40,381 nucleotides of DNA, taken from positions 1 to 40,381 of the forward strand of contig JASGCL010000013.1 of the NCBI GenBank assembly GCA_030054115.1, read 5' to 3'. The notes under the pieces were generated by a model. That model had not been told where the DNA came from. It did not search any database and saw nothing but the letters and a program-made list of their open reading frames with translations. This document shows positions 1 to 40,381 of the stretch, in pieces. Within the stretch, counting starts at the first letter, position 1; every line of letters starts with the position of its first letter. The DNA is from Hydrotalea sp. Lineage in GTDB: Bacteria > Pseudomonadota > Alphaproteobacteria > JASGCL01. A program made the translations under genes and the position numbers.

Positions 1-1
1 T

Positions 2-43
2 TGGTATGGCGCGTTTGATATCGGCCTGCAATATGTTTTTTAA
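2..43 (+). CDS. C-terminal end of an outer-membrane beta-barrel protein (partial)
   Basis: Reading from base 2 gives WYGAFDIGLQYVF followed by TAA. A terminal Phe with hydrophobic or aromatic residues at every second position before it (Y, L, I, F) is the classic C-terminal beta-signal recognised by the BAM complex, so this is probably the last strand of a porin or autotransporter-type barrel whose body lies outside the window. Only 13 residues are visible, so the family cannot be named, and chance resemblance is possible. Confidence 0.45.
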   Translation, partial: WYGAFDIGLQYVF

Positions 44-131
44 CGGCGCGTTATTTTATTAGTGGCGGCAAGAATAAATGACGATTGCTATCTTTGACCT
101 TGCCTGTTTGGACTTTAATTTTATAATAAGT

Positions 132-596
132 CTATAGAGAAAAAATATTTTTTATTTTTTCTTTTATTTGATTAAAGTAAATCATCTCCAATTTTGCATC
201 CGTGCTATGCAGATTAACCAATGGCATCTTTTTATCGCCACTATAAACTTGCGTTAATCTAGAAAAGCTAACCGTCATCGGCATATCGCATAATGCCCAG
301 CTTTCTTTTTTGTTAAGCAAGCCGCATAAATTATATTTTGGAATATGAATAAATTTATCTGTGTCTATCTGAGGAATTTTAGAAGTTAAGGGAATAACAA
401 CCGCTGCACTCATTCTCGCATGGGCGAATAAAATAATGACTGGTCTGTCTTTCCAAATTTCAGGGTGTATAAAAGACTGAAATTGCGACTCAAGAGAATT
501 AATTTTTATACTACTATTGCTTATAGATGACACGGCATTGAAATCACACATTAAAATATGACGTTCTTTGCAAAATAATACAGGAAGTTTACCCAT
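132..596 (-). CDS. PemK/MazF-like toxin (putative mRNA interferase), no antitoxin beside it
   Basis: A 154-residue protein resembling the longer PemK/MazF-like toxins of alphaproteobacteria. The family pattern is visible in order: an N-terminal ILMCDF strand, KDRPVIILF, the VVIPLTS strand, then WALCDMPMTVSFSRL near the middle and a short helical tail. Members of this fold are ribosome-independent or -dependent endoribonucleases that cut mRNA. The ATG at 596 was chosen over an in-frame GTG at 653 because the longer form would translate through a terminator-like hairpin; no good ribosome binding site supports either. No small antitoxin ORF is visible on either side, so it is an orphan or is silenced another way. 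Function is inferred from family resemblance only. Confidence 0.6.
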   Translation of the reverse strand: MGKLPVLFCKERHILMCDFNAVSSISNSSIKINSLESQFQSFIHPEIWKDRPVIILFAHARMSAAVVIPLTSKIPQIDTDKFIHIPKYNLCGLLNKKESWALCDMPMTVSFSRLTQVYSGDKKMPLVNLHSTDAKLEMIYFNQIKEKIKNIFSL

Positions 597-608
597 AGTG
601 AAACAATC

Positions 609-643
609 AAAAAAATAACCCCTGCCGATATTATCGGCAGGGG
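609..643 (-). terminator. Rho-independent terminator-like hairpin
   Basis: A perfect 12-bp inverted repeat (CCCCTGCCGATA and its complement, one central base) is followed on the minus strand by TTA and seven T. It fits a terminator for the SRPBCC/corrinoid operon to its right. It also lies between a promoter-like sequence (692-720) and the toxin start at 596, so it could act as an attenuator of the toxin gene. Confidence 0.7.
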
Positions 644-691
644 CAAAACCCACTAAAGGGACTTATCAATAATTGCTCACTGATGTCATCA

Positions 692-720
692 TCTATAACA
701 TTTTATGGCAATTAAGTCAA
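692..720 (-). promoter_or_regulatory. Candidate promoter for the PemK-like toxin
   Basis: On the minus strand TTGACT and TATAGA are separated by exactly 17 bases. The predicted start near 685 would place the 609-643 hairpin inside an approximately 90-nt leader ahead of the toxin. Consensus match only. Confidence 0.4.
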
Positions 721-749
721 TAAAACCATAATAACAACATCACTATCTT

Positions 750-1160
750 TTATTTTTTAGATACGTGGTTTTTAAAATTATCCAAAATCGCCTGCCACCC
801 GCCGCGTTGCATCTCATGGCTATGAATGGTTTCGGGGTCAAAGGAAACCGTCACCAGCACCTCGCTTCCCTTTGGTTCAAAGGTAACATCGGCATAGCGA
901 CCGCCAAATTCATATTGAATCATCTGTTGCGGAACAACCTTGGTGTAGGTGCCAGCAAAATCAAAACCCTGCGAGCTGTCATCTTTGCTTTCCATACGCG
1001 ACGAAAACTTGCCGCCGACCTTTAAATCAACCTCGGCACGCGGGCAATGCCAATCCTGGCTTGCCGCATTCCACTGAGTAATGTCGTCCGGCGTGATGTA
1101 GGCTTGCCAAACTTTTTCTATTGTCCCGGCCACCATCGTGGAAACCGTTATCTTTGGCAT
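750..1160 (-). CDS. SRPBCC / AHSA1-domain protein
   Basis: A 136-residue single-domain protein of the START/SRPBCC helix-grip fold, close to the AHSA1 (activator of Hsp90 ATPase homologue 1-like) group. Typical features are the N-terminal strand ending in a VWQAYITPDDITQW helix, the GGKF turn, FAGTY, and a C-terminal helix starting at GGWQAILDNF. Such proteins bind small hydrophobic ligands and their substrates are usually unknown. A good ribosome binding site (GAGGG) precedes the ATG. It lies 18 bases downstream of the corrinoid-protein gene in the same direction, so the two are probably co-transcribed, and the hairpin at 609-643 would end the transcript. Confidence 0.85.
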   Translation of the reverse strand: MPKITVSTMVAGTIEKVWQAYITPDDITQWNAASQDWHCPRAEVDLKVGGKFSSRMESKDDSSQGFDFAGTYTKVVPQQMIQYEFGGRYADVTFEPKGSEVLVTVSFDPETIHSHEMQRGGWQAILDNFKNHVSKK

Positions 1161-1178
1161 AAACCCTCACCCTCAAGC

Positions 1179-1868
1179 TTATTTTTGATTATGGCGTCGC
1201 GCCATCCATTCCTTGGCGGTTTCAACCGCCACCGCGGCGTCGCGGCAATAGGCGTCTGCCCCAACCGATTTTGCAAATTCTTCGTTCAACGGCGCACCAC
1301 CCACCAACACGACATATTTATCGCGCAGACCTTTTTCTTTCAGGGTATCGACCACCACCTTCATGTATGGCATGGTCGTGGTAAGCAGGGCCGACATGCC
1401 AAGAATATCAGCGTCGTTTTTCTCCAGGGCCTCCAAATAATTTTCAACCGGGTTGTTGATACCAATATCGACCACGTCAAAACCGGCGCCTTCCATCATC
1501 ATGCCAACCAGGTTCTTGCCAATATCGTGAATATCACCCTTGACGGTGCCAATCACCATCTTGCCCTGTTTTGGCGCGCCAGTGGCGGCCAACAATGGGC
1601 GCAGGATATTCATCCCGGCCTTCATCGAATTGGCCGACATCAAGACCTCGGGCACGAACAAAATGCCATCGCGGAAATCAACCCCGACGATTCGCATCCC
1701 CTCGACCAATGCCTTGGTCAGCACATCATATGGTGCCCAACCGCGTTTCAGCAAGATATTGGTGCCGTCAACAATTTCATCGGCCAGACCATCGTAAAGG
1801 TCATCCCACATTTGCTCGGTTAATTCTTTATCGTCCAGTGTATTCAGGTCTAATTCGTCGCCAGCCAT
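1179..1868 (-). CDS. Corrinoid (B12-binding) protein, methyltransferase partner type
   Basis: A 229-residue two-domain cobalamin protein like the MetH B12 module and the MtbC/MtaC corrinoid proteins. Residues about 15-100 form the helical cap domain; residues about 103-220 form the Rossmann-like B12 domain. The cobalt-ligand motif D-x-H-x-x-G is visible as DIHDIG at 112-117 (His114), followed by the family's SALLTTT and VLVGGAP segments. Such proteins carry a methyl group between a substrate-specific methyltransferase and a second acceptor. Neither the methyltransferase nor a reactivation ATPase is encoded nearby, so its substrate is unknown. Start: ATG with a strong GGGGAGGA site upstream. 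It is first in an operon with the SRPBCC gene. Confidence 0.9.
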   Translation of the reverse strand: MAGDELDLNTLDDKELTEQMWDDLYDGLADEIVDGTNILLKRGWAPYDVLTKALVEGMRIVGVDFRDGILFVPEVLMSANSMKAGMNILRPLLAATGAPKQGKMVIGTVKGDIHDIGKNLVGMMMEGAGFDVVDIGINNPVENYLEALEKNDADILGMSALLTTTMPYMKVVVDTLKEKGLRDKYVVLVGGAPLNEEFAKSVGADAYCRDAAVAVETAKEWMARRHNQK

Positions 1869-1938
1869 GTCTTTTTCCTCCCCAGGTTTATTTGATTAAT
1901 TTATACGTATTTGTCCTTTATTCTGTTCCCTAGCTCGC

Positions 1939-1966
1939 CCTATCCTATTTTTCGGGTTTCTGTCAA
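1939..1966 (-). promoter_or_regulatory. Candidate promoter of the corrinoid-protein operon
   Basis: On the minus strand a perfect TTGACA is followed after 16 bases by GATAGG. The predicted start lies about 64 bases before the ATG at 1868. The -10 box is poor, so confidence is modest. Confidence 0.35.
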
Positions 1967-2063
1967 TCACTCTTTTTCGATTCTTTTCGTAAAAAAAACC
2001 TATAGGGCTTGTTAATCAAAAGGCCAAAACCCGTCACCAACAAGCCGCCCCGTAACAAGCCAC

Positions 2064-2092
2064 TTGACAATCGCTTTGGTATGGGTTACGAT
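2064..2092 (+). promoter_or_regulatory. Candidate promoter reading toward rne
   Basis: TTGACA and TACGAT are separated by exactly 17 bases, giving a start near 2099. The next convincing plus-strand gene is rne at 2637, which would have a leader of about 540 nt. Long autoregulatory leaders are known for RNase E in enterobacteria; here that role is only inferred. Confidence 0.45.
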
Positions 2093-2217
2093 AGTTTCAT
2101 CTTATTTTAGAGATTTTATACAAATTTTTTAAGTTTGATGGTGAATTTTTCAACAGAACTTATAAAAAAAACAACCCCTAAAATGCAAACAACAATATAA
2201 ACAACGAAACGGAGATT

Positions 2218-2400
2218 TTATTTTATAACGCCCACCAAAATTAAGGCAAAATAACCCAACGCCCAAACAACAGCGGCAAGGGTTACAAAAACCGGTTTTG
2301 ATGCAAAGGCGTAAGAAAAAAACGGAAGCAAGCGAATTATATTACCATTTATCAATAACAAAACTTTACAAAAAATAATTTTTATCGTGAACAACACCAT
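2218..2400 (-). CDS. Possible small membrane protein (unrecognised)
   Basis: A 60-codon ORF, ATG at 2400, encoding a very hydrophobic peptide. The last 28 residues (from ASKPVFVTLAAVVWALGY to the end) look like one clean membrane helix, and codon choice there resembles neighbouring genes. Against it: no ribosome binding site, no promoter, no recognised family, and it lies antisense inside the presumed rne leader. Treat as a guess. Confidence 0.25.
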   Translation of the reverse strand: MVLFTIKIIFCKVLLLINGNIIRLLPFFSYAFASKPVFVTLAAVVWALGYFALILVGVIK

Positions 2401-2636
2401 TAATAATTCAGCGTCAACGGTTGCCGTTGCATACCCGACCTTGGGTATTGCGGCCGGGCGTCATGCGCGCGCGACATTGATGGGTTTTGTTATTGATAAC
2501 GCCAGCCGGTTTATTGGGCTGGGTCAACTTTTGATCAATTTATTGACCAATAAAAACTATAGGACAGACAAACTGACGATGGCCGGCCAATTGAATTTGA
2601 CTGCGTCCCGTCATTATTATTCAATGGAGAAAAAAC
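2401..2636 (+). other. Untranslated leader region upstream of rne
   Basis: Apart from the doubtful minus-strand ORF at 2218-2400, the interval 1869-2636 has no convincing gene. The part next to rne holds an inverted repeat (GGTCAA and TTGACC, about 2521-2547) and ends with a GGAG ribosome binding site about 10 bases before the rne ATG. A plus-strand ORF starting at 2387 runs out of frame into rne and is considered spurious. Confidence 0.4.
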
Positions 2637-4931
2637 ATGAACAAACCAACCAACAAAATTCTTATCGACGCCGCCTACCCCGAGCAAACCCGACTTGCCA
2701 TCGTGGAAGGTAGCCAGTTACAAAACTACGACCAAGAAATATCAAACAACAAAACGTTAAAGGGCAATATCTACCTTGCCAAGGTGACGCGGGTCGAACC
2801 CTCGCTTCAGGCTTGCTTCGTTGATTACGGGCGCGAACGCCATGGGTTTTTATCCTTGACCGAAATTCACCCCGATTATTACCGCATTCCGGCGGCCGAT
2901 AAAAAAGCCCTGATGGAGGATTTGTATCAAGAACAAACCCGCGAACGCCAACCACGCGATAACCGCGATGGTTACCGTGGCCGCCGTGGTTATCGCCGCG
3001 ACGACGAACAACAATTTGATAACAACGACAATTACAACGCCGGCGACGACCAGGACAACCAAGGCCAAGATGGCGACCAACGTGATAACAACCAAGCTAA
3101 CGATGACCGCGGCGACGCGCCGCGTCGTCAATCATCGCGTCGCGCCGACAATCGAAATGACAATCGTTCGGGCAATCGCCAAGAATCGCGCCAAGAATCG
3201 CGCCAAGAATCGCGCCAAGAATCGCGGCAAGAAAACGCCGCTGGTTACCGCGCGCCGCGTTATGAATCGGATGTTATCGATGATTTAAACAACCTGCCGC
3301 CAATCGATACGAACGACGCGCCATACGACGCCAATGCGGCCGACGCCGAATCGCAAGACGCGCGCCAGGGTGATGACCGCCAAATGAATCGCAATGATGA
3401 CAATAATAATCAAGGCACCGCGCCCGACCAAGCGGGTCGTGATAATGATGACGATTACCAAGCTGGCGATAACTCACCTGACATCAATGATGTCGATGGT
3501 GACGAACCATTGGACGAAGATGGCAATCCCTATAATGATAATGATAATGACATCGATGGCGGCGATATCGACCGCTCGCGCATGTCGCGTTTTGTCAAAC
3601 GCCGTCGCTATAAAATTCAGGAGGTCATTAAAAAAGGCCAAGTGATTTTGGTCCAAGTGGTGAAGGACGAACGCGGCCAAAAGGGCGCGGCCATGACCTC
3701 TTACCTTTCGTTGGCCGGGCGTTATTGCGTTGTCATGCCAAACGCCACCAAGGGCGGCGGCATTTCGCGCAAAATCAGCCTCGCCGAGCGCGACCATTTG
3801 CGCAACGTGATGCGCTCTCTCAGCGTGCCGCAGGGCATGGGGCTTATCATTCGCACCGCCGGTGCCGACCGCAACGAAGATGAAATCAAAGCCGATTACG
3901 ATTACGTGCTGAAGCTTTGGGACCAGATTCGCGAATTGACCGTCTCATCCGAGGCTCCATTGTTGATTTATGACGAAGGGTCGCTGGTCAAAAAAGCCAT
4001 CCGCAATTATAACAACAGCAATATCGATGAAATTTGGATAGAGGGCGCGGAGGCGTTCGACGTGGCGATGGAAACCATGAAGGCGATTGCCCCCGAGGAA
4101 ACCGACAAGTTAAAAAAATACTTGGCGCGCGACCATAAAAATAAAAGCTTGTTTAATTTCGCCGACATCGAATATGAAATCCAAAGTATTTACGAACCAT
4201 ATGTGCCATTGCGGTCGGGTGGGATGTTGGTGATAAACCAAACCGAGGCCTTGGTGGCGATCGATGTGAACTCTGGCAAGGCGATTCGCGAACGCAATAT
4301 CGAGGAAACCGCCCTGCGCACCAACATGGAGGCCGCGGCCGAGGTCGCGCGTCAACTGCGCCTGCGCGACCTGTCGGGGCAAATCGTTATCGATTTTATC
4401 GACATGGAAAACAACCGCAATATCTATCAAGTGGAAAAATTTTTCCGCGACCAATTGCGCCAAGACCGCGCCCGCGTGCAAATCGGCCGTATCGGCATGT
4501 TTGGCATGTTGGAAATGACACGCCAACGTTTGCGCCCCAGCATCACCGAAACCGTGATGCAGGATTGCCCCCATTGCCATGGCACGGGAAAAACATTCCG
4601 CCCCGAATATTACAGCCTGCAGTTCCTGCGCGAGGTATTTAATTTGGTGCAAGAAAAAGGCGCGGGCAAAATTGTCGCCGAGGTGCCATCGGAATTGGCA
4701 AAAGATTTGCGCGCCACCAAACGCGACAAGTTAAACGAAATCGAAGATATTTACAAAGTCGATTTGGAATTCGTCGATTTGCCGCCAAAAAGTTTGGAGC
4801 CATATATCATCAATTACAGCAAGGGCAAGGGTAAGACGACCGATAAAAAAGCCGGCGGTAAGGGACGTGGTAAAAAATCATTGCCATTGGATTTTATCAG
4901 CGCGGCCAACCAACCCGACACCGGCAAATAA
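2637..4931 (+). CDS. rne: Ribonuclease E/G family endoribonuclease
   Basis: A 764-residue RNase E-type endonuclease for mRNA decay and rRNA/tRNA processing. The N-terminal RNase H-like and S1 parts occupy residues 1-95 and resume at about 320; between them lies an insertion of roughly 225 residues rich in D, N, R and Q. Insertions at this point are usual in alphaproteobacteria, but this one is very low in complexity and includes a repeated RQES motif. The DNase I-like catalytic site is clear: AIDVNSG (about 541-547) and IDFIDM (about 587-592) supply the metal-binding Asp residues, and CPHCHGTG from residue 644 is the Zn-link. After about residue 730 there is only a short Lys/Gly-rich tail, so the long C-terminal degradosome scaffold is absent. 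ATG with GGAG upstream. Confidence 0.95.
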   Translation: MNKPTNKILIDAAYPEQTRLAIVEGSQLQNYDQEISNNKTLKGNIYLAKVTRVEPSLQACFVDYGRERHGFLSLTEIHPDYYRIPAADKKALMEDLYQEQTRERQPRDNRDGYRGRRGYRRDDEQQFDNNDNYNAGDDQDNQGQDGDQRDNNQANDDRGDAPRRQSSRRADNRNDNRSGNRQESRQESRQESRQESRQENAAGYRAPRYESDVIDDLNNLPPIDTNDAPYDANAADAESQDARQGDDRQMNRNDDNNNQGTAPDQAGRDNDDDYQAGDNSPDINDVDGDEPLDEDGNPYNDNDNDIDGGDIDRSRMSRFVKRRRYKIQEVIKKGQVILVQVVKDERGQKGAAMTSYLSLAGRYCVVMPNATKGGGISRKISLAERDHLRNVMRSLSVPQGMGLIIRTAGADRNEDEIKADYDYVLKLWDQIRELTVSSEAPLLIYDEGSLVKKAIRNYNNSNIDEIWIEGAEAFDVAMETMKAIAPEETDKLKKYLARDHKNKSLFNFADIEYEIQSIYEPYVPLRSGGMLVINQTEALVAIDVNSGKAIRERNIEETALRTNMEAAAEVARQLRLRDLSGQIVIDFIDMENNRNIYQVEKFFRDQLRQDRARVQIGRIGMFGMLEMTRQRLRPSITETVMQDCPHCHGTGKTFRPEYYSLQFLREVFNLVQEKGAGKIVAEVPSELAKDLRATKRDKLNEIEDIYKVDLEFVDLPPKSLEPYIINYSKGKGKTTDKKAGGKGRGKKSLPLDFISAANQPDTGK
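3180..3227 (+). repeat. Four tandem 12-bp repeats inside rne
   Basis: CAAGAATCGCGC is repeated four times head to tail (last copy ends in G), followed by a partial copy. It encodes the RQES units in the disordered insertion of RNase E. The unit is a multiple of three, so copy-number change would keep the frame. Confidence 0.9.
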
Positions 4932-4999
4932 CCGTGGTTAATTTTTGATGTTATGTAGCGATAAATTTTTAATCAATATAAGAGATGGAAAACATGTTG

Positions 5000-5015
5000 A
5001 AAGCTAATTAGCTTT
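5000..5015 (+). other. 16-bp perfect palindrome between rne and the acyltransferase
   Basis: AAAGCTAATTAGCTTT is followed by GTTTT, so it might be a weak terminator for rne. It lies just after a five-codon ORF (ATG at 4994) with a purine-rich site before it, and 18 bases before the acyltransferase ATG. Confidence 0.3.
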
Positions 5016-5032
5016 GTTTTAATGCTCGTTTT

Positions 5033-7078
5033 ATGAGCAATAAGACCGCATACCGCGCAGACATTGATGGCTTGCGCGCCATTGCGGTGTTGTTGGTTGT
5101 TGGCTTTCACGCATTTCCCTATATCATCAGAAATGGTTTTATCGGGGTTGATGTTTTTTTCGTTATATCTGGTTTTTTAATCACTGGCATTATTCTGCAA
5201 GGATTGAACAATAATAATTTCAGCTTTGTTGAATTTTACAGCCGTCGCGTAAGGAGGATATTTCCTGCGCTGATTATTGTTTTAATCGCGGTGCTGGTTT
5301 TTGGCTATTTTTATTTATTTCCCTATGAATACAAACAGCTGGCAAAGCATGCTTTCGGCGGCACAGCTTTTATATCAAATTTCTTTTTCTGGAATGAAGT
5401 CGGTTATTTTGATAATTCCGCCAATACCAAACCATTGCTCCATTTATGGAGTCTTGCCATTGAAGAACAATTTTATATTATTTTTCCTTGCCTATTGTTT
5501 TTGTTATACAAAAGAAAGGTTGATTTATTGGTAGCGCTCGTAATTCTTTGGATTGCCTCCTTTGGATTTAATATATGGGAATACAAACATAATCTCACCG
5601 CAGATTTCTACTCACCGCTCACAAGATTTTGGGAAATTCTAACGGGTGCTATTTTATCTTATTTATCCCTACAGAAAAAAAATAAGCACCTTATTAACAA
5701 TGATTTTATCGCTAATATCATGTCCTTGGCTGGTATTACTATTATCCTAGTAAGCGCGTTACCACATGGGTTAGTTCGGGGGGGGGGGGGGCACCCGGGC
5801 ATCAGTGCGGTGCTTCCCGTTTTGGGTGGCGCAATGCTTATTGCTGGTCGTGGTGCCGCCAATAAGATATTGAGTCACAAATTCTTTACCTCCATCGGTC
5901 TTATCAGCTACCCGCTTTACCTTTGGCATTGGCCTATCTTGTCTTATATGACCATCTTAACTAGTAACTTTGATTTAAAGTATAGCACGACCATGCTGTA
6001 CCTATTACATATTTTTCCGACAGAAAGTATCTACCTTCTAAATAATATTATGACATTGTTATATAAAATTGCGGCTATAGTCGTCGCATTTTTATTATCT
6101 TATATAACCTATCAATATATCGAGAAAAAAATAAGGTCAGGCAAAAGTCAAAAGTCAAAAACCATGATGCTTGCCATTATAATGGCCGTAATATCTATAG
6201 CCTCCATCATTTTATATAAATTTACACCAGCAATAACTAAAAATAGTGGCAACCTCTATCAATTACACTATTTTTTTAGCGACGATAACCGCAGGGTGGA
6301 CCAAGCATGTTTGGACTATGTTGGAATAAAATTTTATAACAACGTTAATGCAAACAATGGCAATAGCTATTATTGTAAATTTAACAACATGCATAGCAAG
6401 ACCACTGTGGCTTTATTAGGTCATTCTCATGCTTTTGCTACGTATGATGGGGTGGCAAATTACTTAGCCAAAAAAAATATTAATACTTTTTTTATAACTA
6501 ATGACATCTATATTAAAGGAAGCAATAATACATGCGTTCAGGGTATCTTGCCTCCTTATAGACCATCATTGACTAGCAATGAAAAAAATATCTGTGATTC
6601 GTCAATGAAAAAAATATTAGATATATTGCATAACAAGAAAGATATTAAAAATATCTTTATTACTGATTATCCTTTTTTTGACCATGACGTCGACCGCGAC
6701 CCTTCCCCTCGATTGTTAATTAAACATCTAATCCAAGACAATAAAAAGGTTTACCTAATTGCGCATTATCCTACTCTGCGCAACGATCCTAGAAATTGTA
6801 TCACTTCACGACCGCCTTATAATAAAAGCTCAATGGTTGATTGTAGTTTTTTGGCAGACCATAATTTTGCCGCCATTTCATCAATCGAGAAGAGTAACAA
6901 TGTAACAATTATTGACCCTACACCCGCTTTTTGCCCAGAAAGAATTTGCAGTGCTTTCTCTCCGCAGGGTATTCTTCTATATTCAGATTGGCATCATCTT
7001 TCACAGGCTGGTAGCCAATTTCTTGCAGAAAATGTTCTTGCCCCTTACCTTGATAAAATAGCCAAAGAAAATCGTTAA
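5033..7078 (+). CDS. OafA-type membrane O-acyltransferase with SGNH domain
   Basis: A 681-residue protein of the acyltransferase-3/SGNH class that O-acetylates surface polysaccharides such as O-antigen. Residues 7-365 are the multi-pass acyltransferase-3 domain: the start ADIDGLRAIAVLLVVGFH carries the catalytic His26, followed by GVDVFFVISGFLI and LWSLAIEEQFY. Residues about 455-675 form the periplasmic SGNH domain, with block I as GHSHA (Ser465; the more common form is GDSHA) and block V as SDWHHLS (Asp652, His654/655). A run of 14 G (5778-5791) encodes RGGGG at 249-253 and is in frame here. The gene is more AT-rich than its neighbours, suggesting transfer. The ATG lacks an obvious ribosome binding site, but the N-terminus matches the family. 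Confidence 0.93.
   Translation: MSNKTAYRADIDGLRAIAVLLVVGFHAFPYIIRNGFIGVDVFFVISGFLITGIILQGLNNNNFSFVEFYSRRVRRIFPALIIVLIAVLVFGYFYLFPYEYKQLAKHAFGGTAFISNFFFWNEVGYFDNSANTKPLLHLWSLAIEEQFYIIFPCLLFLLYKRKVDLLVALVILWIASFGFNIWEYKHNLTADFYSPLTRFWEILTGAILSYLSLQKKNKHLINNDFIANIMSLAGITIILVSALPHGLVRGGGGHPGISAVLPVLGGAMLIAGRGAANKILSHKFFTSIGLISYPLYLWHWPILSYMTILTSNFDLKYSTTMLYLLHIFPTESIYLLNNIMTLLYKIAAIVVAFLLSYITYQYIEKKIRSGKSQKSKTMMLAIIMAVISIASIILYKFTPAITKNSGNLYQLHYFFSDDNRRVDQACLDYVGIKFYNNVNANNGNSYYCKFNNMHSKTTVALLGHSHAFATYDGVANYLAKKNINTFFITNDIYIKGSNNTCVQGILPPYRPSLTSNEKNICDSSMKKILDILHNKKDIKNIFITDYPFFDHDVDRDPSPRLLIKHLIQDNKKVYLIAHYPTLRNDPRNCITSRPPYNKSSMVDCSFLADHNFAAISSIEKSNNVTIIDPTPAFCPERICSAFSPQGILLYSDWHHLSQAGSQFLAENVLAPYLDKIAKENR
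5778..5791 (+). repeat. Poly-G tract (14 G) inside the acyltransferase gene
   Basis: Fourteen consecutive G follow a C within an AT-rich coding region. Losing one G moves translation into a frame that ends at TGA 5871-5873; gaining one ends at TAA 5863-5865. Either change would remove the rest of the membrane domain and the SGNH domain. This is the standard arrangement of a contingency locus switching by slipped-strand mispairing. Confidence 0.9.
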
Positions 7079-7869
7079 GCCCGTTTGATGCCGCGAAATG
7101 CCGTGCCGTCTTTTTCAAGACGCGCGCGGGTTTCGGTGTAATTGTCGATGGTTACCATCATGTCATTTGGGTTGGCCGATGAATGGATAATGCTGTCATT
7201 GTCCAACATCATGGCGACATGGCCGGCCCAAAAAACCAAATCACCGGCTTGGCGATTTTTTTCGTCGATGGGCGTTTTTAAAAAATCAAATTGCAACCCG
7301 CTGTCGCGCGGCAGGGCAATGCCGGCCGAGGCGTAAGCCATTTGCGTCAACCCCGAACAATCGGTGCCGGCAAAACTGCGCCCACCCCACAGGTATGGCG
7401 CGCCCAGCATCATCCGCGCCACCGCCAATGCAGATTGCTTGTCATTAACCGGCCGTAAATGATTGGCCAGCACGTAACCGCCGCTTGCCAATTCCACAAA
7501 ATTTCTTTTGTCTTTTTCTTTTTTCGCCACCACCCGCACCCGCGCCGGGTAAAACAACATTTGCAACGGCGTCGATTTAATATCGGCATCAAAATAAATG
7601 GTCGCCATGTTGCGCGCCAGAATATATTCATCGCCGCGCAACCATTGTTCGTGGTCGGTCAGGGCTTGGCGCAACACGTAACCTTCGTAACCATCAACGC
7701 CGGCGACCTTGGCCCAACCTTTATCCTCCGCCAAAATACTCACCATTTCGCCAAATAACAATTGACTGGTCAGCGGCGGGTGTGGGTTATCGGCGTCGAC
7801 CGGTTCTGCGACCATCGGCAAGGTCATGGCCATCACCATGTATTTTTTTGGGTTGCTGGGGTTTTTCAT
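7075..7869 (-). CDS. NlpC/P60 cell-wall endopeptidase with SH3-like domains
   Basis: A 264-residue peptidoglycan hydrolase-type protein. An N-terminal SH3-like region (to about residue 145) precedes the NlpC/P60 domain, whose catalytic Cys sits in GTDCSGL (Cys171) and whose His sits in AGHVAMM (His217). The family cuts stem peptides of peptidoglycan, typically at the D-Glu to diamino acid bond. No clear export signal is visible. I chose the ATG at 7869; a TTG six codons earlier (7887) is possible. It is the last gene of the ctpA-rppH-xth run, 38 bases after xth. Its stop codon overlaps the stop of the convergent acyltransferase gene. Confidence 0.9.
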   Translation of the reverse strand: MKNPSNPKKYMVMAMTLPMVAEPVDADNPHPPLTSQLLFGEMVSILAEDKGWAKVAGVDGYEGYVLRQALTDHEQWLRGDEYILARNMATIYFDADIKSTPLQMLFYPARVRVVAKKEKDKRNFVELASGGYVLANHLRPVNDKQSALAVARMMLGAPYLWGGRSFAGTDCSGLTQMAYASAGIALPRDSGLQFDFLKTPIDEKNRQAGDLVFWAGHVAMMLDNDSIIHSSANPNDMMVTIDNYTETRARLEKDGTAFRGIKRA

Positions 7870-7907
7870 TTTTTTTTTATTTCGCAAATTTTTTTAATAA
7901 TTATTTT

Positions 7908-8699
7908 TTACCAATCGAATTCCGCCATCACCACCACATGGTCGGATGGTTTGTCTTCCAATCGTTGCTTAGCAAGATGCACACAGCTTTTCAATCTATC
8001 CCTATGCCGTTCGCGCAACCAAATATGGTCAAGCCGCAGGCCGCGCGAGGCCTCGCTAATCTCATGGTTGCGATAGCTCCACCAGCTATAAAGTTTTTTA
8101 TCATCGGGCACAAAATGCCGCGCGCAATCGAACACGCCAAGCGCGCCCATCACCGCGCCGAGGTTTTCGGTTTCCAGCGGCGTGTGGCAAACAACTTTCA
8201 GCATCGGCTTATGACTCCAAACATCGTTTTCGCGTGGCGCAATGTTGATATCGCCGACGACGATAATCGGTTGGTCGGGGGCATGAACATCGGTCAAGAT
8301 TTTTTTCATATCTTGCAGAAAATTTATTTTGTGGGCGTATTTTTTATTTTGCATTAAGTCGGGCACGTCGCCACCGGCCGGCACGTAAAAATTATGAAGC
8401 ACGCCGCCATTTGGCAACATGCAACTGATATGGCGCGAATCGCCCATGCCGCCAAAATTGGCGGTCGGCCCGGGCGTCATCGGGTATTTTGACAACAACG
8501 CCACGCCATTGTAACTTTTTTGTCCCTTGAATAAAATATAGGGGTAACCCAGGGCTTGCAAATCGGCCATCGGGAATTCGTGGTCCTGCACCTTGGTTTC
8601 TTGCAGGGCGATGAAATCTGGCTGGTGGCTTTTTAAAAAATTCTTGAGCTGCGGAATCCGCAAGCGAATCGAATTGACATTCCACGTGGCGACCAACAT
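7908..8699 (-). CDS. xth: Exodeoxyribonuclease III / AP endonuclease
   Basis: A 263-residue enzyme of the ExoIII/EEP family for abasic-site incision and 3'-end cleaning in base-excision repair. Family motifs are all present: WNVNSIR at the start (Asn8 region), LQETK with the metal-binding Glu, GDINIAP (catalytic Asp and Asn), RLDHIW and PSDHVVV with the catalytic His at the end. Length is normal. An AGGGGG site overlaps the end of rppH nine bases upstream, so the two genes are tightly linked. An OMP- or stress-type regulator site is not visible. Confidence 0.95.
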   Translation of the reverse strand: MLVATWNVNSIRLRIPQLKNFLKSHQPDFIALQETKVQDHEFPMADLQALGYPYILFKGQKSYNGVALLSKYPMTPGPTANFGGMGDSRHISCMLPNGGVLHNFYVPAGGDVPDLMQNKKYAHKINFLQDMKKILTDVHAPDQPIIVVGDINIAPRENDVWSHKPMLKVVCHTPLETENLGAVMGALGVFDCARHFVPDDKKLYSWWSYRNHEISEASRGLRLDHIWLRERHRDRLKSCVHLAKQRLEDKPSDHVVVMAEFDW

Positions 8700-8708
8700 A
8701 AAAACCCC

Positions 8709-9248
8709 CTAGCCAATTATATTTTTTATTTGCGGCAAAAATTCGGTTAAAAGATTTTGATAAAGTTGTTGCTTAAAATCGACAATCGACCGCAACAATT
8801 CATCGGGCCGACACCACCGCCAGGTAAGAAATTCCGGCGGGTTGTGGGCTTGCAAATTAACCTGCGAATCCTCGCCAATAAATTGGCACAGATACCAGCG
8901 TTGTTTTTGACCGGCGTATTTACCATTCCACAATTCTTGGCGAACGGCGGGCGGCAAATCATAAACCAGCCAATCCTTGCTCTGCGAAATAATTTTTACC
9001 TGAGGCGCGGCGATGCCGGTTTCTTCATGCAATTCGCGACGCATCGCCGCGTCGGGGGTTTCACCATCGTCGATACCGCCCTGCGGCATTTGCCAGGCCT
9101 TGGCGACGTTTTTACGTTCACCGGCGAATATCAAGCCATCGCGATTAAACAACATGATGCCAACCCCAAGCCGATAAGCCTGACCATCATGTTGAGGGTT
9201 GCCATTTTTATCGGCGACGTCATGCGGGAGGGTGTTGTTGTCAAGCAT
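8709..9248 (-). CDS. rppH: RNA pyrophosphohydrolase (Nudix)
   Basis: A 179-residue Nudix hydrolase that removes pyrophosphate from the 5' end of mRNAs and so opens them to RNase E-dependent decay. The Nudix box runs at about residues 58-80 (GGIDDGETPDAAMRRELHEE and on), preceded by MPQGG, the RppH hallmark. The strand YRLGVGIMLFN and the later QKRWYLCQF also fit. A ctpA-rppH order is common in alphaproteobacteria. A stretch of about 20 residues precedes the usual start (YRLGVG), slightly long but acceptable. Confidence 0.93.
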   Translation of the reverse strand: MLDNNTLPHDVADKNGNPQHDGQAYRLGVGIMLFNRDGLIFAGERKNVAKAWQMPQGGIDDGETPDAAMRRELHEETGIAAPQVKIISQSKDWLVYDLPPAVRQELWNGKYAGQKQRWYLCQFIGEDSQVNLQAHNPPEFLTWRWCRPDELLRSIVDFKQQLYQNLLTEFLPQIKNIIG

Positions 9249-9374
9249 TGTTGGGCATCCATATAACAGATTCGATTATAAAATAATTTGGCGATGATAT
9301 TTGATAATAAGGTGATTGCCCCAACCCACCCTCAACATTAAGAAATTTCCTGCAAAGATTTCTGAAGCAGAAAA

Positions 9375-10709
9375 TTATTTGCCCGCGCTCTTGACGAGGT
9401 TTTTTAACTTTGCCAAGGCGGCATCAAGTTGCGGGTCTTTTTTCGGCAGGTCGCCAGGTTTTTGGTCGGCCGGGTTTACCAATTCGACCGGTTCCTTAAC
9501 ATCGATATCTGGTTTGATACCAACCCCCTGAATCGATTTACCGGACGGCGTGTAATATTTTTGCGTGGTCAATTTCATCGCGGTGCCAGATTTCGATAAT
9601 GGATACACCGATTGCACCAACCCCTTGCCAAAACTGGTTGTCCCCATGACAACGGCGCGTTTTTGGTCTTGCATCGCGCCGGCAAAAATTTCGGAGGCCG
9701 AAGCCGACCCGCCATTCACCAACACCACCAATTGCGCGCCGCCAGAAATATCGCCCGGGGTGGCAAGGAAACGGCGTTCACTGCTTTTGTCGCGGCCACG
9801 GATGGAAACAATTTCGCCCTGGTTTAAGAAATCATCGCTGAGGGTAATCGCCTGGTCGAGCAAGCCGCCCGGGTTGTTGCGCAGGTCAAGGACAAAACCC
9901 TTTGGCATGACGCCGCCATTTTTTGCCTTGAGGTCGTTAAAAATTTTTGTCACGCCCGGCGCGGTTTGTTCGGTGAAGCCTGTCATGCGGACATAACCCA
10001 AGCCGCCGGGTTTCAATTCGCCCTTAACCGATTGGACAACAATTTTTTCGCGCTTCAGCGACAGGGTAAAGGGTTCGGGCAAGCCCTGGCGAATAAAGGT
10101 AACATTGACCGTTGTGCCGGGCGCGCCGCGCATTTGGCGCACCACCTCGTCTATGTTTTTGCCCTGTACCGGTTTGCCATCGACCTTCATAATGAAATCA
10201 CCCGATTTCAGGCCGGCGCGGGCGGCCGGCGTGTCGTCTATCGGCGCGACAATTTTAACATAGCCAGAGGGGTCGGCGGCGACCTCCATCCCCAAGCCGC
10301 CAAATTGGCCACTGCTTTGTTCGTTAAAGGCTTTGAAATCTCGTTCATTAAAATAGGCCGAATAGGGATCAAGCCGCGCCAACATGCCGTCAATCGCCTT
10401 TTCCACCAAGTCGGTTGCCGAGATTTGTTCGACATAATCAGAACGGACGCGATTAAAAACCTCGCTAAACACCGACACCATGTCGTAAAATTGACCGTTG
10501 TCGCCCTTGCCCGTGTTATCAGATGCTTGTTGCGCAACCGATGGCGCGGGTTTAAATGCCAACAGCGCCACCACCGGGGTTAAAATCAGCACCAATAAAA
10601 TAGATAAGCTAACCGCAACGCCGCGCAAAAACCCCAATCGATAACTGGTGGTGTGATTTAATTTTGCCGTTGCTTGCAGTTTTCCTGCTTTGCGTTTTAA
10701 TAATGACAT
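9375..10709 (-). CDS. ctpA: S41-family carboxy-terminal processing protease
   Basis: A 444-residue C-terminal processing protease acting in the periplasm. A basic N-terminus followed by one hydrophobic helix (about residues 28-52) anchors or exports it. A PDZ domain spans about 140-215 (GLGMEV, GLKSGD). The S41 catalytic part follows, with SASASE at 335-340 carrying the nucleophilic Ser and Lys362 in SFGKGLVQ. Homologues trim or degrade envelope proteins including cell-wall hydrolases, and an NlpC/P60 hydrolase is encoded three genes downstream. A promoter-like sequence lies at 10778-10806; no ribosome binding site is evident. Confidence 0.95.
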   Translation of the reverse strand: MSLLKRKAGKLQATAKLNHTTSYRLGFLRGVAVSLSILLVLILTPVVALLAFKPAPSVAQQASDNTGKGDNGQFYDMVSVFSEVFNRVRSDYVEQISATDLVEKAIDGMLARLDPYSAYFNERDFKAFNEQSSGQFGGLGMEVAADPSGYVKIVAPIDDTPAARAGLKSGDFIMKVDGKPVQGKNIDEVVRQMRGAPGTTVNVTFIRQGLPEPFTLSLKREKIVVQSVKGELKPGGLGYVRMTGFTEQTAPGVTKIFNDLKAKNGGVMPKGFVLDLRNNPGGLLDQAITLSDDFLNQGEIVSIRGRDKSSERRFLATPGDISGGAQLVVLVNGGSASASEIFAGAMQDQKRAVVMGTTSFGKGLVQSVYPLSKSGTAMKLTTQKYYTPSGKSIQGVGIKPDIDVKEPVELVNPADQKPGDLPKKDPQLDAALAKLKNLVKSAGK

Positions 10710-10777
10710 GAGATTAAATGAAACGGGGCGTAAAAATAAAGGTAAGGTGGAAAATGTTTAGGGCGGGAAACACTGAC

Positions 10778-10806
10778 CTTATAACATGCTATCATGGGTT
10801 TTGCAA
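10778..10806 (-). promoter_or_regulatory. Candidate promoter of the ctpA operon
   Basis: On the minus strand TTGCAA and TATAAG are exactly 17 bases apart, with a predicted start near 10771, about 60 bases before ctpA. The same hexamer pair occurs before mnmA (32015-32044). Confidence 0.5.
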
Positions 10807-10935
10807 ATAATTATTGGCAAGCATATATACCCATCATTGTATTATCCCCTCACCTTTTTGCCGCTTTTTAGCGCGTTTTATCGCTAATCCCACCGCCATA
10901 AACCACCTTAAACCGCGTTATATCGCCTCAGCCTA

Positions 10936-10964
10936 TTGACTTTTATAAAAAAATAGACTATATG
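10936..10964 (+). promoter_or_regulatory. Promoter of the structured RNA
   Basis: TTGACT, a 17-base A/T-rich spacer and TATATG lie just before the structured RNA, giving a start near 10971. It points away from ctpA and has no normal-length gene downstream, which supports a dedicated RNA transcription unit. Confidence 0.6.
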
Positions 10965-11142
10965 AGGGGTAAGCTAAGTTATTAGGGTTCGTGAAAGCAA
11001 ATAGCCTCTTTACCTAAAGATAAAGAGGGTAAACGCGCTTTTCGAAGATATTGGTTAGGCCAATAGATTTGAAAAGCGAGGAGAGGCGTTAAGTTGTATC
11101 AAGCACCGTTGATAAAGTATAAAAGCAGAAAGGCAGGTAATC

Positions 11143-11193
11143 ATGAAATACTTAGGCATCATGTTCTTGTGGCAAAAACGTTTGCCAGCATAA
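11143..11193 (+). CDS. 16-codon ORF in the structured RNA
   Basis: ATG to TAA encodes MKYLGIMFLWQKRLPA: a hydrophobic middle and a basic end. A purine-rich AGGCAGG lies at a suitable distance before the ATG. A 6-bp hairpin covers the second half of the ORF, so translation would compete with folding. It could be a leader peptide or a small membrane-active peptide; no family is recognised. Confidence 0.35.
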   Translation: MKYLGIMFLWQKRLPA

Positions 11194-11287
11194 CAAGACG
11201 ATTTATTAAAGTTGATTTTAAAAACCAGTTTTAATAAATAACATAAAATAACAATGATTTAATTGTTTAAATGGGATCATCTGTTTT

Positions 11288-11327
11288 AGCCCTCTCAAGA
11301 TAGTTATCTTCGAGGGGGCTTTTTTTT
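11288..11327 (+). terminator. Strong intrinsic terminator of the structured RNA
   Basis: AGCCCTCTCAAGATA pairs with TATCTTCGAGGGGGCT (15 pairs, one bulged C, one G-U), a two-base loop separating them, and is followed by a long T run. One of the clearest terminators in the window, on the plus strand. Confidence 0.9.
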
Positions 11328-11361
11328 GCCCTGACGCAAAAAAAAAATTGCGCCAAATAAT

Positions 11362-12126
11362 TTATTTTTTTAAAAAATCGTCGATGGTGTAAAAACCGGG
11401 GGCTTGTTGGCACAGCCACAGGCCGGCCCGCACCGCGCCAACCGCGAACATCTTGCGGTCCTTGGCATGGTGGCTTAGGGTGATGACATCATCCTCGCCG
11501 TCAAAAACAATGCTGTGGTCGCCGATGACCTCGCCCTCGCGTTTTGATTCATAATTTATTTTTATCGTCGGGTTATGTTGTTCCATAACACGGCCAAGCA
11601 TTAGCGCGGTGCCAGATGGTTTATCCTTTTTATGAACGTGATGCGTCTCGCTTATGGTAAGGCGGTAATTGGTAAAAAAACCAGCCGCCAGGCCGGCGAT
11701 GCGCGCCAGCCCCGCAACACCAAGGCTGGTGTTGGCCGACAACATGGTGGGGGTTTTTGCCGACAGGGTTTTTATCGCCGCCACCGCCGCCTCCCCCAAT
11801 CCGGTAACGCCGCATAAATAACCCGCGCCATGTTGTGCCGCCAATTGCGCATGTTGCACCACGGCCGATGGGGTCGAAAAATCAATCACCAATAATTTTT
11901 TGTTATTATTTGCGGCGGCATTAGTGATGGCGTCCGCCGCATCATCGGTAAAAATTATCTTATTGGCATTTTTTTGTGCGATTGCTTTGCCCGCCAAATC
12001 ACTGCCACGGCGCACCACCGCGGCGGTTAAGGTTGCGGCATCGCCGACGATGTTTTTATCCTGCGCCGCCGCCACCAGCAACTGGCCCATGCGGCCACCG
12101 GCACCCAAGATGATAATATGTATCAT
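11362..12126 (-). CDS. dapB: 4-hydroxy-tetrahydrodipicolinate reductase
   Basis: A 254-residue NAD(P)H-dependent reductase of the lysine/diaminopimelate pathway. The N-terminal Rossmann fold has GAGGRMG (residues 8-14), DFSTPSAV and GVTGLGE; the C-terminal catalytic and tetramerising domain has SANTSLGV and the signature ETHHVHKKDKPSGTA with the catalytic His pair and Lys. It overlaps the end of glmM by four bases, so translation of the two is probably coupled. It closes the kdsD-lptC-lptA-glmM-dapB run and supplies the cross-linking diamino acid of peptidoglycan. Confidence 0.96.
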   Translation of the reverse strand: MIHIIILGAGGRMGQLLVAAAQDKNIVGDAATLTAAVVRRGSDLAGKAIAQKNANKIIFTDDAADAITNAAANNNKKLLVIDFSTPSAVVQHAQLAAQHGAGYLCGVTGLGEAAVAAIKTLSAKTPTMLSANTSLGVAGLARIAGLAAGFFTNYRLTISETHHVHKKDKPSGTALMLGRVMEQHNPTIKINYESKREGEVIGDHSIVFDGEDDVITLSHHAKDRKMFAVGAVRAGLWLCQQAPGFYTIDDFLKK

Positions 12127-13583
12127 GTGACAAGGTAGGGGGCGAGGCCGGTTTGCATTTTTGTTACGACCTCATTAATTTTTGCCCCGTCGTGAAGTTG
12201 CACCGTCAAGCGCAAGATAGATTTTTCCGTGCCCGATGGGCGCAATAAAAACAGGCCGCGAATTTTTTCGATGGAATTTTGCACCTCGGCCATCAAGGGT
12301 TTTATATCATCGCCGGCCATCAAACGTTGGCCGTCGACCTCGGGCTTTAATCTAAAATTAATCGTTTTTTCGGCGACACTGCGGTATAGATGCTGAAGCT
12401 CTGACAATGGTTTTTCGTCGTCTATCATGGCGTATAAAACCTGCAACGCGGCCATCAACCCATCACCGGTTGTGCCGTAATTTTTCATGACAATATGCCC
12501 CGATGGTTCGGCGCCAATGACGAAATCGCCCGCATCATTATCATTGCCGTTTCCATTATTATCATGGCCGCGAATTTTTTGGATGATGTTTTTATCGCCC
12601 ACCGCGACCCGTGCAAAATCCACCCCGAGGGAGGAAATATATTCCTCCAGCCCTAGGTTGCTCATCACCGTGCCCACCACCCCGCCGGTCAATTTGCCGG
12701 TGGTTTGCCAATGGTGGGCGATTATCGCCAAAATTTTATCGCCGTTTAATTCCGCGCCCTGTTCGTCAATCATCAACAACCGGTCGGCGTCGCCATCCAG
12801 CGCGATGCCCAAATCGGCCTTGTTCTGCTTAACCGCGGCAATCAACCGCGCCGGGTGCAAACTGCCGCAATCGTCGTTAATGTTCAACCCGTTGGGTTGG
12901 ACCGCAAGGGGGATAACCACCGCCCCCAATTCGCGAAGCACGGTCGGGGCAATTTTATAGGCCGCACCATGGGCACAATCGATAACGATTTTTAAACCTT
13001 CCAAGCTTTTATCCTTGGGGAAACTATTTTTAACAAATTCGATGTAACGCCCCATGGCGTCGTCGATGCGCATGGCGCGACCCAATTTCGACGATGGCAC
13101 GTTGGTGTTAATATCGCTGTTCATCAATTCTTCGATGCGCCGCTCCATCGCCTCCGAAATTTTATAACCATCGGGCCCGAATAATTTAATCCCATTGTCT
13201 TGGTAAAGATTGTGCGAGGCCGAAATCATAACCCCCAAATCGGCGCGCATCGATTGCGTCAACATGGCAAGCCCCGGGGTCGGAATCGGGCCGACCAACA
13301 GCACGTCCATGCCGACCGAGACAAAACCCGCGGTCAGGGCCGGTTCCAACATGTAACCCGAAAGACGCGTGTCCTTGGCTATCACCACGCGGTGCAGGTC
13401 GTCTTTGTTTTTGCGCTGGCTTTGTTGGCCAGTTGCAGAACCCGCACCATGAAGCGCACCATCGCGCGCCAAATGCCCAGCCAATTGCGCCACGCGGGTG
13501 ATAACCGATGGCGTGATAACCGTGTCGTTGGCGGTGCCGCGAATGCCGTCGGTGCCGAATAATTTGCTTGGGTATTGTTTCAT
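12123..13583 (-). CDS. glmM: Phosphoglucosamine mutase
   Basis: A 486-residue alpha-D-phosphohexomutase converting glucosamine-6-phosphate to glucosamine-1-phosphate for UDP-GlcNAc, the precursor of peptidoglycan and lipid A. Start KLFGTDGIRG is typical. The phosphoserine loop is ISASHN (Ser123), the metal loop DGDADR (263-268), and the sugar loop GAEPSGH (357-363). Two points are unusual: an Asn/Asp/Gly-rich insertion at about 339-352 just before the sugar loop, with another polar one at about 46-64, and the phosphate-binding loop reads RPSGTEKSILR where RxSGTEPxxR is usual. It is somewhat longer than the usual 445-450 residues for this reason. Confidence 0.95.
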   Translation of the reverse strand: MKQYPSKLFGTDGIRGTANDTVITPSVITRVAQLAGHLARDGALHGAGSATGQQSQRKNKDDLHRVVIAKDTRLSGYMLEPALTAGFVSVGMDVLLVGPIPTPGLAMLTQSMRADLGVMISASHNLYQDNGIKLFGPDGYKISEAMERRIEELMNSDINTNVPSSKLGRAMRIDDAMGRYIEFVKNSFPKDKSLEGLKIVIDCAHGAAYKIAPTVLRELGAVVIPLAVQPNGLNINDDCGSLHPARLIAAVKQNKADLGIALDGDADRLLMIDEQGAELNGDKILAIIAHHWQTTGKLTGGVVGTVMSNLGLEEYISSLGVDFARVAVGDKNIIQKIRGHDNNGNGNDNDAGDFVIGAEPSGHIVMKNYGTTGDGLMAALQVLYAMIDDEKPLSELQHLYRSVAEKTINFRLKPEVDGQRLMAGDDIKPLMAEVQNSIEKIRGLFLLRPSGTEKSILRLTVQLHDGAKINEVVTKMQTGLAPYLVT

Positions 13584-13598
13584 GGTTTTTAAAAAAAA

Positions 13599-14795
13599 TT
13601 AATTAAGGTCTATAATAGCACGCACCCGCCCCCGTCTATCAAGCGGATTATTATTAAGTTTCTTTAAGGCCGGTGCGCCCGTGCCATCCTTCGCGGGTTG
13701 GCTGGCCAAAATCGCATCTTGCCCGACTATCGCCAACATTTCCTTTTCAATATTTTTCCCCTCGATAGTGCTGATGCCGGTTTTAAAATCGCTGTTGGCG
13801 CATTGCCCCTCTATCGTTTCCTCCTTGCCCTTGGCGTTCAGGCGGCGGATAATAACCTGGCCACAGACAATAAATTGTTGTTTGGCCGGAAAATAATAAC
13901 CATGTTGACCGGTGATAATTTCATTTTTTTTGGTAATGACCTTGACGCCATGCGTCGCCCGCGCCCAATTGGCGGCTTGGTTATATTCCAACAATTGGTT
14001 GGCATAGATGGTGTTGTTGCCGCTGTTCGCCCCCTTGCCCGCCGTGGTCACGACCACGGTTGGCGCGTAAAACCAACCGATGGCGTCGTCAAAAAACCAT
14101 ATGAATCGCTGTCCCTTGGCATCAAATTGTTGCTCGCTGATTTTTACCGCGCCGCTTGCCTGCAACTCGGCGAAGGGGTTTTTGGCAATATCGCGCGGCA
14201 CCGGCTGGCTGACTTTTATCTGGCTTTGCTTATTGCGGTAACCAACCGCCTTGTCGGCATATAATATCATATTGGTGGCAGCCTTATCGGTTGCGGCATT
14301 GTTAGCGGTGTTTTTTTTTGTCACCAACACCACCTGGGTCAAAAAACTGATGGTTTTGACAACCTCGCCATTCATTTTTATTGGGTCGGGCATGAATTGC
14401 AACTCGATTTGTCCGGCCATGCCGTTTAATTTATCGGTGATAAGCTCGGCCATGGTGACAGCGGTTATTTTGTCGATTTGATTTTTATTGGTGGCTGGTA
14501 TTTTTTTAAACATCACCATCAATTGCCCTTGGCTTTTTAACATGAAGCCTTGGCGCGTCAATTGGCTATTGCCACGGGCGATGATGTTATTGGTTGCCCT
14601 GTTCCATTTTATGCCATCACTGCCCGACAGGTTGATATCATCGCTGTAGCCACTATTGTTTGCTGCGCTGTTGCTTGGGTTATCCTGCGCCAACGCCTGT
14701 GCCATGGCGCGGGCAACCAACGAAGGACTAGCCAGTAACCACAAGCCATAACAACCGATGGTGAATGCCAGCAAAAGGTTTTTTCTTATTTTCAT
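13599..14795 (-). CDS. lptA: LptA/OstA-type lipopolysaccharide transport protein
   Basis: A 398-residue periplasmic protein of the LptA/OstA beta-jellyroll family that bridges LPS from the inner to the outer membrane. An N-terminal signal (hydrophobic to about residue 25, then ALA-Q) fits export. The OstA pattern is visible as IKWNRATNNIIARGNSQL, and again near NQLLEYNQAANWARATHG and on to TGQHGYYFP. It is about twice the length of enterobacterial LptA, with an Asn/Ala-rich linker in the middle. It starts four bases after lptC, matching the usual lptC-lptA order. The ATPase gene lptB does not follow; glmM does. Confidence 0.85.
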   Translation of the reverse strand: MKIRKNLLLAFTIGCYGLWLLASPSLVARAMAQALAQDNPSNSAANNSGYSDDINLSGSDGIKWNRATNNIIARGNSQLTRQGFMLKSQGQLMVMFKKIPATNKNQIDKITAVTMAELITDKLNGMAGQIELQFMPDPIKMNGEVVKTISFLTQVVLVTKKNTANNAATDKAATNMILYADKAVGYRNKQSQIKVSQPVPRDIAKNPFAELQASGAVKISEQQFDAKGQRFIWFFDDAIGWFYAPTVVVTTAGKGANSGNNTIYANQLLEYNQAANWARATHGVKVITKKNEIITGQHGYYFPAKQQFIVCGQVIIRRLNAKGKEETIEGQCANSDFKTGISTIEGKNIEKEMLAIVGQDAILASQPAKDGTGAPALKKLNNNPLDRRGRVRAIIDLN

Positions 14796-14799
14796 TATT

Positions 14800-15528
14800 T
14801 TATTTCGGGTTGTTTAGGGCTGGGCGGGCAAAAATCGTCATGGTGCTGTTACCGGTCAGGGTTATATCGTTACCTTGGTTTTCGATAATAATCCCCTGGC
14901 CGGAAAATGTTTCGCGCGGGCCAACGCCGGTGATTGCTTCATCGCCGGTCATGCCGCCGTTTTTAAAATTCATCAGCAGTTTGGTGGTTTTTATGTTTAA
15001 CCCATTCGCTAGGTTCGCCTCAACCGCCTTGGTCAGCAACAGGGTGTTTTTGCTAATCGTCAGCACGCCGGTGCTGGTGGTGAAATTCATCAGCTCATCG
15101 GGCGTCAACATATTGCTCGGCGTCATGGCGTTTATGCCAACCGCCGGCTTCGTCGGGTTGTTTGGGTCTGGCGGCGGGCGCAACAGCCGACCACTGATGT
15201 TTTGCATAAAAACAATATCGCTGTTGTTTCTATCGCTTTGGCTTGATTTGCTTTTTATTTCCAATACCCGGCCGTCTTGAAATTCGTCGCTAAAGGTGCC
15301 ATTTTCGACCGCCATGCCGCCGGTGCCAATGTTGGTGGTGTCGATGCTGGTGGTGCTGGGGATATAGGAAAAAATGGTCATCACCGCGGCGCGAAAGCCG
15401 GTGTAAAAAATCACCAAGACAAACATCGCGGCGGCTATCGCCACCATTGCCAATTTATGTTGCCAAAAACGCGTTTGCTTAAAACCCGCAAAAAAATCTT
15501 TGAGTAAATCTTTCCAACCGCGCCACAT
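14800..15528 (-). CDS. lptC: LptC-type lipopolysaccharide transport protein
   Basis: A 242-residue protein with one N-terminal membrane helix (about residues 26-50) and a periplasmic beta domain, matching LptC, which passes LPS from the LptBFG transporter to LptA. Recognition rests on topology, length, position between kdsD and lptA, and the alternating strands with repeated N-G-x motifs (VENGTFSDE, ITLTGNSTM). Sequence motifs in LptC are weak, so the family call leans on context. A proline-rich loop (about 118-126) is odd. Confidence 0.8.
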   Translation of the reverse strand: MWRGWKDLLKDFFAGFKQTRFWQHKLAMVAIAAAMFVLVIFYTGFRAAVMTIFSYIPSTTSIDTTNIGTGGMAVENGTFSDEFQDGRVLEIKSKSSQSDRNNSDIVFMQNISGRLLRPPPDPNNPTKPAVGINAMTPSNMLTPDELMNFTTSTGVLTISKNTLLLTKAVEANLANGLNIKTTKLLMNFKNGGMTGDEAITGVGPRETFSGQGIIIENQGNDITLTGNSTMTIFARPALNNPK

Positions 15529-15539
15529 GACCTTATTGC

Positions 15540-16598
15540 TTACACCCTTAAAATATCATGAATGTGAATAATACCAACCGCCTTGTCATTTTTTTCCAGC
15601 GGCGACACCGGCGGGCGTTGACCGCCGGATTTGCCATGGTCGCTATCTTGCGCGGCGACAACAAACATTACCTGAAATTGCTTGTCATTCATCACCGCCA
15701 AAATGGCCGGCAACAAACTGGTTGCGCGGCACACCAACGGCGTTTGGTTCATCACCGCCCCGACCTTTAGATTCATAAAACCATTGTCGCCGTTTTTATC
15801 CAGCGCGCGGCGCAAATCGCCATCGGTGATAATGCCGACCAGGTGCCGCGCCTTATCCACCACGCCAATCACGCCGAAACGTTTTTGCGCCATTTGCAAT
15901 ATCGCTTCCTTCATCAGCAAATTATCATCGACCAGCGGCACATCGCCCCCGTGGTGCATTACATCGGCGGCGGTCGAAAGTTTTTTTCCAAGATACGCGC
16001 CAAGCGCGCCGCCCGGGTGCAGGTTGCGAAATTGCTCCTCAGAAAAACCCTTTAATTCCAAAAAACCCATGGCCAGGGCATCGCCCAGCCCCATTGTCTT
16101 GATGGTCGATGTCGTCGGGGCCAGGGACAATAACCCAGCCTCCGCCTCCGCCCCCAGCGGCAAGACAACATCGGCCAATTGGCCAAGGTGCGATGCCGAT
16201 TTGGCCGTGAGGGCGACGATAGTAATATGGTGGGTTTTGCAAAATTGTAAGATATTAAATAATTCCGGCGTTTCCCCCGAATTGGAAATGGCGATTAACA
16301 GGTCGCCGCGTTGCATCATGCCCAAATCGCCATGGCTGGCCTCGGTCGGGTGGATAAAAAAACTTGGGCAACCAATCGATGACAAGGTTGAGGATATTTT
16401 TCGCCCAACATGCCCCGATTTACCAACCCCCGAAACAATCACGCGGCCACCGCCATCGGCCGCCTTAACCATGGCCGCCACCGCGGCGGAAAAATCATCG
16501 GGCAATTCATCGGCCAGTCTGAGCAGGGCCTGCCCCTCGGCACGTAAAATATCCTTGCCCTTGTTTAACACGTTTTTTAATCCGTCTACGTTTGTCAT
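15540..16598 (-). CDS. kdsD: Arabinose-5-phosphate isomerase (KpsF/GutQ family)
   Basis: A 352-residue enzyme interconverting ribulose-5-phosphate and arabinose-5-phosphate, the first step to Kdo for LPS. The sugar isomerase (SIS) domain covers about 35-180, with SGVGKSGHVGRKIS and TEASHGDLGM; two CBS domains follow (about 205-262 and 275-350). I chose the ATG at 16598 because of its GAGGC ribosome binding site and because the family begins here; an upstream in-frame start would overlap the divergent dgt gene. It is first in the operon with lptC and lptA, coupling Kdo supply to LPS export. Confidence 0.95.
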   Translation of the reverse strand: MTNVDGLKNVLNKGKDILRAEGQALLRLADELPDDFSAAVAAMVKAADGGGRVIVSGVGKSGHVGRKISSTLSSIGCPSFFIHPTEASHGDLGMMQRGDLLIAISNSGETPELFNILQFCKTHHITIVALTAKSASHLGQLADVVLPLGAEAEAGLLSLAPTTSTIKTMGLGDALAMGFLELKGFSEEQFRNLHPGGALGAYLGKKLSTAADVMHHGGDVPLVDDNLLMKEAILQMAQKRFGVIGVVDKARHLVGIITDGDLRRALDKNGDNGFMNLKVGAVMNQTPLVCRATSLLPAILAVMNDKQFQVMFVVAAQDSDHGKSGGQRPPVSPLEKNDKAVGIIHIHDILRV

Positions 16599-16741
16599 GT
16601 TACGACTGCCTCTTTTCTTTTGATTTTTTATGACCAACAATTTATAACAATAGCTATAGAACAATTGCGCCATTCTTACCACTACCCAAGACCAAAAATA
16701 TGGCCTAAAAAATGTAGGCAAATAGCGCAACCTAGCAAAAA

Positions 16742-17986
16742 ATGACCGACCAACAGCAATACCCATTTTACCGCCTGACCCTAAGCCCGCTGGCCACCCC
16801 GATGGCAATGGTCAAGCGGCAACGCGATAACCGCGATGAAATGAATTATTTTTATTTGACGCACCGTTCGGCATTTCAAAAGGACCGCGACCGCGTTATC
16901 CACGCCATTAGTTTTCGCCGCCTGAAACATAAAACCCAAGTTTTTATCGCGCCGCGCGGCGACCATTACCGCACGCGCCTGACCCATAGTTTGGAGGTTG
17001 CCACCCTGACGCGTAGCCTGGCGCGGTTGTTCGGGTTGGACGAGGATTTGAGCGAGGCCATCGCCCTGGCCCACGATATTGGCCACCCGCCGTTTGGCCA
17101 TGTTGGGGAGGACGCGCTCCATAAGGCACTAAAAAAAATTGGCGGCGGCGATTTTGGTTTTGACCATAATGACCAGGCACTGCGTTGTTTGATGGTAACC
17201 GAAAGCCGCTACCCGCATTTCCAAGGCCTCAACCTGACCGACCAGACGTTGCTAAACATCGCCAAACACAATGGACCATTTACCACCATCACCCCCGCCA
17301 CCCCGCCGATGGTGCAGGTATTGGCAACATGGTTGGGGCCACGCGCCCTGGCCAGCCAACCAGGGCTGGAGGGGCAATTGGCCAATTTTTGCGACGACAT
17401 TGCCTATAACGCACACGACATCGACGATGGTTTTCGCGCCGGGTTGTTGACGCTGGATGATATTAAGCGCGAGCCGACCCTTCGCGCGTTGTTGCAGGAC
17501 GTAACCCACGACATCGACACAAAAAATAACAATAGCGATATGGACGAAAAAATTATTGTTAATGCCTTGACGCGCAAACTTATCAGCACGATGGTAACCG
17601 ATATTTATCACCACACGTTAAACAATATCACGCAATTGGAATCGCCATCGTGGCAGGCGATTATCGACCACCACCAAATGGTCGCCGGTTTTTCGCCCGG
17701 CATGACGACCAAGGTCAAAAATATCAAAAAATTTTTGTGGGATAATCTTTACACCGCGCCGGCGTTAAACGACCAACGGCGTTCGGCGGAAAAAATCATT
17801 GTCACCCTGGTCGATGCGCTCCACAATGATTTGGAATGGCGCGCCAAATTCAGCGACGCCGCCGCGCGCTTAACGGCGATAAAAGATTACATCGCCGGCA
17901 TGACCGACCATTTCGCCCTGCGCAAATTTCAAGAACTAACCGGCGCGCCCGACCACGCCCTGCCCTTTTCGCCATTTCGGTTTTAG
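16742..17986 (+). CDS. dgt: dGTP triphosphohydrolase-like HD protein
   Basis: A 414-residue deoxynucleoside triphosphate triphosphohydrolase of the alphaproteobacterial dGTPase-like type, releasing tripolyphosphate from dNTPs. The HD-domain metal ligands are visible as RLTHSLEVA (His) and LAHDIGHPPFGHVGE (His-Asp), preceded by the family block FQKDRDRVIHAISFRRL with KTQVF. The C-terminal part carries YNAHDIDDG and KIIVTLVDAL. The start lacks a clear ribosome binding site; later in-frame ATGs exist, but the length before FQKDRDR fits the family. It is divergent from kdsD across 143 bases. Confidence 0.92.
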   Translation: MTDQQQYPFYRLTLSPLATPMAMVKRQRDNRDEMNYFYLTHRSAFQKDRDRVIHAISFRRLKHKTQVFIAPRGDHYRTRLTHSLEVATLTRSLARLFGLDEDLSEAIALAHDIGHPPFGHVGEDALHKALKKIGGGDFGFDHNDQALRCLMVTESRYPHFQGLNLTDQTLLNIAKHNGPFTTITPATPPMVQVLATWLGPRALASQPGLEGQLANFCDDIAYNAHDIDDGFRAGLLTLDDIKREPTLRALLQDVTHDIDTKNNNSDMDEKIIVNALTRKLISTMVTDIYHHTLNNITQLESPSWQAIIDHHQMVAGFSPGMTTKVKNIKKFLWDNLYTAPALNDQRRSAEKIIVTLVDALHNDLEWRAKFSDAAARLTAIKDYIAGMTDHFALRKFQELTGAPDHALPFSPFRF

Positions 17987-18321
17987 CTGTTTGTCAAGCC
18001 AAGTTGGGGGAGAAGAAAACAAGGCTGGCTTCTTTAAATTCTTATAACTTTTTTATTATAGAAATCTTGCTGGCGAACCCACCCAAAAAATATCTCCACC
18101 GCTATCGCGGTGTTCGTATTTTTATCCCTCCCTTGCTAAAGCAATGGAGGCTTTGGCGCAATTTTTTGCTCTATCGACATATCCCTTTTGCGCATTGTTT
18201 TACGATGATACCGAAGCTATTTCGCCATAAAAAAATTTCAGAGAAATTTTTTTATCAAATAATATGCGCTATAGAATTTAGTGGGAAAATTTGATATGGA
18301 CTTTGCTTGAAGCAAGGTAAT
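17987..18321 (+). other. Gene-free interval with several palindromes between dgt and tRNA-Thr
   Basis: No coding region is supported. It contains perfect small hairpins: CACCGC/GCGGTG (about 18099-18114), CCTCC.TTGCT/AGCAA.GGAGG (about 18128-18151), an A/T palindrome AAAAAAATTTC/GAAATTTTTTT (about 18229-18253), and TTGCTT/AAGCAA just before the tRNA. A possible weak terminator for dgt (AAGCCA/TGGCTT) lies near 17997-18034. No matching copies were seen elsewhere in the window. Confidence 0.4.
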
Positions 18322-18396
18322 GCCGGATTAGCTCAGGGGTAGAGCAGCGGTTTTGTAAACCGTTGGTCGGGGGTTCAATTCCCTCATCCGGCACCA
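18322..18396 (+). tRNA. tRNA-Thr (anticodon TGT)
   Basis: A 75-nt cloverleaf with encoded CCA. Acceptor GCCGGAT pairs perfectly with ATCCGGC; the D stem is GCTC/GAGC; the anticodon loop TTTGTAA gives TGT; the T arm is GGGGG-TTCAATT-CCCTC. It would read ACA (and by wobble ACG) codons. Confidence 0.96.
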
Positions 18397-18476
18397 TCCG
18401 CCCATCATTATAAGGCGATTCCCGCAAGCAGTTATAGTTATTGTTATACGCGGGCGGTTAAGGTAAAAATCTTGTT

Positions 18477-18761
18477 ATGATTAAATCTTTTAAAGATAAG
18501 GAAACCGCAAGGGTTTTTGCTCGTGAATTTTCAAAAAAATTTTCTGAAAATATAGCAAACAAAGCATTCAAAAAAATGCTGATAATGGACAACACGCGGT
18601 CGTTGACGGATTTAAAAAATCCACCCGGTAATCGTTTGGAAAAATTATCGGGGGATAGACAAGGGCATTATTCTATCCGCATCAATGACCAATATCGTAT
18701 TTGTTTTTCATGGGGCGAAGATAATCATTTGTATGATGTGGAAATAATCGATTATCATTAA
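18477..18761 (+). CDS. higB: HigB toxin (RelE superfamily)
   Basis: A 94-residue ribosome-dependent mRNA endonuclease of the HigB/RelE group. The typical pattern is present: MIKSFKDKETARVF at the start, LTDLKNPPGNRLEKLSGDR in the middle and the terminal strand pair YSIRINDQYRICFSW followed by DVEIIDYH. Toxin comes before antitoxin, the usual hig order. AAGG lies about 12 bases before the ATG. It starts 80 bases after tRNA-Thr, a common landing place for accessory DNA. Confidence 0.92.
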   Translation: MIKSFKDKETARVFAREFSKKFSENIANKAFKKMLIMDNTRSLTDLKNPPGNRLEKLSGDRQGHYSIRINDQYRICFSWGEDNHLYDVEIIDYH

Positions 18762-18783
18762 ATGGTGAGTATTTTTTTAAGGC

Positions 18784-18812
18784 TTGACGTCCACCTTTTT
18801 TTTCTGTATATT
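18784..18812 (+). promoter_or_regulatory. Promoter between higB and higA
   Basis: TTGACG and TATATT are 17 bases apart, with the predicted start about 16 bases before the higA ATG. The surrounding A/T-rich half-repeats (GTATATTGTATGTATAG) are a possible HigA operator. An own promoter would let antitoxin be made in excess of toxin. Confidence 0.5.
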
Positions 18813-18834
18813 GTATGTATAGCGTATAATAATC

Positions 18835-19209
18835 ATGAAAAAACACACGCCCCAATATATTCCATTGCCCCATGTTGGCGAGCTGTTGTTCGATGAATTT
18901 ATGGAGCCATTAAACCTATCGGGCAATCAATTGGCGAAGCTCATTGGTGTGCCGGCCAACCGCATCAACGATATTGTGCGCGGTCGCCGCGGCATGACCG
19001 CCGACACCGACCTGCGACTATGCCGTTATTTTAGCATGAGCGAGGGGTTTTTTTTGCGATTGCAAAATGATTTGGATATGAGATTAGCAAAACGAAAAAT
19101 CGCCAAGGAATTGACACGCATCAAACCGCGAAAAATGCCCAAGGATATGGCATCGGGGATTCCATCCGTAATTCCATTGAGCGCAGAAGCCAGCCGCCGC
19201 ATGGATTGA
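18835..19209 (+). CDS. higA: HigA antitoxin (XRE-family regulator)
   Basis: A 124-residue HigA-1-type antitoxin. The block HVGELLFDEFMEPLNLSGNQ begins a helix-turn-helix domain continuing through LIGVPANRINDIVRGRRGMT, then the DTDLRLCRYFSMSEGFF helix. It should neutralise HigB and repress the locus. A basic tail of about 30 residues after LAKRKIAKEL extends beyond the usual approximately 100 residues. The gene begins 73 bases after higB and has no good ribosome binding site. Confidence 0.92.
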   Translation: MKKHTPQYIPLPHVGELLFDEFMEPLNLSGNQLAKLIGVPANRINDIVRGRRGMTADTDLRLCRYFSMSEGFFLRLQNDLDMRLAKRKIAKELTRIKPRKMPKDMASGIPSVIPLSAEASRRMD

Positions 19210-19251
19210 TTGGCTTGATTATAGCCATCGGTCTTTGCTACACCAAAAACC

Positions 19252-20604
19252 ATGGCCCATGGTTTGAATGATACAATTTTTGCCGACAGCACCGGTGCCG
19301 GCCGCGCGGCAATAATGGTGTTTCGTTTATCGGGGCCGGCGGTGAAAACCACGCTGAAAACATTAACCGGCAAATTGCCCAAACCGCGCCACGCCACATT
19401 ATGCGACCTGCGCGATGCTGATGGCGGCATTATCGACAATGCCCTGATGTTATTTTTTCCCGCGCCGCATTCTTACACCGGCGAAGACATGGCCGAATTG
19501 CAATGCCATGGGTCGCGCGCGATTAAATCGGCCCTGACCAAAAGGTTATTAAAAATTGATGGCTTGCGGGTTGCCGAACCCGGGGAATTTTCCTATCGCG
19601 CCTTTCGCCATGGCAAATTAAATTTGGTCGAGGCCGAGGGCATAAACGACCTGGCCATGGCCGAGACCGAGGCGCAACGCGTCACCGCCCTGGCGCAATG
19701 GCGCGGCGATAAAGGGTCGTTGAGCGAATGGGTGATAACCATGCGCACGCGGTTGATAGAATTAAAAGCATTTTTTGAAACCTTCATCGATTTTCACGAG
19801 ATGGATATTCCACAAGACCTGGCCGAGCAGAATTTAAAAAAGTTAGCGGAATGGATAGTGGCGGCAAAAAAATTGGCCGATGACAACCGCGCCGAATTGC
19901 GCCACGATGGTGTTACCATCGCGATTATTGGCGCGCCGAACGTGGGCAAATCATCGCTTGCCAACATGTTGGCGAAGCGCGAGGTAGCAATTGTTTCCGC
20001 CACCGCCGGCACAACGCGCGATGTTATCGAACTGCATCTTGATATGTTTGGTTACCAGGTTTCGTTTTACGACACGGCTGGCCTGCGCCGTGCCAAAAGC
20101 AAGGTTGAAAAATTGGGCATCACCAAGGCGGAAAACTTAGCCGAAATTGCCGACATCAGAATTTTTATGAAAGATATTTTTTTGGAAGGCCGCGACATGG
20201 AAAAAATAAAAATAAAAAAATTAAAAACCGATATCGTGCTGGCGAACAAGGCCGACATCATTCACGATAGCGACCTGAAGAAAAAACTAAGCGGTTTTTT
20301 AAACAAGGAGGATATTGCCTTTTCCACCAAGAGCGAGCTTGGCCATGAAAAGTTTTTTAAAAAATTGAAATCGTCGCTCGACCAATTGGCCGGCGGCGAG
20401 GTGCGCGGCATCACCAACGACCGGCAACGCGGCGCGTTGTTGAAATCTATCCAGCATGCCGAATTGGCTTACCTGGCCACCGGGGTTGAAATGTCGGCCG
20501 AGGAATTAAAATTGGCCATTGAACCATTGGATATTTTATTGGGCAACACCACACCCGACGACATGTTGGGGGTTATTTTTAAAAATTTTTGTATTGGTAA
20601 ATAA
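19252..20604 (+). CDS. mnmE: tRNA modification GTPase MnmE
   Basis: A 450-residue GTPase that, with MnmG, adds the carboxymethylaminomethyl group to U34 of certain tRNAs. The N-terminal folate-binding domain has DTIFADSTGAGRAA and SYTGEDMAELQCHG; the inserted G domain has GAPNVGKS (227-234), TAGTTRD, DTAG (274-277) and NKAD (332-335); the C-terminus ends in FCIGK with the conserved Cys447. Length is normal. No other tRNA-modification gene lies next to it, although mnmA, acting on the same wobble U, is 11.5 kb away in this window. Confidence 0.97.
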   Translation: MAHGLNDTIFADSTGAGRAAIMVFRLSGPAVKTTLKTLTGKLPKPRHATLCDLRDADGGIIDNALMLFFPAPHSYTGEDMAELQCHGSRAIKSALTKRLLKIDGLRVAEPGEFSYRAFRHGKLNLVEAEGINDLAMAETEAQRVTALAQWRGDKGSLSEWVITMRTRLIELKAFFETFIDFHEMDIPQDLAEQNLKKLAEWIVAAKKLADDNRAELRHDGVTIAIIGAPNVGKSSLANMLAKREVAIVSATAGTTRDVIELHLDMFGYQVSFYDTAGLRRAKSKVEKLGITKAENLAEIADIRIFMKDIFLEGRDMEKIKIKKLKTDIVLANKADIIHDSDLKKKLSGFLNKEDIAFSTKSELGHEKFFKKLKSSLDQLAGGEVRGITNDRQRGALLKSIQHAELAYLATGVEMSAEELKLAIEPLDILLGNTTPDDMLGVIFKNFCIGK

Positions 20605-20626
20605 ATCGCCCTAAGCACCCCAGCCG

Positions 20627-20917
20627 ATGACGCAAAAATTTTTTTCAAACAAGGTCATGGCCGGGCAACATGGCAAGGGGGTTTATCATTATATCAATTT
20701 GCCAAAAAAATTATCCGATGAATTTTTTATGGTTTATCAAGACCGGCGGCGTGGTTTTCGCTCGCTTAAAATAAAGGCAACGATAGGCGATAGCTCATGG
20801 CAAACCTCGCTATTTTTACTTGATGAAAATTATTTTTTGCTTTTGAATGGCAAGGTGCGCCAAGCAGAAAAAATAACCAGCGGCCAAACCATCAAGGTTG
20901 GGGTAGAGGTTTTGTAG
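20627..20917 (+). CDS. DUF1905-domain small protein
   Basis: A 96-residue protein with the DUF1905 pattern: a first strand with GKGVYHYINLPKKL, then RRGFRSLKIKATIGDSSWQTSLFLL, and a last part with LNGKVRQAEKITSGQTIKVGVEVL. The fold is a small beta-barrel often fused to YdeI-like domains; no biochemical role is established. It starts 22 bases after mnmE and is probably in its transcript. It ends four bases before the convergent dnaN. Confidence 0.8.
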   Translation: MTQKFFSNKVMAGQHGKGVYHYINLPKKLSDEFFMVYQDRRRGFRSLKIKATIGDSSWQTSLFLLDENYFLLLNGKVRQAEKITSGQTIKVGVEVL

Positions 20918-20921
20918 CTAG

Positions 20922-22046
20922 CTAAATCCTCAGCGGCATCAGCACGTAAAGCACCGCCGGGTCGTTTTTATTTTTAAACAGCACCGGCGTGAAACTATCC
21001 TGCGCCTCCATCACCAAATTGTCGCTGGCGGCGGCGTCGAGCAATTCCAACAAATAACGGCAATTAAAGTTAAGGGTTATTTCATCGCCCTTGTAATCGA
21101 CGCCAAGTTCTTCCTCGGCGTCGCCATGGTCTTGCGACGACACGGTCAGTTGCAAATTGTTGTTGGTGATTTTTAACTTAACCGAGCGAACCTTATCCGA
21201 TGAAATGGCCGAAACGCGGTCGACCGCGGCCTTGAACATATTACCGTCGATAGTGATATGTTTTTCATTTTTTTGCGGAATAACCCGCAGGTAATCGGGG
21301 AATTTGCCGTCAATCAATTTGGTCGAAATCACCGTGCCACCCAGGTCGAGTTTCAATTTGGTGTCGGCAATCGACAGGGCAACCTCGGCCTCGGCCTTGT
21401 TATCGACATCGCCCAGCAGGCGGGTGATTTCCATCACGGCCTTTTTGGGAATAATCACGCCCTTTAATTTTTCGGCCCCTTTCGGCGCGGCAATTGATGC
21501 CAAGGCCAAACGATGCCCATCGGTCGAGACGGTGGTTAAGGCCTTGTCGTCGGTCGTGTGGATGTAAACGCCATTGAGGTAATAACGGGTTTCCTCCTGC
21601 GATATTGAAAATTTTGTTTGGTCGAGCAGTTTTTGCAAATCGCTGGCCAGCATCGAAAATTCGTAAGGGTAAGATTTTTCATCGGGCAGTTTTGGAAATT
21701 CCGACACCGCCATGGTTTTGATATGGTAACGGGTTTTGCCATTTTCCAAATCGAGCATGCCGTTGTCTTTCAACGTCATGACAATATCCGCGCCGTCTGG
21801 CATTTTGCTGACGATTTCTTGCAATTTGATACCGGGCAGGGTAATTTCACCAGCGGTTGCAACCGACGCCGCCACCCCCGACACAATTTGAATATCCAAA
21901 TCGGTGGCGGTGAAAATGGCGCGGCCGGATTTTTCGGCGACCATTTTTATATTGCTTAAAATGGCTATCGTGCCCTTTTTATCAATCGCACTGCCGACGC
22001 GCGACAGGGCGGTTTGCAGAGCGGCTTTTTCAATGGATAATTTCAT
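20922..22046 (-). CDS. dnaN: DNA polymerase III beta subunit (sliding clamp)
   Basis: A 374-residue processivity clamp made of three similar domains. Recognised by MKLSIEKAALQTALSRV, ATDLDIQI, GEITLPGIKLQEIVSKMPD, TVSTDGHRLALAS, KLIDGKFPDY and the C-terminus ending in LYVLMPLRI. Length is normal. It is not beside dnaA or recF here, so it is either detached from the origin region or a relocated copy; only one is visible. A promoter with a direct repeat lies upstream (22099-22139). Confidence 0.97.
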   Translation of the reverse strand: MKLSIEKAALQTALSRVGSAIDKKGTIAILSNIKMVAEKSGRAIFTATDLDIQIVSGVAASVATAGEITLPGIKLQEIVSKMPDGADIVMTLKDNGMLDLENGKTRYHIKTMAVSEFPKLPDEKSYPYEFSMLASDLQKLLDQTKFSISQEETRYYLNGVYIHTTDDKALTTVSTDGHRLALASIAAPKGAEKLKGVIIPKKAVMEITRLLGDVDNKAEAEVALSIADTKLKLDLGGTVISTKLIDGKFPDYLRVIPQKNEKHITIDGNMFKAAVDRVSAISSDKVRSVKLKITNNNLQLTVSSQDHGDAEEELGVDYKGDEITLNFNCRYLLELLDAAASDNLVMEAQDSFTPVLFKNKNDPAVLYVLMPLRI

Positions 22047-22098
22047 TTGGGTATTTCGTATTTTTTATTTTGTTGTTCTTGATTTTATCACTATACAT

Positions 22099-22139
22099 GA
22101 TTCGTAGCAGAAATATACCGATTCGTAAGAAATATACAA
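22099..22139 (-). promoter_or_regulatory. dnaN promoter overlapped by a 21-bp-period direct repeat
   Basis: On the minus strand TTGTAT (22134-22139) and TATATT (22112-22117) are 16 bases apart, giving a leader of about 60 nt for dnaN. Two copies of a direct repeat, plus-strand GATTCGT then AGAAATATA, lie at 22099-22117 and 22120-22136, 21 bases apart and covering both boxes. This spacing puts two protein sites on the same DNA face. Confidence 0.45.
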
Positions 22140-22144
22140 GGGGT

Positions 22145-23380
22145 TTATTTCACAATATCCAACGCCCTTAATTTTTTCATCAGGGTTGGCATGTCATTGT
22201 CTGATTTCATGCTATTGCACGAACCGCAGAGTAGTTGCAGATTTTCTTGGCCATCGCCACCGCCTTTTTTTCTTGGCACAATATGGTCAAGCGTCAGGTG
22301 ACGAAAGTCAAATAAAATATCACAGGCCACACAACGCCCCTTTTGCCGACCATACAAAATATGTTTGATTTCAACTTTCTTAGTTGGGTTTTTAATCGTG
22401 TCGGTGCGTTCGGGAATATCTTCACGAAAAATTAATTCATTTGCTCTTTTTAACAAATCGCTCTTATCGGCCACCTCCTTATTCAATCTGATTTTTACCA
22501 AATCAAAGGCTTTCGATGAAACATCGATTCCTATCCATTGCCTATCCAATTTTTCGGCCGCCACCATGGTGGTGGCGCAACCGCAAAATGGGTCAAGAAT
22601 AAGGCCTCCCTTGTTACTGCTCGCCTTAATAATTCGCTCCAATAAAGCCGTGGGTTTTTGTGTGGGGTAACCGACTCGTTCTTTTGATTGAGAATTTATT
22701 GGACTAATCTCCCACCAATCCTCAGGTATTTTGCCCTTTTCATTCGGCGCGTAAATTTTATCACTACCATGACTCCCCCATGCTTTGGGTGATGTCCTCT
22801 TGGTTATATCCAAATTGTAGGGTATTCTTACATCATCATCATTAAAAACATAGTTGTTTGATTTTGAATATCTTAAAATAATATCATGCTTATTGGCAAA
22901 ATCTTTTTGCGAACGACCGCCGCCAGTATAACACCAAACAATCTCATTCCTAAAATTTTTATCATCAAAAATACAATCCATTAACAATTTCAAAAAATGG
23001 CTCATGGTGGTATCGCAATGCAAATAAACACTGCCGGTTTCTTTCAAAATTCTTTTTATTTCTAATAAGCGAATGGCCATATAAACCAAATAATATTTAT
23101 TTGATTTATCACCAACCTTCTCTATGCCATTTAAAAAATCGTGCAACACTGGTTGTTCATCGGCTATCAAGCCAACCCATTCTTCCTTGGTATCTTCTTC
23201 ATACCATGTGTCTTTAAAGCTTGCGCCCTCGGCCTGGCCGCCAATCGGCGCATGAAAATGCCGTTTTTTATTAAAGGGCGGGTCGAGGTAAATAAGGTCG
23301 ATAGAGTTGGAATCAATGCCACGCAGAACTTCGATATTATCGCGGCAAAAAATAGTGCGGTTTTTTAATGTTTTTTGCAT
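22145..23380 (-). CDS. DNA methyltransferase fused to a C-terminal HNH nuclease domain
   Basis: A 411-residue fusion. The N-terminal part is an amino-methyltransferase of the beta-class order: motif IV DPPFN (33-37) first, then YPTQKP and motif I LDPFCGCATT (262-271), as in type III Mod and related adenine-N6/cytosine-N4 enzymes. The C-terminal part (about 340-400) is an HNH domain with CVAC (350-353), TLDHIVPRKKGGG (Asp365-His366), ENLQLLC with Asn380, and CGSC (385-388). The start at ATG 23380 is preferred; an upstream in-frame start (23527) adds residues unlike the family. It is encoded 98 bases before dnaN in the same direction. Target sequence and whether the HNH part cuts DNA are unknown. 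Confidence 0.9.
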   Translation of the reverse strand: MQKTLKNRTIFCRDNIEVLRGIDSNSIDLIYLDPPFNKKRHFHAPIGGQAEGASFKDTWYEEDTKEEWVGLIADEQPVLHDFLNGIEKVGDKSNKYYLVYMAIRLLEIKRILKETGSVYLHCDTTMSHFLKLLMDCIFDDKNFRNEIVWCYTGGGRSQKDFANKHDIILRYSKSNNYVFNDDDVRIPYNLDITKRTSPKAWGSHGSDKIYAPNEKGKIPEDWWEISPINSQSKERVGYPTQKPTALLERIIKASSNKGGLILDPFCGCATTMVAAEKLDRQWIGIDVSSKAFDLVKIRLNKEVADKSDLLKRANELIFREDIPERTDTIKNPTKKVEIKHILYGRQKGRCVACDILFDFRHLTLDHIVPRKKGGGDGQENLQLLCGSCNSMKSDNDMPTLMKKLRALDIVK

Positions 23381-23578
23381 TTTGGTTTTCTTATAACATC
23401 TTATAAGGTGATTCGCGGCACTTGCAACATGTTGCTTGCATTGCGGCTTCGTTTCGGCTATGCAAAAAATAACATAACGATGGGTTGATGGTTTTGGTGG
23501 TTTCTGTGACACTTCTGGAGGTCTCACGTTTTATTCTTAAAAAATAAAGCTTGATAAGAAATCACCGCAAAAAAACAT

Positions 23579-23598
23579 GGCGCGGCAAAAAACGCGCC
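23579..23598 (+). other. GC-rich hairpin upstream of rplY
   Basis: GGCGCG and CGCGCC flank an 8-base A-rich loop, about 60 bases before the rplY start. It may belong to the rplY leader. The rest of 23381-23656 shows nothing recognisable. Confidence 0.35.
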
Positions 23599-23656
23599 GC
23601 AAAAAACATTACCCCATCCGCCAAATAATTTTAATGCTTAAGAAGGAGCAAACACC

Positions 23657-24409
23657 ATGGCAACCAACAAAATCTCGGACGACGCCGCGATAAACCACAT
23701 CACCATTACATTACGCGAAAAAGCTGGCTCGGCCGGCGCGCGTGCCGTGCGGGCGCGGGGCATGGTCCCGGGCGTGCTTTACGGCGGTAAAGACAAACCC
23801 GAATTGGTCGCGCTGGACCCACGTTCAATTTTAAAACAATTGCACAGAGGGCAAATCAAGGCGACCCTGTTCACGCTAGACATCAATGGCAAAAAGCAAG
23901 AGGCCGTGGTTAAAGATTTTCAATTAAACCTGCTGAACGAATTGCCAACCCACATTGATTTTCAACGGGTGATGGGGGATTCGATTATCCGCATCATGGT
24001 GCCGGTGCGTTTTTCAAACGCCGATGTTTGCGTTGGTATTAAAAACGGCGGCGTGCTGACCGTGGTGCGCAACGATGTTGAGGTTTATTGCAAACCACAT
24101 GCTATTCCCAAATTTATCGAGGTTGATTTGACCAGCTTTAAAATGGGCCAAGCGATTAAAATCAGCCATTTTAAACTGCCCGATGGCGTGAAGCCGGTTA
24201 TCAAAGACCGCGATTTCACCATCGCCGCGATTGCCGTGCCGCGTGGCATGGATGTTGATGCCGATATCGCCGCTGAAAAAGCACAAGCCGTTTCCGGCGT
24301 GGTTGCCCCGACCGATGGTGCCGCCCCGACCGCGGGTGCCGCGCCAGCCGCCGGTGCCGCGCCAGCCGCAAGTGCCACCGCCGCCGGTGCCGAACCCGCG
24401 AAAAAATAA
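23657..24409 (+). CDS. rplY: Ribosomal protein bL25 (Ctc type)
   Basis: A 250-residue bL25 of the long CTC form that binds 5S rRNA. The N-terminal L25 domain (about 14-105) has REKAGSAGARAVRARGMVPG and VLYGG; the C-terminal TL5-like beta domain follows to about 205 (HIDFQRV, VPVRF, DLTSFKMGQAIKIS). The last 45 residues are an Ala/Pro/Gly repeat tail ending in EPAKK. AAGGAG lies just before the ATG. Its usual partner pth is not present downstream. Confidence 0.95.
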   Translation: MATNKISDDAAINHITITLREKAGSAGARAVRARGMVPGVLYGGKDKPELVALDPRSILKQLHRGQIKATLFTLDINGKKQEAVVKDFQLNLLNELPTHIDFQRVMGDSIIRIMVPVRFSNADVCVGIKNGGVLTVVRNDVEVYCKPHAIPKFIEVDLTSFKMGQAIKISHFKLPDGVKPVIKDRDFTIAAIAVPRGMDVDADIAAEKAQAVSGVVAPTDGAAPTAGAAPAAGAAPAASATAAGAEPAKK

Positions 24410-24479
24410 CCCGCATTATATTGTTTTCGACTAAGTTTATCGATTATAATTATAAAAAATCCCAATGGAGGTGCACAAC

Positions 24480-24953
24480 ATGATGATGATTAAAAAATTT
24501 GAATTGTTGATTCCCCCGCCGTTGGTGGCTTTGTTTTTTTTATTGCTGGCCTGGCTGTTGGGCAAATGGTTTGGCCTGGTGCCGTTTGATTTGCCGCCGG
24601 TATGGTTATATGGCATGGGGTTTTTGTTGTTGGTGCTTGGTGGGTTTTTTATGCTGGCGGGTGTTTCGTCATTCCGCCATGCCGGCACGACCGTCAACCC
24701 CAAACAACCGCAAGAAGCCAGCAAGTTGGTAACCACCGGTATTTTTTCCGTAACCCGTAACCCGATGTATCTTGGCCTGTTTTTATTGCTGATGAGTTTT
24801 GGCCTGTTTTTTTCATCGTGGGTTTCGTTGTTATTGCCGGTGCTGTTTGCGGGTTATATCAATTTTTTTCAAATCATCCCCGAGGAAAAAATACTGGCAA
24901 AAAAATTTGGCAAAAAATACAAAGATTATTGCGCCGATGTGCGCCGTTGGTAA
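24480..24953 (+). CDS. Isoprenylcysteine carboxyl methyltransferase-family membrane protein
   Basis: A 157-residue integral membrane protein of the ICMT/PEMT-like group with four hydrophobic segments. The signature is visible: TTGIFSVTRNPMYLGLFLLL and, near the end, PEEKILAKKFGKKYKDYC, the S-adenosylmethionine-binding region. Bacterial members methylate unknown lipid or small-molecule substrates. The ATG at 24480 is chosen because GGAGGT lies just before it; the earlier ATG at 24465 overlaps that ribosome binding site. Confidence 0.88.
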   Translation: MMMIKKFELLIPPPLVALFFLLLAWLLGKWFGLVPFDLPPVWLYGMGFLLLVLGGFFMLAGVSSFRHAGTTVNPKQPQEASKLVTTGIFSVTRNPMYLGLFLLLMSFGLFFSSWVSLLLPVLFAGYINFFQIIPEEKILAKKFGKKYKDYCADVRRW

Positions 24954-25023
24954 GCCATGGCCAACAACAAATTATTGGTGATTGTGTTTTCGTGTTTTTT
25001 TTTATAGGGTTTATTGCCTTTAA

Positions 25024-25100
25024 GCACCCGTAGCTCAGCTGGATAGAGCGTTGCCCTCCGAAGGCAAAGGCCGTGCGTTCGAATCGCGCCGGGTGCACCA
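25024..25100 (+). tRNA. tRNA-Arg (anticodon CCG)
   Basis: A 77-nt cloverleaf with encoded CCA. Acceptor GCACCCG pairs with CGGGTGC; D stem GCTC/GAGC; anticodon stem TTGCC/GGCAA with loop CTCCGAA giving CCG; T arm GTGCG-TTCGAAT-CGCGC. Reads CGG codons. Confidence 0.97.
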
Positions 25101-25185
25101 ATTTGTTGGGTGATAACCGCTTCCAGCGGTGATCACCCTACCTTATTTCATTATTCGTTCCCACGAAGTAAATTCGTGGGAACTG
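25099..25185 (+). repeat. Repeat A, copy 1 (87 bp, hairpin-forming)
   Basis: Begins at the 3' end of tRNA-Arg. It holds two hairpins: GGTGAT..CCGCT-TCC-AGCGG..ATCACC and a perfect 11-bp stem GTTCCCACGAA/TTCGTGGGAAC. It matches the copy at 25399-25485 at all but about three positions, exactly 300 bases away. Confidence 0.9.
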
Positions 25186-25248
25186 CCACCCAAGGTGTCT
25201 TCACTTTCTTTTAAATAAACTAAAGCGCAGACCGGGAGGCTTCCGCAG
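25166..25248 (+). repeat. Repeat B, copy 1 (83 bp)
   Basis: Overlaps the end of repeat A copy 1, starting at the loop of its second hairpin. It matches 25315-25397 with a single difference (C to T), 149 bases away. Confidence 0.9.
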
Positions 25249-25314
25249 TTGAGCAGATAGCGGGATAGTTTTCGTCTTATGCGTGGTGGGTGCGTTATCA
25301 TGCGCCAAAGCGCA

Positions 25315-25397
25315 AAGTAAATTCGTGGGAACTGCCACCCAAGGTGTCTTCACTTTCTTTTAAATAAACTAAAGCGCAGACTGGGAGGCTTCCGCAG
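25315..25397 (+). repeat. Repeat B, copy 2 (83 bp)
   Basis: Near-identical to 25166-25248. Only the second half of the GTGGGAAC hairpin is present here, so this copy is shifted relative to repeat A. It runs straight into repeat A copy 2. Confidence 0.9.
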
Positions 25398-25398
25398 G

Positions 25399-25485
25399 CA
25401 ATTTGTTGGGTGATAACCGCTTCCAGCGGTGATCACCATGCCTTATTTCATTATTCGTTCCCGCGAAGTAAATTCGTGGGAACTG
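25399..25485 (+). repeat. Repeat A, copy 2 (87 bp, hairpin-forming)
   Basis: Copy of 25099-25185. In the second hairpin an A-to-G change turns an A-T pair into a G-T pair, so pairing is kept. A further shared 20-base stretch (GGTGTCTTCACTTTCTTTTA) follows both copies after different short linkers. The interval 25101-25553 holds no supported gene. Confidence 0.9.
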
Positions 25486-25553
25486 GAAAGCATGGGTGTC
25501 TTCACTTTCTTTTACAGTTGTATTACAACTTAAAATCTCTTAATAATTATGGC

Positions 25554-27035
25554 ATGAGAGATGCAAAAAATAACAAAGACAAGCAAAGGTGGCTATGGGC
25601 AATAGCGTTATTACTGCCCGTTTTTATTTATATTTCGGTGGTTAGTTATTTTACGCCGATAATGGAAGATGATTATATCAAGGGCAATGGCAATGATTTT
25701 TTTGCCTTAAAGGAAGCTTGGCAAACATATAAAGGTTATTATTTTGGTTGGGGTGGCCGCATCAATAGCTTTATTTATACCTTTTTTGGTTACTCTTTTT
25801 ATCGCGCGCCATTTGAAGAAAATTTTTCACAAATTATTCTGTCGGGATTAAATGGCTTGGTGTTTGTTAGTTTTCTTATTAGCCTGTTCTTATTGGCATT
25901 CGCACGAAAACCGATATTTAATGACAAAAATGATCGGCTTAGGCTGTTTATTATTTTTCTGTTGATGATGACCATCTTGGCCGAAAAAGGCGAAACAATT
26001 TTTTGGCTTAACGGCCGCGCCACCTACCTTTGGTCAACAACCATCCTATCATGGCTTGCGGTGCTTTATCGCCTCGCCTTTGCGCACGACAAATTCTTAA
26101 CCTTCAAAAACCAATCGTCAAAACATTGGTTGTTTATTGTCGCGGTGATGCCACTGGCGACCATCGCTGGCATGACCGATTATGTTGGCGTGGTTGTTGT
26201 GCTTGGGCTTATCACCATTGGTTTTATTTATAAAATATTTTTTATCAAAAAAAAATTACCCCTATGGTGCTGGACGACTTTTCTGTGTTTTATTATCGGC
26301 GTTGTTATACTTATAACCGCGCCTGGTAATCATCTAAGGTATATTAGCCCTGAATACGTGGCTTATCGCGCCTTACCTCTTTTTGAAAAAATTGTGGGCG
26401 AGCCGCTACACGGCTTTCGTATTTTTTTACATGAAACATTTCTTTTGCCTATCCTGCTATTGCCTATTTTTTACTATTGGCAAAAACATATCACCATCAA
26501 CGATAAGGGTTTCTTGCGCCGCCTTGTCAAGAAAATGAAGAAAGATAAGGCGTTTGGCATGGCCACTATTTATCTATTATCTACCTTTGGCTTTATTGCC
26601 ATCGCGGCCATCAGTCCCGCCCATTACAGCCGCACATGGTTTGCCGGCACAGCAATTTTCTTATTGGCCTGCCTGTTGGTTATTGATTTTGTTTTTTTAT
26701 CGCCCAATCAAAAAGCTTTATCAATCATCATCAGAAAAAATATTTTTCTTATCTCTTCAATTCTTTTTTCCATCTATTTGCTTTATATTTTATTACTCAC
26801 CCTTGGCTTTCACGAAGAATTTAAGGCCAGGGTGCAATCAATTATCACCCAGAAAAACCAAGGCAAGGACACCATCCTTATCACACCCTATTCACCAAAA
26901 TATATGTATAGTCGCCGCTTTGGCGCGCATCGCTATGCATTTTGGAATTGGGAGCCAATAACAAGCGAATGGGGACTTGGCGCAATGGCCAATTATTATG
27001 GCGTAAAAAAAATTATCATGGAAAAAAATAAATAA
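25554..27035 (+). CDS. DUF6056-family multi-pass membrane protein, possible GT-C glycosyltransferase
   Basis: A 493-residue integral membrane protein with about ten hydrophobic segments. Family features: an acidic motif PIMEDDYIKG just after the first membrane helix, YFGWGGRINSF, GETIFWLNGRATYLWS, and ITAPGNHLRY. The acidic residues in the first outer loop resemble the catalytic site of GT-C enzymes that use lipid-phosphate sugars. A GtrB-like transferase making such donors follows 101 bases downstream, which supports a joint role in decorating surface glycans (inference). The ATG at 25554 is chosen because the upstream in-frame extension is translated repeat DNA; no ribosome binding site is clear. 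Confidence 0.75.
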   Translation: MRDAKNNKDKQRWLWAIALLLPVFIYISVVSYFTPIMEDDYIKGNGNDFFALKEAWQTYKGYYFGWGGRINSFIYTFFGYSFYRAPFEENFSQIILSGLNGLVFVSFLISLFLLAFARKPIFNDKNDRLRLFIIFLLMMTILAEKGETIFWLNGRATYLWSTTILSWLAVLYRLAFAHDKFLTFKNQSSKHWLFIVAVMPLATIAGMTDYVGVVVVLGLITIGFIYKIFFIKKKLPLWCWTTFLCFIIGVVILITAPGNHLRYISPEYVAYRALPLFEKIVGEPLHGFRIFLHETFLLPILLLPIFYYWQKHITINDKGFLRRLVKKMKKDKAFGMATIYLLSTFGFIAIAAISPAHYSRTWFAGTAIFLLACLLVIDFVFLSPNQKALSIIIRKNIFLISSILFSIYLLYILLLTLGFHEEFKARVQSIITQKNQGKDTILITPYSPKYMYSRRFGAHRYAFWNWEPITSEWGLGAMANYYGVKKIIMEKNK

Positions 27036-27136
27036 TAGTGTAATGGCTTTCGTTTCGGAAAATAAATCCCTGCACCTTGTAACCTTATTGCCTATCAACC
27101 AATAACCTGATAGAAAACAACCATTGATAAAAATTC

Positions 27137-28090
27137 ATGGCCACAAAAACTATTTCCATTGTCTTGCCCTGCTTTAACGAGGAGGAGGTTTTGCCGCAAA
27201 CCATGGCGCGGGTCAAAAACCTGACCCAACAAATTGTTAAAAAAGGTTTCGCCTATGAAGTGGTGTTGGTCGATGATGGTAGCCGCGACCGCACCAAGCA
27301 AATAATAAAATCCCATTGCCAGAAAGATAAAAATTTGGTGCTGGTTTCTTTTTCACGTAACTTTGGCCACCAATTGGCCGCCCTGGCCGGCATCGACACG
27401 GCGCGCGGCGACGCCGTGGTGTTGATGGACGCCGATTTGCAAGACCCGCCCGAGGTCGTGCTCGAGATGATAAAAAAATGGCAGGCCGGTGCCGACATGG
27501 TTTACGGCGTGCGAAAAAAACGCAAGGGCGAATCGGTGTTTAAAAAAATCACGGCGTTTTTTTTCTACCGCATTATCAACCGCCTGGCCGACAGCGAAAT
27601 TCCGCGCAACACCGGTGATTTCCGCTTGATGGACCGAAAGGTCGTAACCGCATTACAACAAATGCCGGAGCGAACAAAATTCCTGCGCGGCATGATCGCC
27701 TGGCTGGGGTTCAATCAAGAAGCGGTTTATTTCGTGCGCGATGAACGTGCCGGCGGCGAAACCAAATACCCGTTGAAAAAAATGCTGGCACTGGCGATGA
27801 ATGGTATTTTTTCTTTTTCGACCAAGCCATTAAAATTGGCGACCTATTTCGGGTTTTTTTCCTCGTTGCTCGCCTTGCTTGGCATTATATTGGTGGTTTG
27901 GATAAGGTTTGCCACCAACGTCTGGGTATCGGGTTGGGCGGCGTTGATGGTGGCGGTGATGTTTATCGGCGGTGTGCAATTAATCGTGCTGGGTATTTTG
28001 GGCGAATATATTGGCCGCATTTACAACGAAACCAAACAACGTCCGGTTTATATCATCGATGAAATTATCGGCGGTAAAAGAAAAAAATAA
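27137..28090 (+). CDS. GtrB-like family 2 glycosyltransferase (polyprenyl-phosphate sugar synthase)
   Basis: A 317-residue GT2 enzyme of the DPM1/GtrB/ArnC type, moving a sugar from a nucleotide donor to polyprenyl phosphate on the cytoplasmic face. Motifs: SIVLPCFNEEEVLP, VDDGSRDRT, SFSRNFGHQLAALAGI, the metal-binding DADLQDPPE, and GDFRLMDRKVV. Two C-terminal membrane helices (about 232-255 and 265-288) anchor it, ending in ILGEYIGRIYNETK, as in GtrB. It follows the DUF6056 gene; a GtrA flippase is not visible, so the module would be incomplete or use another flippase. Confidence 0.92.
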   Translation: MATKTISIVLPCFNEEEVLPQTMARVKNLTQQIVKKGFAYEVVLVDDGSRDRTKQIIKSHCQKDKNLVLVSFSRNFGHQLAALAGIDTARGDAVVLMDADLQDPPEVVLEMIKKWQAGADMVYGVRKKRKGESVFKKITAFFFYRIINRLADSEIPRNTGDFRLMDRKVVTALQQMPERTKFLRGMIAWLGFNQEAVYFVRDERAGGETKYPLKKMLALAMNGIFSFSTKPLKLATYFGFFSSLLALLGIILVVWIRFATNVWVSGWAALMVAVMFIGGVQLIVLGILGEYIGRIYNETKQRPVYIIDEIIGGKRKK

Positions 28091-28121
28091 TCGTGCGCGA
28101 AGATAAATAATTATTTTATAT

Positions 28122-30314
28122 TTATTTTACCTGCAGGGCAACGTCGCGTTTGCGGGCAATGGTTTTTATTGCCGACAATAAGGTCGGGTTGGTAACAGCC
28201 GCCGCCTTGTCAATCAATAAACATGGCGCAATAAACGAACCAATCATCGCCGACCTGATATCAACCACGCGGTAGCAAGTTTTTGCGCCATAAAAATTTT
28301 GTAAAAATATCGTTGTTTCGTGGCTGTCGTTGGTATTATCAATCGTGCCAGCCGGCGCGCCAGGGATCGCGACGCGATTAAGATTCACGTATTTTATACC
28401 GCTTGCCGTGCCGCGCACCATCACCGGGTCGATGATATTATTTTGTTCGCCCATCACCGATTTGATAGCAATCGCCTTAGAATATTTTTTAATATCGCCA
28501 CCCAACAGGTCAATCACCGTGTAGGGAAATTGGTTGAGCAGGCTGATACGCCGGCGTGACGCCGCCGCCAGCTGTTGGTATTTGGCAAACAGCTGGGGGT
28601 AAGCATCCTTCGCCGCCTGATTAAAATAAATAACAAATGGCACGCGAAACATTTCATGGCGAAACCGCGACGAATCATGTCCCAATCCATAATTGGGGCT
28701 TTCACCATGGTCAGCAAAATACACCACCACCACCGGCGTGGATAAGTTCGCGACCTGCTTCATTGCGCCGCTGAGGTTGCTGTCGACATAGGTCATGGCG
28801 GAATCGTAACCTTCGATTTCCCTGACCGTGCTTTTTAAACCATCTTGCGCGATGATATTATTCAGCGGTTGGTTTTTGTAAAAATCATCGACCGGCGCGA
28901 CAAAATTAAGCGGCAAAGAATTGATGTAGGGCGCATGGCCGGCGTAAGAATGCAACCACACGACCTGCGATTGGTTTTTTTTCAAGCTAGGGACAATGCC
29001 AGTCAATTGCGCCAACAAAACCTGGTGGTCATTTAGCGAATTATTTAGAATTTTTTTTATTTTAGAAAAAATAGTGATGCTCAACAGGTCGGTGGACGTG
29101 CCATAGGCCTGGGTGCTGATGTAATGGTTGATGATGTTGCTGTCGGCCAGCACCGCAGGCAAGGGGATTCGCTTTTGCCCGTCGATAGGTGCGAATAGAC
29201 TCTGGCTTAGGGGGCGAAAGCTCAAAGCATTTAGCAACGATGGTCCGGTGTGGCTGAAGGTCGAAAAAACATTGTGAAACACCAGCAAATTTCCCTCCCT
29301 TGCTAATTTTTCCAATTGCGGCGTGGTTGCCCGTTGGTAACCATAAAGCGACCAATGGATGGGCGACGTTGATTCGCCGATGTAAACCACCAATTGCAAA
29401 CCCACGCGCGGCAAATCAATCGGCGGCAATGGATTCTTATATAGCTCCTTTGCCGTTTCAAAAAAATCTAAGTTCCGCATGAAGGCCATGATGGAACGTG
29501 CATAAAGCCGGTGGAGCGGCATGATAATAAGCACCGCCAGCAAAAACCAATGAACAGCGGTGATAGTTTTTTTAGCTATGGAATGTTTATCATCGGCATA
29601 ATAACCCATGATATGGTTTTTAACACCGGCGATAACATGGGCAAACAAAATCGCGACCATGGTGGTGATAAGGTTAAATTGAAAAGAAATATTCTGGCCA
29701 AGGGTAACGAGGAAGGAAGCCGCCTCGCTAAAATTAAAATGTTTTACTTCCATCATCGCTTCGTCGCCGGTGTTTTGCAAATAATCAAACACCGATTGAT
29801 AAACCGATAAAAAACCAAAGGCCAACAGCAACAGCATAATGGTAAGGACAGAATTTTTCTTTTTAACCCGCGCCACCCCCACCAACCACAGGGCGACAAA
29901 TAAAAAATGCCCATGGTATTTTAAATTAAGCACTTGGCGATAACTGGCGAATATATCGCGGACCTCGTATTTCCAATTGCCGTCGTCCAGGGTGGTTGCG
30001 TTATAAATGACCGAAAATATAACCAAGCAAGCCACCGCAAGCAATAATGCCCAGCGCAGATAAATTGGTAAGGAAGATGGTAAGGATTTTGGTAGAGATT
30101 TTCCCCAGCCTTTTTTATCCATCACATCATTGACGAACAAAAGCCCAAGGGCGAGGGATAAACTGGCCCCCAGCACCGATGGGTCATAAAAAAATTGAAG
30201 CAAGACGGCGATAAAAACCACCGCCAGCAAGGACGCCCAGCCGCGACGGGTTACGCCCACCAAGCTTATCAACGGGGGATTTTTTATTTTATTTCTATTT
30301 TTAGAAGCGGGCAC
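28122..30314 (-). CDS. Sulfatase-fold phosphoethanolamine transferase-like membrane protein
   Basis: About 730 residues: an N-terminal part with around seven membrane segments, then a periplasmic alkaline-phosphatase/sulfatase domain as in EptA/CptA enzymes that transfer phosphoethanolamine to lipid A or core. Landmarks (numbered from the GTG): VYIGEST (metal-binding Glu314), HTGPS with the presumed nucleophile Thr356, FADHGES (535-539) and GHDSSRFRHEMFRVPF with a metal-binding His. No ATG is available near the expected start; GTG at 30314 is my choice, while a TTG at 30449 would overlap proC by 65 bases. The exact donor and acceptor are unknown. Confidence 0.85.
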   Translation of the reverse strand: MPASKNRNKIKNPPLISLVGVTRRGWASLLAVVFIAVLLQFFYDPSVLGASLSLALGLLFVNDVMDKKGWGKSLPKSLPSSLPIYLRWALLLAVACLVIFSVIYNATTLDDGNWKYEVRDIFASYRQVLNLKYHGHFLFVALWLVGVARVKKKNSVLTIMLLLLAFGFLSVYQSVFDYLQNTGDEAMMEVKHFNFSEAASFLVTLGQNISFQFNLITTMVAILFAHVIAGVKNHIMGYYADDKHSIAKKTITAVHWFLLAVLIIMPLHRLYARSIMAFMRNLDFFETAKELYKNPLPPIDLPRVGLQLVVYIGESTSPIHWSLYGYQRATTPQLEKLAREGNLLVFHNVFSTFSHTGPSLLNALSFRPLSQSLFAPIDGQKRIPLPAVLADSNIINHYISTQAYGTSTDLLSITIFSKIKKILNNSLNDHQVLLAQLTGIVPSLKKNQSQVVWLHSYAGHAPYINSLPLNFVAPVDDFYKNQPLNNIIAQDGLKSTVREIEGYDSAMTYVDSNLSGAMKQVANLSTPVVVVYFADHGESPNYGLGHDSSRFRHEMFRVPFVIYFNQAAKDAYPQLFAKYQQLAAASRRRISLLNQFPYTVIDLLGGDIKKYSKAIAIKSVMGEQNNIIDPVMVRGTASGIKYVNLNRVAIPGAPAGTIDNTNDSHETTIFLQNFYGAKTCYRVVDIRSAMIGSFIAPCLLIDKAAAVTNPTLLSAIKTIARKRDVALQVK

Positions 30315-30384
30315 GACATGCCATTTATCAGTAATGGCTTCTAAGGTCAATAATTCAAAAGTGAAAAAATTCAAAAATAAAATA

Positions 30385-31176
30385 TTATTTTGATAATTCT
30401 TCGGCGCGCACCCTGGCCTGTCCAATGGCGTGCGCCCATAATTCTTCAAATTTTTTTTCTTGTAAATAATTTATCCCCGCCTCGGTCATGCCGCCGCGAC
30501 TGGCCACCTGTTTGTATGAATCCTCAAATGATTTATCGCCGACAATTTCCATCGAACCAATTATCATGTCCTTGATAATGTCGCGCAATTTTTCGTGGCT
30601 TATATCAATCTGCGCCCTATCGTAGGCCACTTTCTGCATCACATCGGCCATGTATAAAATAAACCCGGGGGCGCAACCAAACAGGGCGGTCATCATGTCA
30701 TATTTATCTTCTATAATTTTTTCTATCACGCCGGTTGGCAAGAATAATTCGGTGAAGGTTTTCTCATCCGCCGCCGTGCAATTTTTATTCATGCAATAAC
30801 TGGTGAAGCCCTTCTGCACCTTAACCAATAAATTGGGCATGGCGCGGATAATTTTTTTGTCGTCGCCCAATATTTTTTGCAAATAACCCATGTCCTTGCC
30901 GGCCATGATGGAAATAAAAATGCTGTTTGAAAATTTTTGGTAACGCGGCAAAATATCGTCCGCCACCTGCGGCTTGACCGCCAACAAAATAATATCGGGG
31001 GTATAATCGGGTTTCAGCGGTGCAGGCACCGGTTGCCACCGCACGCCGGTAATTTTTTTTTCGCTTTGGCTGATGGCCAGAATATCACGGCCCGGCGCGG
31101 CGGCGGCAAACCGCGCCAACAAGGCACCACCCATATTGCCACAACCAACCGATAGGATTCTTGGGTGCTCGCTCAT
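30385..31176 (-). CDS. proC: Pyrroline-5-carboxylate reductase
   Basis: A 263-residue NAD(P)H-dependent reductase making proline. The Rossmann start ILSVGCGNMGGALL, AVKPQ, SIMAG, RAMPNLLVKVQKGF, and the C-terminal block containing SRGGMTEAGINYL (normally PGGxTxxGL) are all present; ALFGCAPGFILYMAD replaces the usual GSGPAY segment, a moderate divergence. It follows a YbjN gene by 40 bases, an arrangement common in alphaproteobacteria. Confidence 0.92.
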   Translation of the reverse strand: MSEHPRILSVGCGNMGGALLARFAAAAPGRDILAISQSEKKITGVRWQPVPAPLKPDYTPDIILLAVKPQVADDILPRYQKFSNSIFISIMAGKDMGYLQKILGDDKKIIRAMPNLLVKVQKGFTSYCMNKNCTAADEKTFTELFLPTGVIEKIIEDKYDMMTALFGCAPGFILYMADVMQKVAYDRAQIDISHEKLRDIIKDMIIGSMEIVGDKSFEDSYKQVASRGGMTEAGINYLQEKKFEELWAHAIGQARVRAEELSK

Positions 31177-31216
31177 GATTTTATTTGGGCTTTGCGCGTG
31201 CCTTGACCCATAAAAA

Positions 31217-31954
31217 TTACGCCGAGCCCATTACCGGAAACAACACCGACGACACGGCTTCATCGGCGTTATAGCCGCCCCAAACAAATAATTGGAAGGC
31301 TGGATAAATCTTGTCGCATTCGTATAATGCTTCCTCCAACACGTCGGCCAATTGTCCCAGCGTCAGGTTGGGGCTACCGCGCAATGGCAATAAAAACCGC
31401 CACACCGGTTTGTGGTCATCGGGCGATAAATCAACATGGCCGAGGCGCATCGATTCGTTCAAGCCCTGCAGTAAGAAACTATAATAACCCTTGGTCTTTT
31501 CCGGAATTGGTAATTCGATACGCGCCGTTACGTAAAAAAATTGTCTTTCGGGGATGTAAGAAAAATAAAACCGATAGCGGCACCATTCGCCGGCAATATC
31601 CAACAACAGCGAATTGCTGTCGAAACGTTCAAAATGCCACGATTGTTCTTCAAAATAATTGGCAATCATGCCGATGGGGTCTTGCTTACCGCTGTCCTTA
31701 TTGCTGTCTTTATTAATATCGTCGTCATTTTGCGGGCGATAGGTTACCTCGCCGTTGTGGCGTTGGTTATGCTGGGGGTTGCGCTTGATGTTAAATTGGT
31801 CGCCAAATTGATGTTCGCCACCCGCGCCATTATATTGACCCATATCGCCCAATTCACGGGACGACGATTTTTTATCCATCGAAAAACCATCGCTTTTCAT
31901 GATGTTTTTTACCCCGCTTGCGCCTTGCTTCTCGCTTTTTTTATAATAGCCCAT
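31217..31954 (-). CDS. YbjN-domain protein
   Basis: A 245-residue protein. The first 90 residues are polar and low in complexity (Asn, Gln, Lys, Asp rich), apparently disordered. The YbjN domain follows from about residue 92 (IANYFEEQSWHFERFDSNSL) through YVTARIELPIPEK, LLQGLNESMRLGHVDLSPDD and LGQLADVLEEALYECD to a short tail. The fold resembles type III secretion chaperones, and YbjN affects motility and stress in E. coli; the role here is unknown. The position just upstream of proC matches other alphaproteobacteria. The long N-terminal extension is unusual. Confidence 0.82.
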   Translation of the reverse strand: MGYYKKSEKQGASGVKNIMKSDGFSMDKKSSSRELGDMGQYNGAGGEHQFGDQFNIKRNPQHNQRHNGEVTYRPQNDDDINKDSNKDSGKQDPIGMIANYFEEQSWHFERFDSNSLLLDIAGEWCRYRFYFSYIPERQFFYVTARIELPIPEKTKGYYSFLLQGLNESMRLGHVDLSPDDHKPVWRFLLPLRGSPNLTLGQLADVLEEALYECDKIYPAFQLFVWGGYNADEAVSSVLFPVMGSA

Positions 31955-32014
31955 AATTCATCATCCTTTATCGTCCCCACTTTATTAACTAATGTTTGTT
32001 AAGACGATGGATAA

Positions 32015-32044
32015 TTGCAAATACCTTGCCATTCTTGCTATAAG
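32015..32044 (+). promoter_or_regulatory. Candidate promoter of mnmA
   Basis: TTGCAA and TATAAG are 18 bases apart, with a predicted start about 75 bases before the mnmA ATG. The TTGCAA box is palindromic and lies between the divergent YbjN and mnmA genes. Confidence 0.45.
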
Positions 32045-32124
32045 ACGATGTGGTGCGGGCAACAAATTTGCGCACCATTATCCCCCGAAAAAAACCAAGG
32101 CGAAACCCCAGAAAACCAGCGACC

Positions 32125-33393
32125 ATGAACCAACCATCAACCGCCCCAAATGCCCCCGACGCGACCATCGCCGCCATTTTGGCGCGGTTAGAAATCGACC
32201 TGGCACCGCGCAGTCGCGTGCTGGTTGCCATGTCGGGCGGGGTCGATAGCTCGGTCGTGGCCGCGGTGTTAAAACACCTCGGCCATGATGTCATGGGTGT
32301 CACCCTGCAACTTTATGACCATGGGGCGGCGGTGAAAAAAAAGGGTGCCTGTTGCGCCGGCGCGGATATCGACGATGCAAAAATGGTGGCACAGCAAATC
32401 GACATTCCCCATTATGTGCTGAATTACGAGGACCGATTTTCGGAAAAGGTCATCGACGATTTTGTCGAAAGTTACCTGCGCGGCGAAACCCCCCTGCCCT
32501 GCGTGCGGTGCAACCAAACGGTAAAATTTAATGACCTTTATGCCATGGCAAAAAAATTGGGGGTGGCGGCACTGGCCACCGGCCATTATGTGCGGCGCGT
32601 TGCAACCAAACATGGCCCGCAATTATTGGTCGGCGGGCAAGACACCACCAGCATGCAAAAAGACCAATCTTATTTTTTATTCACCACCAGCCGCGACCAG
32701 CTGGATTTTTTACGCTTTCCGCTTGGCAATTTGTCGAAAGATGAAACCCGTGCCCTGGCGCGATATTTCAAGCTTGATGTGGCGCAAAAACCCGATTCGC
32801 AAGATATTTGTTTTGTGCCGGGCGGCGATTACCGCGCGGTGATAAAGGAAAAAAAACCAGACGCCATGCAAACCGGCGATATCGTGTTGCAAAATGGCAC
32901 GGTGGTCGGCCAACACCAGGGCGTGGTCGATTACACCGTCGGCCAACGCCGTGGTTTAAAAATTGGCGGCCGCAAAAAAAAACCGGGCGATAATCAATTG
33001 GCCGGCGACCATGACGCGTTGTTTGTGCTGGCGGTTGACCCGAGCAAAAATCGTGTCGTCGTCGGCGACAAACAACAATTGCTGGTCGATAAAGTTACCT
33101 TGCAAGAATGCTATTGGTTGACCGACGTCGCCACCGCCGCGTCGCGCGAGGTATCGGTCAAATATCGCTCGACCATGGCACCGGTCAAGGCGCGGTTAAT
33201 ACACCACCAAGGAAAGATTGCGGTCGAATTTGCAACCCCAGCGATTGGCGTCGCGGCTGGCCAAGCATTGGTGCTGTATGATATGGTGGATGAACCAACC
33301 CAACATGACACGGCGCGCGGCGCATCGACTTGGCGACTTTTGGGTGGTGGTTTCATCACCCGCGATCACTTACAACCATTTTTATCGTCGTAA
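32125..33393 (+). CDS. mnmA: tRNA-specific 2-thiouridylase MnmA
   Basis: A 422-residue enzyme that thiolates U34 of tRNA-Lys, -Glu and -Gln. The PP-loop SGGVDS is at 37-42, the catalytic Cys126 in PCVRCN, and the persulfide Cys229 in SQDICFVPGGDY. GHYVRR, DQSYFLF and the C-terminal barrel with VGQRRGLKIGG and KYR also fit. A polar insertion (KKKPGDNQLAGDHD) follows GLKIGG. The ATG at 32125 is chosen because the family begins shortly before the PP-loop; an upstream in-frame start would overlap the promoter. It is a functional partner of MnmE, also in this window. Confidence 0.96.
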   Translation: MNQPSTAPNAPDATIAAILARLEIDLAPRSRVLVAMSGGVDSSVVAAVLKHLGHDVMGVTLQLYDHGAAVKKKGACCAGADIDDAKMVAQQIDIPHYVLNYEDRFSEKVIDDFVESYLRGETPLPCVRCNQTVKFNDLYAMAKKLGVAALATGHYVRRVATKHGPQLLVGGQDTTSMQKDQSYFLFTTSRDQLDFLRFPLGNLSKDETRALARYFKLDVAQKPDSQDICFVPGGDYRAVIKEKKPDAMQTGDIVLQNGTVVGQHQGVVDYTVGQRRGLKIGGRKKKPGDNQLAGDHDALFVLAVDPSKNRVVVGDKQQLLVDKVTLQECYWLTDVATAASREVSVKYRSTMAPVKARLIHHQGKIAVEFATPAIGVAAGQALVLYDMVDEPTQHDTARGASTWRLLGGGFITRDHLQPFLSS

Positions 33394-33399
33394 AATGCC

Positions 33400-33427
33400 T
33401 TTACATTTATAACAATCGGTGTATAAT
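33400..33427 (+). promoter_or_regulatory. Promoter of the fabA-fabB-fabI operon
   Basis: TTTACA and a perfect TATAAT are 16 bases apart, placing the start near 33434, directly at the first G run of the leader. It begins immediately after mnmA. Confidence 0.6.
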
Positions 33428-33433
33428 CGCGCT

Positions 33434-33515
33434 GGGGGATATCTGAGGGGAGTAAAGGAGATGCACAAGGGGTTGCACGGGATGACGCAAGGGGATGTAC
33501 AAGGGATTATAGGGG
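33434..33515 (+). promoter_or_regulatory. G-run array in the fab operon leader
   Basis: Seven runs of three to five G, plus one GG, occur in 82 bases, mostly separated by 6-9 bases, with partly repeated units around AAGGGG and GGGAT. It could form G-quadruplexes in DNA or RNA or be a set of protein sites. No ORF is evident here, and no regulator gene (Irr, FabR) is adjacent. Confidence 0.5.
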
Positions 33516-33553
33516 ACTATAATTATTTCTAAAAACAAATCTATTTGACAGAA

Positions 33554-34297
33554 ATGGCCAAAAACGACTTTACCGCTGGCAAAACGACCGAAATATTAAA
33601 AGCCATGCCACGCAGCGCACTTGATGCCGCAAAAACCAGTGGCGGGGCAATGGTCGAATCCGCTGGCCATATTGCGGGCAAAATGGCCGAACGGGTAAAA
33701 ACGGTGGCCGGCCATGCGATACAACCGCTCCGTGGTGCGACAGAAAAAGCATTGAACCGTTCTGCGCCACGTGTTTTAAACCCGCATTACGCCCACCGCA
33801 AAGATAATTACGATTATAATGACTTGATTAGCTGTGGCAACGGAAAATTATTTGGTGCCGGCAACCCACAATTGCCCCTGCCCAACATGTTGATGTTCGA
33901 CCGCATCACCCATGTTGATGAAAACGGTGGCGTGGGCAAGGGCGAAATCATCGCCGAATTGGATATCAAAAAAAATCTATGGTTTTTCGATTGCCATTTT
34001 AAGGGCGACCCGGTGATGCCTGGTTGCCTGGGGCTTGATGCTTTATGGCAACTGCTTGGTTTTTATTTGGGGTGGATGGGCGGCATCGGCAAGGGCCGCG
34101 CCCTTGGCCTTAGCGAATTAAAATTCACAGGGGAAGTTTTGCCAACCGCCAAATTGGTGCGCTATCGCATTGCCATCAAACGTTTGGTGCTGAATCGCCT
34201 TATCATGGGGGTGGCCGACGGCGAATTATCGGTCGATGGCAAGGTGGTTTATGAAGCAAAAGATTTAAAAGTCGGGCTTTTCACCGCCAAGGCGTAA
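33554..34297 (+). CDS. fabA: 3-hydroxyacyl-ACP dehydratase/isomerase FabA with N-terminal extension
   Basis: A 247-residue FabA, which dehydrates beta-hydroxyacyl-ACP and isomerises trans-2- to cis-3-decenoyl-ACP, the branch point to unsaturated fatty acids. The core from about residue 84 matches E. coli FabA closely: [30 protein letters not shown] (catalytic His148 and Asp162) and [20 protein letters not shown]. The first 78 residues have no counterpart in FabA: they are rich in Ala, Lys, Thr and Ser and look like amphipathic helix. No in-frame ATG exists close to the normal start; a TTG at residue 67 is the nearest alternative. No good ribosome binding site is seen. First in the fab operon. 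Confidence 0.93.
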
Positions 34298-34318
34298 TAT
34301 CGCTAACAAAATAAATAA

Positions 34319-35557
34319 ATGACTTCTTCGCCTACCCTCCATCGCGTTGCCGTTACTGGTATCGGCATCGTAAGCTCCATCGGCAATAATGTCGCCGAGG
34401 TTTTGGCGTCGCTAAAAACCGGCAAGTCGGGCATTACCTTTAACCCGACATTTCCCGAATTGGGCATGCGCAGTCAAGTATCCGGCCAACCGACGCTAAA
34501 CCCGCGCGATGTTATCGACAAACGCGATTTTCGATTCATGGGCGACGGCGCGGGGTGGAATTATATCGCAATGCAGGAGGCTATCAAGGACGCCGGCCTG
34601 AGCGAAAAAGAAATCAGTAACGACCGCACCGGTTTGGTCACCGCATCGGGCGGCCCATCGACCAGCAATATGTTGGAGGGGTGGGATACCGCGCGGAGCA
34701 AGGGGGCGCGCCGCGTCAGCCCGTTTATTGTGCCGCGTGCCATGTCGTCGACCAATTCGGCCACCCTGGCCACGCCGTTTAAAATTCGCGGCGTTAATTA
34801 TTCCATCACCTCGGCCTGTTCGACATCGGCCCATTGCGTTGGCCACGGGGCCGAGCTTATCCAATGGGGCAAGCAAGATATTGTGTTTGCCGGCGGTGGC
34901 GAAGAAATGCACTGGACCATGGCGGTGATGTTCGACGCCATGGCGGCCCTGTCGGCCGGCAACAATGATAACCCGGCCAAGGCGTCTCGCGCCTATGACA
35001 AAAACCGCGATGGTTTTGTTATCGCCGCCGGTGGTGGCATGTTGGTGTTGGAAAATTACGAACGCGCCCGGGCGCGTGGCGCAAAAATTTACGCCGAATT
35101 AACCGGTTACGGCGCGAATTCTGACGGTTATGACATGGTGCAACCATCGGGCGAGGGCGCGGTGCGTTGCATGCAGATGGCGACCAGCACGGTCAAAGGA
35201 AAAATTGATTACGTAAACACCCACGGCACATCGACGCCGGTCGGCGACGCGAAGGAGGGGGAAGCCCTGACCAAATTTTTTGGCGGCGCGGCGCAGGTGC
35301 CGGCATTTTCGTCGACCAAGTCGATGACCGGCCATAGTTTGGGCGCAACCGGCGTGCAGGAGGCTATCTATAGTATTTTGATGATGGAACATAATTTCAT
35401 CGCGCCGTCTATCAATGTGGATGAGCTAGACCCGGTGTTCGCCGGCTTAAATATCATCACCAAGCCAGCCATGAACGTCAATTTAAAAAACGTGATGTCG
35501 AATAGTTTTGGTTTTGGTGGCACCAATGCCTGTTTGGTTTTTAGCAAACCCGAATAA
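34319..35557 (+). CDS. fabB: 3-oxoacyl-ACP synthase I
   Basis: A 412-residue KAS I that elongates unsaturated acyl-ACPs made by FabA. Catalytic triad: Cys167 in [10 protein letters not shown], His302 in [11 protein letters not shown] and His339 in [14 protein letters not shown]; the C-terminal [11 protein letters not shown] is also present. FabB rather than FabF is indicated by the operon with fabA. It begins 22 bases after fabA, so co-transcription is expected. Confidence 0.96.
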
Positions 35558-35572
35558 TAAAAAATAAAAATC

Positions 35573-36367
35573 ATGACCATTGCCTTACCAACCATCATGA
35601 ACGGAAAAAAGGGACTCATCATGGGGGTGGCCAACGACCGGTCGATAGCATGGGGCATTGCCCGCACGTTGCATGCCGCTGGCGCGTCATTATTTTTTAC
35701 CTATCAAAACGATGTTTACGGGTCGCGCGTCGCGCCGTTGGTGAAGGAATTAACCGGCACCGATAACATTGTCCCGTGCGCGGTGGAGCGCGAAAGCGAC
35801 GTGGCGTCAGCGATAAAAACCGCCCACGACAAATTGGGCGGCTTAGATTTTGTTGTGCATAGCCTGGCCTTTTCTGACAAGGCCGAACTTGATGGCCGAT
35901 TTGTCAACACCAGCCGCGACAATTTTTTAAAATCGATGGAGATTTCTTGTTATTCATTTATTTTAACCGCCCGTTTGGCCGCGCCATTGATGACCAACGG
36001 CGGTTCGATATTAACCTTGAGTTACGAAGGGGCCAGCCGCGTTATGAAAAATTACAATGTGATGGGCGTGTGCAAGGCGGCGTTGGAATCGTCGGTGCGT
36101 TATTTGGCGGATGATTTGGGCGCGGCAAACATTCGCGTCAATGCCCTGTCGGCCGGGCCGATGAAAACCCTGGCCGGGTCGGCCGTGGCGTCGGGCCGCG
36201 CAACATTTAATTGGCAGGGCGACAACAACCCCCTGCGCCGCAACATGAATTTAGACGACATTGGCGGGTCGGCTTTGTATTTGTTATCCGACCTGTCGCG
36301 CAGTGTTACGGGCGAGGTTCATTTCGTCGACGGCGGTTACAACATCGTCGGCATGATGGCTATGTAG
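35573..36367 (+). CDS. fabI: Enoyl-ACP reductase (NADH)
   Basis: A 264-residue short-chain-dehydrogenase-type enoyl-ACP reductase completing each elongation round. The cofactor site reads MGVANDRSIAWGIA (17-30); the catalytic Tyr161 and Lys168 form the FabI Y-x6-K motif in NYNVMGVCKAALE; Tyr151 matches the first conserved Tyr. The C-terminus has GEVHFVDGGYNI. It starts 16 bases after fabB. The fabA-fabB-fabI order is common in alphaproteobacteria. FabI is the target of triclosan-type inhibitors. Confidence 0.96.
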   Translation: MTIALPTIMNGKKGLIMGVANDRSIAWGIARTLHAAGASLFFTYQNDVYGSRVAPLVKELTGTDNIVPCAVERESDVASAIKTAHDKLGGLDFVVHSLAFSDKAELDGRFVNTSRDNFLKSMEISCYSFILTARLAAPLMTNGGSILTLSYEGASRVMKNYNVMGVCKAALESSVRYLADDLGAANIRVNALSAGPMKTLAGSAVASGRATFNWQGDNNPLRRNMNLDDIGGSALYLLSDLSRSVTGEVHFVDGGYNIVGMMAM

Positions 36368-36459
36368 TTTGCACAATTTATTTGCGCTACCATTTTATTG
36401 CTTGAGCGCAAGTTGATGACCGACATTATTTTATATTTTTTACTTGACCGCTCGCATCA

Positions 36460-38460
36460 CTACAAACCGCAACCGCGTTGCATGGGGATGTTGTAGAAAT
36501 ATTGGTCGAAGGCCTTGACCATGCAATGGGTAAGGTTGTTGCGAAATTCCGGGCTGATAATTTGCCGTTCCTGTTGTTCGCTGGATAGGAAGCCAACCTC
36601 CAACAACACCGACGGCATGGTGACGGATTTCATCACGGTGAAGGCGGCAAAGCGATGCGGTTTGGAGCGTAAAAATGGCACGGTCGGTGGAAATTTTTGC
36701 GCCACCAATTTGGCAAACATGTTGGAATGGGCTTCCTTTTGCTTTTGCCCCAGCCCCAGCAATATCACCCGCGCGTCGAACGGCAAACCCCGTTCAAACA
36801 TCGACGCGTATTTGTCAGAATTATTTTCCCGCTCTGCAATCTTGGCGGTTTCGCGGTCGGAGGCAACATTGGACAAGGTGTAAATACTCGCCCCCAAAAC
36901 ATTTGGGTCGGGGAAAGAATCGGCATGGATGGAAAGAAAAAAATCGGCCTTGGCCCGTTCGGCCATGCGGTAACGTTCGCGCAACGGAATAAAATAATCA
37001 CCGGAGCGGGTTAACAACACGCGGTAACGCCCCGATTGTTGCAACGCCGCGGCCAATTGTTTTGCCACCGCGACATTAACCAATTTTTCTACCGTGCCGT
37101 GGCGGCCGATGGTGCCGGTGTCGACGCCGCCGTGGCCGGCGTCTATCGCTATCAATGGTTTGTCTTTTGGTATATCGCTTTCGGCCTCGGCCGGCGCGCG
37201 GGGTTGCGCTTTGGTTTGCGCTTGGGGTTGTTTCTTGTTGCTGGCATTGTTGCTCTGCCCCGTATCGGATTTTTTTATTAAATCATCCAGCTGACTTCGC
37301 GTGGCCGGCGGGTTGTTTTCCCGTTCGGCCTGGTTAATAATATTGCCGATGGCGTCGACCGGCTTGCTGGCGATTTGGTTACCGCGACCATTATTTGTGT
37401 TCACCGCTGGGTTGCTGGACAATGTATCATTAAGCGGGCGATTAAATGCGCGATCGTTCGTTGCGGCCTGGCTAGCGGTTTGCCAATTGGGCGATTCGCG
37501 GTTAAATGCCGCCATGGTTTTGCTGTTCACCAAATTGCTGGCAATGGTAAAATTATTTTTGCCATCGTCGCGATGGGCAACATTCACCACCCGCGCATTT
37601 TTTGCCAAATCAAACACAATGCGCGTTTGTTGGCCAACGCCATTGTTGGTGATGGTCAGGCGATAATTTTTTAGCCAGGTTTTGGTTGTCGCGTTATCGG
37701 CCATGGTTACATCATTGGTGGTAATTTTTCCCACCATGTCCATCACCACCCGTGGCGGGTTGGCCATGGTAAAAACCCGATAGGGCGTCGAGCGGTCGAA
37801 ATAGGCCACCACCTGCGCGCCCTGCCCCGTGCTTTTGACCTCGATTTTTTTTAAATTTATATTTTTGCTGGCGGTTGTATCACGCGGTGGGGCGATTGGC
37901 TTGGTTGATGTTTTATTATTTTGCGCCGGCTTCGCGGTGGTTGATGTATTTGCCGGCTTCGCGGTGTTTGTCGCCGCGCCGCCGGCTGGCTTGGTCGGCG
38001 TGGTTGGCGCATTGCCCGTTGCCGGCTTATTGTTGCTTGGCGTTACGGGCGATGAATTTTTGGACGGGGTTTTTTCTTGCGGTTTTGCTTTATCGGCTGT
38101 TGCCTTGTCGCTGGGTTTGTCTGCCGGTTTATCAGCTTGCTTGGTCGGTTTTTTATCCGCCGCCTTATCGGCCGGTTTGGCCTGGGGCGTGGTCGGCTTC
38201 TTAGGATTTTTTTCATCCTTCTTCTTTTCATCTTGGGTTTTTTTGTCTTTGCTGTCCTTATCCGCCGCGTTATCAGCTGGGGGGGCTAGCTTCTTTATCG
38301 CCGTCGGTGGCGAAATAATCGGCACGCCATTTTTATCTTTGGTCTGTTGCGCCAATGCCAATTCCGGGCAACCCGCCACAAGCAATAGCAAGGTTGCCGC
38401 AACACACCCCCATAAAAATTTGGGTAACCATTTTTTTAGCAATGACAAAAAATTCGTCAT
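36460..38460 (-). CDS. amiC: N-acetylmuramoyl-L-alanine amidase with AMIN domain
   Basis: A 666-residue cell-division-type amidase that cuts the amide bond between MurNAc and L-Ala in septal peptidoglycan. The N-terminus has a membrane segment ending in LVAGC (27-31), a good lipobox, though cleavage after ALA at 35-37 is also conceivable. Residues about 40-200 are a Lys/Pro/Ala/Thr repeat linker. An AMIN domain (about 205-305; VVAYFDRSTPYRVF, PRVVMDMVG) precedes a second linker and the amidase_3 domain from about 435: IAIDAGHGGVDTG, the Glu in VEKLVNVAVAK, SIHADSFPD and LLEVGFLSSEQQE supply the zinc ligands and catalytic Glu. The linker is much longer than in E. coli AmiC (417 residues). Confidence 0.93.
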   Translation of the reverse strand: MTNFLSLLKKWLPKFLWGCVAATLLLLVAGCPELALAQQTKDKNGVPIISPPTAIKKLAPPADNAADKDSKDKKTQDEKKKDEKNPKKPTTPQAKPADKAADKKPTKQADKPADKPSDKATADKAKPQEKTPSKNSSPVTPSNNKPATGNAPTTPTKPAGGAATNTAKPANTSTTAKPAQNNKTSTKPIAPPRDTTASKNINLKKIEVKSTGQGAQVVAYFDRSTPYRVFTMANPPRVVMDMVGKITTNDVTMADNATTKTWLKNYRLTITNNGVGQQTRIVFDLAKNARVVNVAHRDDGKNNFTIASNLVNSKTMAAFNRESPNWQTASQAATNDRAFNRPLNDTLSSNPAVNTNNGRGNQIASKPVDAIGNIINQAERENNPPATRSQLDDLIKKSDTGQSNNASNKKQPQAQTKAQPRAPAEAESDIPKDKPLIAIDAGHGGVDTGTIGRHGTVEKLVNVAVAKQLAAALQQSGRYRVLLTRSGDYFIPLRERYRMAERAKADFFLSIHADSFPDPNVLGASIYTLSNVASDRETAKIAERENNSDKYASMFERGLPFDARVILLGLGQKQKEAHSNMFAKLVAQKFPPTVPFLRSKPHRFAAFTVMKSVTMPSVLLEVGFLSSEQQERQIISPEFRNNLTHCMVKAFDQYFYNIPMQRGCGL

Positions 38461-38511
38461 GGTTTGTCATAAAAAGAATCGCCCCGCCTGTAAAGTTGTA
38501 AAAACCGGCAT

Positions 38512-38543
38512 AAAAAAAGGGAGCGGGGGAAAACCCCGCCCCC
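38512..38543 (-). terminator. Terminator of katA
   Basis: On the minus strand GGGGGCGGGG-TTTT-CCCCCGCTCCC forms a strong hairpin with one mismatch, followed by seven T. It lies about 26 bases after the katA stop. Five T after the hairpin on the plus strand make it weakly bidirectional. Confidence 0.9.
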
Positions 38544-38569
38544 TTTTTCCATAACTTGCAAACAAAAAA

Positions 38570-40018
38570 TTATTTTTGTTTGGCCAATGCGGCGCGAACC
38601 CCCTTGCCATATTCGGGGTCGGCCTTGTCAAAATGCTGACATTGTTTGTCGATAATGGCTTGCGGCACGCCCTGCATGGCGGCGGCAATATTATCGAACA
38701 ATCGTTGTTTTTGACCGGCGTCAAACAAACGGAACAAATTGCCCGGTTGGGTGTAATCGTCGTTACCATCACGATGATTGTAATGGTCGGCGTCGCCGCT
38801 GATTTTCAACGGTGGTTCTTTGTAACGCGGGTCTTCCTTCGGCGCGTCGCTATACATGTTGGGTTCGTAATAGGCATCAACATTACCACTGCTGTTTTCA
38901 AAATGCCGCATCGTGCCATCCTTATGATACGTATGCACCGGCGATTTCGGCCGGTTCACCGGCAACGATTCGTAATGCGTGCCCAAACGATAACGGTGCG
39001 CATCGGCGTAGGAAAATATCCGCGCCTGCAACATTTTATCGGGTGAGAACGAAACGCCCGGCACGATGTTCGATGGCGAAAAAGCCGCATTTTCAATTTC
39101 CGAAAAATAATTATCCGGGTTGCGGTTTAATTCCATGATGCCAACCTCGTGCAATGGGTAATCCTTATGCGGCCAAACCTTGGTCAGGTCGAATGGATTG
39201 TAATTGGTTTTGTCGGCATCGGCCTCGGGCATTATCTGCACGCAAAAACGCCATTTCGGGTATTCGCCCTTTTCAATCGAACCATAGAGGTCCTCTTGAG
39301 TCGACTCGCGGGTTTTGCCAACCACCTTTTCGGCCTCGGCATTTGTCCAATGTTTATGGCCTTGCAAGGTTTTGAAATGGAATTTCACCCAAAAACGTTC
39401 TTGCTTGGCGTTGATGAAGCTGAAAGTGTGCGAGCCATAACCATTGACATGGCGCACGTCGGTTGGCAAACCGCGGTCGCTCATCAATATGGTTACCTGG
39501 TGCAATGATTCGGGGCTTTGCGACCAGAAATCCCACATTGCGGTGCCACTACGCAGGTTACTGCGCGGGTGGCGTTTTTGCGTGTGGATGAAATCCGGAA
39601 ATTTCAACGGGTCGCGAATAAAAAATACCGGCGTGTTGTTGCCGACAATATCCCAATTGCCCTCGTCGGTATATAGCTTAACCGCGAAGCCACGCACGTC
39701 GCGTTCGGCATCGGCCGCGCCTTGCTCGCCGGCGACGGTTGAAAACCGCACCAACAGGTCGGTTTTTTTACCAACCTTTTCAAACAATTTGGCGGAGGTA
39801 TATTGGGTAATATCCTGCGTCACGGTCAGGGTGCCATAGGCGCCCCACCCCTTGGCGTGGACAACCCGTTCGGGAATACGCTCGCGGTTTTGGTGGGCTA
39901 GTTTTTCGATGAGGTGCACGTCCTGCAACAGCACCGGGCCACGTTTGCCAGCGGTCAGCGAATTTTGATTATCCGCCACCGGCCGGCCGGCCGTGGTTGT
40001 AAGGGTTCTTTTGGCCAT
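38570..40018 (-). CDS. katA: Haem catalase (small-subunit, clade 3 type)
   Basis: A 482-residue monofunctional catalase that disproportionates hydrogen peroxide. The active-site His54 lies in RVVHAKG, the distal Asn127 in [10 protein letters not shown], and the haem-ligand Tyr (about 337) in [31 protein letters not shown] and [12 protein letters not shown] are typical too. The length matches small-subunit NADPH-binding catalases of clade 3. AAAGGAAA lies before the ATG. An adjacent regulator gene (OxyR, PerR) is not present; the upstream 360 bases hold several palindromes. Confidence 0.96.
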
Positions 40019-40381
40019 GGTTTTTTCCTTTCAGGTGTAATTAGGTTAAATAACGAAATCCTTGTAGCGCAAAATTCCTCGCCTTTCCATCACTTTTTTA
40101 CAATTTAAATGATGAAAATGGCTGGGGCGGAGAGAGAGAGTCCGAACGGCGGTACGGGTTAGAAAAATTTTCGAGAATAATGGACGGTGGGGTGTTAAAA
40201 AACGGCGGAGTAAAGAAAGGACGATTGCGACCCGTCGGCGTGTATACACGCCAACGGGATAGACAAAATACGAGGCTTGCCGAGATATTTTGTAGGGGGG
40301 TTAGTCACCATTTCAGATTCGCACAGGGGGTCTAACCTACCTGAGAAATATATTCGCTCGCAATGCTCGCTCATTATTTCT
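40019..40381. other. Palindrome-rich, gene-poor region upstream of katA
   Basis: No gene is convincing here. Four inverted repeats follow one another: CCCGTCGGCGTGTA with its near-perfect mirror (40231-40258, one mismatch), ACAAAATA/TATTTTGT (about 40263-40293), AGGGGGGTTAG/CTAACCTACCT (about 40295-40343), and AGAAATA/TATTTCT (about 40345-40381, running to the window edge). Nearer katA there is a short GA repeat. All three minus-strand frames have long open stretches, so ORFs here mean little. It could be part of an RNA gene or an intergenic repeat element. Confidence 0.45.

Follow-up and report, generated by a model that had tools for sequence, protein, structure and literature searches.

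The run of 14 consecutive G residues inside an AT3-SGNH O-acyltransferase gene of an uncultured alphaproteobacterial lineage is probably a contingency tract that would act as an ON/OFF switch of the enzyme. We give this reading a probability of roughly 0.6, based on the anatomy of the gene, the rarity of such runs within the genome and analogy with known phase-variable genes. The gene was found in a contig of 40,381 nucleotides, the whole of which is referred to here as the window, and its features are listed below in window coordinates.

5033 to 7078, forward strand: AT3-SGNH O-acyltransferase gene (681 amino acids; frame open at 14 G)
5057 to 6112, forward strand: Acyl_transf_3 domain (PF01757), which contains the tract (residues 9-360; 110.7 bits against a cut-off of 31)
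5778 to 5791, forward strand: G14 tract, covering the final two positions of the Arg249 codon (CGG) and the codons of Gly250-Gly253; it falls in the loop that joins transmembrane helices (TMH) 7 and 8 (AlphaFold2 model for the loop)
5863 to 5865, forward strand: TAA ending the 15-G frame (277-amino-acid product)
5871 to 5873, forward strand: TGA ending the 13-G frame (279-amino-acid product)
6362 to 7036, forward strand: SGNH domain (PF19040), absent from both off frames (residues 444-668; 90.9 bits against a cut-off of 27)

The tract consists of exactly 14 G with a C at either end, is read as CGG GGG GGG GGG GGG CAC, and is located mid-gene, away from the start codon. The original prediction had placed it within the acyltransferase-3 domain of an AT-rich gene, consistent with the Acyl_transf_3 match and with a GC content of 0.366 for the gene compared with 0.476 for the window. 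Its account of the reading frames is also correct; 14 G maintains the 681-residue frame, and the other two frames end at the TGA and TAA listed above, 72-82 bases 3' of the tract. The computed frames show that 11, 17 or 20 G would restore the full-length product, as at 14 G. As both alternative frames stop early, any single slip deprives the protein of its final membrane helices and of the SGNH domain, and the gain or loss of one G truncates the product to 277 or 279 of the 681 residues, respectively, consistent with a contingency locus. The same anatomy would be displayed if slippage occurred during transcription or translation of the G14 mRNA, each cell then containing a mixture of full-length and truncated protein, such that the dose is tuned and cells are not switched. 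Long homopolymers are known to cause RNA polymerase slippage. Slippage on the mRNA, however, would not preclude DNA-level switching as well, and as the explanation of the locus it has little probability.

Only one tract length, 14 G, is represented in the single assembly. Homopolymers are error-prone, the genome is assembled in 91 contigs and, in other genomes, many long G runs are found at contig ends, as poly-G sequencing artefacts predict. An assembly or sequencing error, in which the real tract has another length, or is shorter and does not vary, is nevertheless very unlikely, as the run is situated 5.8 kb into a 40 kb contig and has unique flanks. Furthermore, 14 G gives exactly the frame in which the AT3 homology continues on either side of the tract, the downstream HPGISAVLPVLGG aligning with FPGWWALLPVLGA of the family.

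The enzyme encoded at 14 G looks active, a view that reflects retention of the invariant AT3 residues (Arg15, His26 and others) and of all three residues of the SGNH site, in which Ser465 and His655 are invariant and Asp652 is nearly invariant. These three residues match, by motif, the OafB triad Ser430/Asp618/His621 (PMC9833829). The GDSH block, however, reads GHSH (window 6419-6430), with His replacing Asp464 at a position that is nearly invariant in 40 aligned sequences. This substitution could mean that the SGNH domain is weakened, and it is among the observations consistent with a neutral origin of the tract, in which slippage lengthened a run in the flexible loop encoded by a weakly constrained gene of horizontal origin, and the run now mutates with no selected switching. 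We consider such neutral expansion unlikely, although it is the most substantial of the alternatives. Also consistent with it is the genomic context. The gene is AT-rich and stands alone among housekeeping genes, its neighbours encoding RNase E/G and, convergently, an NlpC/P60 protein, which suggests that it was acquired by transfer. The 150-base stretch that starts in the tract (window 5783-5932) has a GC content of 0.55, compared with 0.28-0.47 in the rest of the gene, possibly reflecting a conserved Pro/Gly-rich motif or a mosaic origin.

The structural setting of the tract was explored with an AlphaFold2 model built from 40 sequences (mean pLDDT 83.5, pTM 0.81); the query sequence matched none of the PDB chains. 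In the model the SGNH fold is preceded by ∼11 long helices, and residues 243-256 form a loop connecting helix 224-242 with helix 257-271, here taken as membrane helices 7 and 8, in agreement with the proposal that the tract occupies a loop between membrane helices. OafB has 11 TM helices and a periplasmic SGNH domain (PMC9558356; PMC9833829). By comparison with this topology the SGNH domain of the query is likely periplasmic, and the TMH7-8 loop would face the same compartment if the N-terminus is inside, as in OafB. The segment running from the preceding helix up to the conserved FPG motif is 20 residues long in 83 of 103 relatives, 19 in 13, 18 in two, 21 in three and 25 in two; thus 99 of the 103 have 19-21 residues, while the query has 23. 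The three extra residues coincide in the alignment with the Gly-run region, and the simplest reading is that a short G run grew in frame by about nine bases, or three Gly codons. The expectation that additional Gly would be tolerated at this point was conjecture, and is not favoured by the strong constraint on loop length in the family. The sequence of the loop stretch carrying the tract does vary across the family, as would be anticipated if expansion were neutral.

The G14 tract is the only run of at least nine in the window. Six nine-G matches were observed compared with a mean of 0.80 in shuffles that preserved the tract's own dinucleotides, and six were reached in one of 100 shuffles. In the genome (1.68 Mb in its 91 contigs, 95.5% complete) there are six G runs of at least nine bases (14, 11, 10, 10, 9 and 9) and 11 of exactly eight. 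Geometric extrapolation from these 17 runs of eight or more, using a per-base extension of 0.2-0.35, predicts 0.001-0.03 runs of 14 or more, an estimate that depends on the assumed rate. A run of 14 is thus unlikely under a geometric tail, and the tract is an outlier in its own genome, which argues against neutral expansion. So too does its purity, as a coding tract with no synonymous interruptions is unlikely to last without selection unless its origin is very recent; GGG represents 15% of the Gly codons in the other genes of the window. Conversely, the remaining runs of 9-11 are in ordinary intergenic DNA, apart from one C9 that falls within an ordinary coding frame, and this distribution is consistent with neutral growth. 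The G14 tract, the longest G run of the genome and inside its sole AT3 gene, is the only coding tract of ten or more, while the G11 sits upstream of a gene for a probable outer-membrane protein. The check for further G tracts suggested with the original prediction yielded five more, of 9-11 bases, and no repertoire of coding tracts.

The source genome can be assigned to the Alphaproteobacteria, an assignment supported by its match to alpha_tmRNA (RF01849, E 2e-50), a model matched by Caulobacter alone among 14 control genomes. Long tracts in surface-modification genes had been described as much less reported in this class than in Campylobacter, Helicobacter and Neisseria. Long G runs as such are not rare in its sequences, as G runs of at least 12 were present in 126 of 385 alphaproteobacterial genomes. 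The run alone is thus less exceptional than first thought. Many of the sampled runs are in GC-rich genomes, in intergenic DNA or at contig ends, and some are in coding frames. Two AT-rich or moderate-GC alphaproteobacterial genomes, G332 (locus L128) and G361 (L147), contain G13 in open coding frames that are candidate contingency loci. The L128 frame encodes an outer-membrane-like protein with no Pfam match, and G332 has runs of at least 12 on at least three contigs. A further G13 is inside an OMP_b-brl frame (L139), and a C12 is embedded in an AIR-synthase-like (PF00586) reading frame in genome G220 (L123), an unusual site for a tract.

Among relatives of the query, AT3 genes from other alphaproteobacterial families (L017-L037) contain no run of eight or more, indicating that the tract is not ancestral. 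No close relative has a tract at the same position, a further observation in keeping with neutral expansion, and a scan of viral contigs with the 5' flank of the tract returned no match. Long in-frame mononucleotide runs are, however, shared with AT3-SGNH genes of three betaproteobacterial metagenome-assembled genomes; the encoded proteins are 34% (L100), 32% (L064) and 32% (L092) identical to the query protein. In L100 an internal C13 follows an in-frame ATG at a distance of six codons. The runs of L064 (C14, 11 bases from the contig end) and L092 (C22, 89 bases from the contig end) are at a place matching that of L100, ∼10 residues before YRPDIDGLRA. These betaproteobacterial tracts are poly-C and occupy the gene's 5' end, in contrast to the poly-G in the TMH7-8 loop of the query. 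Long G runs are numerous in all three genomes, in part at contig ends, and for this reason only L100 provides good support, and that from L064 and L092 is weak. Across 80 loci and their flanks, three of the five runs of at least ten fell within AT3 genes, which account for 20% of the bases (one-sided binomial p 0.056), an enrichment that is suggestive only, since two of the runs are close to the end of a contig and tracts abound in all three genomes.

In Neisseria, a mononucleotide G or C tract of at least nine in or near a gene is the cut-off used to define phasomes (PMC7371114), a length exceeded by the G14 in its coding frame. Phase variation of AT3 enzymes is itself established. Haemophilus influenzae oafA, a lipooligosaccharide (LOS) O-acetyltransferase (PMC9558356), and Neisseria meningitidis Lot/Lot3, likewise an LOS O-acetyltransferase (PMC3526765; PMC9558356), are both phase-variable AT3 proteins. 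The query resembles oafA in being an AT3 family O-acyltransferase, but it is from another class, its AT3 domain is fused to SGNH and its G14 is positioned midway through that domain. Switching has been reported for oafA and for Lot/Lot3, the latter from a betaproteobacterium and with a known LOS substrate, whereas for the query it is predicted. In domain order, AT3 followed by SGNH, the query matches Salmonella OafA and OafB. Rhamnose acetylation by the OafB homologue of S. Typhi is phase-variable (PMC9558356; PMC9833829), although oafB switching is epigenetic, through DNA methylation, and involves no repeat tract, in contrast to the G14 of the query. A limited search of the titles and abstracts of open-access literature returned no homopolymeric-tract phase-variable locus in Alphaproteobacteria. 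The query is thus probably a further case of an already known phenomenon, in a lineage for which no such report was found.

The G11 noted above is located on contig C65 (L118, 168-266; genome G000), directly 3' of TTGAC and ∼80 bases upstream of the gene for a 272-amino-acid protein whose N-terminus resembles a signal peptide and which ends in Phe, and appears outer-membrane-like, with no Pfam match. A paralogue on contig C21 (L186) reads TTGACAACTATTAGTTT where the C65 copy reads TTGAC-G11-CTATTGTAAGTTT. The G11 is possibly a promoter-spacer tract; a scan of the site for the sigma-70 consensus gave no match. It is tempting to view the lineage as carrying poly-G surface contingency loci of two kinds, a translational switch in the AT3-SGNH gene and a transcriptional switch at the G11 after a TTGAC -35-like box, but this broader proposal is tentative and rather doubtful. 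Three other G/C runs (L119 8090, L121 7905 and L181 2422) are in or beside a dispersed intergenic element with a 'gccgacgagggataaaaa' or 'gccacaaag' stretch.

The proposal that the acyltransferase is phase-variable draws on an anatomy that fits a translational ON/OFF locus, on the three residues by which the loop is longer where the tract lies, on the placement of the longest G run in the sole AT3 gene and on the tracts in betaproteobacterial AT3 genes. Counting against it are the single assembled length, the mid-gene position of the tract, the lack of a repertoire of coding tracts, the GHSH substitution and the presence of MutS and MutL. In the mechanism envisaged, DNA polymerase slippage on G14 would lead to the gain or loss of G at a frequency that is likely high. 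Tracts of 11, 14, 17 or 20 G would specify the full inner-membrane AT3-SGNH enzyme, which is predicted to transfer an acyl group to a surface glycan (ON), and other lengths a truncated protein of ∼275-281 residues that is presumably dead (OFF). The population would then be a mixture of modified and unmodified cells, which may be of benefit against phages, host defences or competitors. Loss of mismatch repair was considered as a cause and rejected, as the genome encodes MutL together with MutS in one long frame, a flagged TGA being the end of that frame. Slippage may thus be partly repaired, and switching would not require a lack of mismatch repair.

If the G14 tract is indeed a contingency tract, repeat slippage that randomly switches the acylation of surface sugars, a phenomenon known chiefly in mucosal pathogens, would extend to an uncultured alphaproteobacterial lineage. 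The read-length distribution of a single tract would then provide a marker for phage or host selection in metagenomes.

Follow-up and report, generated by a model that had tools for sequence, protein, structure and literature searches.

Intrinsically terminated small RNA genes of bacterial intergenic regions are marked by a promoter-like site of their own, a discrete length, a terminator and the lack of a clear ORF. The 652-bp gap between ctpA and dapB in a 40,381-nucleotide stretch of Hydrotalea sp. DNA (the window) shares these features, with a length that is predicted here. It differs from the generic case in that the candidate RNA is longer and more structured than most, in that the host has no detected Hfq or ProQ and in that neither a homolog nor a target was identified. 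The permuted tmRNA and the RNase P RNA of alphaproteobacteria are of comparable length, yet their covariance models do not match the candidate. The dual-function sRNAs SgrS/SgrT and VcdRP likewise are of regulatory size, carry a short ORF inside and have a terminator (PMC4021124, PMC8672173). In Pelagibacter, structured RNAs are enriched in GC-rich intergenic regions (PMC2704228). The candidate RNA is AT-rich with 35% GC compared to 47.6% for the whole window and therefore does not carry this GC-rich signature. We lean towards a lineage-specific, independently transcribed and intrinsically terminated structured sRNA of about 357 nt that is most likely non-coding. This makes the locus a plausible orphan sRNA gene; evidence for a new class is not at hand yet.

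Transcription signals and genomic setting

The features of the locus are collected in Table 1. The promoter-like site agrees with the sigma-70 hexamers at five of six and four of six positions, i.e. 9/12, and its -10 hexamer lacks the last T. Because of this limited agreement and the missing T the site was not listed by a consensus scanner. With 20 occurrences over both strands in 440 kb of genome sequence, the combination TTGAC-N17-19-TATA is uncommon, not unique. The terminator, which has its U-run on the plus-strand side only, ranks about 12th among 44 strong terminators in the 440 kb and fourth in the window. The preliminary description had named a clean promoter, one of the strongest terminators of the window and a stand-alone plus-strand unit between two minus-strand genes. 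The rank of the terminator agrees with the second point. The third holds as a prediction, in that the plus strand carries both the promoter-like site and the terminator. As for the promoter, its coordinates and the 17-nt spacer were right, while "clean" overstates a 9/12 match. Since promoter-like site and terminator share their orientation, the locus is laid out like an intrinsically terminated sRNA gene, albeit one with an imperfect promoter.

Table 1. Features of the ctpA-dapB region (window positions).
Feature	Position	Strand	Remarks
ctpA	9375-10709	minus	S41 peptidase; 331.6 bits to TIGR00225
Promoter-like site	10936-10964	plus	TTGACT 10936-10941, 17-nt spacer, TATATG 10959-10964
Predicted transcript	10971-11327	plus	about 357 nt, promoter to end of terminator U-run; start (near 10971) inferred
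5' structured domain	10979-11120	plus	closed by long-range pairing; MFE -45.9 kcal/mol
Core fold 1 (P1/P2/P3)	11004-11087	plus	-36.2 kcal/mol (minus strand -27.4)
P1	11004-11010/11081-11087	plus	GCCUCUU pairs with GAGAGGC; encloses P2 and the long P3
P2	11011-11015/11027-11031	plus	part of core fold 1
P3	11036-11046/11068-11078, continued 11049-11055/11059-11065	plus	continues across a symmetric GA/GA internal loop
Core fold 2	11005-11028	plus	8-bp perfect hairpin CCUCUUUA/UAAAGAGG; exclusive with P1/P2
6-bp perfect hairpin	11097-11114	plus	TATCAA/TTGATA
16-codon ORF MKYLGIMFLWQKRLPA	11143-11193	plus	preceded by a weak SD-like site, AAAGGCAGG; probably non-coding
7-bp perfect hairpin	11170-11187	plus	TGGCAAA/TTTGCCA, within the 16-codon ORF; extendable by UCUUG/CAAGA
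A/U-rich helix	11201-11239	plus	14 bp with two G-U wobbles; z -2.6
6-bp perfect hairpin	11250-11267	plus	AACAAT/ATTGTT; fold prefers longer alternative helix 11250-11285
Intrinsic terminator	11288-11327	plus	14-bp stem, one bulge, U8 at 11320-11327; -19.7 kcal/mol, z -4.1
dapB	11362-12126	minus	TIGR00036, 156 bits

The unusual length of the gap, its AT-richness and the lack of relatives speak for a mobile-element remnant or passenger with hairpins that would not be under selection. On the other hand, the genome contains the region only once, no match to it turned up in phages, plasmids, E. coli genomes or viral contigs, and neither an integrase nor a transposase was among the identified neighbours. 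We regard such an origin as quite improbable. A replication origin in the gap was rejected, as no DnaA-box-like site with at most one mismatch was found there.

Elsewhere in the window a HigA-family antitoxin gene (TIGR02607) lies on the plus strand at 18835-19209. It is preceded by an ORF of 94 amino acids, a possible HigB toxin partner (18477-19209 for the pair), with a tRNA-Thr just upstream. An adenine-specific DNA methyltransferase is encoded on the minus strand (22145-23527) beside dnaN; its similarity to CcrM is partial and below the CcrM cut-off.

Structure and strand preference

For 10966-11330 the predicted fold has -101 kcal/mol and a z of -5.1 to -5.2, and no shuffled sequence was equally stable. 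Perfect hairpins were defined by a stem of at least 6 and a loop of at most 14, with 300 dinucleotide-preserving shuffles as background. Not counting the bulged terminator we found six non-overlapping perfect hairpins with a total of 39 bp, while the shuffles had 1.3 on average and maximally five (33 bp). Thus at least five perfect stem-loops in series, as described earlier, are indeed present, and their number exceeds chance. The gap was also compared with other intergenic stretches of at least 250 bp, of which 440 kb (the window and 20 further genome stretches) contained 34. It came out on top with 41 base pairs in hairpins, followed by a runner-up with 29, and was among the best six by fold z. 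Other gaps with high z are plainer: one has a tRNA (L025), one is rich in repeats beside a run of N (L039) and one contains a strong terminator-like hairpin (L028).

Three gaps of this sample deserve mention in their own right. The gap at 9501-10225 of stretch L038 (G000:C5:29501-30225; 725 bp, z -6.4) has several long hairpins including the inverted repeat GATGTTTTATG; it had no match in Rfam and is possibly a second orphan structured element. The highly structured gap at 6836-7326 of L042 (G000:C7:26836-27326) contains a strong terminator and, on the minus strand, a small lysine-rich ORF with histone-like repeats. At 6065-6450 of L039 (G000:C6) the run of N adjoins repeated CCTCAA(G/A)CAGCG-AGCGGTAGGGC units, which resemble a short repeat family.

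In the 5' part of the candidate RNA (10966-11136; fold z -4.6) two core folds compete. The hairpin of core fold 2 lies 3.5 kcal/mol above the MFE in a constrained fold of this segment. In growing transcripts it is predicted to persist until about position 11076, and P1/P2/P3 is predicted from about 11088 onwards. The two folds may constitute a kinetic switch, a possibility beyond what thermodynamic folding of a single sequence can show. In our reading the 5' half of the RNA is a compact domain, in which an early local hairpin may give way to the slightly more stable P1/P2/P3, and the 3' half is an A/U-rich tail that ends in the strong terminator.

The fold of the whole region was not decisive on the strand with a z of -5.1 for plus and -6.1 for minus. 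The core at 11003-11088 is clearly more stable on the plus strand (Table 1). The same applies to P3 with -22.9 versus -14.9 kcal/mol and to the terminator stem, which reaches -16.3 kcal/mol on the minus strand. G-U pairs of the strongest helices are possible on the plus strand only. The minus strand has a slight advantage for two elements, the 11005-11028 hairpin and the A/U helix. Because promoter-like site and terminator are both on the plus strand, we consider this strand the better reading.

The strand data also bear on the notion that the locus is a boundary element. Terminator and hairpins would then act on transcription coming from the neighbours, or the short plus-strand RNA would merely be antisense to read-through from dapB to ctpA. 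This would fit the minus-strand orientation of both neighbours, the big hairpin downstream of dapB, which has no U-run on the minus strand, and a minus-strand fold that is at least as strong for the whole region. It is at odds with the strongest helices, which favor the plus strand, and with the promoter-like site and the terminator that frame the element on this strand. We consider a boundary element unlikely.

Known RNA families and search for relatives

The preliminary description had called the element an unassigned RNA of the size of tmRNA or RNase P RNA without the hallmarks of either, and had proposed a covariance-model search of Rfam. This search bears the description out: with Rfam 15 no family exceeded its gathering score at the candidate RNA, and the whole window yielded two tRNAs only. 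Relaxed thresholds produced partial matches at chance level, mostly in the A/U tail and the terminator. The best of them, CyaR (RF00112), covered the last 95 nt only with a chance-level score of 23.1 bits (gathering score 47; E 0.09). What the two share is a 3' end in which a terminator comes after an A/U-rich single strand.

Housekeeping RNAs were rejected individually. Neither alpha_tmRNA (RF01849, more than 50 bits needed) nor RNase P RNA class A (RF00010, more than 100 bits) matched the locus, and the true genes are located elsewhere in the genome with 173.1 bits for a permuted tmRNA (G000:C2) and 244 bits for RNase P RNA (G000:C7). Small SRP RNA (RF00169, more than 40 bits) did not match the locus either and has a copy elsewhere (47.3 bits). 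The same holds for 6S RNA (RF00013, more than 46.4 bits): a full-length 6S-like RNA is found elsewhere in the genome with 31.2 bits and an E of 1e-4, i.e. under the cut-off, and its CACCCACCUG segment agrees with the consensus.

DNA BLAST against 385 alphaproteobacterial genomes revealed no homolog of the candidate RNA. Eight other genomes matched 26-70 nt of the A/U-rich tail with E of about 1e-3 to 1e-5, which we judged to be chance similarity of low complexity. A single-sequence covariance model of the 5' domain (10979-11120) recovered only itself in 385 genomes of the class and 398 of the phylum, two sets that overlap. A model of the core gave nothing significant, neither in further stretches of the same genome nor in the surroundings of the 29 best ctpA loci. 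With their first look and strict filters these single-sequence searches may miss diverged homologs. The lack of a homolog, and with it of covariation, counts against the sRNA reading.

The source genome is the sole member of its order among the genomes searched. The nearest CtpA is 51-54% identical, and a CtpA search of genome contigs found no close relative. At this distance most sRNAs would presumably be beyond recognition. Because the lineage is so isolated, the absence of homologs is weak evidence.

Coding potential and possible regulation

No ORF of the candidate RNA scores clearly as coding. An ORF of 35 amino acids on the minus strand was rejected as a gene; it has no Pfam or NCBIfam family and a non-coding score. 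An ORF of 46 amino acids starts with TTG at 11094, and an AGGAG ends 10 nt upstream. Its -0.15 bits per codon equal those of non-coding sequence, it belongs to no Pfam or NCBIfam family, and tblastn matches were at chance level only. The SD of this ORF (GGAGAGG, about 11080-11086) overlaps the 3' strand of P1, and 3.5 kcal/mol separate the two competing folds. The 5' domain could thus switch translation, with P1 hiding the SD and the 11005-11028 hairpin freeing it. Together with the spacing of AGGAG to TTG these data suit such a switch; the non-coding score of its ORF, the lack of a family and the TTG start make it very unlikely.

The 16-codon ORF was credited at first with a plausible ribosome binding site and a hairpin over its second half. 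The ORF exists and the hairpin lies inside, but the SD-like site is weak, and the ORF merits no special weight because 27% of the shuffles contained an ORF of that length together with an SD-like site. Its 0.41 bits per codon exceed the intergenic mean of -0.08, yet 16 codons are too short for a reliable score. A dual-function RNA or tiny-peptide mRNA, where the 16-aa peptide is translated as a toxin-like or leader-like product and the hairpin controls translation or is opened by it, could draw on the ATG with the upstream SD-like site, on this score and on the estimate that at least 10% of bacterial sRNAs have a coding ORF (PMC5521070). The frequency of such ORFs in shuffles and their short length argue against it, and there is no homolog to show codon conservation. 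The peptides of SgrS/SgrT and VcdRP were tested (VcdP has 29 aa), whereas the 16 aa of the candidate are within chance and lack conservation. We therefore think that a dual function is rather unlikely.

The mostly non-coding sRNA that we favor would have to act without the common RNA chaperones. Neither Hfq (PF17209) nor ProQ (PF04352) was found in the 95.5% complete genome, while control genomes such as Caulobacter gave Hfq. An Hfq-dependent sRNA was rejected for this reason. The genome nevertheless has a permuted tmRNA, RNase P, SRP and a diverged 6S-like RNA; a gene for an RNase E/G-type ribonuclease is present in the window. Predicted pairing of the candidate with 381 translation starts was not stronger than that of shuffles (mean -27.6 versus -28.1 kcal/mol); these starts were sampled from stretches that make up about 26% of the genome, and the method ignores accessibility. 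In view of the missing Hfq and ProQ and the shuffle-level pairing we limit ourselves to a lineage-specific structured regulatory RNA that is probably non-coding. It might regulate through pairing with other transcripts or through binding a protein, in either case without Hfq or ProQ. It is a long shot that the RNA represents a new bistable class confined to this isolated alphaproteobacterial order, with a 5' domain that switches on a ligand, a protein or temperature and needs neither Hfq nor ProQ.

Sparsely sampled lineages can be expected to yield orphan sRNA candidates, and the present one is well framed rather than a demonstrated class. If transcribed, it would give this poorly sampled lineage of Alphaproteobacteria a structured orphan RNA and would bear on the use of sRNAs by bacteria in which Hfq and ProQ are not detected.
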